In this document: positions 1 to 61,134 of the stretch, piece after piece | Position numbering within the stretch: the stretch's first letter is position 1 | Layout: each line of letters opens with the position of its first letter | Translations under genes and position numbers: made by a program | Notes under the pieces: model-generated | Told to the model about the DNA's origin: nothing | The model's input: the letters and a program-made list of their open reading frames with translations, nothing else | Database searches by the model: none | Assembly (NCBI GenBank): GCA_947259645.1 | Contig: CAMYND010000027.1 | Coordinates: 9,328 to 70,461, forward strand | Reading direction: 5' to 3' | Origin: Thermodesulfovibrionia bacterium | GTDB taxonomy: Bacteria; Nitrospirota; Thermodesulfovibrionia; UBA6902 | DNA length: 61,134 nt

Positions 1-368
1 TCTTTTATCCCGAAGTCATAGGCATATTGCTGAAGCGTACAGACTCCTGCTTTTGTACAGGTCATGCAGTCAAGGGGATGCATTGATAAAATCAGATCAA
101 TGATGAACTTGCGAATCTCTTCAATATTTTCTGTTTTGGTCGTGATAACCATTCCGTCCTTGACCTTGGTTGTGCATCCGATCATAGGTGCTTTCATCCC
201 TTCGATCTCAACGAGACACATCCTGCAGGCACCGACTCCCCTCATACCCTTCATATAACAAAGATTGGGTATGTGGACTCCGGCTGACTGAGCGGCATCG
301 ATAAGATTAGTGCCTTCAGCAATCTGTATCTCTTTGCCGTCAATTGTCACATTTACTGTATTTGCCAT
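1..368 (-). CDS. NuoG/HydA/FdhA-like Fe-S subunit, partial (N-terminus only)
   Basis: The gene starts at ATG 368 and runs off the left edge, so about 122 residues are visible. They form the N-terminal Fe-S region shared by complex I NuoG, HydA of electron-bifurcating hydrogenases and the alpha subunit of NAD-linked formate dehydrogenases. A plant-type [2Fe-2S] domain shows Cys spaced C-x10-C-x2-C-x13-C. It is followed by the H-x3-C-x2-C-x5-C ligand set of a His-Cys3 [4Fe-4S] cluster. The catalytic part (H-cluster or molybdopterin domain) lies outside the window, so hydrogenase and formate dehydrogenase cannot be separated. It is the last visible gene of a NuoE/F/G-type module downstream of CODH/ACS. 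A formate dehydrogenase would feed fhs directly; that is inference. Confidence 0.8.
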   Translation of the reverse strand, partial: MANTVNVTIDGKEIQIAEGTNLIDAAQSAGVHIPNLCYMKGMRGVGACRMCLVEIEGMKAPMIGCTTKVKDGMVITTKTENIEEIRKFIIDLILSMHPLDCMTCTKAGVCTLQQYAYDFGIK

Positions 369-418
369 TGAAACCCCCTTAAAAATATATTCAAGATTAA
401 ATATTCAACATTTAATAC

Positions 419-446
419 GTAGGGGCGTAGCATGCTACGCCCTTAC
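419..446. repeat. REP-like palindrome (GTAGGGGC family)
   Basis: A perfect 20-bp palindrome (423-442, GGGCGTAGCATGCTACGCCC) is flanked by GTAG on the left and TTAC on the right. It sits in the gap between the NuoG-like gene and the small Fe-S gene. A related palindrome occurs at 42778-42806. The layout resembles REP elements, and on RNA it would fold as a strong hairpin. Confidence 0.7.
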
Positions 447-459
447 AATATAATCATAA

Positions 460-1047
460 TTAAACCTCTACAGCCTCAGAAACATTAGCATCAACAAGTA
501 TTATCGCACCTGTAGGACAGACCGGCAGACAGTCGCCGCATTTAACACACTTATGCTGTTTGATATCAAACGGATGATATCCGCTGGTAAACGGTTTTAT
601 TTTCTCTCCATGAATAGCATTATATTTACATGCCGGCAGACAGTCGCCGCACATAGTGCATTTTTCAGGTATGATCCTGTACTCAATGAGAGGTTTGCAG
701 GTGTTTTCAGTACAGATGCCATCAAGATGCTTTCTAAAGACATCTGCATCAAACCACTCTATAATATACTTTGCAACATCTTTCCCTTTCTTGCACATGG
801 AAGCGATCAACATTTCATCAGCAATGTTTTTAATGTGAAGCAATTGAGTCTCATTGCATTCACCTTTCATCAGGTTCTCAAGCAGTACCCGTGCTTCATA
901 ACTGCCCATGGAACACGGGAAACACTTTCCGCACATTGGGCCGTCCAAAAATTTATCTATAAGGAAATGAGATTTTTCAACAGGGCATTTGATCCCTTCT
1001 GCGTCGTTCTTAATGTCGTCTACTTTTACTATCTTCTTTGCGCTCAT
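460..1047 (-). CDS. Small Fe-S protein: NuoF N3-cluster domain plus 2x[4Fe-4S] ferredoxin
   Basis: This 195-residue protein carries only iron-sulfur modules. Residues 39-85 have the C-x2-C-x2-C plus distal Cys (C39, C42, C45, C85) that bind the N3 [4Fe-4S] cluster in NuoF/HydB. A C-x4-C pair follows (C112, C117), then two ferredoxin clusters (C130/133/136/140 and C167/170/173/177). The same order of modules makes up residues 476-609 of the NuoF-like protein just upstream, so this looks like a truncated paralog without the FMN/NADH domain. It starts 10 bp after the upstream gene ends, with a GGGG ribosome site. It probably relays electrons between the flavin subunit and an unknown partner; that role is inference. 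Confidence 0.75.
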   Translation of the reverse strand: MSAKKIVKVDDIKNDAEGIKCPVEKSHFLIDKFLDGPMCGKCFPCSMGSYEARVLLENLMKGECNETQLLHIKNIADEMLIASMCKKGKDVAKYIIEWFDADVFRKHLDGICTENTCKPLIEYRIIPEKCTMCGDCLPACKYNAIHGEKIKPFTSGYHPFDIKQHKCVKCGDCLPVCPTGAIILVDANVSEAVEV

Positions 1048-1057
1048 ATATTAACCC

Positions 1058-3397
1058 CTAATAAATGGCCTCTGCCATGTAAATTACTTCTGGCAGGACA
1101 TAGGCTACAAGGTCTCTGTAAGTGATCATTCCAACAATTTTATCACCTTCAACTACTGGCAGGTGACGAATACCTTCTTTGGCAATGACCTGTATTGCGG
1201 TGCTGATCTCAGTGGAAGGCTCAAATGATGTGACCTGTTTAGTCATTATGTCTTTAATTGGTGTTGTCTCTAAGTTGATTTTAGCGTGAATATTGCGAAC
1301 AACATCCCTTTCAGTAAAAATTCCTGCAAGTTTTCCGCTGTCGTCAACTACCAGAACATCGCTGACTTTTTTCTCGGCCATTAAATTTACAGCCGCATCA
1401 GCTGTCTGGTCCTGGGTAACGGTAATTACCGCAGAAGGTTTTTTGTCTAAAATATCTTTAAGGATCATCCTTGCCCTCCTGTCTATAATTTCTATATCTT
1501 CTGTTGGTACTTTAAACACTTCTTCAAGCGTGACATGTCTGGGTTTCTTGATTAAAACTGCATCGATTGGACACGCCGTATAACAGGCCTTGCACTGGGT
1601 ACAGGCATTGCGGTCTATGATATATCTGGTTTTTGTTTCTGTAACTGCACCAAAAGCGCAAGCTTCTTTGCATAGTCCACACCTGAAGCATGTGTTCTGA
1701 TCTATTACAAATGCACCTGTGCCGCTGCAGACGTTTGCCCTGCAGTACTTTTCATAAATATGCTCTTCATACTCTTCCCTGAAATATTTGATGGTACTGA
1801 GAACAGGGTTAGGAGCACTTTGACCAAGACCGCAGAGAGAACCTTTCTGTATATATTGTCCAAGTTCAACCAGTTTTCTGATGTCACCCTGCTCGCCTTC
1901 CCCTGCAGTGATTCTTTCGAGAATCTGAAGCATCTGGTATGTTCCTATCCTGCAGGGAGGGCATTTACCGCATGATTCTGACTGGGTGAAGGAGAGGAAG
2001 AACTTGGCAACGTCAACCATGCAGGTGTCTTCATCCAGAACTACCATTCCGCCTGATCCCATCATTGAGCCTGCAGCCCAGAGTGTGTCAAAATCTACCT
2101 TAAGGTCAAGATTTTCAGCTGGCAGGCAGCCACCTGATGGACCACCGGTCTGGACTGCTTTAAACTCTTTGTCACCGAGCATTCCGCCGCCGATATCAAA
2201 AATAATTTCTCTTAGGGTAATTCCCATGGGCACTTCAACAAGACCTGTGTTCTTGACCTTTCCTGTCAATGCAAAGACCTTTGTCCCTGGTGAAGTTTTT
2301 GTGCCGATTGACGTAAAGTAATCCGCGCCTTTCTCAATGATGATCGGAACACATGCAAATGTCTCTATATTATTGAGGTTTGTCGGAAAACCCCAGGCAC
2401 CGCCGCCTGGCTGTGAAAGTCGTGGAGGCCTCGGCCTTGGGAAACCTCTCTCCCCCTCAATGGATGCGACAAGGGCAGTAGATTCACCGCATACGAATGC
2501 TCCTGCACCTTCCCGTATATCTACGGTAAAGCTGAAGTCAGTGCCAAGTATATTATTGCCGAGAAGTCCCAATTCTTCAGCCTGCTTTATAGCTATTTTG
2601 AGGTTTTTAACAGCAAGCGGATATTCATGTCTGACATATACAAAGCCGTATTGTGCGCCAATCGCATATGCATTGATCGCCATACCTTCCAGCAGACCGT
2701 GCGGGTCTCCTTCCATGATAGACCTGTCCATGAATGCACCCGGGTCACCTTCATCACCGTTTGCAATGACGAGTTTTATATCTCCTGGGGCAGATTTGGT
2801 ATGGGCCCATTTTTTGCCGGCCGGGAATCCTGCTCCGCCTCTGCCTCTTAAATTAGCTTTATCAACTTCATTCAGAACTTCATCTGGACTCATTGAGAAC
2901 AGGGCTTTTTCAAGGCCCGCATAACCGCCGACTGCGATGAAGTGGTCAATGTTGTTAGGGTCTACGACACCGTTATTTCTGAGGGCAATTCTCTTCTGTT
3001 TTTTATAAAAAGGAATATCGTTCATTAATGGAATAGGATCATCAAGAATGCTGTCCCGGTAAAGACCCTGCCTGTAAGGCATGTTACCTACCATTGAATA
3101 ATTCATTATGGAAGCAACATCTGCCGGCTTTGTTCTTTGATAGAAAATATTCATCGGTTCAATCTTGAGAACAGGGCCTTTCTGGCAGATACCCTGACAA
3201 CCGGTTTTAACGATTTCAATTTCAACCCCGCTGTCCGCTGCTTCCTTCTGAAATGAATCAATGACCTTGTGTGCTCCGGTTGCCGCACAGGCAGTACCGC
3301 AGCAGACTCTTGCCCTGAGCGCATCAGGATCAAAAGTTTTGTTCTTAATACTCTCTCTGTATTCCTTTAAATCATTTGGGCTGCTCAGTTTTGGCAT
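1058..3397 (-). CDS. HydB/NuoF-like NADH- and FMN-binding subunit with C-terminal CBS pair
   Basis: This 779-residue flavoprotein should exchange electrons between NAD(H), FMN and Fe-S clusters. Domains in order: a thioredoxin-like [2Fe-2S] region (C32/C33, C37, C67, C71); the NuoF flavin/NADH core with RGRGGAGFPAGKKW at 184-197; SLBB; the N3 cluster (C476, C479, C482, C522); two [4Fe-4S] ferredoxin motifs (C570-C580, C599-C609); and a CBS-domain pair at about 650-770. Hydrogenase HydB and formate dehydrogenase beta subunits share everything except the CBS pair, which usually binds adenine nucleotides and suggests control by energy charge. It lies between nuoE-like and Fe-S genes downstream of cooS. 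Whether it belongs to a hydrogenase or formate dehydrogenase complex depends on the truncated gene at the left edge. Confidence 0.88.
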   Translation of the reverse strand: MPKLSSPNDLKEYRESIKNKTFDPDALRARVCCGTACAATGAHKVIDSFQKEAADSGVEIEIVKTGCQGICQKGPVLKIEPMNIFYQRTKPADVASIMNYSMVGNMPYRQGLYRDSILDDPIPLMNDIPFYKKQKRIALRNNGVVDPNNIDHFIAVGGYAGLEKALFSMSPDEVLNEVDKANLRGRGGAGFPAGKKWAHTKSAPGDIKLVIANGDEGDPGAFMDRSIMEGDPHGLLEGMAINAYAIGAQYGFVYVRHEYPLAVKNLKIAIKQAEELGLLGNNILGTDFSFTVDIREGAGAFVCGESTALVASIEGERGFPRPRPPRLSQPGGGAWGFPTNLNNIETFACVPIIIEKGADYFTSIGTKTSPGTKVFALTGKVKNTGLVEVPMGITLREIIFDIGGGMLGDKEFKAVQTGGPSGGCLPAENLDLKVDFDTLWAAGSMMGSGGMVVLDEDTCMVDVAKFFLSFTQSESCGKCPPCRIGTYQMLQILERITAGEGEQGDIRKLVELGQYIQKGSLCGLGQSAPNPVLSTIKYFREEYEEHIYEKYCRANVCSGTGAFVIDQNTCFRCGLCKEACAFGAVTETKTRYIIDRNACTQCKACYTACPIDAVLIKKPRHVTLEEVFKVPTEDIEIIDRRARMILKDILDKKPSAVITVTQDQTADAAVNLMAEKKVSDVLVVDDSGKLAGIFTERDVVRNIHAKINLETTPIKDIMTKQVTSFEPSTEISTAIQVIAKEGIRHLPVVEGDKIVGMITYRDLVAYVLPEVIYMAEAIY

Positions 3398-3420
3398 AGT
3401 ATTCCACCTTATTAAGAAAA

Positions 3421-3503
3421 GGATTCAAGGGGACGAGGATTCAAGAGGTCGAGAGTAAGCCCTTACAGCACTTGAACTCTCGAGTCCTTGAATCCTCGAA
3501 CCC
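3421..3503. repeat. Imperfect inverted repeat between nuoE-like and nuoF-like genes
   Basis: Two 27-nt arms (3429-3455 and 3477-3503) are near reverse complements, sharing the GAGGATTCAAG core and GTCGAGAG/CTCTCGA ends. The hairpin touches the stop codon of the nuoE-like gene (3503-3505). It could stabilise or partly terminate the upstream transcript, or be a mobile palindromic repeat. Confidence 0.65.
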
Positions 3504-3970
3504 TATTCTTTTATCGTCTCTATCATACTGTCGAGTTTTTTGTTGTCTATCTCGCCAATGATATCTTCATTAATAGTTGCAACAGGCGCAAGACCGCAAC
3601 AGCCGATGCACCCGACTGTTTCAAGGGTCATTGCCAGATCTTCAGTAGTTTCTCCGTCCTTTACACCGAACTCGTCCGTTATCTTATCCATTACCGCGCT
3701 GGCGCCTCTTACATGACATGCAGTGCCGGTACAGATCTTTACGATCTTCCGCCCACGAGGAGTGAAATAAAACTGTTTATAGAACGTTGCCGTGCTATAC
3801 ACATAGGAAAGAGGCAGTCCAAGGTCATCAGCAAGTGTCACAAGGACATCTTCCGGGAGATAATTATGCTCCTCCTGCAGAGACTGAAAGGCATGGATAA
3901 GTACTCCCCGTTTCTTCTGCTCATCGGACAGCTTTTCACTTACAATACCTATTACATCATCAACTTTCAT
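3503..3970 (-). CDS. HydC/NuoE-like [2Fe-2S] subunit
   Basis: This 155-residue protein belongs to the 24-kDa NuoE/HydC family, which carries one thioredoxin-like [2Fe-2S] cluster and partners the NuoF/HydB flavin subunit. The ligands are CTGTAC and CIGCC (C-x4-C and C-x3-C spacing). Length is normal for the family. Its start overlaps the end of cooS by 11 bp, so its translation is probably coupled to that of CODH. This is the strongest sequence hint that the NAD(H) module works with CODH rather than being a chance neighbour. Confidence 0.9.
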   Translation of the reverse strand: MKVDDVIGIVSEKLSDEQKKRGVLIHAFQSLQEEHNYLPEDVLVTLADDLGLPLSYVYSTATFYKQFYFTPRGRKIVKICTGTACHVRGASAVMDKITDEFGVKDGETTEDLAMTLETVGCIGCCGLAPVATINEDIIGEIDNKKLDSMIETIKE

Positions 3971-5963
3971 GGTCGTTTAATCCTCCAACTCCGGCATGGG
4001 CCTTGTTCTCTCTTCTTGCGGCCATGTCCATAAGAACTCTTTCAGCTCCGAATTTGCCTGGCTCGTATTTCCTGAGCTTCAGTGCTTTTCTAGCTCCATC
4101 TATGTAATTAAGGGCCATTTCAAGGATCTTCTGCGGGTCCGGCTCAAAATGGAGGGCTCCCATGTATCTCTCCATCCATACTTCAGTCATGATCCTTGTG
4201 ACTTCTTTGCTGGCACCAACAGGTGATTCGCCGCCGAATATGACCGGCACACCGGATGCTGCGAAGTATACGCCGATTGCAATGGCCTTCTCAGACATCC
4301 ACTCCGGAGCGATACCAACTGCCGGCATGCCTGCGATCTCATCAGAGAGTCCGCCTTCTTTTGCCATGTTAGTTGCAATTGTAAGTATCCTTGAGTTATC
4401 AACGCATGCTCCAAGGTGCAGGATAGGGGGTATACCAATCGCTTCACATACTTCCCTCAGTCCCGGGCCGGCGTTTTCAAGAGCCATTTCAGGAGTCAGG
4501 AAACCCGCGGTTGCGCATGCTCCTGAACCGCATCCTGTTGATACAATGAGAACGTCATTTTTAATCAATTCTTTGACAAGAAATTTATGAATACCTGTTG
4601 CAGGTACCCGGGGATTGTCGCATCCTGCAAGACCTACAACGCCGCGTACTCTTCCCGCAGCTATAGCGTCATTAAGAGGCCTGTAAGAACCGCGCCATTT
4701 TCCGCCCTGCATGTATTCGATATATTCATCAGAAAAACCGCCGATCAATGTAGACTTCTTTGTTATATGACTTCCCTTTGATGTCCTGTTCGGGAAATTG
4801 TCACATGCAAGGGTGAGGATCTCCTTTGCGGTTTTCTTCGGGTTGTGCTCGTCTTGTTCCATATGAACAGCATCCTGGATCATTGCTTTCGGACTCGTTG
4901 TAATGATCTTGGTGTGGAATTTTTTTGATAACTGCGTGATGGCCGGCATGATACACTGAACATCAACCGAGAGTGCATCGATCAGACCGGTCATGATCCC
5001 CAGTTCCTGATTGGTAAAACCTCCCGCAGTTGGTATGCCGTGACGCATAAGGACTTCATTTGCCGTACAGCACATGCCTCCGATGTTTATGCCTTTGGCC
5101 CCCTTGGATTTTGCATAGTCGATCATTTCCTGAGAAGACCCGACATCGATGATAGCTTCTGCAAGGGTTGGTTCATGACCGTGTACAACCATGTTAACTT
5201 CATCTTCCTTGAATATACCGAAGCTGGCCTCTGCTTTTACCGGACTCGGTGTCCCAAAGAGGATATCTGAAATATCAGTGGAAATCATACAGCCGCCCCA
5301 GCCGTCTGCCAGAGCGGTCCTGAGCCCCTGAGTAAGAAGGTGGTCAGGATCATGGTCAACACCGACAGCAGTGCGGTGCATTGTTTCTACAACTTCCCTG
5401 TCAATGCCGCGCGGGGTGATCCCATACTTTTTCCATCTGTCCTGTGTTTTTTGCGGCGCTCTTTTGCAGTAGTTCAGCTCACCATTCTGGCGGCCAAAGT
5501 CCTGAAGAAATGTTTCAGCTACGTCTTTGGCAACATCATTGACAGGCCGTCCCTCAAATTCTATTTCAAGGATTCCCGCAACTTTATATAATTTACGAAT
5601 ATCCTTGATCTGAAAATCTGTTGTTGCACCAGTTGCTACTGACAGAAGGGTGTTTGCCATATCTCTTGAGTGGTCTGAGTGAGCCGCTGTTCCGGCGGCA
5701 ATCATTCTTAACATGTTTCGTGCAGCAACTGTCGACAGTGACGCGCCGCAAACCCCTGTGATCTCTTCTTCAGCATTTTTTCCGACCAAACGGCATGGCC
5801 CCATATGACAGACCTTGCAACAGGCGCCGACTTCACCGATAGGGCAGGGTTTCATTTTATCAGCCCGGTCAAAACATGTTTCAAGCTCATTCTCTCCGGC
5901 CCACTTAAGAATCTCTTCAGCTGATGTGCCTGCGCTTCTTACTGGTTTGTTATCGTTGCTCAT
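3960..5963 (-). CDS. cooS: Ni-Fe carbon monoxide dehydrogenase catalytic subunit (CooS/AcsA)
   Basis: This 667-residue Ni-CODH interconverts CO2 and CO at the C-cluster and supplies CO to acetyl-CoA synthase. The N-terminus has the Cys-rich B/D-cluster segment (a Cys at CFDRADK, then KPCPIG, ACCKVC, GPCRL). C-cluster segments follow in order: VHGHEPTL with the His ligand, GGMCCTANE, GCDNPR, STGCGSGAC and GACVDNSR. Length and motif order fit bacterial AcsA/CooS. It sits between acsB and the NuoE-like gene, overlapping the latter by 11 bp. Position beside acsB argues for the bifunctional CODH/ACS role (acsA) over a stand-alone CO oxidase. The first codon at 5963 has a good upstream GGAGGATAT site. 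Confidence 0.96.
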   Translation of the reverse strand: MSNDNKPVRSAGTSAEEILKWAGENELETCFDRADKMKPCPIGEVGACCKVCHMGPCRLVGKNAEEEITGVCGASLSTVAARNMLRMIAAGTAAHSDHSRDMANTLLSVATGATTDFQIKDIRKLYKVAGILEIEFEGRPVNDVAKDVAETFLQDFGRQNGELNYCKRAPQKTQDRWKKYGITPRGIDREVVETMHRTAVGVDHDPDHLLTQGLRTALADGWGGCMISTDISDILFGTPSPVKAEASFGIFKEDEVNMVVHGHEPTLAEAIIDVGSSQEMIDYAKSKGAKGINIGGMCCTANEVLMRHGIPTAGGFTNQELGIMTGLIDALSVDVQCIMPAITQLSKKFHTKIITTSPKAMIQDAVHMEQDEHNPKKTAKEILTLACDNFPNRTSKGSHITKKSTLIGGFSDEYIEYMQGGKWRGSYRPLNDAIAAGRVRGVVGLAGCDNPRVPATGIHKFLVKELIKNDVLIVSTGCGSGACATAGFLTPEMALENAGPGLREVCEAIGIPPILHLGACVDNSRILTIATNMAKEGGLSDEIAGMPAVGIAPEWMSEKAIAIGVYFAASGVPVIFGGESPVGASKEVTRIMTEVWMERYMGALHFEPDPQKILEMALNYIDGARKALKLRKYEPGKFGAERVLMDMAARRENKAHAGVGGLNDHES

Positions 5964-5979
5964 ATATCCTCCTAAAAAG

Positions 5980-6050
5980 AAGCTGTCAGCCGTAAGCTGT
6001 CAGCTATCAGTTTTAAGTATTTTCAGCTCTTAGCGGATGGCTAAAAGCTG
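5980..6050. repeat. Imperfect AGCTGTCAGC-type repeat between acsB and cooS
   Basis: The gap holds repeated AGCTGTCAGC/AGCTATCAG units and a partly complementary right half with AGCTCTTAGC and AAAGCTGATC. A similar fragment lies at 11258-11283 after acsD. It looks like a degenerate REP-like element, with no coding potential that I could see. Confidence 0.5.
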
Positions 6051-6065
6051 ATCGATGATCTCTCT

Positions 6066-8306
6066 TTAGAACATCGGATCCATTTCAAGTGCCGGATGGT
6101 TTACCTTTGCGAGGTATTCCATCAGCTGTTCTGAATCTTCTGCTACTGTTTCATCTGCTATCATATCAATAAGGTTAGGCACGCCTTCTTCTTCAGCTCT
6201 TGGCTTGAAGTCCTCTGCAAGCCTTTCCTTAAGGTTTTTTGTCATCCAGACAATCCTCTTTAAGCCGCCGTCTGCGTAGAGGAACTTTCTGCTAGTGATA
6301 AAGTTTACACCGATACCCATAAAGCCGGGATTCTGTGTACCGCCGCCTACCGTTCCGGCCAGGGTGGAGAACTTCATTCCTGCAGGTGTCATTCCGGTAT
6401 GTCCCCTCTGAACGAGCATGATGCCGTTTGCCTCGGGAACGATGGCCACGATGCATTCGAAGCAACCGCATGATGTCATCGGATTGTCCATAATTGTATA
6501 GAGGTTCAGTGATTCAACTGCCCCGGCTGAGTTGCTTTTCAGATATTCGTCAACTCCAATCCATCTGCCGGCCTTTGCATCAAGCGCTTCACCTTTTATG
6601 ATCGGCTGGTTTCCGCCGGTCGGGTCTATTTCAAAGGCTGCTTTACAGTCAAGCCAGTTATATGCGCCGCACAGCCCTAATCGTTCCGGGCTTATTACAC
6701 AGACGTGCGACGGAGCAAAAGACTGGCACAGCAGACACGAGTAGTAGGTGTCGACCGCCTCGTCGTTCAGGCCCTGCAGTCTGTGGTCACGCTCTTTATA
6801 GACAGACTGAGCCTGAGCCTGGAGTTCAAGAACATCCTTTTCATCGACGTACAGGGTTACCTGGACTTTGTCTACAATCGCCTTAAACCTGTTTTTGGTC
6901 ATCGTGGCCTGGATTATTCCAAAGTGCTCAAGGGTGATACCGTCCTTGAATGCCTGATTGCTGATGCGCATCCACACGATATCACGCTGGCCCATATGCC
7001 AGAGTCCCTGGGCTTCATTAATATTGTGATGAAACTTTCTTTCGATTATAGCTTCAAAGTCATTCTGCATTTTTCTGCCGGCGACATCCATAACAATGGC
7101 GAGCGGCATTTTGCCGCCTGCTTTAAATCTTTCCTCAACATCAGTTCCAATAATAGTAACTTTACCGTCCTCAACATCTTCCAGTTCTTTCGTCCTTACC
7201 CACTCGAATGCAGCTGTGCGCTGGCCGCCGAACTCGATGAACATGTCTTCTTTTCTGATCCTTTCACCCTCAAATGCAGGGCCGAATGCAACAGGAATAG
7301 GGGGCTTTGCTACCGTGACCTTAAGGCCTCTGACTTCAAAGGCTCTCTTTACGATTTTGCTGTGGTCAAATTCTTTTTCAACATGTTCATACGTACAGAC
7401 GCCTGTAGGATGTATTACCGGGATGTCTGTGTCTGCTATTGCAGGGTAGCCCATGACAATCGCGCCGGCTCCGGTAGACCACTTAACATCGTCAAGTTCT
7501 CCAAGTACCAGTGCGAATGCAAACACCCTGTCTTTCGTATACAATGCAAACACCCTGTCTTTCGTATACTTCAGATGTGCCTTGTAATCTCCTGGTTTGT
7601 TGCCACCAAAGATCATTGATGCCCTGATAGACCAGCTGAGAGCATAGAGGGTGTGCTCCGTGTTTGGACCAAGGGGGACAATATATGAATCCCATCCAAG
7701 CTCTACACCCTTTCTCAGGAGCTGCTGAGTTACATTTGTGACCTTACCGGTTTTGTCTTTTGCCTCTCCGGAAAGGAATGTAAGAATATTTTTCTCCTGC
7801 AATTCCCTTACGATCTTTTCAGCTGTATCATCATCCGGTGCGGCTCCGATAATCGCTGCAAATCCGGGCATTCTTCCATCCACAAGCTGAATACCGAGAT
7901 TCCTCTGAATTGTGTCTGTTATGAAGCCGTTATACACATATCCTGTTTCAGGGTCTGTTGCCGGTTCTTCATCATTTAAATATCTCAGGGCAAGGATAAT
8001 CTCTTCGCAGAACAGGGTAGCCATACCTGAATCAAGTGCTTCACCAAGATAGGGTTTCCACAGTTTGTCATCAGGCATATCCTGAAGCATTTCCCTGGCC
8101 ATCTCAAGAGCCACCTTCATGTCTGCAAGGGTTTTAACCGGAAATGCTGTCATCGCATATATCTGGGGCAGATAAAATGCTGTGTCTGGAAATTCAAAAA
8201 CAAAATCTTTACCTTTTTCAGCTATAGCCTTCTCCAGCATCTTCTCTGCGCGTTGAAACAACGTGTGTGAAGCTCTGATGGCAGCAGAGGCAATAATTTT
8301 TGACAT
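6066..8306 (-). CDS. acsB: CO-methylating acetyl-CoA synthase (AcsB)
   Basis: This 746-residue enzyme builds acetyl-CoA from CO, a corrinoid-bound methyl group and CoA. The A-cluster ligands are all visible: C-x2-C-x8-C-x9-C in the segment starting CLLCQSF and ending LGLC, plus a later CGC, the same spacing as the Moorella enzyme. The N-terminal CODH-contacting domain is present, as in bacterial rather than archaeal ACS. One oddity is a perfect 27-bp tandem duplication (7516-7569) that repeats nine residues (YTKDRVFAL/YTKDRVFAF) in frame. The start at 8306 has an AGGAGGTTGAG site. It is followed by cooS and preceded, 64 bp away, by the Fur-family gene. Confidence 0.96.
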   Translation of the reverse strand: MSKIIASAAIRASHTLFQRAEKMLEKAIAEKGKDFVFEFPDTAFYLPQIYAMTAFPVKTLADMKVALEMAREMLQDMPDDKLWKPYLGEALDSGMATLFCEEIILALRYLNDEEPATDPETGYVYNGFITDTIQRNLGIQLVDGRMPGFAAIIGAAPDDDTAEKIVRELQEKNILTFLSGEAKDKTGKVTNVTQQLLRKGVELGWDSYIVPLGPNTEHTLYALSWSIRASMIFGGNKPGDYKAHLKYTKDRVFALYTKDRVFAFALVLGELDDVKWSTGAGAIVMGYPAIADTDIPVIHPTGVCTYEHVEKEFDHSKIVKRAFEVRGLKVTVAKPPIPVAFGPAFEGERIRKEDMFIEFGGQRTAAFEWVRTKELEDVEDGKVTIIGTDVEERFKAGGKMPLAIVMDVAGRKMQNDFEAIIERKFHHNINEAQGLWHMGQRDIVWMRISNQAFKDGITLEHFGIIQATMTKNRFKAIVDKVQVTLYVDEKDVLELQAQAQSVYKERDHRLQGLNDEAVDTYYSCLLCQSFAPSHVCVISPERLGLCGAYNWLDCKAAFEIDPTGGNQPIIKGEALDAKAGRWIGVDEYLKSNSAGAVESLNLYTIMDNPMTSCGCFECIVAIVPEANGIMLVQRGHTGMTPAGMKFSTLAGTVGGGTQNPGFMGIGVNFITSRKFLYADGGLKRIVWMTKNLKERLAEDFKPRAEEEGVPNLIDMIADETVAEDSEQLMEYLAKVNHPALEMDPMF
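7516..7569. repeat. Perfect 27-bp tandem duplication inside acsB
   Basis: Positions 7516-7542 and 7543-7569 are identical. The unit is 27 bp, a multiple of three, so the frame is kept and nine residues are repeated. It is either a recent slippage event or a sequencing/assembly artefact. Confidence 0.9.
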
Positions 8307-8370
8307 CTCAACCTCCTCGAGTTAGTTTCAGAATTGAATGACTAGAAACTTTAATTTAGAGTATATATAT

Positions 8371-8760
8371 TTATTTGCATTCCGGGCACAGACCGAAAAA
8401 TTCGATGCTGTTTCCCAGTAAATCAAAACCTTCAGTTAAATCTTCTGAAAGGGTCAAGTCAAAATCCTTGTATACATCCTTAATATTCCTGCAATTGGTG
8501 CAAATGAGATGATGATGGGTGGAACAGTCAGGGTCATATCTCTTTTTGGATGGATCGATTTTAAGCTCCTGAATGTTCTTCTTTGTTTTAAGTGCTTCAA
8601 GGGTGTTATACACCGTTGCAAAAGACATTGTAGGAAACTCCTTCTGAACTGCCTTGAATATGTCTTCCGCTGACGGATGGGTTTTATTGTCCTTCAAAAA
8701 ATCAAAAATCGCAATCCTTTGAGGTGTTAATTTGATCTTTAGCTGTCTGTATTCTTCCAT
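8371..8760 (-). CDS. Fur/PerR-family metal-dependent transcriptional regulator
   Basis: This 129-residue Fur-superfamily repressor has a winged helix in the N-terminal half (LTPQR start, then FATVYNTLEAL as recognition region). A metal-binding C-terminal half follows, with HHHLIC at 82-87. Structural zinc is expected at C87-x2-C90 and C125-x2-C128. The short length and zinc pairs resemble PerR or peroxide/iron sensors more than classical Fur, but the inducing signal cannot be read from sequence. It lies inside the acs cluster between acsC and acsB, so it may control the oxygen- and metal-sensitive pathway. A perfect palindrome just after its own -10 box suggests autoregulation. Confidence 0.9.
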   Translation of the reverse strand: MEEYRQLKIKLTPQRIAIFDFLKDNKTHPSAEDIFKAVQKEFPTMSFATVYNTLEALKTKKNIQELKIDPSKKRYDPDCSTHHHLICTNCRNIKDVYKDFDLTLSEDLTEGFDLLGNSIEFFGLCPECK

Positions 8761-8779
8761 GGCAATTGAGTTGGAACTG

Positions 8780-8793
8780 TTATTATCTAATAA
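8780..8793. promoter_or_regulatory. Candidate Fur/PerR operator
   Basis: TTATTATCTAATAA is a perfect 6-2-6 inverted repeat, AT-rich like known Fur/PerR boxes. It lies directly downstream of the -10 box and upstream of the start codon of the Fur-family gene, so repressor bound here would block its own transcription and that of acsB onward. Confidence 0.5.
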
Positions 8794-8794
8794 A

Positions 8795-8824
8795 AAGATA
8801 GCATAGGGTTTTCACTCTTGTCAA
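8795..8824 (-). promoter_or_regulatory. Sigma-70-type promoter upstream of fur-acsB-cooS
   Basis: On the minus strand a perfect -35 (TTGACA, 8819-8824) and a -10 (TATCTT, 8795-8800) are 18 bp apart, in the 88-bp gap after acsC. This gives the fur-acsB-cooS part its own start in addition to readthrough from acsEDC. Confidence 0.55.
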
Positions 8825-8848
8825 ACCCACAAAAATAGCGATAAATCT

Positions 8849-10183
8849 CTATGCTCTGCCTTTTAGATATGTTGGAATAGCGTTTGCTTCACGCGGTCCG
8901 ACAGTTATTTTCCAGCCTTCCAGCTTGTCCTCCAGCGCACCACTCAAAATCGCGACCTGGCCGGGTAAAATCAGCTCCTTGGTGCTGATCTTGTCCGCTA
9001 TGCCGCTTTCCTGAATAAATGCTGCTATTTTTGCTGCTGTAAACTTTCCTGCTGCCCAAGCTGTTAACACAGAAAGTCCTTCACAGTCCATTACAGCAAG
9101 AAAGCTGGGAACTTTGCTGTTTTCCACCTCTCCTGAGACGATAAAATAGGTAAGGGAGAAATTGGTTGTAATCATAAAGGGAGAATCAGCAGTGGGTTCA
9201 CCGATTTCGTATATCTTCTGCTCTACCTGCATAGGCACCTGCGGGTCAGTGTAAATATTCTGGCGCTGCGTAAAGAGCGCAAGGGTCTTCCACTTTTCAA
9301 TACTGCTGATAACAACGATCGATGCATACTTTGCGATCGCCACAGAGGCGATAGAGGCCTCAAGGATTGAATCATCTCTGATTACATTATTTATGACCGG
9401 ATAGCCAAGAGGTTTAAAGCTCTTTTTGAGTGCGGCGCGCCGGATCTGTGTGTTATGTTCTATAATTTCTTTCGCGCTCTTTGCACCTGAGTCAAGCACG
9501 ATATCTTCAACACCGAAGCCTTTTATTTTTTCAGTAAGTGTGCTCAGTGCTTCAAGCCCATCTGCCGACGCTACGAGAGGGCAGGCGTGGGCCTTTGCTA
9601 TGGCTGCCATGGCTTCAGCATTTTCATCTGTCGCACCGTTTATCAGGGGCTTTCTGTCAGCAACCGCTTTTACCGCGGCTTCGACTGCAGCAGCGTCTTT
9701 GCAGTTTAAGATAAGGGCGGCATCAGGTGCTTTTTCAGCTACTGACTTTACCGCTGCCTCATACGTTGCACTGTCACCAGAAGCGCACTCTATTGATATG
9801 GCATCAACCCTGAGTTTCTGCCCGACACGGTCAATTTCAGATTGTGCGACAGCTTCCGCAGTCGCGGCCAGATTATCATCAGTGTCCTTTACGTTCACCG
9901 CAACAGCGCATGGGTTAACAAATTTTTTCTCATGCCTGAACATAACTGTCTCAGCTCCCATTTTAACCGCCTTGTCGCCGGTGCCGAGGTTAAAAGACCT
10001 GATTGGCGGTGCAGATGCTTCTCCCAGTGTTGCTTTTGCCTCTTCCGAGACATCAGGACATGCTGATATGTCAGCTCCGCCCTGGGCAAGTTTCATTGCA
10101 AAGGCGAGGCATGTGGGAAAACCGCATTTCTTACAGTTAGTTTTTGGAAGAAGTTTAAATATCTGAACTCCTGTTAATGCCAT
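8849..10183 (-). CDS. acsC: Corrinoid iron-sulfur protein large (gamma) subunit AcsC
   Basis: This 444-residue subunit of the corrinoid/Fe-S protein (CFeSP) carries the low-potential [4Fe-4S] cluster that reactivates the corrinoid. The N-terminal motif has Cys at 17, 20, 25 and 42 (TNCKKCGFPTC then DISACP), typical of AcsC/CdhE. A TIM-barrel and a C-terminal corrinoid-binding domain follow. The length matches the family. It forms an acsE-acsD-acsC run on one strand and pairs with AcsD to accept methyl from AcsE and pass it to AcsB. The start has a TAACATGG context with an upstream GGAGG. Confidence 0.95.
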   Translation of the reverse strand: MALTGVQIFKLLPKTNCKKCGFPTCLAFAMKLAQGGADISACPDVSEEAKATLGEASAPPIRSFNLGTGDKAVKMGAETVMFRHEKKFVNPCAVAVNVKDTDDNLAATAEAVAQSEIDRVGQKLRVDAISIECASGDSATYEAAVKSVAEKAPDAALILNCKDAAAVEAAVKAVADRKPLINGATDENAEAMAAIAKAHACPLVASADGLEALSTLTEKIKGFGVEDIVLDSGAKSAKEIIEHNTQIRRAALKKSFKPLGYPVINNVIRDDSILEASIASVAIAKYASIVVISSIEKWKTLALFTQRQNIYTDPQVPMQVEQKIYEIGEPTADSPFMITTNFSLTYFIVSGEVENSKVPSFLAVMDCEGLSVLTAWAAGKFTAAKIAAFIQESGIADKISTKELILPGQVAILSGALEDKLEGWKITVGPREANAIPTYLKGRA

Positions 10184-10274
10184 GTTAGTCCTCCGTTTAT
10201 TTTCGTCATCTCTCTATCCATAATAATAAGTTATTTATATGAGAAGAAAAGCAGTGACTGAGTCGCCTGATTCA

Positions 10275-11216
10275 CTAGACTAACTCATCGACTGTTTTTT
10301 CAATATTCTCGATCGCTCTCGGGTGCCTCATCACGAGAAGATTTGTCCCGGAAAGGATCATTGATGTTGCTGTTAATGTTTCCCAGGCAACACCTCTTTC
10401 TGCAAGGGTCCCCCAGTCAGGCACTTCATTTTCTTCTGCTACTGTTTCCTTGACTTTCCAGACATACATGCCGACATCACCAAATATTGGCGGCTGCATG
10501 GTCGGATCATTCTGCGCAAGGCCGGCAAGCCTGATTCTTTCCATTACGGAATAGGTATATTCAAGGCCATATCCGAGGGCTGAACACATCGGGTCGGTAA
10601 TAAGCTTTTCCTTGTCAAAGCCCATTTGGGTTATCAGAATGTTTAACTGTTTCGCGAGATTGATGTCCAGCTCTGACATGGCTATCAGCTTGTGGTTATG
10701 GGCGAGTGCCGCTGCAACAATCGTTTTATAATTGCCTTCCTGAGCCTTTCCGATCACACAATTTTGCCCGCTTGCTGCTTCAGCTGCCGAGACAAGCACA
10801 GAGGCGTCTTTTTCAATATGATTGGAGCCGAGGATAATAAGTGGTATATTTACCGCCGCCAGAACATCTTTGATGGTTTGTGATGCTTCCTCGGCAGATC
10901 TGTCACCACGGTCAGGGTGCGTGCTGACGAGCCTGAGCGCAATCGCTTTGGCATTGAGCTGGTCCTGGCAGTGCTTTGCCCAGGTTACCGGATCACCACT
11001 TACATCTTTATACTCATTCCGGACAGTTTCAGGCCAGTCATCAGGGGCACAGTCCTGGATCTCGTGGGCAATTACCGGCTTGTTGGGTATCTCACCTTCG
11101 AATGCAAGAAAGGGAAGGGCGCTGTCACCACCAATCACGAGGGACTTATCTCCGGCGCCGAAGTCTACTGATAAGACCTTACCATTAAACGACTCTTTAG
11201 GGACAACAAATGACAT
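10275..11216 (-). CDS. acsD: Corrinoid iron-sulfur protein small (beta) subunit AcsD
   Basis: This 313-residue TIM-barrel subunit of CFeSP (AcsD/CdhD family) forms the heterodimer with AcsC and helps cradle the corrinoid. Family hallmarks seen are the N-terminal FNGKVLSVDFG-like segment, GGDSALPFLAFEG and DPMCSALGYGLEYTYS. The length is normal. It lies between acsE and acsC with short gaps, supporting a single transcript. No metal-binding Cys cluster is expected or seen. Confidence 0.95.
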   Translation of the reverse strand: MSFVVPKESFNGKVLSVDFGAGDKSLVIGGDSALPFLAFEGEIPNKPVIAHEIQDCAPDDWPETVRNEYKDVSGDPVTWAKHCQDQLNAKAIALRLVSTHPDRGDRSAEEASQTIKDVLAAVNIPLIILGSNHIEKDASVLVSAAEAASGQNCVIGKAQEGNYKTIVAAALAHNHKLIAMSELDINLAKQLNILITQMGFDKEKLITDPMCSALGYGLEYTYSVMERIRLAGLAQNDPTMQPPIFGDVGMYVWKVKETVAEENEVPDWGTLAERGVAWETLTATSMILSGTNLLVMRHPRAIENIEKTVDELV

Positions 11217-11257
11217 TGTAACCTCCAGTATCTAAAATCAGATTTTTATTCATTCAA

Positions 11258-11283
11258 AAGCTGACAGCTGAGAGCTGACCGCT
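11258..11283. repeat. Short AGCTGACAGCTGAGAGCTGA repeat fragment
   Basis: An AGCTGACAGCTGAGAGCTGA-like tract lies between acsE and acsD, related to the longer repeat at 5980-6050. It appears to be a remnant REP-like element. Confidence 0.4.
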
Positions 11284-11291
11284 GCGTATCA

Positions 11292-12080
11292 TTACATATC
11301 CAGATAAGAATGTGCATAAAGCGTCTTGTTAAGGAATACCTCTGTAGTTTTCATTACATCCATAAGGTCCTTATCAAGGGGGTTTGCAATGGCTGCTGTC
11401 AGACCTTCATACATTAATAATGTAAGATAGGTTTTGTCTATCAGACTTCTCATCTCTTTTGGCACGCCGTTTGAAATATTGCTGAGGCCGACGACTGTCT
11501 TCATCGGCGGGTCATTCAGCTCCTGAAACATCTGGATTGCCTTAAGTGAATGCATGGCCTGGTCCTGGGTAGTGCAGACCTGGAGAATAAGCGGGTCAAG
11601 GTAAATATCCTCCATGGGAACACCATATTCTCCAGCCCGTGCCATGATTTCAGCCGCGATACCGCACCGTTCCTCGGCATCTGCCGGAAGTCCGCCTTTA
11701 CCGACAGTCAGGGCAATGATTTCAGCGTTATGTTTTGCAGCAAGCTCAAGTATGGGAAACCTCTCCGGATCATTTGAGGTCGAGTTGATAAGGGCCCGTC
11801 CCCATTCATTATTATGAGCTTCCAGTCCGGCTTCAAGCGCTGACGCATTCGTTGTATCAAGACAGAGGGGCGCATGAACAACCTGCTGAATGCTCTCTAC
11901 CATCCACTTCATCAGGTCTTCGCCTTTTTCCTCTGCAGGGCCGATGTTGACATCAATGAAATGGGCCCCTGCCTTCCACTGCGCGTCCGCCAGTTCCTGA
12001 ATAGGTTTGGGGTCACGGGCATTCATCGCCTCCCTGACTTTTTTTGCGATAACACTGATTTTTTCGCCTATAATTATCAT
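11292..12080 (-). CDS. acsE: Methyltetrahydrofolate:CFeSP methyltransferase AcsE
   Basis: This 262-residue pterin-binding TIM barrel moves the methyl group from 5-methyl-THF to cob(I)amide on AcsCD, linking the folate branch to the carbonyl branch. Pterin-binding family features are visible: the MIIIGEKISV start, DVNIGPAEE, CLDTTNASALEAGL, LINSTSNDPERF and VVGLSNISNGVP. The length matches the Moorella enzyme. AAGGAG precedes the ATG at 12080. It is the first gene after two candidate promoters in the 305-bp gap and heads the acsEDC run. Confidence 0.96.
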   Translation of the reverse strand: MIIIGEKISVIAKKVREAMNARDPKPIQELADAQWKAGAHFIDVNIGPAEEKGEDLMKWMVESIQQVVHAPLCLDTTNASALEAGLEAHNNEWGRALINSTSNDPERFPILELAAKHNAEIIALTVGKGGLPADAEERCGIAAEIMARAGEYGVPMEDIYLDPLILQVCTTQDQAMHSLKAIQMFQELNDPPMKTVVGLSNISNGVPKEMRSLIDKTYLTLLMYEGLTAAIANPLDKDLMDVMKTTEVFLNKTLYAHSYLDM

Positions 12081-12147
12081 TCCCGGAATCTCCTTTTACT
12101 GTTTTGATATTTAAAAAGAACTGATCTGCATGAAGCAAAAGTCTTGG

Positions 12148-12156
12148 ATTATAACA
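12148..12156 (-). promoter_or_regulatory. Extended -10 promoter candidate for acsE
   Basis: The minus strand reads TGTTATAAT: a perfect TATAAT (12148-12153) with the upstream TG of extended -10 promoters. It lies about 70 bp before the acsE start. No good -35 is seen, which is acceptable for this class. Confidence 0.5.
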
Positions 12157-12209
12157 TAGAAGTTAACAAAAATTGCATAATTGATCTGAGAATATTTGAT
12201 CATAAGTAA

Positions 12210-12238
12210 ATTAAATACCATGATAGGCAAATTGACAA
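12210..12238 (-). promoter_or_regulatory. Sigma-70-type promoter candidate upstream of acsE
   Basis: On the minus strand TTGTCA (12233-12238) and TTTAAT (12210-12215) each match 5 of 6 consensus bases with an ideal 17-bp spacer, in the gap before acsEDC. Confidence 0.55.
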
Positions 12239-12385
12239 GAAAAAAAGATAAATATCGAGATGAAATAAATTTATATGCATGATCTTACTGTCACCTTATG
12301 GACACACATTTCCACATTCATGCAAGGACAAGCTGAGATTCAGGCTTCCTAGAAATTTGAAAGATATCTGTTCGTGAAACTGTGT

Positions 12386-13153
12386 CTATGGAATTTCGCA
12401 GCTGTCAAGTATTTCATATATTTTACTGACAGCTACAGAATCAGCCGGCAGCTCAAACACGGGCCTGCCTTCCATATCAAGATGGAATATATTTTCATCC
12501 TGGGGAACATGGAATACATCTTTGATCGACAGATCAGGATGAGCCTTTATCAGGGTTTGAAAATTCTCGTCAGAAACCCTGTTAATAATGAGTTTGCGCT
12601 CATTAACGTCAAGTTTTAATTCATCAACCAGGCTGCTAATCCTCTTGGCTGTTTCAACGCCTTTTTTGGTAGGATCACTGATAATCAGCAGCAGATCCAC
12701 TTTGTGGGTCGTTCTCCTGCTCAGGTGCTCCATTCCTGCTTCATTATCAATTACCACATAGGAAAAATCCTCAGACAGCTTGTCCGTATATTTCCGTATG
12801 ATATTGTTGGCAGCACAATAGCACCCCGGACCTTCAGGCCTCCCCATGACCATGAGGTCAAAGCCGTCCGATTCAATTACAGACTGCTGTACCTGGTAGT
12901 CAAAGAGCTGCTCCATGCTCATTCCACCCGGCCGCGCTGCGCCGCTGCGTATATTCTCGAGAGAATCTTCACGTAAACTGCCGATGGTCGCATGAATTTC
13001 TACACCAAGGGCCTCATTCAGGCAGGCATTACTGTCTGCGTCAACAGCAAGAACCGCCTTCTTTTTCTTTTCGATGAGATAGCGGACGGTCAACGCTGAA
13101 ATCGTTGTTTTACCCGTACCGCCCTTTCCCGCTAAACCGACTACATATGCCAT
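12386..13153 (-). CDS. cooC: CODH nickel-insertion ATPase CooC (AcsF-like)
   Basis: This 255-residue MinD/SIMIBI-class ATPase matures the Ni-containing CODH or ACS clusters. A Walker A with deviant lysine (GKGGTGKT at 9-16) and the CxC metal motif (C111-Y-C113 in GPGCYCAANN) identify the CooC/AcsF group. A second, distinct CooC is encoded at 46950-47735. Position directly upstream of acsEDC and in the same orientation fits a maturase for AcsB or CooS; which one cannot be told from sequence. It is divergent from the chemoreceptor gene at 13336. Confidence 0.92.
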   Translation of the reverse strand: MAYVVGLAGKGGTGKTTISALTVRYLIEKKKKAVLAVDADSNACLNEALGVEIHATIGSLREDSLENIRSGAARPGGMSMEQLFDYQVQQSVIESDGFDLMVMGRPEGPGCYCAANNIIRKYTDKLSEDFSYVVIDNEAGMEHLSRRTTHKVDLLLIISDPTKKGVETAKRISSLVDELKLDVNERKLIINRVSDENFQTLIKAHPDLSIKDVFHVPQDENIFHLDMEGRPVFELPADSVAVSKIYEILDSCEIP

Positions 13154-13335
13154 CTGACTAGAATATAGTGTTCATATTGAATTATCAAGGAACAGAACGT
13201 TCTGAATTCAATTGCTTTACCTCTCAGCAAAAAAGCCCCTGATTTAAGAGAAAGTCCCCTAACAACTTAAGAAAAAAGGGAAAGTGTCGATTAAAGTATA
13301 TGTAAGGCATTTATTGCCCGAAAGGTGAATGAATT

Positions 13336-15060
13336 ATGGCCAAAAGTACCACTATGAGATTGACAATAGGGACCAAGCTGTTTGTCCTCTTTGGAGCAAT
13401 GATAATTCTCTTTATAAGCTTTACCTGCTATGTGAGCACAGATCTCAAGAAATTTGAAAGCGATATTCATAAATCCCGCATGATTCAGCAGGAAATGCTT
13501 ACTGCGAAGGATATACAGCTCCATGTACTTAATGTATGGCAGTTTATTACTGATGCTTCCCTGACAAAGGACTACACTGTTATAACTGACGAGGCAGAAC
13601 CGAATTATAGCGAGGCGAAACAGTCGATTGATAAATTTCGCACCCTTGGAACTGAAGGGAAATATGAGAAGGACTTTGCAATTCTAAATGAGCAAATCGA
13701 TGATATGTGGGACACAGGAATACGGATGTACGAAGCGTACAAAGGCGACTGGGAGGCTGGAAATGTCATCATGGATGAGTTTGACAAGAAAAGCGAGCTA
13801 ATAATCAACACTGTCGCTGCCCTTGTCAATAAGGAGAATGAGAAGGGAGCAGCTTCTGTGGAGGAGATCAGTAAGAAGGTAAAATCCTCTCTTAATATCG
13901 TCAACATGGTTTTTGTAGTGGGGCTGCTCATTGGAGCGGGTATATTGTTCATCCTGTGGTCATTAAGCAATTCTATAACAGGGCCTCTTACGCTCCTTCT
14001 GAATGCTACCAGGCAGGTATCGAAGGGCGATTTATCTGTGCAGGTTCAGAACATTCGCGGCAATAATGAAGTAGGCGAGCTTTCCAGAAACTTTGAATTT
14101 ATGCTTGCAGGCCTGAAAAAGATGACTCAGCAGATAATGAGCGGTGTTCACCAGCTTGCTTCTGCAGCTGAGGACCTCTCAGAATCAGCACTGAAAATTG
14201 TGGATGGTTCGAATGAACAGACTATAAAGTCATCACAGGTTGCTGCTGCCTCGCAGCAACTCAACGTAACCATTACTGATGTAGCGGGCAGTGCCTCAGG
14301 TGCAGCCCTGTCAGCCAAGGATGCGAACAGCAAGGCGTCACTGGGCGGTGAAATAGTAAAGAAGAGTATTGTCAGTATCAATGCAATTGCAGAATCATCG
14401 CGAGAGACAGCTGAGGTTATGTCTGTACTGGGCAGCCGGTCAGAAGAGATTGGCGCTATAATTAAGGTCATTGATGATATAGCCGGCCAGACCAACCTGC
14501 TGGCCCTGAATGCTGCCATCGAGGCTGCGAGGGCAGGGGAACAGGGGAGAGGTTTTGCCGTTGTTGCTGATGAAGTGAGGAAGCTGGCTGAAAAGACCAC
14601 CGAGGCAACAAAAGAGATCGCTGAGACGGTGAAAGTTATTCAAAGTGATACGAATAGGGCATTACTAAGCATGGAAAATGAGGTCAATAAGGTCAACGAA
14701 GGAGTCACTCTTGCCAGATCAGCCGAGGACGCAATTCAGGAGATTACCGGAAAGGTGAATGAAGTCAGCTCCATGATAAATCAGATTGCTACAGCGTCAG
14801 AGGAACAGTCATCGGCTGCGGAACAGATTGGTGGAGATATAGGGCTTGTTGCAGAGATTTCAAAGGACACGTCTGAATACGCCAACAAGATTGCATCCGA
14901 ATGCCAGGAACTTGCTGTGCTGGCTTATAATCTGAAGACCTCGGTAAAAGTTTTTGAGACATCGGCAACAATCCCAAAAGGACAGGGATCGGGCATTAAA
15001 GACAGGAAAGCCGATGAAGAACAGGACAAGCTCAATCCTGAGGATACCATCCTTTTCTAG
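13336..15060 (+). CDS. Methyl-accepting chemotaxis protein
   Basis: This 574-residue transmembrane chemoreceptor has TM1 at about 12-32, a roughly 150-residue helical periplasmic region resembling a four-helix-bundle sensor, TM2 at about 187-211 and a HAMP linker. The cytoplasmic signalling hairpin has its conserved tip at about 373-413 ([20 protein letters not shown]). There is no C-terminal CheR/CheB tether pentapeptide; it ends in a charged tail. AAAGGTG precedes the ATG. It is divergent from cooC across 182 bp. The ligand is unknown, and linkage to CO/acetyl-CoA metabolism is only positional. Confidence 0.93.
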
Positions 15061-15086
15061 TGAAACATTAACGTCGACACATCAGA

Positions 15087-16439
15087 TTACAATGAGGGCA
15101 GTTTAGACAACGCTTCCTTTATCTTCTCTTCAGGATATGCATAATCCGACAGCTTGCCTTCCATAAAATCTGCATATGCCTGGAGGTCAAGGTACCCATG
15201 TCCGCTCAGGTTAAACAGTATTGTTTTGGCTTTTCCTTCCTCTTTGCATAAAAGAGCTTCGTCAATAACCCCCTTGATCGCGTGAGCTGTTTCAGGAGCG
15301 GGGATAATGGTTTCTGTCCGGGCAAACTGCAGTGCTGCCTCAAAGACACCTGTCTGGTGATAAGCCTTTGCCTCGATGAGCCCGTCATGATAGAGCTGAC
15401 AGACAAGGGGAGAATCAGCATGATACCTGAGGCCGCCCGCATGAATACCGGGCGGGATAAAATCATGTCCCAGGGTATACATCATTAAAAAAGGCGTCAG
15501 TCCGGCCACATCACCAAAGTCATACCTGAACTCGCCCTTTGTAAGTGTCGGGCAGGAGGCAGGCTCCACAGCAATGACTCTCACCTCTTTACCCGCTATT
15601 TTATCGTGGACATAGGGGAATCCTATGCCGGCCAGGTTACTGCCCCCGCCGCAGCATCCTATAACAATGTCAGGGTATTCGCCGGCCAGTTCCATCTGCT
15701 TTTTTGACTCAAGCCCGATAACAGTCTGATGAAGGCAAACGTGATTCAATACTGAACCCAGGGCATAGTTGGTTCCGTCATGTGTTGCAGCATCTTCAAC
15801 TGCTTCGGATATGGCAAGGCCAAGACTTCCCTGGTTATCAGGGTCCTGCTCAAGGGCTTTTGTTCCGGCCTGGGTCTCATGGGAAGGGCTCGCATGGACA
15901 TTTGCGCCCCATGTCTCCATCATAATCCTCCGGTAGGGTTTCTGGCTGTAGCTGACCTTGACCATATACACGGTGACATCAAGACCGAACAGGTTTCCGG
16001 CCAGAGCCATTGAAGAACCCCACTGGCCCGCTCCGGTCTCTGTGGCGATTCTTTTTATCCCTGCCTGTTTATTGTAGTATGCCTGCGGGATCGATGTATT
16101 CGGCTTATGGCTTCCGGCAGGACTTACACCTTCATATTTATAATAGATTTTTGCAGGAGTATTTAATGCCTTTTCGAGCCTGTGGGCCCGGTAAAGAGGA
16201 GAAGGTCTCCAGAGGGAATAGATATCAAGGACTTCCTCAGGTATATCAATCCAGCGTTCCTGGCTGACTTCCTGTTCAATCAGGGCCATCGGGAATATAG
16301 GCAACAGGTCATCTGGGGTAACAGGCTCCCGAGTTCCGGGGTGCAGGGGCGGTCGGGGAATGTTCGGCATGTCAGCCATGATGTTATACCACTGTTTCGG
16401 CATATCTTTTTCACTGAGGTTGATCTTTGTCTCTTTCAT
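15087..16439 (-). CDS. trpB2: TrpB2-type tryptophan synthase beta-like protein
   Basis: This 450-residue PLP enzyme is of the TrpB2 class, which has an N-terminal extension absent from TrpB1. SHKPNTS contains the PLP-binding Lys, and [10 protein letters not shown] is the phosphate-binding glycine loop. It should condense indole and serine to tryptophan. No trpA or other trp gene is near; TrpB2 is often found outside trp operons and may act alone or salvage indole. It is divergent from the helical protein gene at 16603. Confidence 0.9.
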
Positions 16440-16602
16440 GATCCCTCCGGGTATAATGATATCGAGCTAACGGGTTTAACGAATTATATAATATAACTGT
16501 ACGATCTTCAATTGGGGATCCTGCAGCGTGATGAATATCGAAGAAGCTGATCTGATATAATGTAGAGAGATGATATGAACGTGGTATCCAAGGGAGGGAG
16601 AA

Positions 16603-17082
16603 ATGGCCGCCAAATCACCGAAGAAAAAGACAGCAGCAAAAAGGAAAAGGAAAGTTAAAGAAAAAGCTCAGGACGTGCCTCTTGAACAGATCGAGTCAGA
16701 CATGGAACATTCCGCATTAAATGACTTTGCTGAAACAACGAAAGCTGATCTGAAAAAGCTCGGGGATAAGATACATGAAGCCACTGACAGGGGAGTCCAT
16801 GTGGTAAAGGATATCGCTGAACATGTGCAGAGATTTGCTAATGACGCCACTGAACTTACAAAAATCAAGATAGACCTTCACAATCTGAAAAGTGAGAGGA
16901 CAAAGTTGTATACGCTTATGGGTGAACAGCTCAGGAACCTTTATATATCGAAAGAACTTACCGGTCTGAAAAAACGCTTCACCAGTGAATTCAAAAAACT
17001 TGATGAGCTTGAGACAGCAATAGCTGATAAGGAAAAGCGTTCATCAAATATTTCTATTTCAGAAGATATGAAAAAGCTTTAA
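16603..17082 (+). CDS. Lysine-rich N-tail helical protein of unknown function
   Basis: I do not recognise a named family. The 159-residue protein starts with a very basic tail (about residues 3-25, repeated K/A/R) followed by amphipathic, coiled-coil-like helices to the end. The helical part resembles that of the protein at 28189-28713, sharing a pattern like KLYTLMGEQL..LY versus KLGGEVYDLI. There the basic tail is at the C-terminus instead. A GGGAGAA site precedes the ATG. Such architecture occurs in phasins and in histone-H1-like nucleoid proteins, so DNA or granule binding is possible but unproven. Confidence 0.75.
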   Translation: MAAKSPKKKTAAKRKRKVKEKAQDVPLEQIESDMEHSALNDFAETTKADLKKLGDKIHEATDRGVHVVKDIAEHVQRFANDATELTKIKIDLHNLKSERTKLYTLMGEQLRNLYISKELTGLKKRFTSEFKKLDELETAIADKEKRSSNISISEDMKKL

Positions 17083-17211
17083 GTGCCGATGGCGGCATCA
17101 CTAGAAAGTTTCTGTTACTGGTGTGAGACCGGCAGTCCGATTTGCCCCTGAAATTTCTTGTCTCATAAGAACAGGGATATTGTCCCATCTACTGAAAACA
17201 CACGTATTGAT

Positions 17212-18885
17212 ATGGAGAAAAGAACAGCTTGCCGCTGCATAGTCATCGCACTCGTAATTCAGTGCTTCTTTATTGTACCGTCATATCCATCTCATGACAT
17301 GCAAGACCCTACCGGTGTGGCCCTTTTTATTAAAAGGTTCATTGACAGCTCCACCGGCACTATTCAGTCTCCCGCTGGTGAGGTATCAATTTATACTTCT
17401 AAAATTCTGAACCCTTTTTATAGAAAAAGAGGGTTTCAGCCTGCCTGGACCGCACCTGACGGACGTTCAAAGAAAGCAGATGAGCTGATCGATGTGATAA
17501 GACATATTAATGCACAGGGACTCGTTCCAGAGTATTATCATCTTCAGACATTAGAGGAAATGTCACTGGTGGTCGGCCATGGTGAACTGTCTGAGCAAAA
17601 CCTGGCAATGCTGGACCTGCTCCTTACGGATGCATTTCTCATGCTTGGTTGTCACCTCTCTGCCGGCTGTGTAAATCCCTTGACTTCCGAAGTAGAGTGG
17701 TTTTCCAAACAGACAGCTGTTGCAATGGATACTGTGCTGAATGATGCTCTGGAAGCTGATGACTTCAGGGAGTTCATGGATGTGATTCTGCCGCCCCAGG
17801 CAGAGTATCTGGGTCTTCTTGATCATCTCGAACACTATAGCGGGATTGCTGCAAAAGGCAACTGGACAACTGTTTCAGGTAATTCATACATCAGGGCTGG
17901 TGACCGAAAGAGCAGCGTTGAAGAGCTGAAGAAGCGGCTGGCTGCATCAGGAGATTTAACGGTATTGGGGAAGGGAGACCTTTTTGACTCTGACACAGAG
18001 GCAGCAGTAAAGAGGTTTCAAAAAAGACATGGCCTTAAAGTTGATGGGATTGTGGGCCCTGACACGCGAAGAAACCTGAATGTTTCCATATACACAAGGC
18101 TTATGCAGATCAAGGTGAATCTTGAGCGGATGCGCTGGTCATCGCGCAGTTTTGGTCATGAATATGTTCTCGTTAATATTGCCGACTTCAGTCTCGACGT
18201 AATTGAGCATGGCAAAAGCATGCTTTCCATGGAAGTAATTGTAGGTGAACCGTTCTGGAATACAACGGTCTTCAGTGATAAGATTACCTATATCATATTA
18301 AACCCTTCATGGAAGATTCCCGAAAGCATTATTCGTGAGGAGCTTATACCAAAGATCAAAGAGAACCCAGACTATCTTGAAAAAAAGGGAATAGAGATAG
18401 TAAAAGGCTGGTCTGATAATGCTGAGATGGTTGACCCTTCAAACATACTATGGTCTCAGGTGACTGCGGAGAACTTTAATTATCAGATGCGGCAGGGGCC
18501 GGGTCCGAAAAATCCCCTTGGCAGGATCAAATTCATGCTGCCAAACAGATTTAATATTTATCTGCATGATACTCCCGGGCGAGAACTGTTTTCACGGTAT
18601 TCACGAGCCTTCAGTCATGGCTGTATCCGAATCAAATATCCTATAGATTTTGCTGAACACCTGCTGCAGGATGACCCTGACTGGAACAGAGACTCTCTCC
18701 TCGAGGCGATCGGTACAGGAGAGCAGGTCAAGATCATCCTGCCCCGTCCTGTCAAGATACATATCCTTTACATTACAGCATGGGTTGGCACAGATGGAAT
18801 CATCAATTTCAGGGATGACATCTACGAACGTGATAATCGGCTGTACAAAGCTATGCAGAAAAAACCTCTCGCACTCAGCCGCTGA
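17212..18885 (+). CDS. ldtD: L,D-transpeptidase, YcbB/LdtD type
   Basis: This protein of about 557 residues is an exported peptidoglycan L,D-transpeptidase. The chosen ATG at 17212 starts a good signal peptide (MEKRTACRC then a hydrophobic run); a TTG at 17158 would put 18 hydrophilic residues before it. Order: an N-terminal scaffold domain, a peptidoglycan-binding domain at about 235-300 (FQKRHGLKVDGIVGPDTR), then the YkuD catalytic domain with SHGCIR, catalytic Cys 471. It forms 3-3 crosslinks between meso-DAP residues. The next gene encodes a MepK-like hydrolase of such links, the same pairing as ycbB-ycbK in E. coli. Confidence 0.9.
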   Translation: MEKRTACRCIVIALVIQCFFIVPSYPSHDMQDPTGVALFIKRFIDSSTGTIQSPAGEVSIYTSKILNPFYRKRGFQPAWTAPDGRSKKADELIDVIRHINAQGLVPEYYHLQTLEEMSLVVGHGELSEQNLAMLDLLLTDAFLMLGCHLSAGCVNPLTSEVEWFSKQTAVAMDTVLNDALEADDFREFMDVILPPQAEYLGLLDHLEHYSGIAAKGNWTTVSGNSYIRAGDRKSSVEELKKRLAASGDLTVLGKGDLFDSDTEAAVKRFQKRHGLKVDGIVGPDTRRNLNVSIYTRLMQIKVNLERMRWSSRSFGHEYVLVNIADFSLDVIEHGKSMLSMEVIVGEPFWNTTVFSDKITYIILNPSWKIPESIIREELIPKIKENPDYLEKKGIEIVKGWSDNAEMVDPSNILWSQVTAENFNYQMRQGPGPKNPLGRIKFMLPNRFNIYLHDTPGRELFSRYSRAFSHGCIRIKYPIDFAEHLLQDDPDWNRDSLLEAIGTGEQVKIILPRPVKIHILYITAWVGTDGIINFRDDIYERDNRLYKAMQKKPLALSR

Positions 18886-18968
18886 TAAGCATCAGCCGGC
18901 AGACCCTTTCCTTTTCGTCTCAATTCCTGCTAATGTTGTGGATTAATGGATACCCTTATGTCTATAAA

Positions 18969-18998
18969 TTGACACATTTGCCATATAACCACTATATC
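18969..18998 (+). promoter_or_regulatory. Sigma-70-type promoter candidate upstream of mepK-like gene
   Basis: A perfect TTGACA (18969-18974) is followed after 18 bp by TATATC (18993-18998), about 120 bp before the mepK-like start. It would give that gene its own transcript. Confidence 0.45.
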
Positions 18999-19116
18999 TT
19001 TTTTACATCAGAATCTTTATAATTTAGGGAGTTAACTTTTGGTATCTTATTTGCAGGATTTTTTAAGGAAAGATTGAGTTAAGTTTTATGCTTTTTGAGC
19101 CGAATAAAAATACAGT

Positions 19117-19680
19117 ATGACTGATACCGGTAACACTATTATCACCAGAAGAAAAGTGCTGAAGTTAGGCCTGGTAACTGCGGCTGCTATCATTATCCCT
19201 GGCAAGGCTATAGATGCTGCGTCTTATGTTCTCCCGGACAAACGAAAGCTTTCTGTTTATAATGCTCACACCAAGGAGTATTTCAGTTCAGTCTACTGGG
19301 AAGACGGAAAATATGTCCCTGAGGCGTTGACGGCTCTGGAATATATGTTTCGTGACCACTACAACGGAGCTGAAAAGCCCATTGATAAAAAGTTGTTGAA
19401 CCTTCTCTTCGCGATGCAAAAAAGACTCAGAACCGACCGGCCTTTCCATCTGATCTCAGGTTACCGGTCGCCCGCTACAAATGCCCGTTTAAGAAAACGC
19501 ATGCGTGGAGTTGCCAGAAGGAGCCTTCACATGTACGGCCAGGCTGCAGATGTCCGGATGCCGGGAGAAAGCCTTAAAAAGATCAAGAAGGCTGCACGTG
19601 AGTTGCAGTCAGGCGGAGTAGGGTATTATCCTCGAGCAAACTTTGTTCATGTTGATGTAGGCAGAGTACGGTTCTGGTAA
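19117..19680 (+). CDS. mepK: MepK/YcbK-type (DUF882) murein endopeptidase
   Basis: This 187-residue exported zinc peptidase (M15/DUF882 family) is nearly the same size as E. coli MepK, which cleaves 3-3 crosslinks. The N-terminus has a twin-arginine-like signal (TRRKVLKLG then a hydrophobic stretch). The zinc ligands are H138, D145 (SLHMYGQAADV) and H178 (HVDVG), and SGYRSP is conserved. It follows the L,D-transpeptidase gene, so maker and breaker of the same bond are adjacent. The ribosome site is weak, and no better in-frame start is available that keeps the Tat signal. Confidence 0.9.
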   Translation: MTDTGNTIITRRKVLKLGLVTAAAIIIPGKAIDAASYVLPDKRKLSVYNAHTKEYFSSVYWEDGKYVPEALTALEYMFRDHYNGAEKPIDKKLLNLLFAMQKRLRTDRPFHLISGYRSPATNARLRKRMRGVARRSLHMYGQAADVRMPGESLKKIKKAARELQSGGVGYYPRANFVHVDVGRVRFW

Positions 19681-19690
19681 AAAACCGGTA

Positions 19691-20008
19691 TTAATGATTT
19701 GTGCCTGAAGTTTTCCCCCAGTATAAAACAATAAGTGCTGCCCCGATACAGGCGAGAATTACGCCTGTTGAAAAGAGGTATCTGTAGGGGATTGCCAGAA
19801 CTCCGGATAAGGAACTTGCATCACTTACCGTGGTGTTTAAAGGACCTGCCCCCAATACTACGACCATATTACCGAGGTTCTGAAAGAAGTTCGAGGTAAG
19901 GCAGAGTTCAGGCACAGGTTTAAACTGCGTTATGAAGGGCATTGTCGCGGTTGGCAGGCATATTCCCGCAAGGATTAATATGATACCGATCTTTGTTGAT
20001 GTTTTCAT
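19691..20008 (-). CDS. Small membrane protein, unknown
   Basis: This 105-residue protein has two predicted membrane segments (about 6-28 and 73-97) and a polar loop between them that may face the periplasm. No family is recognised. It lies between the convergent mepK-like gene and rhlE. The ribosome site is weak, so confidence in expression is moderate. Confidence 0.55.
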   Translation of the reverse strand: MKTSTKIGIILILAGICLPTATMPFITQFKPVPELCLTSNFFQNLGNMVVVLGAGPLNTTVSDASSLSGVLAIPYRYLFSTGVILACIGAALIVLYWGKTSGTNH

Positions 20009-20081
20009 CTGCTGAATGAAATAAAACAGGCTGAAATATAATTTTAAATTAGCAAGTAACTGGATTAATTGTCAAATGAAT

Positions 20082-21347
20082 CTATCCTGCGGCTTTGCGT
20101 ACCGGCTTGCTTTTGTGAGAAAGCGCTGTAACATTAGTCCAGGACATGGACTTCTTTTTCTTTGCACTTCGGTGCTGCGTTCCTCGAGGCGGCCGTGCAA
20201 AATTATTACTGTGTGACGGATCAGCCTTTTTATAGTCAAAACCCTCCAGTTTGCGGCGTTCCACCTTTTCCCCAAGAACGCGTTCAATGCTGAGGACCAT
20301 GGGTTCATCTTCCCGGGTCATGAATGTGAAGGCATCACCGGTTTTTGCTGCCCTGCCGGTACGGCCGATCCGATGTGTATATGCATCAGTGGTATCGGGC
20401 ATATCAAAATTTATCACATGGGATATGCATGAGACATCTATGCCACGGGCCGCAATGTCAGTCGCGACAAGTACCTGGTACCTGCCGTCACGAAATCCAT
20501 TCAATGCTTCCTGGCGTTTGTTCTGGGAGAGGTTGCCCTGCAATGATGCAGCGCGATAGCCGGCTTTTTCCAGCTGTGCTCCCAGACGTTTGGCACGATG
20601 TTTTGTCCGCGTAAAGACCAGTACCGATTCAGTGTCAGTTTTGCCAAGCAGTTTGAGCAACAGACCGGTTTTAAGGTCCTGATTAACCGGGTAGAGCGCG
20701 TGGGCCACAGTGTTAATGGGAGCTGTGTGATCGATCTGTACGGTGACAGGTGACTGCAGAATCTCGTTGGCCAGTTTCCTGATTCCCCCGGGCATTGTCG
20801 CTGAAAAGAGCAGTGTCTGTCTTGAGCGCGGTATATGACTGATGATCTTCTTTATGTCTGGCAGGAAGCCCATGTCCAGCATCCGGTCAGCCTCATCAAG
20901 GACGAGCACCTCGACTTTCGACAGGTTGATCGTGCGCTGGTTCATATGATCGAGCAGGCGTCCGGGACAGGCAACAATTATATCAACACCTGCACGCAGC
21001 TTCTTTATCTGCGAGTTCATGTTGACACCTCCATAAATGGTGGCGCACCGGAGCCCTGTTTTGCGACCAAGTGTCCTGACAGTCTCATGTGTCTGTTCCG
21101 CGAGTTCACGGGTGGGGGCTATGACAAGGGCGCGTATATTTCCGCGAGGCCCTTTGATAAGACGTTGAAGAATCGGCAGCACAAATGCAGCTGTTTTGCC
21201 TGTTCCGGTCTGTGCAAGCCCCATGACATCCTTGTTCTCCAGGGCTGGCGGAATTGCCTTGGACTGAATCGGTGTAGGTTCTGTAAAGCCAGCATCTTTG
21301 ATGCCGGCCGCAACCTGGGTATCTAAATTAAATATTTCAAATTCCAT
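20082..21347 (-). CDS. rhlE: DEAD-box ATP-dependent RNA helicase, RhlE-like
   Basis: This 421-residue helicase has all the usual motifs in order: Q-motif (PTPIQSKAIP), AQTGTGKTAA, PTRELAEQ, DEAD in VLDEADRML, SATMP, and HRIGRTGRAAKTGDA. A basic C-terminal tail follows, as in RhlE. It should unwind short RNA duplexes during ribosome assembly or RNA decay and is often cold-induced. GGAGACA precedes the ATG. The 5' leader contains two mutually exclusive GC hairpins (21378-21402) and a good promoter at 21451-21480, which may allow regulation of translation. Confidence 0.93.
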   Translation of the reverse strand: MEFEIFNLDTQVAAGIKDAGFTEPTPIQSKAIPPALENKDVMGLAQTGTGKTAAFVLPILQRLIKGPRGNIRALVIAPTRELAEQTHETVRTLGRKTGLRCATIYGGVNMNSQIKKLRAGVDIIVACPGRLLDHMNQRTINLSKVEVLVLDEADRMLDMGFLPDIKKIISHIPRSRQTLLFSATMPGGIRKLANEILQSPVTVQIDHTAPINTVAHALYPVNQDLKTGLLLKLLGKTDTESVLVFTRTKHRAKRLGAQLEKAGYRAASLQGNLSQNKRQEALNGFRDGRYQVLVATDIAARGIDVSCISHVINFDMPDTTDAYTHRIGRTGRAAKTGDAFTFMTREDEPMVLSIERVLGEKVERRKLEGFDYKKADPSHSNNFARPPRGTQHRSAKKKKSMSWTNVTALSHKSKPVRKAAG

Positions 21348-21377
21348 AATGTGAATTGTCTCCTTTTTTTCTGCTTG

Positions 21378-21402
21378 CGGGGAAACCCCGTGTATTCCGG
21401 GG
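21378..21402 (-). promoter_or_regulatory. Competing hairpins in the rhlE leader
   Basis: CGGGGAAACCCCG (21378-21390) can fold on itself, or CCCCG (21386-21390) can pair with CGGGG (21398-21402). Both use the same bases, so only one hairpin can form at a time, immediately upstream of the rhlE ribosome site. Confidence 0.45.
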
Positions 21403-21450
21403 CTTACGATATGTAGGATTCATCCGGGTACATCAAGTAGTAGTTTCTTT

Positions 21451-21480
21451 ATAGTATCAGCAATTGGTATAACCTGTCAA
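21451..21480 (-). promoter_or_regulatory. Promoter of rhlE
   Basis: On the minus strand a perfect TTGACA (21475-21480) and TACTAT (21451-21456) are 18 bp apart, giving a leader of roughly 100 nt before rhlE. Confidence 0.6.
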
Positions 21481-21543
21481 TAGGACGCTCTTTTTTTGCT
21501 GTTGATACAGAAGTTGCCTGAATTCTCAACCGATATTGCCAAC

Positions 21544-22914
21544 TCACTTTTTCTTTAGACTATTCCTTGCATCGCGCAGCTTATTTATCAGTCGTACAAG
21601 AGCGTCGGTTATACTGTGCGGTCGTGGACGAATTCTTACTGATTTTACGTTTTCCATCACCACCCCTTTTTCGATATAAATTGAAGATGATTTTTTCGTA
21701 TCCAGTACCTGGCTGGGAAAAACACTTCTGTGCCCTGTCATGACATAACTGACTATACAGGAAACAGCGGCATAGGGAGCGAGCTCAGGGCCAAAGAATT
21801 CAATTGCCATAATACTGGCGGATATGGGAGTATTTGTGGCCCCGGCAAGGAGACTCACCATTCCTATAGCTGCAAACAGTGACGGGTCTAAACCCAGCAT
21901 CAAAGCAAACGCGCTACCTGCAGTGGCCCCGATAAAAAAGATCGGGGTCACCACCCCTCCGCTTCCGCAGAAGGCGAGGGTAATGCAGGTAAATACTATT
22001 TTCAGCAGAAATTCGTACGTGAACGCTGTAGTGCCTTGCAATGCCTCCTGGATTGTATCAAGACCCAACCCAAGATATCTGGTAGAGGTAGCAAAAACGA
22101 GCAGCACGATTATACTGCCTCCGATCAGGCCTTTAAAAGGCTCCCATATCTTAATCCTTCGATTTGCGGATTCCATAAGTTTCATGGTCTCGATTAACAG
22201 GAGAGAACAGAGACCGAAGAAAACAGCACCTATAATAACTTCAATGAACAGTCCTTCAGAAAATTTCGGGACAAACTCCATGGGGCTGTAAAAGTACACT
22301 GCGCCCAGAGAGGATGAGACCTGATAACTGATAATGCCGGCAACAAAGGAGGGAAACATTACATCGTAGAACATGGTCCCGATAAAAAGCACTTCGACCC
22401 CGAAGAGGGCACCCGCAATGGGGGTACCGAAAACCGACGCAAACCCCGCACTTATGCCGCATATGATCAGTACGCGCTTATCTTTTTTGTTGAAACGGAA
22501 TATGCGGGCAAAAATAGATGACAGCCCCGCTCCTATCTGTGCTGCAGGGCCTTCCTTTCCGACCGAGCCCCCTGCCATGATAGTGATAACAGTTGCAACC
22601 AGTTTAACCGGAACCGTAAAGGGATTCATCTTGCCGCCGTATCTGTGTACCGCTTCTATCACCTTTTCTGTTCCGTGTCCTTTTGCTTCAGGGGCAAAGA
22701 GCCTGATCAGGAGTCCGGACAGGAAAAGAGCAACGGGAAGCAGCAGGTAATAATATTTAAACTGGCCGGCATAGAGTGTGCTTCGGTGAAGAATTTCTAT
22801 GAAGACATATGTGGATGTCCCAACGAGGACCCCGACGCATGACGCCAGGAAGAACCATTTTACAATACTGATAAAAAGAACTGACTGTTCAAGGATCAGA
22901 TGTTTCTTTTTCAC
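21544..22914 (-). CDS. ClC-family chloride channel/antiporter, no CBS domain
   Basis: This 456-residue integral membrane protein of the ClC family has about ten or more hydrophobic helices. The GSVGKEGP motif contains the external gating Glu (E121), which makes H+/Cl- exchange more likely than a simple channel. GSGGVVTP and the later GATNTPISA helix-N region are also typical. It ends with a short basic tail rather than CBS domains. The next gene upstream is a second ClC protein with a CBS pair, and both lie on one strand only about 75 bp apart. Confidence 0.92.
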   Translation of the reverse strand: MKKKHLILEQSVLFISIVKWFFLASCVGVLVGTSTYVFIEILHRSTLYAGQFKYYYLLLPVALFLSGLLIRLFAPEAKGHGTEKVIEAVHRYGGKMNPFTVPVKLVATVITIMAGGSVGKEGPAAQIGAGLSSIFARIFRFNKKDKRVLIICGISAGFASVFGTPIAGALFGVEVLFIGTMFYDVMFPSFVAGIISYQVSSSLGAVYFYSPMEFVPKFSEGLFIEVIIGAVFFGLCSLLLIETMKLMESANRRIKIWEPFKGLIGGSIIVLLVFATSTRYLGLGLDTIQEALQGTTAFTYEFLLKIVFTCITLAFCGSGGVVTPIFFIGATAGSAFALMLGLDPSLFAAIGMVSLLAGATNTPISASIMAIEFFGPELAPYAAVSCIVSYVMTGHRSVFPSQVLDTKKSSSIYIEKGVVMENVKSVRIRPRPHSITDALVRLINKLRDARNSLKKK

Positions 22915-22989
22915 GCTTTATCATACGGTATTTCTATTAAACTTATATAGTCCGGTCCGCATAATTACTGACGCCTCAGATTTTATGAG

Positions 22990-24747
22990 CTAGACTCTTC
23001 TGAGTAACAGCTCCTTATTATAGGCAGTGATAACATCGCCTCTTTTTAACATGCCGACGATTTTTCTCTTATTGGAAAAGCTGACAACAGGAATTTCATC
23101 TATATCTTTGCGGGAAAAATGTTCTATCGCGGTATTGAGGTTATCATTTGGCGTGAGGACTATGACATTTCGCGAAATTATATTTTTTACCCTGAGGATG
23201 TCTTTAAGGTCTTCTTCAAAGAGGACACTCTTAATGTCATGAAGAGAGATTATCCCGGTCAATAAATCATGTTCATCAACAACAGGAAAGTAGAAACTGT
23301 CTCCTTCAATAATATTGCCAAGGAGTTCATTCATGTCCGTATCTTCATGAACAGTTGCAAATCCTCTCTTCATAATTGATCCAACCGTAATTGTACTCAG
23401 TACGCTCGCCTCTCTACCTTCATGAATTGTTATTCCTTTCCTTGAGAGCTCCACGGAATCTATTGAATCATAGTGCATGCGCCGGGCTGTGAGTGTTCCA
23501 ATTATACTTGCCAGCATAATCGGAATAATGATCTCGTAATTGCCTGTCATCTCAAAGAGGAGAAATATCGCGGTCATTGGTGCATGCGTTACAGCAGCAA
23601 GAAACGCACCGACACCGACGGTAGCGTACGCCCCCGGGTTTGCGGTGTATCCTGGTAACAGGTTGTGTACGACCCACCCGTAACTCCCGCCTACCATGGC
23701 GCCGATAAAAAGGGCAGGAGCGAACACTCCGCCAGAGCCTCCGGAACCAAGGGTAAGAGACGTAGCCACGACTTTTATAAAAATGAGCGCGAACATGGTC
23801 AGGAATATGATTTTTCCCTCAAGTGCATTTTCGATAAATTCATAACCGTCACCCATAACCTCGGGATAGAATATGCCTATTGTTCCCACAATCAAGGCTC
23901 CTAAGGCCGGTTTTAAATGGGGATTCATGTTTAAGCCGTCAAACCTGTCTTTAATTGAAAAGAATGCTTTGATATAAAAAACTGCTGCCAGTCCCACGAT
24001 AACACCGAAAAGTATGTACAGAGGTATTTCGACACCGCTGACCAGTTCGTATTGCGGTACCGTGAATATAGGATTTTCACCATAATACATTCTCGAGACA
24101 ACGGTCGCTATTCCTGATGAAATAACAATAGCAGAGAATGAAGTAAGCTCATAGTTGCCGAGGAGCACAATTTCTGTGGCAAACATTACCCCTGCAATCG
24201 GGGCATTGAATGTTGCGGCAATTGCTCCTGCTGAACCCGCAGCAATGAGGAGTTTAATTCTGTTTTCAGAAACCCTGGAAATCTGGCCTACCAGTGATCC
24301 GCAGACCCCTCCAATCTGAGCAATCGGCCCCTCAACTCCTGCAGATCCTCCGGATCCTATGGTAAATGAGGCGCCCAGTATTCTTACGACCAGCGTCCTG
24401 AACTTTATTATCCCTCCGCGTATGTTTACCCTTTCCAGAAATCGCGGAAATCCGTATCCGTACACTTCCTCACGGGACAGATAATATAAGGGAATAAGAA
24501 GAAGCGCGCCGCTTATCGGCAGCAGGGGCAGTAATAATTTGTAATAACCGCCTTCATGAATGCGAAGCAGTTCAGAACCTTTGACAAAAATCAGGGCGTG
24601 AACAAAATGCATGGTGGCACGGAAGACTATATTGGCTAAGCCGCTGAGCAAGCCTACCAGGATGGACATGATAATAATGACGGTATGCTCGCCTAACCTG
24701 AAGTTGAAAAGTCTGTCCAGTAATTTTTCTGTCTTTTCGGTCTGCAT
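22990..24747 (-). CDS. ClC-family chloride transporter with C-terminal CBS pair
   Basis: This 585-residue ClC transporter has the signature GSGGSAGVEGPIAQIGG with gating E139, GSGGSGGVFAP for anion binding, and a CBS pair at about 455-580. The CBS pair is likely to bind nucleotides and adjust transport. It is upstream of, and probably cotranscribed with, the CBS-less ClC gene. Substrate (Cl-, nitrate or fluoride) is not certain; the sequence lacks hallmarks of the fluoride-specific CLC-F group that I could recognise. Confidence 0.92.
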   Translation of the reverse strand: MQTEKTEKLLDRLFNFRLGEHTVIIIMSILVGLLSGLANIVFRATMHFVHALIFVKGSELLRIHEGGYYKLLLPLLPISGALLLIPLYYLSREEVYGYGFPRFLERVNIRGGIIKFRTLVVRILGASFTIGSGGSAGVEGPIAQIGGVCGSLVGQISRVSENRIKLLIAAGSAGAIAATFNAPIAGVMFATEIVLLGNYELTSFSAIVISSGIATVVSRMYYGENPIFTVPQYELVSGVEIPLYILFGVIVGLAAVFYIKAFFSIKDRFDGLNMNPHLKPALGALIVGTIGIFYPEVMGDGYEFIENALEGKIIFLTMFALIFIKVVATSLTLGSGGSGGVFAPALFIGAMVGGSYGWVVHNLLPGYTANPGAYATVGVGAFLAAVTHAPMTAIFLLFEMTGNYEIIIPIMLASIIGTLTARRMHYDSIDSVELSRKGITIHEGREASVLSTITVGSIMKRGFATVHEDTDMNELLGNIIEGDSFYFPVVDEHDLLTGIISLHDIKSVLFEEDLKDILRVKNIISRNVIVLTPNDNLNTAIEHFSRKDIDEIPVVSFSNKRKIVGMLKRGDVITAYNKELLLRRV

Positions 24748-24906
24748 ATTTATTGTCGGTAATACGTATATCTACAATTATTCCGGTACCAGAAATACCA
24801 TAAGTATAATATATTTCATGAAAACAAAGACGGAATTGTTCACGCGGGCCGCTCTGGTGCTCTGTGGGAATAATTGTCTCTGAAAGAGGATGGAGCGCTT
24901 CCGGGG

Positions 24907-26136
24907 CTACAGTTCAATAATATGTTTGCCCCTGTTTTTCATACTGTACCAGACGGACAGGTAGTCCCTTATCTGGCGGGTCAACAGGAAATTGGTGCGT
25001 ACGTACTCTTTGCCCCGTTTCCCCATGTTTCGGGACATTTCAGGATTGTTCAGGTATTGCCTGATTCTGAATGCCGCTCCCTCAACTGAATGAACAACAA
25101 AACCGGTTATGCCATGGATTATCTGCAGAGGAATCCCGCCTACCGCTCCTCCTATGACAGGTTTCTCCTTCCACATCGCTTCAGAAACGGTAAGGCCGAA
25201 CCCCTCCTTGATAGACTTCTGGAGAATCACATCGGACATTCTCTGAAGGGCGTTTATTTCTTTGTGGCAATCAGGAGGAAGAAGTAATATGTGGATGTCA
25301 GGATCATTGCCGGCATACTCTTTTACTTTATTGAGGACTTCTTCGCCTTCCGGATCATCAGTCGCGGGGCTTCCGGCAAGTACTAACTGGCAGTCATTAT
25401 ATTTTTTAACGATCTTGTACGCGTTAATTACACCTATAGGGTCTTTAAATACATCAAACCGGGAGACCTGCAGCAGGATCGGCCTGTCCCGCGGGATGTT
25501 CAACTTTTCACTGACTTCGTTTATTTCATCCTCGGACAGATCTCTGTTCTTATCGCTCAGGGGGTCGATAGAAGGTGTTACGATAAACTCATCAATGGGA
25601 AGAGATTTTGCGAATTTCGGAACCGAGAATATTGCCGCGTCATAATCCTTCACATACGTTTTCAGGTTAGGCCAAACAGAACCAGCAGGATTGGCAACAT
25701 CGATATGACAGCGCCACATCCAGACTTGTCCTCTTTTCTTTGAGCTTTTGCTCCTGAAGTTTATAAGAGGAGCCGGTTGAGGGTCATGTATTAAAACAGC
25801 ATCCGCACCGAGCTTGAGCTTTTTGCTGTTTTCTTCATTTACTTCATAGTAATGGTTCCACATCTTTCGCGTGAACTTTTCTTTATTCCCCTGGAGCGCA
25901 TTATGGGTCTTTTTTGTAAACTCATAAAAACTGTTATCACCTTCTATAACTTCCCATCGTGTGTTGATGCCGAGGCCATTAAGAAAGGGCACCATGCGGT
26001 GTAAAATTTCTGCTACACCGCCTCCTTCCCGGGTAGAGTTCACATGAACAAATGATTTTCCCTGAAGTTTGTCGCAGAGCCGCTGAATAAGAAGCAGATC
26101 GCCTTTTGGCGCTATTCCCGAGTATTGTTTAATCAA
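24907..26136 (-). CDS. treT: Trehalose glycosyl-transferring synthase (TreT-like GT4)
   Basis: This 409-residue GT4 glycosyltransferase closely resembles archaeal TreT in length and blocks: HVNSTREGGGVAEILH, the VIEG/THNALQGN region, LIHDPQPAPL, CHIDVANP, VSRFDVFKDP and KEGFGLTVSEAMWKEKPVIG. TreT makes trehalose reversibly from an NDP-glucose and glucose. The start at 26136 overlaps the end of the DUF5752 gene by 4 bp, so the two are translationally coupled. Role: compatible solute supply or trehalose turnover. The donor nucleotide is not readable from sequence. Confidence 0.88.
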   Translation of the reverse strand: MIKQYSGIAPKGDLLLIQRLCDKLQGKSFVHVNSTREGGGVAEILHRMVPFLNGLGINTRWEVIEGDNSFYEFTKKTHNALQGNKEKFTRKMWNHYYEVNEENSKKLKLGADAVLIHDPQPAPLINFRSKSSKKRGQVWMWRCHIDVANPAGSVWPNLKTYVKDYDAAIFSVPKFAKSLPIDEFIVTPSIDPLSDKNRDLSEDEINEVSEKLNIPRDRPILLQVSRFDVFKDPIGVINAYKIVKKYNDCQLVLAGSPATDDPEGEEVLNKVKEYAGNDPDIHILLLPPDCHKEINALQRMSDVILQKSIKEGFGLTVSEAMWKEKPVIGGAVGGIPLQIIHGITGFVVHSVEGAAFRIRQYLNNPEMSRNMGKRGKEYVRTNFLLTRQIRDYLSVWYSMKNRGKHIIEL

Positions 26137-26867
26137 ATCACCACTCCTTCCATATCAGCTCTTACCTGCTCCCCGACAATGACCTTTATGTGGGTCCTGA
26201 GACGCTCGATGCTGTGCATAAAGGGGTCGATGTCGCGTATCCGGTCAGCAAGCTCTTTTCTGAACAGGGTATGTTCTATCCAGCGTGAAAAATCATCGAC
26301 CATGCCCTCACCGAGACGCACCCGTGAATCATAAAAGTGGTAATAAATACTGGTCGGGTCAATATGGTCAATTGCAACGAGGAACTCTGCCAGATTTTTT
26401 GTCTTGATCCCGGAAGGAAATACAAGACTGACAGTCTGTACAAAATAAAACTCATTCCCTTCAACAACATCAAGGGGACGGGGGAATTCCTTCAGAAACT
26501 CATCGATTACCCGGATCAGTTCCTTTCTCACGCCGTTGACAGACTTAAATGTATAGGGGTCTATATTTGAGAGCCTCTCTGCAAGGGCCCTCTGTTCCAG
26601 AGTCTCTCCGGCCCAATGAGCAAAATCATTTGTGTATTCAAAAATATGGCCCTTCAGAAAATATTGATACACATGGTGAAATATGGATTCATCTCCAATC
26701 GTGGATATTACCTGCCTCATCTGAGAAAGGTTTCTGGCGTGCCTGCCGGTAGACTTAAGGATGCTGACACACTGCTTAAACTCGAAGGGTTCTACTTTTC
26801 TTGCCAATTTTTTTCCTTTTTTACCCATATTGTCTGTGCGGGAAGAACTATATACACCTTCCTCCAT
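26133..26867 (-). CDS. DUF5752-type protein coupled to TreT
   Basis: This 244-residue soluble protein of unknown function probably belongs to DUF5752. It is built from two related halves: one with SIFHHVYQYFL, then FAHWAGETLEQRALAERL and IDPYTF; the other with SIYYHFYDSRV, then FSRWIEHTLFRKELADRI and IDPFMH. The repeat suggests an internal duplication giving a pseudo-twofold fold. Its end overlaps the TreT start (ATGA), so it is likely to act with TreT, for example as a regulator or accessory subunit. That link is inferred from coupling only. Confidence 0.7.
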   Translation of the reverse strand: MEEGVYSSSRTDNMGKKGKKLARKVEPFEFKQCVSILKSTGRHARNLSQMRQVISTIGDESIFHHVYQYFLKGHIFEYTNDFAHWAGETLEQRALAERLSNIDPYTFKSVNGVRKELIRVIDEFLKEFPRPLDVVEGNEFYFVQTVSLVFPSGIKTKNLAEFLVAIDHIDPTSIYYHFYDSRVRLGEGMVDDFSRWIEHTLFRKELADRIRDIDPFMHSIERLRTHIKVIVGEQVRADMEGVVI

Positions 26868-26926
26868 GAGATATTAACGGCGCACTGTTGAACGCGCGCA
26901 ATATCTGTTGGAAAATATCTGTGCTG

Positions 26927-28189
26927 TTAACCCGCTGCCTTTTTCTTTTTTTCTGTGAAAGCCATAACCGGCCTGGTTAAAGAAGCCAGCCTTGCATCAA
27001 AACTGGTGATAAATTCCCTGAATTCCGCTACCATTTCCTTAGAGAGAGACTTACCTCTTGGCAGCTGGATTTTCAGTGGATTAACAAATTTACCATTGTA
27101 CTTGATTCTGTAATCGAGATGGGGGCCTGTTGCCATACCGGTAGATCCTACATATCCGATCAAATCACCCTGTGATACTTTAACCCCGCGTCGTATTTTA
27201 CGGGGAATTCTTGAGAGATGACCGTAATAGGTCTGATACCCTCCGGGATGTTTTATTTTAACCATCTTGCCCATCTGTCCTTTCCGTCCCGCGAACAGAA
27301 CCTTTCCGCTTCCCGCCGCTGAAACAGGGGTGCCTGTGGACGCCGCATAATCAACTCCAAGGTGTGGTCTTTTGACTTTTAGTACAGGATGGAGGCGTCT
27401 TCTGTTAAATTTCGAACTGACATATTTAAATTTCAGCGGAGACCTGAGGAGCGCCTTTCTGAGTGATTTGCCCTTTTCGTCAAAATAGTCGACGTACCCG
27501 TCATCATCGTATCTGTATGCCCTGTGGATTTTCCCCCTGTTGACAAACTCTGCCGCAAGAATCTTTCCGTATCCCTTAAAGGCTTCGCCAAGCCACAACT
27601 CTTCAACGATGATCTTTACAGTATCTCCGTTATTAATGTCATTTGAAAAGTCAATGTCCCAGGCAAAAATATCAGCCAGACTCTGGGTGAGCTTTCTGTA
27701 TTCCCTGTGAGTTCCCGGCATTGATGAAGCAAGGTTGCTGTTAATGACTATATAAAAAGAACCGGTCTTTTTCTCATATTCGAGATCAATTTTCTCAGCC
27801 TTAAACCCTTCAGTGGATCTCTCAACATTCAGAAAGCTGTCATCGCTTATTCCAAACTGCATACTAAGAATTTCATTCGTGTCCTTTGACAACTCAAATG
27901 AATACATGCTTCCGACAGATATTCTGGACAGGTTATAGGCTTTTTTGGAGGTATGGTATATTCTGGTCAGTTCAGACTTGTCCAGCTCATGTTTTCCAAA
28001 TATTGAGTCCATGGTTTCACGAGACTGAACGATTCCGGCAATGGTCCGGTTTTTACTCTCAACGTGAGTCGGTGTTTCTATTGCCGATTTAGCAGCCGGA
28101 ACTGTTTCAGAACGCAGAAGGCACGAAACAGCAGGGATCAGTCCGACCACCAGCAAGGTCAGAAGTAGTCTTTTCATCGGCCTACCCAT
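26927..28189 (-). CDS. M23-family murein endopeptidase (MepM-like)
   Basis: This 420-residue exported protein has an N-terminal hydrophobic signal (the MKR at residue 5 is an alternative start) with SCLL near the end, a weak lipobox. A middle LysM/OapA-like domain and an M23 (LytM) zinc endopeptidase domain follow. HPVLKVKRPHLGVDYAA and YGHLSRIPRKIRRG contain the catalytic HxxxD and HxH-type ligands, and GPHLDYRI completes the site. It cuts peptide crosslinks in peptidoglycan. The ATG overlaps the stop of the upstream lysine-tailed protein gene by one base, implying coupled expression. Confidence 0.9.
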   Translation of the reverse strand: MGRPMKRLLLTLLVVGLIPAVSCLLRSETVPAAKSAIETPTHVESKNRTIAGIVQSRETMDSIFGKHELDKSELTRIYHTSKKAYNLSRISVGSMYSFELSKDTNEILSMQFGISDDSFLNVERSTEGFKAEKIDLEYEKKTGSFYIVINSNLASSMPGTHREYRKLTQSLADIFAWDIDFSNDINNGDTVKIIVEELWLGEAFKGYGKILAAEFVNRGKIHRAYRYDDDGYVDYFDEKGKSLRKALLRSPLKFKYVSSKFNRRRLHPVLKVKRPHLGVDYAASTGTPVSAAGSGKVLFAGRKGQMGKMVKIKHPGGYQTYYGHLSRIPRKIRRGVKVSQGDLIGYVGSTGMATGPHLDYRIKYNGKFVNPLKIQLPRGKSLSKEMVAEFREFITSFDARLASLTRPVMAFTEKKKKAAG

Positions 28190-28713
28190 TACGATTCCTT
28201 GACCTCCGGTGATGTTTCGGCAGAGGGGTCCTTTGGAGCCGCTGTCTTCTTTTTGGCGGCACTTTTCTTTTTCACAGCTGCCTTCTTTGCTGCCGCGGTT
28301 TTCGTCTTTACAACAGTTTTCTTCTTGGCTGCTGTTTTCTTTTTAACAGTGGTTTTCTTTTTTACCGTTGTTTTTGTTGCAGGCGATTTTTTCTCCGCTG
28401 TGCCGGCATCTATTGTTTCCAGTTTTGTTATCTGCTTTTCAAGTTTATTAATGTTTTTGATGAGAGCAACTACTTTTCTGTTTCCAAGAGGGTTTTTCTC
28501 ATGTGCATTTATGAGGTCGTATACCTCACCTCCGAGTTTCGCAAACTCTTCCTGGACCTTCATGTTTAAATTGAATTCCTGGTATTTTTTCTTGCCCCCT
28601 GAGGTAAGTTCTTCAACTTTTTTGGTGAGGGCAGAACTGCCTTCCTTGAATATATCAATTCCTTCTTGAAAGTTTTCCTTTAAGTCCTTCTGAATTTTGT
28701 CCCAGAAACTCAC
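28189..28713 (-). CDS. Helical protein with histone-H1-like lysine/alanine tail
   Basis: The start is taken as GTG 28713, which has a GGAGG site 5-6 bases upstream; the longer ATG form would bury that site. The protein has 174 residues. About 1-105 are amphipathic helices, and from about 110 there is a tail of repeated KKKT/AAKK units like histone H1 or PhaF-type phasins. The helical part resembles the protein at 16603-17082, where the basic tail is N-terminal. It is coupled to the M23 peptidase gene. DNA compaction, polymer-granule binding or envelope binding are all possible; function is not established. Confidence 0.8.
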   Translation of the reverse strand: MSFWDKIQKDLKENFQEGIDIFKEGSSALTKKVEELTSGGKKKYQEFNLNMKVQEEFAKLGGEVYDLINAHEKNPLGNRKVVALIKNINKLEKQITKLETIDAGTAEKKSPATKTTVKKKTTVKKKTAAKKKTVVKTKTAAAKKAAVKKKSAAKKKTAAPKDPSAETSPEVKES

Positions 28714-28827
28714 TGTTATCCTCCTTTGCGCAGTAATACGCAACACCTGTTATTACGGTTAATTATATAATTACTTAAATTATTTCTCTATACTGTGACA
28801 TATCTCACAGTTTATCAGTACCTGCCA

Positions 28828-30036
28828 TCATTGGTTATCTTCATCAACAGCCTCTTTTACCATATCAAGTATAAAGGGCAATGCTGACTCAACTCTATCC
28901 CAGCTCGATATAAGGGGGACTCCGAGAGGGTCTTTCATTATAATCTCAGAAGCCACTTTAATGCCCCGGGTAAATGCCTCAACAGCAAGGCTTTCTTCAT
29001 GCCGGTCAAATTCGAGTCCGTTTATGGCAGCATCATCTTCATAACGCTTTAACAGGTCCTGAGCGGTCCGGACATATGTTGCTATCAGTGTTCTGAAAAG
29101 ACCGGATGAAAAAACAATGCCCTCCGAGGCAAGAGTTCTGAAGATGGATTTGCTGATGTCAATGCACATTTTCAGCAATCCTTTTTCAATGTCATCAGAG
29201 GACAGGGCCTGGTGCTTATGCTCATAGTTGTCAGCGATATCAACCTGGCAAATTCTCCGCAGGGAGCAGTTTCTGTACACTTCAGCCAGAACCCCGACCT
29301 CCAGCCCCCAGTCACCCGGTATTTTGTTCACGCGGGCGATATCAACGTCCATGGAAAATTCTCCTGCCAGGGGATATCTGAAGCTGTCCAGGAACTCTAA
29401 TAACGGCAGTTCACCGCATATTTTTTTAAGTGATCGTAAAAGGGGGGTTACAAGAAGCCTGGTCGCTCTTCCGTGCATTCTGTCAGTCACACGGCTGTAA
29501 TATCCCTTGCAGAATTCATATTCAAGGATCGGGTTTGCCACGGGATAACAGAGCCGTGCAAGCATTTCACGGCTATAGGTGAAGATGTCGCAGTCATGAA
29601 GAGCGATTACACTGATATTTTTCTGGGCTATGATGTAACCATACGCAAGCCACGCAGACTGTCCCTTTCCGGTGTCTCCCAGCTGAAGGCCTGCTGCGGC
29701 AATGGTTTTGTATACCTCCTTGAGCCTTTCCCCATTATTCCAGATAAGCTTTGTTGACTGCGGCAGTACAGAAAAGAACTCTCTGGCATAGTCATATTCT
29801 TCCCGGCTGCAGGGACCGAGCGTTACAATTATCTTGCTCAGATATTTAACATCTTTTAACTCCTGTATGATTCCCTTCAGGGCTTTCCCCTTAAGCTCAG
29901 AATAGAGGGAGGGAAGCACCAGGGCAATAGGTCGTTCTCTTGAGTGAAAGAATAAATCAGATTCAATCTTTTCCAGATTTGACTCACCAAGCTTGTGGAA
30001 TGTAGGAAGAACACCGCCTTGATGAAAATCAGACAT
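28828..30036 (-). CDS. gpgS: Glucosyl-3-phosphoglycerate synthase (GpgS-like GT81)
   Basis: This 402-residue GT-A glycosyltransferase resembles GpgS of the GT81 family, which transfers glucose from an NDP-sugar to 3-phosphoglycerate. Visible features are the N-terminal donor region (ALVLPSLYSE), GKGQSAWLAYGY, the metal-binding DCDIF (D-x-D), and the acceptor region with GEFSMDVDIARVNKIPGDWG. A phosphatase of the matching family is at 36925-37743 and a glycerate kinase is divergent next door. Together they point to glucosylglycerate as an osmolyte. Mannosyl specificity cannot be fully excluded. A strong promoter is at 30076-30104. Confidence 0.85.
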   Translation of the reverse strand: MSDFHQGGVLPTFHKLGESNLEKIESDLFFHSRERPIALVLPSLYSELKGKALKGIIQELKDVKYLSKIIVTLGPCSREEYDYAREFFSVLPQSTKLIWNNGERLKEVYKTIAAAGLQLGDTGKGQSAWLAYGYIIAQKNISVIALHDCDIFTYSREMLARLCYPVANPILEYEFCKGYYSRVTDRMHGRATRLLVTPLLRSLKKICGELPLLEFLDSFRYPLAGEFSMDVDIARVNKIPGDWGLEVGVLAEVYRNCSLRRICQVDIADNYEHKHQALSSDDIEKGLLKMCIDISKSIFRTLASEGIVFSSGLFRTLIATYVRTAQDLLKRYEDDAAINGLEFDRHEESLAVEAFTRGIKVASEIIMKDPLGVPLISSWDRVESALPFILDMVKEAVDEDNQ

Positions 30037-30075
30037 AATAACCTTTCTCTCTGCAATTAAAATTGAATAAAATTA

Positions 30076-30104
30076 AGTATATATGTTAATAAATAAATGG
30101 TCAA
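30076..30104 (-). promoter_or_regulatory. Promoter of gpgS
   Basis: On the minus strand TTGACC (30099-30104) and TATACT (30076-30081) are separated by 17 bp, each 5 of 6 matches to consensus, about 40 bp upstream of gpgS. Confidence 0.65.
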
Positions 30105-30124
30105 GAGTATTTACCTCATAAGTT

Positions 30125-31504
30125 ATGAAAGACAATAAGAAAATTATCGAGCAAATTTTTACCGCGTCTCTCTCCAGTGTGTACCCGGATCAACTGGTCA
30201 AGGGGTACATCAACAATATTGTGTCCTATTATTCCATGAAGAGTTTCAAGAGGCTTATTGTCACTGGTTTTGGCAAGGCCTCATATATGATGGCAAAGGC
30301 CCTGGAAGAGTCCGACGCGATGGAGTTCATTGATGAAGGCGCGGTAGTTACCAAATACGGTCATGGCAGTAATGGTGCTGTTCTACAGCTGAACCCTTCA
30401 ACAGACAGCAGCGGGCAGCCGGCCGGGTTGCAGAAAATTCATGTCTACGAAGCAGGGCATCCGATTCCGGACGCAAAGGGGATTCTTGCTGCCGATAACA
30501 TCATCAGGCTTGTTGAGAGTGCTGATGAAAATACCCTTGTTGTTTGTTTAATCTCCGGCGGTGGCTCTGCACTTTTTGTATCACCCTGCGATGGGGTTAC
30601 GCTGGGCGAAAAACAGGAGATTACCGATCTTCTGCTCCGGGCGGGGGCTGACATCGGGGAATTAAATGCCGTGAGAAAACATCTTTCAAAGGTAAAGGGA
30701 GGAAGGCTTGCAGAGATTGCCTCCCCAGCTGAGATAATCAGCATTATGATATCAGATGTCATTGGAGACAGCCTTGATGTAATAGCATCCGGGCCAACAG
30801 CTCCGGATTCATCGACCTATCAGGATGCACTGGATGTAATAGATAAATATGATCTTGCTGGACGGGCGCCCGTGAGTGTGATGGACCACCTGAGAAAGGG
30901 CCGGCAGGGCGTGCTCCCTGAAACCCCCAAAGATGAAAATCCTGTATTTGAAAACGTTCAAAATGTGATCGTGGGCAGCAACTCGATAGCTCTTGAGGCA
31001 GCTAAAAAGAAGGCCGAGTCCCTTGGAATGAGAACGAGGATCGTAACAGCGGCGCTTCAGGGGGATGCAGGAGAAGCTGCTATAAAACTGGCAGAAGAAG
31101 CGAAACAAGAGCGCGAAAAAAGTACCAGGGTTCCAACATGCCTGATTTCCGGTGGAGAAACAACAGTCGTTGTGAAGGGTTCAGGAGCAGGAGGGAGAAA
31201 TACAGAGCTTGCATTGAAATTTGCGATGGAGATTGAGGGAGTATCCGGAATAACACTGCTTTCAGCCGGAACAGACGGTACTGACGGGCCCACAGATGCT
31301 GCCGGCGCTATTGTTAACGGACAGACAGCTGCAACAGCAAAGTCCCGCGGTTTGGATCCCCGGGCATACCTCGATAGAAACGACTCATATCATTTCTTTA
31401 AAGAGCTGAACTCGCTCGTAATAACAGGGCCTACCGGAACAAATGTTATGGATGTTCAGATTATCATAATAGATACAGATAAATTAAGTTATATAGGATG
31501 TTAA
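30125..31504 (+). CDS. Glycerate 2-kinase (MOFRL/GckA family)
   Basis: This 459-residue protein of the type II glycerate kinase family (DUF4147 plus C-terminal MOFRL domain) phosphorylates glycerate, usually at O2. SGGGSALFVSP is the N-terminal domain signature, and GGETTVVVKGSGAGGRNTELAL with SAGTDGTDGPTDAAGA marks the MOFRL domain. It is divergent from gpgS with an 88-bp shared promoter region. It may recover glycerate released from glucosylglycerate into lower glycolysis. An intrinsic terminator follows at 31571-31596. Confidence 0.9.
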   Translation: MKDNKKIIEQIFTASLSSVYPDQLVKGYINNIVSYYSMKSFKRLIVTGFGKASYMMAKALEESDAMEFIDEGAVVTKYGHGSNGAVLQLNPSTDSSGQPAGLQKIHVYEAGHPIPDAKGILAADNIIRLVESADENTLVVCLISGGGSALFVSPCDGVTLGEKQEITDLLLRAGADIGELNAVRKHLSKVKGGRLAEIASPAEIISIMISDVIGDSLDVIASGPTAPDSSTYQDALDVIDKYDLAGRAPVSVMDHLRKGRQGVLPETPKDENPVFENVQNVIVGSNSIALEAAKKKAESLGMRTRIVTAALQGDAGEAAIKLAEEAKQEREKSTRVPTCLISGGETTVVVKGSGAGGRNTELALKFAMEIEGVSGITLLSAGTDGTDGPTDAAGAIVNGQTAATAKSRGLDPRAYLDRNDSYHFFKELNSLVITGPTGTNVMDVQIIIIDTDKLSYIGC

Positions 31505-31561
31505 TTACACATAGCTAAAGTTAATTATTATCTGGTGGAAGCTGAATATATTGCGATTAAA

Positions 31562-33253
31562 TCATGAATGCCCGGTCTGAAGATCCGGGGTTTTTTGCGT
31601 GCGGGGGCTTTCATTATTGTCAGCCGCTTGGGCCTGTTGACCCTGCAGATTGTCCTGTCCTGTATTCCCTTGTTCACCTGTCTTTTCATTTCTCAGGTGA
31701 AATCCTTTGATCAGGTCTTGAAGGTCTCGTGCCAGTTCATTCAGGGATTGAGTTAATTCAGATGATTTTCCGGCGCTGGCAGCGGTCTCTCCTGATAAGT
31801 CTGCAATGGATCCGATGCTGGATGAAATCTGGGATGTAGCGGCAGACTGCTCTTCAGCAGAAGCGGCGACCTGCTGGATCATATCAGTTACGTCATTTAT
31901 TGATACTACTATTTCCTGGAGCGCTTCACCAGCCTGGTTTGCCATTTCAAGGCCTGATTTTACTTCTTTCTGCCATGCCTGGTGTGATGCCAGCGTCCTG
32001 TTTGTGTTACCTTGAATGTTCTGAATCATGTCCCGTATCTGACTCGTTGATGCGGATGTTTTTTCTGCGAGTTTCCGCACCTCATCAGCGACAACGGCAA
32101 ATCCCCGGCCATATTCTCCAGCGCGGGCCGCCTCAATTGCCGCATTTAAGGCAAGCAGGTTGGTTTGTCCCGCAATGTCATCGATTACCGTGATAATATC
32201 ACCTATTTCTTCAGACCCTTTTACGAGTGCCTCAAATGTGGAGGCAGACTCAGTGGCTAATTTTGAAATGCTTGTCATGCTTTTTACTGTATTTGAAATA
32301 GTGTTGGCGCTATTGTAGGCAAGTTCAGTAGCTCCCCGTGCAGAGTTAGCTGCTTGTAACGTGTTCTGGGCAACGTCATAATATGACGTTGATATCTGTT
32401 CAACAGCAACGGCCACCTCACTGCTCTGCGAAGACTGTTCCTCGGCATTGTGTGCAATCTGTAATGCTTCGCCGGAAAGGGTATCCAGATTTGCATGCAG
32501 GGTGCCGGTAGCGCTTTTCACCTGAGCGATTATATTCCCAAGGCTTCCTATTGCCATATTAAAGTGTGTTGCGAGGGAACCGAATTCATCTTTTCTCGAT
32601 TCATCCATCAATATGCTCAGGTCCCCAGCACCAAAACTTCTTGCCATAATATTGAGCTCATGTATCGGTGAAGTGGTTGATCTGTAGAGCCTATAGAGAA
32701 CCGTGATAAATATGATAAGAATGACTGCAGCTATGGCGGAGACAGTTAGCTCAACTCTGGAAGCGACCTCTTTTGCCTGGGACTCTATTTTTTCCGCGAG
32801 GGACCTTGATTCCTTCAGGAGTAAATCAGATTCTGTTAATAGCTTCCCGTACTGCAGCATTGCGGCATCGTCTTCAACATGAACATAAGGATTGTTTTTC
32901 ATGAATGAGATGACGTTATCCCGGACCATGGTCCACTGAGGATCGATTACCTCGCGGAGTATGCCATGGATATCACGGTACCTGTCATCTGATATGAGCT
33001 TCTCATGGATTGCGCCGAATTCTGTCAGGTTGCGAGTCGTCACTTCTATTGATAAGGGTTCTCCCTCATCAATAATGAACTCATTTAATCCCCTGAATAC
33101 ACCCTGAAGATTATTAACTGCCCGTTCAAGCAAAAAGGCTGTTTCAGATTTAAACATTATTGCACGGCTTCCATAAAACATAAACGATCCCATAACCAGA
33201 AAGAGCAGAATCAGTGCAACTGAAGAGGAAATTATTCTCGTTTTTATCGTCAC
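31562..33253 (-). CDS. Methyl-accepting chemotaxis protein
   Basis: The start is taken as GTG 33253, preceded by GGGAG. An ATG at 33280 lies inside a terminator-like hairpin and is less likely. The 563-residue receptor has TM1 near the N-terminus, a periplasmic helical sensor of about 140 residues, TM2 at about 170-190, HAMP, and the signalling hairpin with the conserved tip [20 protein letters not shown]. The C-terminal tail is Gln/Asn rich. Its last codons coincide with the terminator of the convergent glycerate kinase. The ligand is unknown. Confidence 0.92.
31571..31596 (+). terminator. Intrinsic terminator of the glycerate kinase gene, inside the MCP 3' end
   Basis: CCCGG (31571-31575) pairs with CCGGG (31585-31589), followed by a T6 run (31591-31596). 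On the other strand the same bases code for the last residues of the convergent chemoreceptor. Confidence 0.7.
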
Positions 33254-33274
33254 GCTAGCTCCCGAGCAGAAAAT

Positions 33275-33310
33275 GACCATGAAGGACTGAGGTTACAGTC
33301 CTTCATGGTC
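33275..33310 (-). terminator. Perfect 15-bp-stem hairpin downstream of the rhodanese gene
   Basis: 33275-33289 and 33296-33310 are exact reverse complements with a 6-nt loop. On the minus strand the hairpin follows the rhodanese stop by about 6 bp and is followed by ATTTTC. It probably ends or protects the rhodanese transcript and separates it from the chemoreceptor. Confidence 0.7.
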
Positions 33311-33316
33311 CACCCA

Positions 33317-33763
33317 TTAATGATCTACGGCGTACCCTTTTTCCGTCCATGTGGAATAGCCTTCCCGCATCCACATCACATTCTTATAGCCCGCTTCTAT
33401 GGCCGCTTTTGAAGCATAGTATGATTTCCATCCATTGGGACCGTCACTGTGAAAAACGATTTTTGCGTTCTTGTCCCCGGGCAGTTTGGACATATCAAAC
33501 TCGCCAGTACGCTCAGCAGGATGCCCTTTTTTCGTCCATTTATAGGGAAGTGATACAGCACCGGGCAGGTGGCCTTTACCAAAATTAAGAGCTTTTCTCA
33601 TATCATATACCATCATGCCTTCTTCAACCATTTTTTTTGCGACATCTGCGGAAACCATCTGGACACCTTCCGGCGGAGTTTCCGGAGTAGGTACTGATCC
33701 TGCCATCACCATGCCGGTAAAGGCAAAGAGAGCTACAAAAGTCATCAACAATATTTTCTTCAT
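33317..33763 (-). CDS. Exported rhodanese-fold protein lacking the active-site cysteine
   Basis: The start is taken as ATG 33763, with GGAGGAAAAT just upstream. The 148-residue protein has a signal peptide (about 1-21, ending VMAGS), then a single rhodanese domain (KNAKIVFH, KSYYASKAAIEAGYKNVMWMREG). At the catalytic loop (105-114, HSDGPNGWKS) the expected Cys is absent, and no cysteine occurs anywhere in the protein. It therefore cannot be a normal sulfurtransferase and may bind an anion or a partner in the periplasm. It is followed by a strong hairpin and preceded by an 852-bp gap with two structured elements. Confidence 0.88.
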   Translation of the reverse strand: MKKILLMTFVALFAFTGMVMAGSVPTPETPPEGVQMVSADVAKKMVEEGMMVYDMRKALNFGKGHLPGAVSLPYKWTKKGHPAERTGEFDMSKLPGDKNAKIVFHSDGPNGWKSYYASKAAIEAGYKNVMWMREGYSTWTEKGYAVDH

Positions 33764-33918
33764 ATTTTCCTCCATTCACGGATATATGAGTTAATTTCCT
33801 TTACAGGAAATATGTATCTGCTTCATTTCTTATCGGTTCATGCATGGATATACTTTAGAAGGATTATCAGCAGGGCAGGGGTGCTTTTATAACGCTTCTC
33901 AGGGGAGAGGAAATAAAA

Positions 33919-34010
33919 AAGGATGCTGATCTTTTGAGGGGACATGGTCAAAGTTAAAATAGGTTCTCGGTGTTGGAAGGGATAACTTAAACCGAAAGAT
34001 CAGCATCCTT
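33919..34010 (-). ncRNA. Structured element, copy 1 (unknown RNA or palindromic element)
   Basis: A 16-bp perfect outer stem (33919-33934 with 33995-34010) encloses about 60 nt. Inside are the conserved block GGGGACATGG (33938-33947), an inner helix AAGTTA/TAACTT, and a purine-rich GGAAGGGATAAC segment. On the minus strand the outer stem is followed by TTTTTTATTT, like an intrinsic terminator. Copy 2 at 34235-34328 keeps the layout with compensating base changes. I do not recognise the family. Confidence 0.5.
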
Positions 34011-34234
34011 ATTCTGTGATATATCTGTTTGTCAGGTCTTTTTGCTCGCTCTCCCTGGAACGTCCTGTATTAGCCGGAATCACTGTACGTCAATTCCTTA
34101 CTCCTTAGCCTTATTTATTATCGACATTAGGTTTGGAAAACTTTAGGGCTGAGTAATGAAAGCCTCATCAATACATATCTGATTATCGAAAAAACCGTGT
34201 AGGGGAAAGGCTGAATGGGGATAAAGGAAATTAA

Positions 34235-34328
34235 GGATGCTGGCCCATGTTAGGGGACATGGCTGAAATAAAAGGTTGGGCTCTTAGCGTAGGCAGGGAA
34301 ATAACCTTTTAATCAGGGGCCAGCATCC
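34235..34328 (-). ncRNA. Structured element, copy 2 (unknown RNA or palindromic element)
   Basis: A 12-bp outer stem (34235-34246 with 34317-34328) encloses the same conserved block GGGGACATGG (34253-34262). The inner helix is AAAAGGTT/AACCTTTT, and the loop segment GGCAGGGAAATAACC matches copy 1 in position. Outer and inner helices differ in sequence from copy 1 but remain paired, which indicates selection on structure. The element is not assigned to a known family. Confidence 0.5.
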
Positions 34329-34615
34329 GAGCTGATTTCCTCTATGTCTATAATCATTCTACTATATCCAAATAACTTTGTAAATACCCGGATTTAAAAT
34401 ATAGGATTATTTATTCAGAAAGTGAAAATAGAGTAAATAAATCAAATTAATCAGTTAGTTATGAATTGCAAATTTATCCGGAAGTAGATGGAAATTAAAA
34501 TCTCCCTAAGGAAAAGGAATAAGGTTGAAATCAATTAAGAAAATGTATGGGTTACTGCAGAATATTTCTTATCATCAAGAGGGCTGCCTCACTGCCGGTG
34601 CATATCTGACCGAAA

Positions 34616-35260
34616 TTATACGGATGTTAACCCTTCACGAATAGCATACTTTGTCAGCTCGGCAACATTGCGAATGTTCAGCTTTCCCATGACCTGCCGT
34701 CTGTGAGACTCAATGGTCTTGGCACTTACATGAAGGTCAGCTGCGATCTCTTTTGTAGACTTGCCTTCAGCAATAAGCTGCAGAACTTCACGCTCCCTGT
34801 CTGTTAAAAGGGAAAATGACTTTGGACTGGGCCCTGATGACTGTGACACCAGGCTTTCTACAACTATACTTGCTATCTGGGGATTAATATATGTTTTGTT
34901 GTCCAGGACAACCCGTATCGCATGTTCAAGTTCATCAAACGCACTGTCTTTAATAAGGTATCCCGATGCCCCTGCTTTAAATATTTCTGAAATGAACTGT
35001 TTATCATAATGCATTGACAGGGCCACGACCTTTATGGCCGGATGATCTGCTGTTATTTTTCGTGTGGCATCTACCCCGTTCAAGCCGGGCATGCTGATGT
35101 CCATGATAACTACATCTGGAGACAGCTCACCTGCCAGCTGAATCCCTTTCCTGCCGTCCGCTGCTTCACCGACAACTTCCATATCACTGTAACTCTTTAT
35201 GAGCGAGCGGATACCGTCCCGTAATATTTTATGGTCGTCTACTAATAATATCCTGATCAT
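34616..35260 (-). CDS. NarL/LuxR-family response regulator
   Basis: The start is taken as ATG 35260 (AAGGAGTCAACGAG upstream) rather than 10 codons earlier. The 214-residue protein has a receiver domain (DD at 8-9, phospho-acceptor D54, switch K near 104) and a C-terminal LuxR-type HTH (LLTDREREVLQLIAEG, then KTIESHRRQVMGKL). It overlaps the end of the sensor-kinase gene by about 32 bp, so the two form a coupled two-component pair. Targets are unknown; the gap downstream holds two structured elements. Confidence 0.94.
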   Translation of the reverse strand: MIRILLVDDHKILRDGIRSLIKSYSDMEVVGEAADGRKGIQLAGELSPDVVIMDISMPGLNGVDATRKITADHPAIKVVALSMHYDKQFISEIFKAGASGYLIKDSAFDELEHAIRVVLDNKTYINPQIASIVVESLVSQSSGPSPKSFSLLTDREREVLQLIAEGKSTKEIAADLHVSAKTIESHRRQVMGKLNIRNVAELTKYAIREGLTSV

Positions 35261-36710
35261 CTCGTTGACTCCTTTTCTTAGGATTGGCATTATTTAAGGG
35301 GGCAACAATCGTAACCTTTGTGCCGCCGCCAGACCTGGACTCCACAGTAAAGAGCCCGCCGATCTGGTTCATTCTCTCCCTTATGTTGAATAAACCAAAT
35401 CCACTCGGTTTTTCTGAAGCACCGGTAAAACCGCTGCCATTATCCTCCACCGTAAGTTCCAGGTTTTCACTGCTGCTGGTCATTGTTATGGAAACACTGG
35501 TTGCTCCGGAATGTTTTACGACATTAACCAGCAGTTCCCTCACCGCCTGAAAAATAAAAAAACGAACATTGTTATTAAATGGCTTATTAAAATCATCACT
35601 ATGACAGCGTATATCCAGGTGATGTTTATCACGGAACTGATCCGCAAGCCAGTGAACAGCGTGACTGAGCCCTAACTCATAAAGTATAGGAGGACTCAGT
35701 TCAAAAGTCAATGACCGTGTTTCCGTGATCGTCTGATCTATCAACTGAGCCACTTCCTGTATGCTTCTTTTAAGAGCTGCCGAAGGAGCTGACTTGCCGA
35801 GGGCACCGAGCTTAATCTTGGTCAGGGCCAAAGTCTGGCCGATGCAGTCATGAAGCTCCGTCGCGATTCTCCTTTTTTCATTTTCTTCAATGAGTGAGAG
35901 TTTTGAAGCCAGGGACTGAAGCTGTTTCTGGTAGTCATCAAGTTCCTTTTCAGTCTCTATTCGTTTGGTAATGTCCCTGAATACGATAACAAATCCGGTC
36001 CTGTTTCCCACAACGTCCTTGATCGGAGCTGAGCTTAATTCCACACTTATGGGAGATTTTCCCTTGATCAGCAGTTCGTATCTGGAATGCTCAGTAACGA
36101 TTCCCTCTCTGATTATGTTATCAAGCATACTGGAGAGACTGTTTTCCATCTTGTCATCGTGGGAAATGGTACTCACATGTTTACCCTGAGCCTTTTTTAT
36201 GCTAACCCCGGTGAGTGCCTCTGCGATCGGATTCATGAATGTGACCGTGCCATTATTGTCTGTGGATATTACAGCGTCATTAATGCTTCTCAGGGTGGTG
36301 TATAGCCTGGTTTCACTCTGCTTTAACTTATCTTCCATTTTGTGTTTATACAGTGCCATTTCGATAGTTGCATGCATTTCCCTGTCTTTGAAAGGCTTAA
36401 CAAGATAGCCATATGCCCCGGACTTCTTTGCTTTCTTCAGAACCTTGTTGTCTGTGTGAGCGGTAAGGTAAATTATTGGAATATTATGATGGGATAAAAT
36501 CTTTCGCGCTGTTTCTATGCCGCTCATGTTGTCCTGCAGGATAATATCCATCATAATCAGGTCAGGCGGGGTTGTTTTCGCGATTTTTATGGCGTCCTTG
36601 CCTGTAGCAGCGGTTGCTATTACATTGTATCCGAAAGACAGGAGGCTGGCCTCAATGTCTTTGGCGATGATCCGTTCATCTTCCACAACGAGTATGGATG
36701 TTTTTCCCAT
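35229..36710 (-). CDS. Cytoplasmic hybrid sensor kinase: REC-PAS-HisKA_3-HATPase
   Basis: This 493-residue soluble histidine kinase has no membrane segments. Domains: a receiver (1-120, phospho-acceptor D55), a PAS sensor (about 130-250, ending VIVFRDITKR), a coiled coil, a HisKA_3 dimer domain with H287 (ATELHDCIGQTLAL), and an ATPase domain (ELLVNVVKHSG, DNGSGF, GFGLFNIRERM). The HisKA_3 type is the usual partner of NarL-class regulators, and such a regulator overlaps its 3' end. The N-terminal receiver means it integrates input from another kinase as well as the PAS signal. Confidence 0.93.
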   Translation of the reverse strand: MGKTSILVVEDERIIAKDIEASLLSFGYNVIATAATGKDAIKIAKTTPPDLIMMDIILQDNMSGIETARKILSHHNIPIIYLTAHTDNKVLKKAKKSGAYGYLVKPFKDREMHATIEMALYKHKMEDKLKQSETRLYTTLRSINDAVISTDNNGTVTFMNPIAEALTGVSIKKAQGKHVSTISHDDKMENSLSSMLDNIIREGIVTEHSRYELLIKGKSPISVELSSAPIKDVVGNRTGFVIVFRDITKRIETEKELDDYQKQLQSLASKLSLIEENEKRRIATELHDCIGQTLALTKIKLGALGKSAPSAALKRSIQEVAQLIDQTITETRSLTFELSPPILYELGLSHAVHWLADQFRDKHHLDIRCHSDDFNKPFNNNVRFFIFQAVRELLVNVVKHSGATSVSITMTSSSENLELTVEDNGSGFTGASEKPSGFGLFNIRERMNQIGGLFTVESRSGGGTKVTIVAPLNNANPKKRSQRDDQDIISRRP

Positions 36711-36924
36711 TATGCGTCCTCTGATCTCTGCAAAACTGCCCCTGAGCGTGTATAATCAGATCGATGTGCTGAATTGATAGATGAAGTACGTCCCCGGTAT
36801 TGTCTGACTTGCCTGACACAGATATCAGCCATGTTAAGTAACTATATAAAGTAAAAAATAAATTTGCAACCTTGATGGGTTACATGCTTTTACTATACCA
36901 CACACTGGGTAAATAGGATCGAAG

Positions 36925-37743
36925 ATGCGGAAAAAAGCGATAATATTCACGGACCTTGACGGCACCCTGCTTGATTCGGACTACTCCTGCAGACAGGCTG
37001 TCGCAGCCCTTAAGCTGATTAAAGCATTACATGTTCCCCTTATCCTCTGCTCCAGTAAAACCCGGGCTGAAATAGAGCGCATCAGGAAAAAGCTTGATAA
37101 TAAAGATCCCTTTATCTCAGAAAATGGTGGTGGAATTTTCTTTGCAAAAAAATCGAAGGGGCTGAAAAAAAAGTTTTCTCTTACTGAAGAAAGTGATTAC
37201 CTGGTCTTAAAGCTGGGAGCCCCATATGCTGACCTGCGTAACGAGATCAATGAACTTCGCAAGGAGGGGTTTGATCTAAAAGGCTTTGGAGATATGACGG
37301 TAAAAGAGGTTGCTGAACTGACAGGATTGACGGTGAGCGATGCACGGCTGGCAATAAAAAGAGATTTTGATGAACCCTTTGTATTCAGCGGTGACAGCGC
37401 CGCGGAGAGATCATTAAAGAAAAGAATAAAAGTCCGGGGCTTTAACTTCACACAGGGAGAATTCTTTCACCTGATGGGTGACAGTGACAAGGGAAGGGCG
37501 GTCGAGAAAGTAATGCAGGCATTTGAAGTAAAAGAACAGGGGTTAATAACAATTGCTCTCGGGGACAGCCCCAATGATATTGAGATGCTTCAACGTGTTG
37601 ATTACCCTGTTGTTGTTCAGAAAAAAGACGGTTCTTATAACGAGGCGATTACCCGGGCGGTGAAAGGCTGCATAAAAGCTCCTGGCATAGGCCCGGATGG
37701 GTGGAACAGGGCGGTCCTTGATCTTCTGCAAAAGATCAGATAA
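36925..37743 (+). CDS. MpgP/GpgP-type HAD phosphatase
   Basis: This 272-residue HAD-IIB phosphatase of the mannosyl-3-phosphoglycerate phosphatase/YedP group has FTDLDGTLLDSD with the catalytic Asp pair, SSKTRAEIE, SENGGGIFF, the late Lys, and GDSPNDIEML. In bacteria such as Persephonella this family removes phosphate from glucosyl-3-phosphoglycerate. GpgS is encoded 7 kb away, so production of glucosylglycerate is the likely role. It is convergent with panB, with a gap of only 14 bp. Confidence 0.87.
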   Translation: MRKKAIIFTDLDGTLLDSDYSCRQAVAALKLIKALHVPLILCSSKTRAEIERIRKKLDNKDPFISENGGGIFFAKKSKGLKKKFSLTEESDYLVLKLGAPYADLRNEINELRKEGFDLKGFGDMTVKEVAELTGLTVSDARLAIKRDFDEPFVFSGDSAAERSLKKRIKVRGFNFTQGEFFHLMGDSDKGRAVEKVMQAFEVKEQGLITIALGDSPNDIEMLQRVDYPVVVQKKDGSYNEAITRAVKGCIKAPGIGPDGWNRAVLDLLQKIR

Positions 37744-37757
37744 AGTGTGCAACACAA

Positions 37758-38558
37758 CTACTTGAAACTCTGTTCCTCTGCAGGGAAAATCCCCTTTTCA
37801 ATATCGTCTTTATATTCCCTGATCGCACTGAGTGCATCCATCTTTACATCCGCATATTTCTTGACGAATTTTGGAACAAACCGTTCAAAGAGTCCGATCA
37901 CATCATGGAGGACCAGAATCTGCCCGTCGCAATGAGGGCCGGCTCCTATTCCGATCGTGGGGATCGAGAGGTCTGCAGAAATAAGGCGGGAGAGACTCAT
38001 CGGGATCGCTTCAAGGAGCAATGAAAATGCGCCAGCATCTTCAACAGCATGTGCCTCCTCAATCAACCTGTTCGCAGCTTCTTCAGTTTTCCCCTGTACC
38101 TTGTACCCGCCCATTCGGTGTATTGACTGGGGCGTAAGGCCTATATGGGCCATAACAGGTATGTCAGCGCGCGCCATTGCCTTGATATGATCAACGATTT
38201 CAGCGCCGCCTTCCATTTTCACTGCAGAGGCCCCGGCCTCTTTCAAGAATCTTCCGGCATTTCGCACAGCATCATCAATCCCGGTATGGTAGGACATAAA
38301 GGGCATATCCCCGATAACCATGGCATTCTGAACCCCTCTGGTAACCATTTTTGTATGATAAATCATTTCATCCATCGTTACCGGCAAGGTATTATCAAGG
38401 CCCTGGACAACCATTCCCAGCGAGTCTCCCACAAGGATCGCGTCTATGCCGGCTTCATCCAGAATCCGGGCAAAGGGGTAGTCATAGGCGGTAAGCATGG
38501 TTATCTTCTTGCCGTCCTTTTTCTTTTTCAGAAAATCGTGGATCGTAAAGTTTGACAT
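37758..38558 (-). CDS. panB: 3-methyl-2-oxobutanoate hydroxymethyltransferase
   Basis: This 266-residue TIM-barrel enzyme (PanB) makes ketopantoate from 2-oxoisovalerate and 5,10-methylene-THF for pantothenate/CoA synthesis. Features include [40 protein letters not shown], and [11 protein letters not shown] with the catalytic region. The length is typical. It uses the same folate C1 pool as the Wood-Ljungdahl methyl branch and supplies the CoA that AcsB consumes. It lies just after the FKBP gene on the same strand. Confidence 0.95.
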
Positions 38559-38562
38559 ATCG

Positions 38563-38952
38563 TTATTCCATGAGTTTGTTGGTGCGAGTAAATTTCCTGT
38601 TCTCGAACCATGTTTTAGACATTACCGTCACGGTCACTGCCTGACCGTCAGGCCGGTGAAGCTGCACCATCTGCCCTACCTGGGGCTCGAAATTGCCCGG
38701 AGCATTTTCTTTGCCGAACTCGAAGGTCTTTTTCTCGTCACGTGGTCCATAACCGTCTTCTACAGGTACGGTTACGGTTTTTGTCTCATCAACCTTCATC
38801 CCAAGAATACCTTTTTCAAAACCGGGAATCACATTATTATCTCCAATGACAAATTCAATCGGAACTTCATTTTTTGATGATTCTATAACATCGCCGTCAT
38901 TATTTTTCAGGGTATAGTGTACTTTTACCTTGTTGCCTTTTTCTGCTTGCAT
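38563..38952 (-). CDS. FKBP/SlyD-like peptidyl-prolyl isomerase
   Basis: The start is taken as ATG 38952 (AAAGGAGAGAAC upstream), giving 129 residues. The FKBP core is visible ([54 protein letters not shown]) with the SlyD-type insert-in-flap region. It should speed proline isomerisation and act as a chaperone. The C-terminus ends in [15 protein letters not shown] and lacks the usual NHPLAGK segment and the His/Cys-rich nickel tail of E. coli SlyD. Only 4 bp separate it from panB. Confidence 0.88.
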
Positions 38953-39048
38953 GTTCTCTCCTTTATACTGCATTTTGGTTATAACTGTAGATACAATAGA
39001 GATCTTTTTTCAGTATAACCTGTAAATTATACCATACCGAAATAATCT

Positions 39049-39888
39049 CTACACGTCTCTGCTTTTTCTGAAGAGGTACAGACCAAACCCTGCAAAAATC
39101 ATGAGCAAACATAATATCTGACCAAGGGTGATGAAATTGAAGAAAAATCCGATATGTCCGTCCGGCTCGCGAAAGAGTTCGATGAGAAGACGGACAAGCC
39201 CGTATCCAATAAGATACAGAGAAAGGTAAAACCCCTCAAAGGGCCTCAATTTTCGTATACTCCACAAAAAGACAAAGAGAACAATCCCCTCAAAAAAGGC
39301 CTCATACAGCTGGGAAGGGTGCCGCAAATGGTTTGTCATGTCATGGGGAAAGTACATTCCCCAGGGCTTCTCTGTAACCCGGCCGTACAGTTCGCCATTT
39401 ATGAAGTTTCCTATTCTGCCAAAGGTGTATCCCAGGGGTATTGAGGGAATTAAAAAATCTACATACTCCCAGAACCTGATCCGGTACTTTCGGCAGAAAA
39501 GAGCGGTAGAGAGGATAACCCCGATAAGTCCTCCATGATAGGACATACCGGAAAGGCCTGTAAAATGAAACCCTCCGCTGAAGCTGAAGGGAAGGATAAT
39601 TTCGAGGGGATTCTCAAGATAGTAGCTGAAATTGTAGAACAGCACGTAACCGAAGCGCGCGCCAAGCATTAATCCCAGTATCGCCCAGACAAAGTAGTTT
39701 TCCACATCAGTCTTCGAATAAGCGTAGTTTTCAGTCTTGAGTCTGTAGAGGGAAAGCAGGTAGACGATCGAAAAGGCAACGATATACATGAGGCCGTAGT
39801 AGCGGAGCTGAAAAGATCCGATCTCAAATATATACGGTTTTATTGTGCCTGGTAAATGCTGCCAAAAATTAATAAGTTGGTCTGTCAT
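39049..39888 (-). CDS. lgt: Prolipoprotein diacylglyceryl transferase
   Basis: This 279-residue membrane enzyme has about seven hydrophobic segments. It transfers diacylglycerol from phosphatidylglycerol to the lipobox Cys of prolipoproteins. The Lgt signature GRIGNFINGELYGR and the downstream RHPSQLYEA segment are intact. The length is typical. No clear Shine-Dalgarno is seen before ATG 39888. Confidence 0.95.
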   Translation of the reverse strand: MTDQLINFWQHLPGTIKPYIFEIGSFQLRYYGLMYIVAFSIVYLLSLYRLKTENYAYSKTDVENYFVWAILGLMLGARFGYVLFYNFSYYLENPLEIILPFSFSGGFHFTGLSGMSYHGGLIGVILSTALFCRKYRIRFWEYVDFLIPSIPLGYTFGRIGNFINGELYGRVTEKPWGMYFPHDMTNHLRHPSQLYEAFFEGIVLFVFLWSIRKLRPFEGFYLSLYLIGYGLVRLLIELFREPDGHIGFFFNFITLGQILCLLMIFAGFGLYLFRKSRDV

Positions 39889-39969
39889 GATCGAATTGCA
39901 TTACAGGATATCACTTTTAAATTTCAAAGGAAGAGTATAACACAGATAGCTGGACTCTTTAGTGAAATA

Positions 39970-40224
39970 TTATTGAGTACGCCTGAAAAAAGTGTCCTCT
40001 ATGAACTGCGCCATTTTTTTATAGGACCTAAAAAAAACAGTGACTGAAAGCAGGAAAATGGCTGATGTCAGTGCTATTTCAATATAGTTTATATGTTGAA
40101 AGTTTACTGTCTTCTCATTTGCTATGTTCAGGGTGCTCACAATAAATAAAGCCACAACAAACGTCACTGCAAAGTGCATTACAGTAACCATAGCAATAAC
40201 CATATAAAATCCAAGACGTTTCAT
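39970..40224 (-). CDS. Small two-TM membrane protein, unknown
   Basis: The start is taken as ATG 40224, because the longer form would run into the palindromic repeat upstream. The 84-residue protein has two hydrophobic helices (about 8-30 and 48-68) and a basic C-terminal end. No family is recognised. It lies between lgt and the repeat next to metF; the ribosome site is weak. Confidence 0.5.
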   Translation of the reverse strand: MKRLGFYMVIAMVTVMHFAVTFVVALFIVSTLNIANEKTVNFQHINYIEIALTSAIFLLSVTVFFRSYKKMAQFIEDTFFRRTQ

Positions 40225-40263
40225 ATTAGAATTCCAAATAAAAACCCGGTGAGAGTTGGTAAT

Positions 40264-40368
40264 AACACGGAGGCACAGAGACACGGAGGGAAAAAACAAG
40301 AAATAAAACTTTTTATTTTATTTAGTTCTTTATTGTGCTTTTCTCTGTGTCTCTGTGCCTCCGTGTTT
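40264..40368. repeat. Inverted repeat, ACACGGAGGCACAGAGACAC family
   Basis: A 25-nt left arm (from 40264) and a 25-nt right arm (40343-40367) are near-perfect reverse complements separated by about 54 AT-rich bases. A second copy is at 46250-46356 with small arm changes. It is probably a REP/MITE-like element; only two copies, far apart, so not CRISPR. Confidence 0.8.
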
Positions 40369-40405
40369 AAAGAATATCACAACTAAACTCAATCGTTCTG
40401 ATTTA

Positions 40406-41287
40406 CTACAGCAGTCCGGCTCTTTCCATAATTTCCGGAACCTTGTCTTCCATCCCGATAGCCATGATATGCACACCGTCACATATCTTTTCGTCCTTGA
40501 GCTGCTTGATCTGACGTGCGCATATATTCATTCCCGCATCAAGGGCTTTTTCTTTACCCGCCTCTTTCAGTTCATCTATCAGCTCCTGAGGCACTGTTAT
40601 TCCGGGGACAAATTTATTTAAAAAGTTTGCCATTCCGGCGCTCTTCAGTACAACGAATCCGGCGAGGACTTTAACGTCGAACTTTCGGGCGAAATCCATG
40701 AAGCCCTTGAATTTATCAATATCATAGATTGCCTGGGTCTGAAAGAAGTTTGCCCCGGCATTCACCTTTTTCTCAAATTTCATCAGCTGAGGCTCGACGG
40801 GATTTGCTTCAGGTGTAACAACAGCCCCCTGGTAAAAACTGGTCGGCCCCTTCAATTCATTGCCCATCATGTCCTTGCCGCTATTGAGGTTATTGACGAC
40901 ATTAAGGAGCTGGACAGACTCAATGTCATAGACTGTTTTTGCCTCTTTATGATCACCTGCAGAGGTGTGGTCACCGGTCATGCAGAGCACATTGTGCACT
41001 CCCAGGATACTTGCCCCCAGCAGATCGGACTGAAGGCCTATCCTGTTTCTGTCCCTGCAGGTCATCTGTAATATCGGTTCCAGGCCTTTGTCCATCGCGA
41101 TCTTGCAAACGGAAAGAGAGTTTATCCGCATGACTGCAGACTGATTGTCCGTTACATTCGCGGCATCTATTTTGCCCTTCAGCAGGTCAATGTGGTGAAG
41201 CATTTCAGTAATATCAGTTCCCTTGGGCGGGCCTACTTCAGCGGTAACGGTAAATTTACCTGATTCAAGCGCTTCTTTGAAATTCAT
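40406..41287 (-). CDS. metF: Methylenetetrahydrofolate reductase
   Basis: This 293-residue flavin TIM-barrel enzyme reduces 5,10-methylene-THF to 5-methyl-THF, the substrate of AcsE. Conserved pieces are TAEVGPPKGTDI, TDNQSAVMRI, MTCRDRN, CMTGDHTSAGDH, and FQTQAIYDIDKF. It sits directly downstream of metV, as in the MetVF-type reductases of acetogens. Electrons may therefore come from a partner rather than directly from NADH; the actual donor is not readable here. Confidence 0.95.
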   Translation of the reverse strand: MNFKEALESGKFTVTAEVGPPKGTDITEMLHHIDLLKGKIDAANVTDNQSAVMRINSLSVCKIAMDKGLEPILQMTCRDRNRIGLQSDLLGASILGVHNVLCMTGDHTSAGDHKEAKTVYDIESVQLLNVVNNLNSGKDMMGNELKGPTSFYQGAVVTPEANPVEPQLMKFEKKVNAGANFFQTQAIYDIDKFKGFMDFARKFDVKVLAGFVVLKSAGMANFLNKFVPGITVPQELIDELKEAGKEKALDAGMNICARQIKQLKDEKICDGVHIMAIGMEDKVPEIMERAGLL

Positions 41288-41347
41288 AATCCCGTGTCTC
41301 CTCTCCAGCGATCAGACGCTGAACAAATTATATTTAAGATATCTCGA

Positions 41348-42019
41348 TTATTTCTTTTCTTCCTTCTTTTCACTTCTTGTTGATAAATTGCCCGGTTTCT
41401 GGCCTGCAGACCAGTCTTTCGGTTCCAGGACCTCTTTCATTTCGTCCAGATTGTCGAGGGATTTCTGCCGCTCATAGATCCTGACCCAGGCGCAGGGTAC
41501 GTCAGGACTGACCTCACATTTCCCATCGCTCATGCCGCCACAGGGTCCTACAAGCAGACCTTTCGGACAGTTGGTCAGGGGGCAGATTCCGGCTGTTTTC
41601 CCGATTACGCATTCACCGCAGAGAGAGCAGCGCTCATCAAACATCTGGAAGCGGGTCATGTTACCGAGGAACAACGAATCATTCGACGGATACACAGGCT
41701 TGTCCTTAAAAATCTCTGTTGCTGACTGCGTACCAGCGCCGCATGACATGACGATTACTGCGTCAGCATCTGCGCAGGCCTCTTTATCTTTTTTCAGTTC
41801 TATCTTGGTGCCGAGGGTCTGACAGCCTGTTTTCGGGACCAGCTGTCCTGTGACTTTTTTCCCGTTGCTCTCGAGAAAGTCTGTCATCTCCTGCAGAGCC
41901 TCTTCATTTCCTGTACCGCAAAGAGAAGCACATTCAGAGCAGCCGATAAGGAAAAACTTGTCATACTTTTTGACTGTTTCCAGAATATTGTTGGGATCTT
42001 TTTTCTTTGTTATGATCAT
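41348..42019 (-). CDS. metV: MetV, zinc/Fe-S partner of methylene-THF reductase
   Basis: This 223-residue Cys-rich protein of the 'MTHFR C-terminal' family (MetV) partners MetF in Wood-Ljungdahl bacteria. Cys-rich segments are GCSECASLCG, KTGCQTLG, SCGAGTQ, and CSLCGECVIGKTAGICPLTNC followed by GPCGGMSDGKCE. They suggest zinc and possibly [4Fe-4S] binding. The protein ends in a charged tail. It lies 60 bp before metF in the same operon. Confidence 0.9.
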   Translation of the reverse strand: MIITKKKDPNNILETVKKYDKFFLIGCSECASLCGTGNEEALQEMTDFLESNGKKVTGQLVPKTGCQTLGTKIELKKDKEACADADAVIVMSCGAGTQSATEIFKDKPVYPSNDSLFLGNMTRFQMFDERCSLCGECVIGKTAGICPLTNCPKGLLVGPCGGMSDGKCEVSPDVPCAWVRIYERQKSLDNLDEMKEVLEPKDWSAGQKPGNLSTRSEKKEEKK

Positions 42020-42133
42020 ATGGTTCCTCCAGTTTTACTGAGCATTATTAATAAATGTACGTTATACGTAGACATGCATCTGCAACTTGATATTGAACTG
42101 TAAGTATAGCTCATTAGCGCGTCCAAAGATGAA

Positions 42134-42694
42134 TTACTCCTTATTGATTAATTCAAGGAGTTCAATCCGCGTTGATTCTTTTGTGCGAAAGATACCCCGT
42201 ACAGCTGAAGTCACGGTTCTGGCGTTCGGTTTTTTAATTCCTCTCATGGAAAGGCAGAGGTGCTCTGCATTGATAATGACCATAGCCCCCCGGGGCTTCA
42301 ACTTCTTCATGATCAGGTCTGCCAGCTGGGTGGTCAGCCTCTCCTGGACTGTTGGTCTCTTGGCAAACATTTCAAGAGCCTGGGCAAGTTTACTCAACCC
42401 GACAATTTTCCCTCCGGAAGGAACATAGGCTATATGGGCCTTGCCGATAAACGGGAGCAGGTGATGTTCGCATACTGAGTAAAATGGGATGTCCTTAAGA
42501 AGAACAAGCTCATCATGGCTTTCACCTTTAATAGGGGCCAGAATCTCCTCAGTCGGGGTATTGAGACCTGAAAATATCTCTTCATACAGTTCAGCCACTC
42601 TCTGCGGCGTATCCTTAATCCCCAGCCGATCGATATCCTCACCAATACCCTCGAGTATCATTTTGACGCCTTTTTCTATTTTCTTTCTGTTCAT
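42134..42694 (-). CDS. folE: GTP cyclohydrolase I
   Basis: This 186-residue FolE-type enzyme opens GTP to dihydroneopterin triphosphate, the first step of folate synthesis. The catalytic/zinc motifs are intact: CEHHLLPF and HLCLSMRG. Being in the folD-metV-metF group links cofactor synthesis to the folate-heavy carbon fixation pathway. Confidence 0.96.
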
Positions 42695-42777
42695 GAAGAC
42701 GGTTCTTTCCTGAAAAAGCAGTGAAAAAGTTTAACATTTGGGGGTAAATGGTGTCAAAATCGTATTGTACAGTATCT

Positions 42778-42806
42778 GTAGGGGCATGGCATGCCATGCC
42801 CCCATA
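42778..42806. repeat. REP-like palindrome (GTAGGGGC family)
   Basis: A perfect 22-bp palindrome lies at 42781-42802 (GGGGCATGGCA and its complement), preceded by TGTA. It is related to the element at 419-446. It lies between folD and folE, where the hairpin may act on the transcript. Confidence 0.65.
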
Positions 42807-42819
42807 AGAGGAATCAACA

Positions 42820-44163
42820 TTATTTCATCAATTCAGGGAAGATCGCTTCCAGGGCGTCGACTGCATGGACAGGATGGCTGTCATTGCTTACTGCCCTGTT
42901 GTACAGGCTTTCAGCATTTCCTGCTGCATCTGCTTCGCTGAGGTTTGCATAACAGGCAAGAAGTTTGGAGAAGGTGGCGACAACGGTTTCCTTATTGTCT
43001 TCAAGGGCTTTTCTGACCTTATCGATATTCTGATAGAGCATTCCGAGCCAACCCTGATGAACGAGTTTGGTAACGGTTGCAGGTCCGACGCCGCCTGTTT
43101 CAAGAGTGAAAGCTGCTGCCTTAGACCGTGCTGAGGGGTCAACATCTCCGTAGGGTTTTCTGCCGTCTTTTCTGAATGAGGTAGATGCGTCAATGATCAG
43201 GCAGCCATCTTTGATCATCTCAGCATTAAAGAAATATTCTGTATCAGCGTGAACTTTATAGGGATGAAATCCCATACAGCCAAACACTATGTCAGCGCGT
43301 TTTGAAAGTTCGGTGTATATCCTGCGCTGGGTTTCTTTGTCAGACTTGCCTCCTGTTCCGGTCTTCGTGTGCAGAGGTCCAAGTGTTGTGGCGTCAAAAC
43401 GCTTTAAGAGGTTAAAAAGCGGTTCACCGACAATGTTGCTTCTCCCGGCAACGAGCACCTCAAGTCCTGCAAAGCTTGCGATTCCATCAGGACGAAGACG
43501 GGCGCCTTTTTCCCGGACTAAATAAACACTGGCAAGGTCAACCATGCCGCTTGGTGTACAGCAGTCATAATAGCGCTCAGCACCCAGGGACATGAGGCCG
43601 AGGGTCATCTGGTTGAGGCCGTCGCCGTCTTTCTCAAGGGCGATGCGGTTACACAGTGCAGTGGTATCGATCTCTTTTCCTGCTTTTCCGCCAAAGGGGA
43701 GCTGAAACATGAGTATGGAGATGGTACTGTCATTGTTCCACTTTTTTAGGTTCTCATACATTTCAGCCTTTGTTACGGTTGACGGAAACTCTTCCATCAT
43801 GCTGGAAAGCCCGGACTGCTTGGTTGAAGCGCCTTTCATTCCTACATAGCTCCGGGACGCAGCCACTGCCGGGTCGTCCTTGTCACCGACCAGCACGGTC
43901 AGGACTTTTGCATCTGCAGCGTTGATATCTTTTAAAGCAGAAATTTCCTTGAAAAAATCAGCTCTGCGCTTCAGTTCCGGGATGATCGTTTCCTGATAGC
44001 CTTTCGGGTACTTCTGTTCTCCTTTGACAACTCCGGAGCCGTTAATTACGGTTGTATACTCTTCTCCCCTGAAGGGGCGGGAAATAATATGCTTGAATTC
44101 ATCCTGCATAAAAAGCCAGTGGTTTATGCCGCCGATGCGGTCATTGTATTGCCTGTATGCCAT
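42820..44163 (-). CDS. folD: Extended FolD-like methylene-THF dehydrogenase/cyclohydrolase
   Basis: This FolD-family protein interconverts 10-formyl-, methenyl- and methylene-THF. It is 447 residues long, against about 285-300 for normal FolD. Active-site residues are kept: Y106 and K110 in YVGMK, QLPF, the KDGDGL segment with its Asp, CTPSGM, the Rossmann GRSNIVGEP (239-247) and GVGPATVTKL. The extra length is an N-terminal stretch of about 80 residues, an insertion in the NAD(P) domain, and a C-terminal helical tail of about 70 residues. It heads the folD-folE-metV-metF run; GGAGGA precedes ATG 44163. Confidence 0.88.
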   Translation of the reverse strand: MAYRQYNDRIGGINHWLFMQDEFKHIISRPFRGEEYTTVINGSGVVKGEQKYPKGYQETIIPELKRRADFFKEISALKDINAADAKVLTVLVGDKDDPAVAASRSYVGMKGASTKQSGLSSMMEEFPSTVTKAEMYENLKKWNNDSTISILMFQLPFGGKAGKEIDTTALCNRIALEKDGDGLNQMTLGLMSLGAERYYDCCTPSGMVDLASVYLVREKGARLRPDGIASFAGLEVLVAGRSNIVGEPLFNLLKRFDATTLGPLHTKTGTGGKSDKETQRRIYTELSKRADIVFGCMGFHPYKVHADTEYFFNAEMIKDGCLIIDASTSFRKDGRKPYGDVDPSARSKAAAFTLETGGVGPATVTKLVHQGWLGMLYQNIDKVRKALEDNKETVVATFSKLLACYANLSEADAAGNAESLYNRAVSNDSHPVHAVDALEAIFPELMK

Positions 44164-44223
44164 GAAGTCCTCCTTACCTATTGTTTTTAAAGCAGTTATA
44201 TGGGAATAGTAAAAGTCATCTAA

Positions 44224-44251
44224 TGTATATATTTATGCTGACCAATGTCAA
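44224..44251 (-). promoter_or_regulatory. Promoter candidate of the folD-folE-metV-metF run
   Basis: On the minus strand a perfect TTGACA (44246-44251) and TATACA (44224-44229) are 16 bp apart, about 60 bp before folD. Confidence 0.5.
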
Positions 44252-44417
44252 TACTACAGGCGGTTTGAAGCTGACTGTATATATCTGAATCTAAAGGTTT
44301 GCATCTTTTAACTCGTAAAAACATGTAGAACGAATGGTGCGGCTTGATATGAGGTGATGGCGGTACTTCACTCAATGAACAAGCGGGGTAAGTGCAGGAA
44401 ATATAGATACATTTCTC

Positions 44418-46211
44418 ATGATGATCAAAAAAACAACAGACAGCATACTCAATATTCTCTCTTCCACAGGGCTTTTGTCTGATGAGCAGCTCAGTGAGGT
44501 CCAGTCAAAGGAAGGCCTCTTTCGCGCACGGCTTTTAAACTCAATGAGTAAAAATTCTCCTGCAGGGATGAAAAGGGAGTCTGACATATCCATTATAGAC
44601 ATCATCGAATCCATGGACCTTAAGGCCAATGGCAATGGAACGCAGATAACAGAAGAACTAATGATGAAGCATATTGCCCGTCATTTTGAGATACCCTTCC
44701 TCAAGATTGATCCCCTGAAACTTGATTCGGATGTGGTAACAAAGATTATTTCCCGGCCATACGCTATCAGGCATCAGCTCGTACCGATCAATGTATCAGG
44801 CAATACGCTGACGATTGCCACATCGAATCCTTTTCAACGTGAAGGCTTAGACAGAATCAGACAGTCCAAGGGATATGACATCAAGCTGGTTGTTTCGCTG
44901 CGCTCGGACATAATGAAAATCATAACGGAATTTTACGGTTTTCAGTTTTCCATAACAGCTGCCCAGGATGAACTGTCTCTGCAGAATGATCTCGGTAACC
45001 TCGAACAGTATGTAAAGCTGAAATCGATACAGGAACTTGCCGCGAATGACGAGCATATCATTAATGCTGTTGAGTATCTCCTTCATTATGCCTATTCCCA
45101 GCGTGCCTCTGATATTCATGTTGAGCCGAAGCGGGAGCACTGCCTTGTACGATTCAGAATTGACGGGGTGCTCCATAATATCCACAAGATGCCGAAGGCG
45201 GTCTTTCCTGCGATAGCGTCAAGAATTAAAACCCTGTCGCGCATGGATATCGCAGAAAAGAGAAGGCCGCAGGACGGCAGGATAAAAACAGTTCAGGACG
45301 GGAAAGAGATAGAGCTCCGTGTGTCAACCCTTCCGGTAGCCTTTGGAGAAAAAATCGTGATGAGGATATTTGATCCGGGCATCCTGATGCAGGGAATCGA
45401 TGATCTGGGATTTACCACCAGGGAACTCGACAGTTTCAGGTCAATGATTTCACAGCCCTACGGGCTCATTCTTGTCACAGGCCCTACTGGAAGCGGAAAG
45501 ACAACAACGCTTTACTCCGCATTGAAGACCCTGTCAACTGCTGATGTAAACCTCACGACAATAGAAGATCCCGTTGAGATGGTCTATGAGGCATTTAATC
45601 AGATAACGATACAGCCGCAGATCGGCATAACATTCGCGAGCTGTCTCAGAACAATCCTGAGACAGGACCCTGACATCATTATGGTTGGAGAAATAAGGGA
45701 CATTGAGACAGCTGAAAATGCGATCCAGGCAGCCCTCACCGGACATCTGGTGCTCTCAACACTGCATACAAATGATGCCGCAAGTACGGTCACCAGGCTC
45801 CTTGACCTCGGTGTTCAGCCTTTTCTGATCAACTCGATACTGACCGGGGTTGTAGCGCAGAGACTCGTAAGAAAAGTGTGCAAACATTGTTCCCAGCTCT
45901 ATGACCTCTCTGAAGAGGAATGCGGCTTGCTCGGCATAAGCCCTGAGGAAGCCGGGAAGGGCGAGGTCGTCATAGGAGCTGGGTGCCCTCAGTGCAGGGG
46001 AACTGGTTATATGGGAAGGACCGGAATTTTTGAGGTTATTGAAGTATCAGACAAGATCAAAAAGGCGGTTGAGTCGCAGGCCACGCCTGACAAAATAAAA
46101 AGCATAGCCATTCACGAAGGGCTTACCACGCTCAGAGAGAGTGCTGTAGACAAGCTGTTAAAGGGGATAACGACGGTTGAGGAAATTGTGAGGGTCACCG
46201 GTATACTCTAG
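44418..46211 (+). CDS. GspE/PilB-family secretion/pilus ATPase
   Basis: This 597-residue cytoplasmic ATPase of type II secretion or type IV pilus assembly has an N-terminal MshEN-like domain, then the hexameric ATPase core. GPTGSGKTTTLYSAL is the Walker A, followed by an Asp box (TIEDPVE), a Walker B-like segment (DPDIIMVGEIRD) and a His box (TGHLVLSTLHTND). A zinc tetracysteine region follows (CKHC, then CPQCRGTGYMGRTGIFE). No other pilus or secretion gene is nearby, so the system served is unknown. Confidence 0.92.
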   Translation: MMIKKTTDSILNILSSTGLLSDEQLSEVQSKEGLFRARLLNSMSKNSPAGMKRESDISIIDIIESMDLKANGNGTQITEELMMKHIARHFEIPFLKIDPLKLDSDVVTKIISRPYAIRHQLVPINVSGNTLTIATSNPFQREGLDRIRQSKGYDIKLVVSLRSDIMKIITEFYGFQFSITAAQDELSLQNDLGNLEQYVKLKSIQELAANDEHIINAVEYLLHYAYSQRASDIHVEPKREHCLVRFRIDGVLHNIHKMPKAVFPAIASRIKTLSRMDIAEKRRPQDGRIKTVQDGKEIELRVSTLPVAFGEKIVMRIFDPGILMQGIDDLGFTTRELDSFRSMISQPYGLILVTGPTGSGKTTTLYSALKTLSTADVNLTTIEDPVEMVYEAFNQITIQPQIGITFASCLRTILRQDPDIIMVGEIRDIETAENAIQAALTGHLVLSTLHTNDAASTVTRLLDLGVQPFLINSILTGVVAQRLVRKVCKHCSQLYDLSEEECGLLGISPEEAGKGEVVIGAGCPQCRGTGYMGRTGIFEVIEVSDKIKKAVESQATPDKIKSIAIHEGLTTLRESAVDKLLKGITTVEEIVRVTGIL

Positions 46212-46249
46212 CGTTATTAATTGATTTAGACTCAAATATATGCTTTTTT

Positions 46250-46356
46250 AACACGGAGGCACAGAGACACAGAGGGTAAAAACAAAAAAGAAAAGATGCT
46301 TTTTTTAAAAAATAGTTCTTTAGCGTTTTTCTCCGTGTCTCTGTGCCTCTGTGTTT
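46250..46356. repeat. Inverted repeat, ACACGGAGGCACAGAGACAC family
   Basis: Second copy of the element at 40264-40368: 25-nt arms at 46250-46274 and 46331-46355 around an AT-rich centre. It lies between the convergent GspE/PilB and 5-FCL genes. Confidence 0.8.
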
Positions 46357-46363
46357 AATAAAT

Positions 46364-46966
46364 CTACTTTTCCTGCTTCAACGTGCATCGTACCACGCGC
46401 TTATCAGTAATAATGATATCCACTTTTATATCATGTGGTTCAGCAGGGATTTCATCTTCGATCTGCTCTTCAAATGCAAGGGCAACTGTCAGGATATGGT
46501 TTTCTGCATTGGCAAGCTGCCTGGATTCGTACCCCAGCAGACGGTCGTAGTAGCCGCCTCCGTATCCAAGACGGTTTCCCTCAATATCAAAACCCGTTCC
46601 GGGAATTATGACAAGGTCAACATCAGCAATTGAGACTTTTCGGTTTTCCCTGATGTCAGGTTCAGGAATGCCCATATACCCGGGGGTCAGTTCTGAGGGG
46701 CTTTTTACTTCATAAAGTTTTAATGCGCTATGCCGTGTGTCTACCACGGGTAAAATCAGTCTCTTTCCCATGGACAGGACATCATTCAGACATGTTCTTG
46801 TGTCTACTTCCGAGCGGAAGGATACGTACATAAGGAGTATGTCTGCTTTCTGAAATTCATCAAGTTCAAATAGCTTTTTTTCAATTGCAGCATTCTTGAG
46901 TGCTTTCTGATCAGGCGGGATCGAATCTCTCCTTTTCAGGAGCTTTTCTCTAAGCCTTTTCTTCAA
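46364..46966 (-). CDS. 5-formyltetrahydrofolate cyclo-ligase family protein
   Basis: This 200-residue protein resembles 5-FCL (YgfA), which converts 5-formyl-THF to methenyl-THF using ATP and returns stray folate to the C1 pool. The basic N-terminus, VIIPGTGFDIEGNRLGYGGGYYDRLL, and the late VDIIITDKRVVR are typical. Its start overlaps the end of cooC2 by 17 bp. Confidence 0.92.
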   Translation of the reverse strand: MKKRLREKLLKRRDSIPPDQKALKNAAIEKKLFELDEFQKADILLMYVSFRSEVDTRTCLNDVLSMGKRLILPVVDTRHSALKLYEVKSPSELTPGYMGIPEPDIRENRKVSIADVDLVIIPGTGFDIEGNRLGYGGGYYDRLLGYESRQLANAENHILTVALAFEEQIEDEIPAEPHDIKVDIIITDKRVVRCTLKQEK

Positions 46967-47735
46967 TGAGCCTCTCGAGGTTCTTCTTTATTTCCCTGGC
47001 TTCATCAACGGTCTGTTCTGATGATTTATAGGAAGGAACACCCTGGATATCGGACTCCATGATATTGTCGCTGAAACTGATTTTACCCAGAAACTCTATA
47101 TCACTCAATTTTCCGGTGATAAACTCAACGTCCTCTGCTTTTCTCACTTTGTTTGCAACGAGAAATACCCTCTTGATTCCAAGCTCTCCAGCAAGACGTT
47201 TCACAGCCTCTGCGGTCTGAATGCTTCTCTGTCCCGGTTCCACGACAACGATAAATGCATCAACACCTTCCGCTGTTCCCCTGGTAAGGTGCTCTATTCC
47301 AGCCTCCATGTCTACAATGACCACTTCGCCCCTGTCAATAATGAGGTGCTTCAAAAGGCGGCGCAGAAGGGCGTGTTCGGGGCAGTAACAGCCGGATGAG
47401 GCGAATTTTGACTTGCCCATGATAAGAAGCGTAGTATTGTCAAAGTGGTGTCCAAACCCTTCCGGGATATCATCTACCTTGGGATTGATTTTAAATATTC
47501 CGCCGCTTGCACCGGGCTTTGCCCCGGTTCTTTCCTCTACGAGGTCGCTTAGTTCAGCGATCGGTTTCAGCTTTTCAATGTCACTTTTTTCTATGCCAAG
47601 AGCAGCAGCAAGGTTTGCATCAGGGTCCGCGTCCACTGCAATGACTTTTTTCCCCTCTGATGAGTATAAATGGCACAGAAGAGCGGAAACCGTTGTTTTT
47701 CCCACTCCGCCCTTACCGGTAATAGCGATTTTCAT
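46950..47735 (-). CDS. cooC2: Second CooC-type nickel-insertion ATPase
   Basis: This 261-residue SIMIBI ATPase has GKGGVGKT at 7-14, a Walker B-like DMEAGIEHL, and the CxC metal motif C116-Y-C118 (SSGCYCPEHA). It is clearly different in sequence from CooC at 12386-13153. One may serve CooS and the other AcsB or a further CODH elsewhere. It lies between aroE and 5-FCL rather than in the acs cluster. Confidence 0.92.
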   Translation of the reverse strand: MKIAITGKGGVGKTTVSALLCHLYSSEGKKVIAVDADPDANLAAALGIEKSDIEKLKPIAELSDLVEERTGAKPGASGGIFKINPKVDDIPEGFGHHFDNTTLLIMGKSKFASSGCYCPEHALLRRLLKHLIIDRGEVVIVDMEAGIEHLTRGTAEGVDAFIVVVEPGQRSIQTAEAVKRLAGELGIKRVFLVANKVRKAEDVEFITGKLSDIEFLGKISFSDNIMESDIQGVPSYKSSEQTVDEAREIKKNLERLIEEKA

Positions 47736-47890
47736 ATGATGTCCTTTATAAGAGAATTATTGGTTTGTCCAGCTAGCAAATATTACCACTAATGAACGTA
47801 ATTGTCAAAATAAACCAATGTAACTAACTGAAATAATGTGCTAATTACAGCTCATATCGATCTTCAAGGTCGATATAAGGGGAGAAGCCT

Positions 47891-48715
47891 TTACTTGATA
47901 TTTGAAAGGAGAATACTACGCATAAGGTCAACGGGCGGCTTAACCCCGGTCCAGAGTTCAAAGGCGAGAACGCCCTGCCACAACAACATGCCTGCGCCAT
48001 TCAGTGTCCTTGCCCCTTTTTGCTCTGCCTCCTGAAGAATGCGGGTCTGTTTGTATACGAGGTCGCAGACGACCATATCTGGACGGATATGTCCCGGATT
48101 TACCGGACTGGGGTCATCGGCTTTCATGCCGAGAGGGGTTGCGTTGATAAGGATATCAGCATCCTCCAGTTCGTCTGCGCTTTGAAGAATGGATATGTTG
48201 CCACGAATCTCTTTTAAATCATTCGCCAGGTTTGCAGACCTTTTTTTATCGATATCATAGAGGGACAGTGTTGATGCCTTTTCGCTGAGGTAATAACTCA
48301 CTGCCCTGCATGCCCCGCCTGTTCCAATGATCACAACACGTTTGCCCTCCGGGGAAATGCCTTCCTCAGAGAGTGAACTCATGAATCCTCTGCCGTCTGT
48401 GTTGTACCCTGTCAGGACACCCCCGTCATTTACTACGGTGTTAACAGCGCCAATAAATGAGGCTTCTTCGTTCACCTTATCAAGCAGGGGAATGACATTC
48501 TCTTTGTGAGGCACCGTAATGTTGACACCGAGAAGGTTCAGGCTCCTGACTGATCTGACAGCGTCGCTGAGGTTCTCCGGTTTCACTTTAAAGGGGATAT
48601 AGATATTGTTCAGCCCCAGAGAATTGAAGGCTGCATTATGCATTAACGGTGAAAGGGTATGTTCAATAGGAAATCCGAATATCCCTGTTATTTTAGTCTT
48701 CCCGTTTACAGTCAT
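47891..48715 (-). CDS. aroE: Shikimate dehydrogenase
   Basis: This 274-residue NADP enzyme reduces 3-dehydroshikimate. The N-terminal substrate region (FPIEHTLSPLMHNAAF), VNITVPHKE with the catalytic Lys, GYNTDGRGF with the catalytic Asp, and GTGGACRAV as dinucleotide loop are present. It overlaps the radical SAM gene upstream by 23 bp. Confidence 0.96.
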   Translation of the reverse strand: MTVNGKTKITGIFGFPIEHTLSPLMHNAAFNSLGLNNIYIPFKVKPENLSDAVRSVRSLNLLGVNITVPHKENVIPLLDKVNEEASFIGAVNTVVNDGGVLTGYNTDGRGFMSSLSEEGISPEGKRVVIIGTGGACRAVSYYLSEKASTLSLYDIDKKRSANLANDLKEIRGNISILQSADELEDADILINATPLGMKADDPSPVNPGHIRPDMVVCDLVYKQTRILQEAEQKGARTLNGAGMLLWQGVLAFELWTGVKPPVDLMRSILLSNIK

Positions 48716-49985
48716 CCATGATCCCCCTTAAGAGGCCAGCCGGTGTCGGTTCTATGGCCTTTACATTCATGCCGAGCGTTTCTTCCAAATCGTTGAGCGT
48801 AACATTGTCCAGAAACAGATCTACTCCGCTTCTGAGCATAACATTAGGAATAAGCAAACAATCAGCCCTGGTTTTACCCATGACTGTCCTCAGTATGTCC
48901 TTCCCCGTGAGAAGACCTGCAACAGTCACTGACGGGCCGAAGAATTTATTATCAACTTTTAAGACATCAAGTTCCAGACCCTCTACCGCGTTTAACTTTA
49001 CTGCAAATTCCTGAAGAAAGGGCATGAATGAGGCACCTGTCACAACAGCCACTTTAGCCGGGGATATTTTTTTGGGGAACTTTATCTTCTTTGCGTCATG
49101 GAGAAATACCGGGACCATGCCTACGCCATTTTCAATCTGTGAAAGATCCCCATAATCTTTCAGGGGCGGCAGCGGGAGATCAGCTTTCAAATAAAGCTCA
49201 TCCGCCACATATACCAGCGGATCTCCGTGACGCTTTTTGAGTCTGCGCCTGAATTTTTTTATTGTCTCAATGGTTTTTAAGGCCACCTCTTTGCTTACCG
49301 GCTTGACACCTCCCTTTTTATATCTTGTCAGGCCCACCGGCACTACTGCTATTGAGGCGATGTAAGGGTAAAACCTCTGCAGGTCCTGTATGGTGCTGGA
49401 AAGCTCCTCACCATCGTTGAATCCCGGACAGAGAACTATCTGAACATGCATCCGTATTTTATGTGAGGTCAGTTCCTGCAGCTCCTGGAGGATGTCTTTT
49501 GACTTGGCATTGCCAAGCAATTTATTTCGTATTTCATTGTTTGTCGAATGGACAGAGACATAGAGCGGGCTCAGTCTTTGCTCTATAATCCGCTTTTTTT
49601 CTTTTGCCGAAAGATTGGTAAGGGTGATGTAATTGCCAAAGAGAAATGACATCCGGTAATCATCATCTTTCAGATACAGGGGTTTCCTCAATCCTTTGGG
49701 AAGCTGTGTGACAAAACAGAAAATGCACTTGTTCCTGCATGTTTTGGTGCGGAAGGACTTGAGTTCAAACCCGAGGGGAGAATGATCCGGATTTTTAAAT
49801 TTAAAGATCTGCTTCTTGTCCTCACGCTGCACCTCGAGCTTAACCGAACCGTCAGTGGTCTGAAACATATAGTCAATGACGTCATCAACCGGGGTGTTGT
49901 TTATGCTGAGCAGTATGTCACCCTTTTTAAGTCCTATTTTGTGTGCTATCGTTCCTTCGGAAATGTGATTTATTATGGCGCTCAT
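48693..49985 (-). CDS. PDZ-radical SAM-DUF512 protein
   Basis: This 430-residue protein has three parts: a PDZ-like N-terminus (about 1-65), a radical SAM-type cluster (C83-x3-C87-x2-C90 in KTCRNKCIFCF) with its barrel, and a C-terminal DUF512 domain (about 240-400). It belongs to a conserved radical SAM family without a settled function. It is coupled to aroE by a 23-bp overlap and lies downstream of pgsA. Confidence 0.9.
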   Translation of the reverse strand: MSAIINHISEGTIAHKIGLKKGDILLSINNTPVDDVIDYMFQTTDGSVKLEVQREDKKQIFKFKNPDHSPLGFELKSFRTKTCRNKCIFCFVTQLPKGLRKPLYLKDDDYRMSFLFGNYITLTNLSAKEKKRIIEQRLSPLYVSVHSTNNEIRNKLLGNAKSKDILQELQELTSHKIRMHVQIVLCPGFNDGEELSSTIQDLQRFYPYIASIAVVPVGLTRYKKGGVKPVSKEVALKTIETIKKFRRRLKKRHGDPLVYVADELYLKADLPLPPLKDYGDLSQIENGVGMVPVFLHDAKKIKFPKKISPAKVAVVTGASFMPFLQEFAVKLNAVEGLELDVLKVDNKFFGPSVTVAGLLTGKDILRTVMGKTRADCLLIPNVMLRSGVDLFLDNVTLNDLEETLGMNVKAIEPTPAGLLRGIMDDCKRED

Positions 49986-50031
49986 ATATGTATCCAGATC
50001 TATGTAAAAATGACGAATATCCTTCTCATGA

Positions 50032-50577
50032 TTATTTGGCGGTGTCTGAAGTGGAAACTTTCAGGCCTGTATAGACATAGTCAATGCCCGCTCCGGTTGT
50101 CAGAAGAGCAACTGCTATGAATATAATGTTGGGTACCTGCATTCCGCCCTTCAGGTTCAGTAAAAGCAGCACCAGTCCTATCAGAATAAACTGACATGCG
50201 CTGGAAACCTTGCCTATGAAGCTGGGCTCTATTACCAGCTTGTTTGTTACGAAATAAATAATAAAACAACCGGTCACCACAATAATGTCTTTACTGATAA
50301 CAACGATGGTGAGCCATTTCGGGATTAACTCATAATTGCTCATAAGGATAAAGGACGTGATGATAAAAAACTTGTCAGCAACGGGATCAAGTATGGTGCC
50401 AAAATATGTTACCTGGTTCTTTATTCTTGCTATGAGACCATCAAGAAAATCAGTGATAGAAGCAACAATAAAGATCAGCAGCGCGTACTGGTATTCATGA
50501 TAAATAACGGTGACCGCAAAAAGAGGCAACAAAAGTATTCTGGTAAGCGTCAGTAAATTAGGGATATTTCCTACCAT
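50032..50577 (-). CDS. pgsA: CDP-diacylglycerol-glycerol-3-phosphate 3-phosphatidyltransferase
   Basis: The start is taken as ATG 50577 (MVGNIPNLLT, GGAGTAG upstream), giving 181 residues. The membrane enzyme makes phosphatidylglycerol phosphate. The CDP-alcohol phosphotransferase signature D-x2-D-G-x2-A-R-x8-G-x3-D-x3-D is exact, from DFLDGLIAR to DPVAD. About five to six hydrophobic helices are visible. Confidence 0.95.
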   Translation of the reverse strand: MVGNIPNLLTLTRILLLPLFAVTVIYHEYQYALLIFIVASITDFLDGLIARIKNQVTYFGTILDPVADKFFIITSFILMSNYELIPKWLTIVVISKDIIVVTGCFIIYFVTNKLVIEPSFIGKVSSACQFILIGLVLLLLNLKGGMQVPNIIFIAVALLTTGAGIDYVYTGLKVSTSDTAK

Positions 50578-50652
50578 AAAATGGCTACTCCAAAAAAGAA
50601 CCAATGCAGATATCAGAAGAATAAATGTTCAGACTTGTTTAGATTAATTAAT

Positions 50653-50690
50653 CCGGCCTCCCCTGTCAATGAAAAAACAGGGTCGGCCGG
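50653..50690 (-). terminator. Long GC hairpin downstream of fhs
   Basis: CCGGCC/GGCCGG and CCCTGT/ACAGGG helices stack around a symmetrical TC/TC mismatch with a 10-nt loop, 18 bp after the fhs stop. The T-run lies in the loop, not after the stem on the minus strand. It may therefore be an mRNA 3'-end stabiliser or weak terminator before pgsA. Confidence 0.55.
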
Positions 50691-50708
50691 GTTTTGTGAA
50701 TCATGAGT

Positions 50709-52484
50709 TTAGAATACGCCCTGGACTTTTCCTGTATCAGTATCAACATCAATTCTTCTGAATGCGGGATTGGATCCTGTTCCAGGCATAAGGCTGATAG
50801 CACCGGCAACCGGAACGATAAATTGGGCCCCGCCGTAGGTGAGAACTTCCCTGATCTTGAGTTTCCAACCTGTGGGAACCCCCTTGAGTGCCGGGTTATC
50901 AGAGAGAGAGAGGTGAGTTTTGACCATGCAGAGGCCAAGCTTTGAAAGCTCGGGGTCCTTTTGAATCCTGGTGAGTGCGGTATTTGCTTCTGTTGAATAT
51001 TCAACACCATCCGCACCATATACTTCTTTGGCAATCAGTTCAATACGGTCTTTAACAGGCTGATCAAGTTCATAGAGAAACTTGAATTCAGATTTTTCTT
51101 CACAGGCTTCAACAACCGCTTCAGCAAACTCGATCGCTCCGTCGCCGCCTTTTTCCCAGTGCCGTGAAAGAGCAACCTTTGCACCGGCCGCTTCAGCAAG
51201 TTCGCGTACCTTTGCGATCTCCGCGTCTGTGTCAGTATAGAACGCATTAATGCAGACAACAGGGCTTATGCCCGCCTTTCTGACATTCTTTATATGATGG
51301 AGGAGGTTTGCACACCCTTTTTCTACCCACTCAACATTTTCTGAGCCGTACTCTTCCGGCATCGGTTTTCCCGGTACAGGTACAGGCGCACCACCATGGC
51401 ATTTAAGGGCCCTGATTGTTGCGACCACAACAGCAGCATCCGGAACAAGCTTGCTGAAGCGGCACTTGAGGTTCCAGAACTTTTCAAACCCGATGTCCGC
51501 TCCAAATCCGGATTCCGTAACATGATAATCTGCAAGCTTCAGTCCAATCTGGTCAGCAATAATTGAGCTCTGACCAATGGCTATATTGGCAAACGGACCG
51601 GCATGAACGATGACCGGCTGTCCTTCAAGTGTCTGCATGAGGCTCGGGTTCATTGCATCGACCATCCATGCGGTCATAGCACCTGCCACCTGGAGGTCTT
51701 CAGTAGTAATTGCTTTGCCTCTTTTGCTGTAGGCAACAACGATCTTGCCCATGCGGGCACGCATATCCTTAAGAGATGTGGCAACAGAAAGAATCGCCAT
51801 TACCTCTGAGGATACAGCGATCCCGAACTTTGATTTCATCATGAAGCCGTCTTTGTTGCCGTTGACCCCGTCAATACCGATTACGATATTTCTCAAGGCC
51901 TGAACGCAGAAATCCATTATCCATCCCATCTCGACCTTGGTCGGGTCGATGTCCAGCCGCTCCATATTACTCAATCGCATGAGCTGTTCATCAGTATAAT
52001 TGCGCTCATGCTGCATTCTTGAGGTAAGGGCGACCATGGCAAGGTTGTGGGCATTCATGATGGCATTTATATCACCGGTGAAACCGAGAGAGAAGGGCGT
52101 TAAAGGAATGCACTGTGCAAGTCCTCCGCCTGCGGCAGACCCTTTTATGTTCATGGTTGGTCCGCCTGAAGGCTGCCTGATGGCTGCACTTACATTTTTA
52201 TTGATTTTACCCAGGCCCTGCACAAGGCCCATAGAAGACGTTGATTTCCCTTCGCCAAGGGGAGTTGGCGTAATAGCGGTAACATCAATGTACTTCCCGT
52301 TCGGTTTATCTTTTAATCTGTCAAGGACAGCCCTGTAATCAATTTTGCCGATGTAATGGCCCTGGGGCAGGAGCTCGTCCTTTGTTAATCCCAGGCGCTC
52401 TCCAATATCGTAAATTGTTGCCATGGACTTTTCTGCATCTTCCGCGATTTCCCAATCCTTGTGTTTCGTTGGATCAAGTGGCAT
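50709..52484 (-). CDS. fhs: Formate-tetrahydrofolate ligase
   Basis: This 591-residue enzyme joins formate to THF with ATP, the first folate step of the Wood-Ljungdahl pathway. The P-loop-like [32 protein letters not shown], and [14 protein letters not shown] are hallmark blocks. It is slightly longer than the 556-residue Moorella enzyme. It leads a run of genes (pgsA, radical SAM, aroE, cooC2, 5-FCL) on the minus strand and is divergent from the P-type ATPase gene. Confidence 0.97.
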
Positions 52485-52786
52485 GTGATACCTCCCTTTT
52501 CAATATTATCGTTAATAATTAAGTGGTTGCCTGCTGATAGTGTGCGGCCAAAAAATACCCTGACTGGTACAAAATAATTTAAAAATGTATCATAGCCGGG
52601 ACTATACTGTCAATTACTATATGTCAATACATTTATAAAAACCGCTAATTGTATTAAAATTATCGATCCGGTTTTAAGTCTTTCCGGTATCAACCATATA
52701 AATAAATAGGAAACTCCTTCGTTGCTTGCAAAGCAGAACCCGCTCTTTAGGAGGGCCCGTAACCTGAGCAAAAAGAGAGATAGATA
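52485..52786. other. 302-bp divergent gap between fhs and the P-type ATPase
   Basis: The gap is AT-rich and holds no gene. Toward fhs, TTGACA (52622-52627) and TATAGT (52601-52606) are 15 bp apart, a short but possible promoter. Near the ATPase, a GC-richer leader of about 80 nt is present; I could not match it to a known riboswitch. Confidence 0.4.
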
Positions 52787-55450
52787 ATGAGCACCAACTG
52801 GCACCAGAAAAATGTCGGCGAAGTCTTTACATTGCTTGGATCAAGCCCTGAGGGCCTCTCTTCCGGAGAAGTTGAAAAGAGGTTTCTTGAATCAGGACCG
52901 AATGAGTTAAAAGAGGTAGCCGGCAAGACCTTGATTTCGATGTTTCTTGATCAGTTCAAGGACTTTATGATATTGATCCTCATGGCAGCAGCCGTGATTT
53001 CAGGACTGATTGGTGAAGTTGTTGACACCGTAGCAATTGTAGTCATCATAATCCTCAATGCCATAATCGGTTTTGTTCAGGAGTACCGCGCTGAAAAAGC
53101 AATTAAGGCGCTGAAAGAAATGGCCGCTCCCTCTGCCCTGGTTCTCAGGGATGGGCAGGTCAGCACTGTCCCTGCCGCAGAACTCGTTCCCGGTGAAGTA
53201 GTCATGCTCGAGGCAGGGCGGATCGTACCCGCAGACATGAGGATCACGGAAACAGCGCACCTGAAAGTTGAAGAGGCGGCATTAACCGGGGAATCAGTGC
53301 CCGTGGAAAAGACATCCGGGGTCATAACTGAGAAATCCGCTGCTCTCGGTGACCGGAAAAATATGGTTTACAAGGGGACTATCGTATCATATGGCCGTGG
53401 TACCGGAGTAATTGTCTCCACGGGAATGCAGACAGAGCTGGGAAAAATAGCTACACTCCTTCAGGAAGAAGAGGAAGTCAAAACTCCCCTCCAGAAAAGG
53501 CTCGCCCTGTTCGGTCAAAAACTGGGCATCGCGGTTCTGGCCATCTGCGCAGTTGTTTTCATTACAGGTCTCATGCGGGGAGAAGAACCGCTTCTGATGT
53601 TTCTTACCGCGATAAGCCTTGCAGTAGCCGCTATCCCCGAGGCATTGCCGGCTGTCGTTACTATATCTCTGGCCCTGGGAGCAAAGAAGCTGGTTAAGCA
53701 GAACGCTCTCATTAGAAAGCTCCCGGCTGTGGAGACTCTTGGTTCTGTCACATACATATGTTCCGACAAAACAGGCACGCTCACATTAAATAAAATGACT
53801 GTTGAGGAAATCTATGCTGACGGAAGAATAATAATGAATGCGGATTTAAAAGGTAAGATTAAAGACAGAGAGGCCTCCTCTACCCTTGACTCTTCAATTC
53901 ATACTCTCTTCAGGGCCATGGCCCTCAGTAATGATGCGCTGACTGACTGTGATAAAAAATGTATCGGTGATCCAACTGAGATCGCTTTTTATGACGTGGC
54001 AGCTGCGATGGGATTCTATAAAGATCAACTTGAGACTGATTTCCCCAGGATCGGAGAAATTCCTTTTGACTCTGAACGGAAAAGAATGACTACCTTTCAT
54101 AAAACACCTGAAGGGACGATCATTTCATTTACAAAGGGGGCCCTGGAGTCAGTGCTTGAAGGCTCTTCAGCTTTTCAAGGCGCAGAAGGCGTCATTGATA
54201 TGCATGATGACTTAAGAAAAAATATTGTAGATGCCAGTGAAAAAATGGCAGCCGATGGACTCAGGACCCTTGCATTTGCCTCCAGGCATTGGGAGCGGAT
54301 GCCTGATGATCTGTTGCCGGATCACGTGGAACGAGATCTTGAATTTCTCGGATTTGCCGGTTTGATGGACCCTCCCAGGGATGAGGCTAAAGAGGCTGTT
54401 GAACTCTGTAAGAGAGCCGGGATCAAGCCGGTAATGATAACCGGAGACCATCCCCTGACCGCCCAGACTATTGCGAGGCGGCTGGGAATTATCAGTGATG
54501 AAGAAAGCGTAATGAGCGGACAGGAGCTTGATAACCTGACGCTCGAAGAGTTTGAAGAGAAGGTCACTAAGGTGAGAGTCTACGCCCGTGTTGCGCCGGA
54601 ACAGAAGATAAAGATCGTAAAGGCTTTACAGGACCGGGGAGAGTATGCCGCTATGACCGGTGATGGGGTAAATGACGCGCCTGCGCTGAAGCGTGCTGAT
54701 ATTGGCATTGCCATGGGTATAACCGGAACAGATGTTTCAAAAGAAGCATCGCACATGATACTCCTGGATGATAATTTCGCTACAATCGTGAAGGCGGTCA
54801 AAGAGGGACGGAGAATCTTTGACAACATCAGAAAGTTTATCAAATACACCATGACCAGCAATTCAGGAGAGATATGGACGATATTTCTGCCTCCCTTTCT
54901 CGGGCTGCCCATTCCTCTGCTGCCGATACATATATTGTGGATAAATCTCGTTACTGACGGACTCCCGGGGCTGGCCCTGGCTGTTGAGCCCGCTGAAAAG
55001 GAGATCATGAACAAACCGCCCAGGCACCCCCGGGAGAGTATTTTCTCCCATGGCCTCGGGTACCACCTGTTCTGGGTGGGACTGCTTATGGGAAGTGTCT
55101 CCATCGTTACACAAGCCTGGTTTATGGCTTCGGGAAGTAACAGCTGGCAAACCATGGTATTTACTGTTCTTTCACTCAGCCAGATGGGGCATGTCCTTGC
55201 GATCAGGTCTGAGCAACAGTCCCTGTTTACTCTTGGCGTTTTCTCGAATAAACCCCTTGCAGGAGCGGTACTGCTGACATTTTTTCTTCAAATGGCTACT
55301 ATATATGTTCCAATTTTGAACCCGATATTTAAAACTGTGCCTTTGAGCGCCGGGGAGCTTGGGGCCGCCCTTGTTTTGTCATCTGTTGTTTTTATCGCTG
55401 TTGAGATTGAGAAATGGTGGTTTAGAAAAAAGAAATCATTAGAGATATAA
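52787..55450 (+). CDS. P-type cation ATPase, Ca2+-type (P2)
   Basis: This 887-residue ATP-driven cation pump has the catalytic phosphorylation motif DKTGTLT (Asp about 327), LTGESVPVEK in the actuator domain, MTGDGVNDAPALK in the P domain, and about ten membrane helices. PEALPAVV in M4 and the N-terminal cation-ATPase domain fit the SERCA/PMCA-like P2 group, so Ca2+ or Mn2+ export is likely. It is followed 12 bp later by the citrate synthase gene. Confidence 0.93.
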   Translation: MSTNWHQKNVGEVFTLLGSSPEGLSSGEVEKRFLESGPNELKEVAGKTLISMFLDQFKDFMILILMAAAVISGLIGEVVDTVAIVVIIILNAIIGFVQEYRAEKAIKALKEMAAPSALVLRDGQVSTVPAAELVPGEVVMLEAGRIVPADMRITETAHLKVEEAALTGESVPVEKTSGVITEKSAALGDRKNMVYKGTIVSYGRGTGVIVSTGMQTELGKIATLLQEEEEVKTPLQKRLALFGQKLGIAVLAICAVVFITGLMRGEEPLLMFLTAISLAVAAIPEALPAVVTISLALGAKKLVKQNALIRKLPAVETLGSVTYICSDKTGTLTLNKMTVEEIYADGRIIMNADLKGKIKDREASSTLDSSIHTLFRAMALSNDALTDCDKKCIGDPTEIAFYDVAAAMGFYKDQLETDFPRIGEIPFDSERKRMTTFHKTPEGTIISFTKGALESVLEGSSAFQGAEGVIDMHDDLRKNIVDASEKMAADGLRTLAFASRHWERMPDDLLPDHVERDLEFLGFAGLMDPPRDEAKEAVELCKRAGIKPVMITGDHPLTAQTIARRLGIISDEESVMSGQELDNLTLEEFEEKVTKVRVYARVAPEQKIKIVKALQDRGEYAAMTGDGVNDAPALKRADIGIAMGITGTDVSKEASHMILLDDNFATIVKAVKEGRRIFDNIRKFIKYTMTSNSGEIWTIFLPPFLGLPIPLLPIHILWINLVTDGLPGLALAVEPAEKEIMNKPPRHPRESIFSHGLGYHLFWVGLLMGSVSIVTQAWFMASGSNSWQTMVFTVLSLSQMGHVLAIRSEQQSLFTLGVFSNKPLAGAVLLTFFLQMATIYVPILNPIFKTVPLSAGELGAALVLSSVVFIAVEIEKWWFRKKKSLEI

Positions 55451-55462
55451 AGGAGATAAAAA

Positions 55463-56794
55463 ATGGAAAGTGTACTCGATAAAATATCACGACTGGAACT
55501 GGCACATGACGGGCTTTCTCCCGAAGTTATTAAAAAGAAAAACCTCAAGTTAGGATTAAGAAACAGAAACGGCACCGGTGTTGTTGCAGGTATTACCAGC
55601 AAGGGACAGGTTGTAGGATACAGAAGAGACGCGAAGGGGAACAACTATGCCATACCTGGCAAGTTGTACTACTGTGGTTATGACGTTGAGGACATTGCCA
55701 GAAATATAGAGGAGCAGAACCGGTTTGGTTTTGAAGAGACTATCTATCTTCTGCTTACGGGGGAGTTGCCGTCTTCTGAAGATTTAGAAAGTTTTTCCCG
55801 TGAACTCTCTGCGCGGAGGCCGCTCCCTGATGTTGCCAAGCGGATAATCCGGTTCAACTCTGAAAATGACGACCAGATGGGGGCCCTGCACGCAGCTGTC
55901 TCTGTTCTCCACAAATTTGACGACAATCCGAAATCTACCGACATAAGGGATGTTACACGGCAGTGCATTGACCTTATTGCAAAGTTCCCTACCATTGTCG
56001 CATACAATTACAGTGAGCTGAGATCAGACAGCAAGAAGAGCCTGCTGCTGGTTGAACCTGATGAGAATATGACGGTCGCCGAGAACTTCCTGTATATGCT
56101 GAACGGAAAGGTCCCGGAGAAGGCCATCGCCCATATATTCGACCTTGCTTTAGTCCTTCACGCTGAACATGGCGGAGGAAATAATTCAACCTTTACCGTA
56201 AGGACTGTGTCGTCAAGTCTGACTGATACCTATATGGCAATCTGTGCCGGAATTGCATCCCTTGCCGGACATCTCCATGGCGGGGCCAATGAAGCGGTCA
56301 TGAATATGATGGATGATATGAAAAACCATGTCAGGGACTGGAAAGACGACGCTGAAATCAATGCCTACCTGGAAGGTGTGCTTGACGGGAAGTTCAATGA
56401 CCGCTCGAGTAAGATTTACGGAATGGGCCATGCTGTGTATACCAAAACTGACCCGAGAGAGATCATCTTAAAACAGAAAGCTTTAGCACTCGCTGAACAG
56501 GCAGGGAGACTTGATGAGTATCATCTGTATGATAAAGTTGGAGTGCTGGCGGCCAAAGTGGTTAAGAAGAAAAAGGGGAAATCAGTCTGTCCAAACGTAG
56601 ATTTTTATTCCGGCTTTGTTTACGACATACTGGGAATTCCCAAGGAGCTGTTTACACCGATTTTTGCAATGTCTCGTGTAGCAGGCTGGTCCGCCCACAG
56701 GATTGAGGAGATCATTCAGGGTAAGCTCATCCGGCCTTCATATTTGTCGTCGCTGGACTCGACGAGGGAATATGTGCCTCTTGACAAAAGATAA
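55463..56794 (+). CDS. gltA: Citrate synthase
   Basis: This 443-residue citrate synthase family enzyme condenses acetyl-CoA with oxaloacetate. The active-site blocks are present: HAEHGGGNNSTFTVR, HLHGGANEAV, and GMGHAVYTKTDPR with the catalytic His and Arg. The C-terminal WSAHRIEE and the arginine-rich end are typical. AAAGGAGATAAAAA precedes the ATG. It connects the acetyl-CoA made by AcsB to the (partial or complete) citric acid cycle. 2-Methylcitrate synthase is a less likely alternative. Confidence 0.92.
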   Translation: MESVLDKISRLELAHDGLSPEVIKKKNLKLGLRNRNGTGVVAGITSKGQVVGYRRDAKGNNYAIPGKLYYCGYDVEDIARNIEEQNRFGFEETIYLLLTGELPSSEDLESFSRELSARRPLPDVAKRIIRFNSENDDQMGALHAAVSVLHKFDDNPKSTDIRDVTRQCIDLIAKFPTIVAYNYSELRSDSKKSLLLVEPDENMTVAENFLYMLNGKVPEKAIAHIFDLALVLHAEHGGGNNSTFTVRTVSSSLTDTYMAICAGIASLAGHLHGGANEAVMNMMDDMKNHVRDWKDDAEINAYLEGVLDGKFNDRSSKIYGMGHAVYTKTDPREIILKQKALALAEQAGRLDEYHLYDKVGVLAAKVVKKKKGKSVCPNVDFYSGFVYDILGIPKELFTPIFAMSRVAGWSAHRIEEIIQGKLIRPSYLSSLDSTREYVPLDKR

Positions 56795-56850
56795 CCACGA
56801 TGCTGTCCGCTCATATGTTGTGTGTGGAGTACGACCATTAACAACACCCT

Positions 56851-58821
56851 ATGTACGCTAAAGTCCTGTTCCCGATCAACGCCGAGGCATTTACCTATGA
56901 TGTCGGGGAAGAACTGCGGGACAGGATAAAGACCGGCGCACGGGTAAAGGCACCGTTTAAAAAATCTCACAAGGTCGGGGTTGTTATTGAGGTTGGAATG
57001 AAGAAATTAACCCCGGAGAAGTTCACTGTGAGACCGCTCGCCTCTGTTCTTGATGATGCGCCTTTTGTTCCTCCGAGCATATTGAAACTTATCGGCTGGG
57101 TATCACAATACTACATGTCTGCATCAGGACTCTCCTTGAAAAACGCGGTCCCTTCGGCTTTTTTTACGGGAAAAAAAGCGGGAAAATCAAGGGTCCTGTA
57201 TGATGAGAATATCAAGGAAGCAAAGAAGGTCATCTTAACTTCAGAGCAGAGCGCAGTCCTTGAAAAAATACGCAGGAAGGATGAGTGCGTATTTCTCCTC
57301 CACGGCGTGACAGGCAGCGGAAAAACCGAGGTTTATATCCGCGCCATTAAATCCCTCCCTCCCGGTAAGGAAGCGATCGTTCTTGTCCCTGAGATCGCTA
57401 TAACTGCTCAGATGGTGGACCGGTTCCGGGCCAATTTTGGCGATAGTGTTGTTTTTTACCACAGCGGCCTTTCTGTCGGAGAAAGAATCACCCAGTGGCG
57501 CAATATGCGTGAAGGCCGGGTAAGGGTTGTGCTAGGGGTGAGGAGCGCTGTATTCTCGCCCTTTGAGAACCTGGGTCTCATTGTAGTGGATGAAGAGCAT
57601 GAGGCGTCCTATAAACAGTTTGAAGGATTGAGATATAATGCGCGGGACGTTGCCCTTGCAAGAACAAAGCTTGAGGGGATAAAAATAATTCTTGGATCTG
57701 CGACGCCATCCCTTGAGGCATACTACGCTGCTATGGGTCAGGGTGTGGAGTACCTGCAATTAAAGCACAGGGTAGAAAAGAGATCAATGCCCGTTGTACA
57801 CATTGTTGATATGACCGAGGTTGAAAAACAGACCTTTTCTTTCTCTACTATCTTAGTTGAGGCGATGAAAAAAAATATTGAAAAGGGAGAGCAGTCTCTG
57901 ATAATGCTGAATCGGAGGGGCTATTCACCTTTTTTCATCTGTACTGACTGCGGGTACACCTATAAATGTCCCTGCTGCAGCATCACACTTATTTATCACA
58001 AAGATACCAATACGTTAAACTGTCACTACTGCAACTCATACCTTGAGCCAAAGGACACCTGTCCTGAATGCGAAGGAACAGGGATTAAATATCTTGGAAC
58101 GGGTACCCAGCGGGTTGAAGAGGACCTTCGCCTTTTGTTGCCTGAACTTTCTATTCAAAGAATGGACAGGGACACAACGCAGAAAAAACTCTCGCACTAC
58201 CGGATAATCAAACAGATGGAGGAAAAAAAGCTTGATGTGCTTCTGGGAACGCAAATGGTTGCTAAAGGGCATGACTTTCCTGATGTCACTCTCTCCGCAG
58301 TTATATCCGCTGATATAGCCCTGAATATGCCGGACTTCAGATCAGCTGAGAGGGCATTTCAGCTCTTTACCCAGCTTGCCGGAAGGGCAGGGAGAGGTGA
58401 GGTTCCGGGCAGAGCGGTGATTCAGACATTTGAACCGGGCCATTATGTTTTTCAGTATGTAAGGGATCATGATTATGAGGGTTTTTACAAGAATGAAATT
58501 AAGTTCAGGAAAGAGCTTTCCTATCCCCCATTCACAAAATTGATAAGAATTATATTGAACTTTAAAACTAAGGAATCAGCAAAGAGTTCCATAACAAAGA
58601 TCACTGCCCGTATCAGAAAGAGTGCCATCAACGGTGTCGAACTACTCGGACCTGCACCAGCGCCTATCGAAAAGATACGGTCTCTCTGGAGGTGGCATCT
58701 TGTTCTCAAGGGAAAAAGTTCTAAAATTCTTCGTCAGCGGGCTTTTGAGATACTGCATGTCCTGAGAAGTATTAAAGAAGTCAAAGTCGATGTTGACGTT
58801 GACCCGATAAATTTGCTTTGA
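56851..58821 (+). CDS. priA: Primosomal replication restart helicase PriA
   Basis: This 656-residue protein, a little shorter than E. coli PriA (732), has an N-terminal DNA-binding domain and a superfamily 2 helicase core. GVTGSGKTEVYIRAI is the Walker A, DEEH the Walker B, and GTQMVAKGHDFP a later motif. The four-pair zinc region follows in the order CTDC, CPCC, CHYC, CPEC. It restarts stalled replication forks. Confidence 0.95.
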   Translation: MYAKVLFPINAEAFTYDVGEELRDRIKTGARVKAPFKKSHKVGVVIEVGMKKLTPEKFTVRPLASVLDDAPFVPPSILKLIGWVSQYYMSASGLSLKNAVPSAFFTGKKAGKSRVLYDENIKEAKKVILTSEQSAVLEKIRRKDECVFLLHGVTGSGKTEVYIRAIKSLPPGKEAIVLVPEIAITAQMVDRFRANFGDSVVFYHSGLSVGERITQWRNMREGRVRVVLGVRSAVFSPFENLGLIVVDEEHEASYKQFEGLRYNARDVALARTKLEGIKIILGSATPSLEAYYAAMGQGVEYLQLKHRVEKRSMPVVHIVDMTEVEKQTFSFSTILVEAMKKNIEKGEQSLIMLNRRGYSPFFICTDCGYTYKCPCCSITLIYHKDTNTLNCHYCNSYLEPKDTCPECEGTGIKYLGTGTQRVEEDLRLLLPELSIQRMDRDTTQKKLSHYRIIKQMEEKKLDVLLGTQMVAKGHDFPDVTLSAVISADIALNMPDFRSAERAFQLFTQLAGRAGRGEVPGRAVIQTFEPGHYVFQYVRDHDYEGFYKNEIKFRKELSYPPFTKLIRIILNFKTKESAKSSITKITARIRKSAINGVELLGPAPAPIEKIRSLWRWHLVLKGKSSKILRQRAFEILHVLRSIKEVKVDVDVDPINLL

Positions 58822-58885
58822 AGATAAAAAATGGAGCCTGATATTTCAAGCCCAATTAGAAAATAGGTAATATTTGAAAGAACAG

Positions 58886-59368
58886 TTACCTTTTCCTGAA
58901 TCGTCTGTAACCCAAAGTTGCCGCACCGATAATGAATAGCGTTGAACTTACCGGTTCAGGAACGACTGAGGGATAGGATGTAACCGCGTAAATTGTGTTA
59001 TCAGGATTGTTAATGCTGACTTCCCATGATCCTGTCTCTCCGGGCAATAATGGATCATTGTAAAAAAACAGATCGAGCTTTTTTTCACCTGTGGTAAAGT
59101 CCCACAAAATGTTCAGGGAATCAATTACCTGGCTGCTTACAGGTGGGGTGGAGAGATCAAAGAAAACATTTGTACTGTCAAAACCCGGAACAGCAAATAT
59201 CAGGAAGTGAAAATTACCCCAGGCAACATCTGTTGTATTGACCGCTGTTACATTGAATGGTCCCGTTGCTGCCTGTACCTGAGTACCTGTTGTAAAATAG
59301 AGGCTGCACAAAAGCAAACAGATTAGAGCGACCCTCCATGGCCTGATTAAAAAATGTATGTTGCTCAT
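58886..59368 (-). CDS. PEP-CTERM sorted surface protein
   Basis: This 160-residue exported protein has an N-terminal signal (hydrophobic run at about 11-31, ending VQAA), a beta-rich middle with no cysteine in the mature part, and a textbook PEP-CTERM tail: VPEPVSS, then a hydrophobic helix ending in YRRFRKR. Such tails are cut and linked by exosortase/EpsH, whose gene is not in this window. The gene lies behind a sigma-54-like promoter, as reported for many PEP-CTERM genes. Confidence 0.88.
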   Translation of the reverse strand: MSNIHFLIRPWRVALICLLLCSLYFTTGTQVQAATGPFNVTAVNTTDVAWGNFHFLIFAVPGFDSTNVFFDLSTPPVSSQVIDSLNILWDFTTGEKKLDLFFYNDPLLPGETGSWEVSINNPDNTIYAVTSYPSVVPEPVSSTLFIIGAATLGYRRFRKR

Positions 59369-59782
59369 TACCTATGATTCCTCCCTTTCAGGTTTCTGTT
59401 TTTTTTGACCGGAACAACTGTAAAATAAATTTTCAGATAGATTGAATTGTTTCTTTTTTCCTTTTTTGATTCAGATATTTATTATGACTTTGTAATATCA
59501 ATTCGCATGCCAGTAAATTCGCATGCAGGATATGTGTCGATTTAGTTCAATTAATAAATCAGTTATGATAGAAACAGAAAAATTGAATTGGATATCTGAA
59601 ATCTGCGCGGCCGTGATGACACAGTTGGCAGTTTACGTTTATGTGCGGATGCACAGTAAGGAGAGAGCGGGTTAAATGATGTCAGGCTCTTTACAGGGCC
59701 ATCATATATTTTTCGACTGTTTCCGGGTGTACTCTTGCTTTACAGTATGAACTCTTTCGGTAAATTGCTTATTATAGGTGGG
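59369..59782. other. 414-bp gap upstream of the PEP-CTERM gene
   Basis: No gene is supported. The gap holds a sigma-54-like site (59497-59512) and two 11-bp direct repeats AATTCGCATGC (59500-59510 and 59516-59526), 16 bp apart, one overlapping the promoter. Nothing else was recognised. Confidence 0.6.
59497..59512 (-). promoter_or_regulatory. Sigma-54-like promoter of the PEP-CTERM gene
   Basis: The minus strand reads TGGCATG-CGAA-TTGAT, matching the -24/-12 consensus TGGCACG-N4-TTGCW in all but two positions. It is about 130 bp upstream of the PEP-CTERM start codon. Confidence 0.6.
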
Positions 59783-60373
59783 ATGAAAAAGATAATACTT
59801 GCCTCAACATCACCTCGAAGAAAAGAGATCCTGAAAATAATGGGGCTTACATTTAGCTCCTGTTCAAGTGATTATGAAGAGGAAATTCATCTTGAGATGC
59901 CGCCCCGCGACCTTGCCCGGTATCTTTCCCGGAAAAAGGCTGAAGCTGTTGCGCACAAGTATGGCAACGCGCTGATCATAGGTGCGGATACATTTATCCA
60001 TTTCAATGCTCAACTGCTTGGAAAGCCTTGCAGTAAAAGAGAAGCCGTCACAATGTTGAAACAGTTAAGCGATACTGTCCATGAAGTGATTACCGGTTTC
60101 ACCATTATTGATACGGGCTGCGGGAAAGTTCGGTCAAAGTCAGTAGTAACGAAAGTCTCCTTTAAAAAAATCACCCAGGACGAGATTAAGGCCTATGTGA
60201 AATCAGGGGAACCGCTCGGCAAGGCCGGTGCCTACGCGATCCAGGGACGCGGGGCTTTGTTTATCAAAAAAATAGACGGCGATTATTACAATGTAATGGG
60301 CCTTCCTCTCTATGCCCTCAGTGAAAGTCTGAAAGATTTCGGAGTCTTTGTCCTGGGAAGATCCAGGAACTGA
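59783..60373 (+). CDS. maf: Maf-family nucleoside triphosphate pyrophosphatase
   Basis: The start is taken as ATG 59783 (GGTGGG upstream) rather than 16 codons earlier, giving 196 residues starting MKKIILASTSPRRKEIL, the exact Maf N-terminus. It hydrolyses non-canonical or excess dTTP/UTP-type nucleotides. GADTFI, LGKP, and the late GAYAIQGRGALFIKKIDGDY segment are conserved. Confidence 0.94.
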   Translation: MKKIILASTSPRRKEILKIMGLTFSSCSSDYEEEIHLEMPPRDLARYLSRKKAEAVAHKYGNALIIGADTFIHFNAQLLGKPCSKREAVTMLKQLSDTVHEVITGFTIIDTGCGKVRSKSVVTKVSFKKITQDEIKAYVKSGEPLGKAGAYAIQGRGALFIKKIDGDYYNVMGLPLYALSESLKDFGVFVLGRSRN

Positions 60374-60595
60374 TTTAGATTTTTTTGAGGCCTCCGGTAA
60401 AGAGTTGTAAAGCGGAATTCAGACTTCTATATATAAAACCCTTTATCTTTCTAGTAGTTATGCGTTCCTTTCATGCCTGACTGAGCCCATCTCTTTTATA
60501 TATAAATAATAAATTAAGTATTTATAGGTACATGCCGAAAAGATATCCAACACAGTATATATATCAAGCTATAAGTAATTTTTCGGAGGTCATAA

Positions 60596-61134
60596 ATGAG
60601 ATTATTATTAACATTGATGCTGGTCATGCTGTTTTTCACTTCACCGGTTTATCCGGGTGATTCAATGCTTGCAATGGGCTCAAGCACGGTAAGACCAATT
60701 ATTAAGCAGGCCTCGAAGGTATTCAAGAAAGAAACCGGGATTTCAGTAAAGGTTAAGGGAGGCGGTTCTGGAAAGTGTGTAAAATCAGCTGCCGACGGAT
60801 CTGCTGATATCGGAATGGTATCAAGAAAACTGAAGAGCGGCGAAGACAAAGAACTAAAATCACATCTTATCGGAATGGATGGGATAGCCATCATTGTTAA
60901 TATCAGTAATCCGGTAAAAGCAATCAGTAAGCAGCAGGTTATTGATATCTACACTGGCAAGGTAAGAAACTGGAAAGAGCTCGGGGGGCCTGATTTAGCC
61001 ATTGCTGTTGAAACAAAGGCAGAAGGACGCTCAACAAAGGAGCTGTTTGAGAAGTATTTCGGCATAAAGGGAAAGGTCATTCCGTCAGCTCATGTTATCG
61101 GTTCAAATACTGAGGCAATTGCCTATATTAGCGG
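60596..61134 (+). CDS. pstS: PstS-like phosphate-binding protein, partial (runs off right edge)
   Basis: The ATG at 60596 has TTTCGGAGGT upstream. About 179 residues are visible: a signal peptide (about 1-21), then MGSSTVRP and GGGSGKCVKSAADGSADIG, typical of the PBP-like domain of phosphate ABC binding proteins. VNISNPV and GKVRNWKELGG follow the usual PstS order. The C-terminus is outside the window. Confidence 0.88.
   Translation, partial: MRLLLTLMLVMLFFTSPVYPGDSMLAMGSSTVRPIIKQASKVFKKETGISVKVKGGGSGKCVKSAADGSADIGMVSRKLKSGEDKELKSHLIGMDGIAIIVNISNPVKAISKQQVIDIYTGKVRNWKELGGPDLAIAVETKAEGRSTKELFEKYFGIKGKVIPSAHVIGSNTEAIAYIS

Follow-up and report, generated by a model that had tools for sequence, protein, structure and literature searches.

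What kind of element stands twice, in slightly different form, between a two-component operon and a rhodanese-like gene of this Thermodesulfovibrionia bacterium, and which strand does the cell transcribe? In the window, by which we mean the whole stretch of 61,134 nucleotides that was analyzed, a covariance model places two structured elements at 33919 to 34010 (copy 1) and 34233 to 34330 (copy 2). The shared layout with covarying helices that the earlier note had described for them was borne out at both positions and in the family alignment. That note had called the family unknown, and so it is by Rfam 15: none of its 4227 families, including LhrC, RsaE and the Csr/Rsm types, reached the gathering threshold anywhere in the window, and only chance-level matches appeared around the two copies at E values of up to 10. 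We consider it likely, with a probability of about 70%, that the sequences represent tandem genes of multicopy, stand-alone, Hfq-associated, C-rich trans-acting sRNAs of about 100 to 130 nt, encoded on the minus strand.

The further copies that the earlier note proposed to look for in related genomes turned out to be many. A covariance model built from four copies of the host's own genome found about 120 to 124 copies in 30 of the 37 genomes of the host's taxonomic family, with 1 to 9 copies per genome. A second model, of the opposite (minus) strand, identified 117 copies on that strand at an E value of ≤1e−5, within 100 genomic regions, and scored copy 1 and copy 2 of the window at 78.0 and 91.3 bits, respectively. 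Applied to 396 genomes sampled evenly from the phylum, it recovered copies from 15 members of the host's family and, outside this family, one clear but diverged copy in a single genome, and a pattern scan of public genomes gave matches in Nitrospirae, Nitrospiraceae and Thermodesulfovibrionia MAGs. The copies fall into three subtypes: A (like copy 2 of the window), B (like copy 1), which lacks the seed hairpin yet retains the CCAUGUCCCCU block, and C, which is about 72 nt long with a shortened inner helix. At one locus (L152, 4501 to 4622), a copy carries a tandem duplication of its 3′ half and thus captures the element in the course of growing by slippage.

The paired changes in the helices are real and occur throughout the family. 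In the minus-strand alignment of 117 copies, 88.3% of the cells are paired. Changes on both sides are seen in 22 of the 25 pairs, and double-changed cells number 253 versus 63 ± 12 in shuffles. Counts for the inner helix are inflated by the fitting of the alignment to the structure, whereas the outer stem, 95% paired, is anchored at both ends. Control structures slid by 1 to 3 columns paired in merely 33 to 49% of the cells. The covariation check in homologues that had been called for thus gave a strong result. Compared with shuffled sequence, the two window copies fold with z values of −6.6 and −6.8 on the minus strand and −5.4 and −6.3 on the plus strand. The conserved outer stem forms the closing helix of the RNA, with a U-run after it, the inner helix presents a C-rich loop (UUCCCUGCCUACGCUAAGAGCCC in copy 2), and the strand that joins the two stems presents the nearly invariant CCAUGUCCCCU. 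This block lies at 34252 to 34262 (minus strand) in copy 2 and at 33937 to 33947 (minus strand) in copy 1, and in subtypes A and C it lies within a small hairpin (CAUGUCCCCUAACAUG in copy 2). Within it, UCCCCU is 93 to 100% conserved and is the family's most conserved and exposed part, with an unpaired probability of 0.96 to 0.99 (0.76 for the first U); the C-rich blocks of the inner loop, UUCC..GCCUA and GAGCCC, come second in conservation. Hence, by conservation and by pairing probabilities alike, the RNA carries a conserved unpaired C-rich seed, and the candidates for contact with mRNAs on the minus-strand siblings are UCCCCU, the putative target-binding seed of copy 2, and UUCCCUGCC.

The transcribed strand is most likely the minus strand, as judged from G-U wobbles, the U-run, sigma-70-like sites and FNR/CRP-like palindromes; the strand that the earlier note described is, on the same evidence, probably the untranscribed one. 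At pairs 3 to 12 of the outer stem, 40 departures are G-U on the minus strand versus 3 that are A-C there, i.e., G-U on the plus strand (P = 3e−9 in a simple binomial test). At least 6 T residues within 10 nt past the 3′ end were counted in 86 of 114 copies on the minus strand versus 49 of 115 on the plus strand, and the four plus-strand positions just before the element are 70 to 80% A, which reads as a U-run after the minus-strand hairpin. The T-run noted after copy 1 on the minus strand is therefore real and a feature of the family.

In the window, a U-run lies 3′ of the copy 1 hairpin as a putative terminator tail (33911 to 33920, minus strand), and a weaker U-rich tail, TTAATTTCCTTT, follows copy 2 (34222 to 34232, minus strand). 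Because the U-run comes after the closing outer stem, the element is probably its own terminator. A simple terminator scan found nothing since the hairpin exceeds the size of the scan's model. A promoter-like TTTACA-N17-TAGAAT spans 34384 to 34356 on the minus strand and belongs to copy 2, with the −35-like hexamer at 34379 to 34384 and the −10-like hexamer at 34356 to 34361; no clear promoter of its own was seen for copy 1. Such sites are enriched family-wide: a sigma-70-like score of at least 10 occurs upstream of the minus-strand element in 35 of 121 cases versus 12.6 in shuffles, an enrichment that is modest per copy, and in 1 of 122 cases on the plus side versus 8.0 in shuffles, which is a depletion. 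Judged on its sequence, the element has the features of a discrete conserved RNA with its own promoter and terminator.

The upstream regions also differ among the copies. Upstream of the minus-strand element there are 15 palindromes of the FNR/CRP type (ATGAT-N4-ATCAT), compared with a mean of 0.64 in shuffles and none on the opposite flank. All but one of them are located 47 to 74 nt upstream of the element, and most are accompanied by a hexamer resembling TATAAT at a distance of about 29 nt from the palindrome center. At class II promoters, the activator is centered near −41.5, and the distance from the palindrome to the putative −10 hexamer would correspond to this spacing. CRP/FNR-type regulators are encoded in all 37 genomes of the host's family; no FNR-like site was seen at the window's own two copies. 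A direct repeat, TTCAYA-N5-TTCAWA, stands before the −10 hexamer of seven copies in six genera and is found 0 times on the other side. At these loci (L077, L087, L112, L114, L133, L173 and L098), it overlaps the −35 region and resembles a site of the OmpR/PhoB family. Nearby NtrC-type regulators had suggested sigma-54/Qrr-like regulation, an idea that was rejected since TGGC-N-TTGC sites were not in excess. At the two-component locus, no conserved activator motif was recognized by eye across genera.

Could the element then be part of a neighboring gene rather than a gene itself? On the minus strand of the window, the order is a HisKA_3 sensor kinase with receiver and PAS domains (35229 to 36710), a NarL/LuxR-type response regulator with Pfam Response_reg and GerE domains (34616 to 35290), copy 2, copy 1 and, on the other flank, the rhodanese-like gene (33317 to 33775), all three genes being conserved neighbors by domains and synteny. 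This order would suit a cis element, either a leader or riboswitch of the downstream rhodanese gene or a 3′ untranslated region or terminator of the two-component operon upstream, and across the family the upstream gene does share the strand of the element in 71 copies, versus 37 in which it is oppositely oriented. The downstream gene, in contrast, is split almost evenly, with 58 copies in the same and 50 in the opposite orientation, which speaks against a leader, and a same-strand position upstream of a recurrent class of genes was not found. The riboswitch-like leader of the rhodanese gene considered in the earlier note is unsupported for this reason and because the neighbors vary widely. 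In 16 loci from seven genera, a copy is flanked by the regulator and the kinase, in g13 both copies remain in the absence of the regulator/kinase pair, and other copies adjoin NtrC-type regulators, a uvrD-like helicase, an ArsR/arsenite transporter and further genes. With such unrelated neighbors at different loci, and with promoters and activator sites directly upstream of the element, we regard a cis role as very unlikely. Still less credible is a non-autonomous mobile palindrome of the REP/MITE kind, which had also been suggested. The element is multicopy with terminal inverted arms, truncated or decayed relatives occur, and some copies lie near contig ends. However, the number of copies per genome is low, tandem copies always have the same orientation, synteny is conserved across genera, the G-U signature is specific to one strand, the promoters appear regulated, and the only Y1 transposase of the genome carries a different palindrome; a scatter of non-syntenic copies together with a transposase to match them was not found. 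Most copies are syntenic, and copies next to the same gene in different genera resemble each other more closely than copies with different neighbors (0.68 versus 0.63), which fits old duplications followed by vertical descent and not recent transposition. Own promoters, an own terminator, covariation and synteny together support the tandem-sRNA idea of the earlier note.

Some side observations concern other genes. The only RAYT of the genome, tried as an origin of the element and rejected, has the palindrome GAGGTCGGACCTC. A REP-associated tyrosine transposase gene (L003, 580 to 1350; G000 C104) lies amid GAGGTCGGACCTCGATA repeats and adjoins the apparent end of a 23S rRNA gene. In several genera, a small cysteine-containing protein of about 103 amino acids without a Pfam match is encoded between tandem RNA copies (L167, 4615 to 4926, and relatives; cluster c6).

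What would such an RNA bind? We favor pairing with mRNAs because of the exposed, conserved UCCCCU, the co-occurrence with Hfq and the precedent of LhrC discussed below. Hfq is encoded in 29 of the 30 genomes with the RNA versus 2 of the 7 without it (Fisher's P = 2.7e−4, uncorrected for kinship), a correlation that is partly phylogenetic, as three of the five double-negative genomes belong to one genus; the single RNA-bearing genome that lacks Hfq is 78% complete. A stand-alone sRNA could also act by titrating an RNA-binding protein for which the CCAUGUCCCCU hairpin is the recognition site. The invariance of the block exceeds what a partial anti-Shine-Dalgarno seed would require, the block sits in a small hairpin in two subtypes, and perfect seed complements are absent from the genome except in the elements and a few coding sequences. 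We nevertheless think titration improbable, since subtype B keeps the block without the hairpin, the unpaired C residues are the most conserved bases, as pairing predicts, and the Hfq co-occurrence fits a pairing sRNA. The protein in question would be one other than CsrA on the plus strand: a CsrA/RsmA-type reading of the plus-strand GGA motifs was overturned by the strand evidence, and GGA-containing hairpin loops are found on the plus strand only.

The search for targets of a pairing sRNA in the host's own genome gave no excess of near-perfect seed complements (16 + 16 versus 22 + 22 in the reversed control), and exact complements were absent from start codons save for one element. A perfect 19-nt complement, TGTTAGGGGACATGGCTGA, occurs in the 5′ leader of a gene for a 326-amino-acid protein in two genomes of different families (L043 of G030, about 1495 to 1520, minus strand; L016 of G044, same offset), as a possible target or a captured fragment; it is not conserved across the family. 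Without the full scaffold, the seed complement is present at about 20 further places in the family, mostly intergenic. Some of these keep a CAUG-UCCCCU-CAUG hairpin or adjoin hairpins of another kind, others are evidently truncations of the element, and they may be remnants or same-seed sRNAs on another frame. At L265, L269, L272, L275 and L277, and likewise at L010 in the host's own genome, an intergenic seed block lies beside quite different hairpins; these could be sRNAs with a shared seed on another scaffold or decayed copies.

The best reading, by analogy, is that the Nitrospirota family would work in the manner of LhrC of Listeria monocytogenes, to which Rfam shows no homology. LhrC is a multicopy sRNA under two-component control whose redundant UCCC motifs bind Shine-Dalgarno regions, and it binds Hfq yet acts on lapB without needing it (PMC4132741). 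LhrC1-5 resemble the present family in having multicopy, partly tandem siblings, several unpaired UCCC motifs, one of them in the terminator structure, two-component control and a link to Hfq, which is binding for LhrC and gene co-occurrence here (PMC4132741). They differ in phylum, in having no sequence or structure match to our family in Rfam and in forming two successive stem-loops, whereas here one long closing stem encloses an inner helix. C-rich sRNAs of Firmicutes such as RsaE, FsrA and IsrR likewise have a conserved single-stranded C-rich UCCC motif assumed to pair with Shine-Dalgarno regions (PMC4132741); their scaffold is unrelated and they usually have few copies, compared with up to nine siblings under different promoters here. 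RsmX/Y/Z and CsrB are also multicopy sRNAs linked to two-component systems, and GGA motifs on the plus strand of the element suggest a likeness, but the plus strand is probably not an RNA and the minus strand has no GGA loops. The family may also resemble Gram-negative sibling sRNAs, namely NmsR/NgncR_162-163 and alphaproteobacterial siblings, in which the siblings have common target-binding sequences; these differ from it in sequence, structure and lineage.

We hypothesize that the RNA, predicted to use Hfq in view of the gene co-occurrence, uses its C-rich blocks to base-pair with several mRNAs at their G-rich ribosome-binding regions, a contact that the nature of the seed suggests, and that translation of these mRNAs would thereby be blocked. 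Because subsets of copies carry different upstream sites, either the FNR/CRP-like palindrome or the TTCAYA-N5-TTCAWA repeat, different copies are apparently switched on by different regulators, and the siblings might pass different signals, redox or anaerobic via an FNR-like factor and others via two-component systems, to shared targets. A bolder possibility, on which we would not count, is a lineage-wide hub for signal integration in which the invariant seed UCAGCCAUGUCCCCU, carried by many siblings under different regulators and on other hairpin scaffolds too, addresses one shared set of mRNAs. If true, many environmental inputs, through an FNR-like factor, an OmpR-like direct repeat and NarL-type or NtrC-type two-component systems, would converge on shared mRNAs.

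In summary, the family is real and, by Rfam 15 and a partial search of the open literature that found nothing specific among small-RNA papers on Nitrospirota or Thermodesulfovibrionia, previously unlisted; its kind, the multicopy C-rich sRNA, is known. It is a clean candidate for Rfam and a good case of promoters that diverge among copies while the seed stays fixed. For this Nitrospirota lineage, it would provide a conserved and well-defined sRNA family whose several siblings are regulated differently and expose a nearly invariant seed, and it would make post-transcriptional regulation in uncultivated subsurface bacteria testable.
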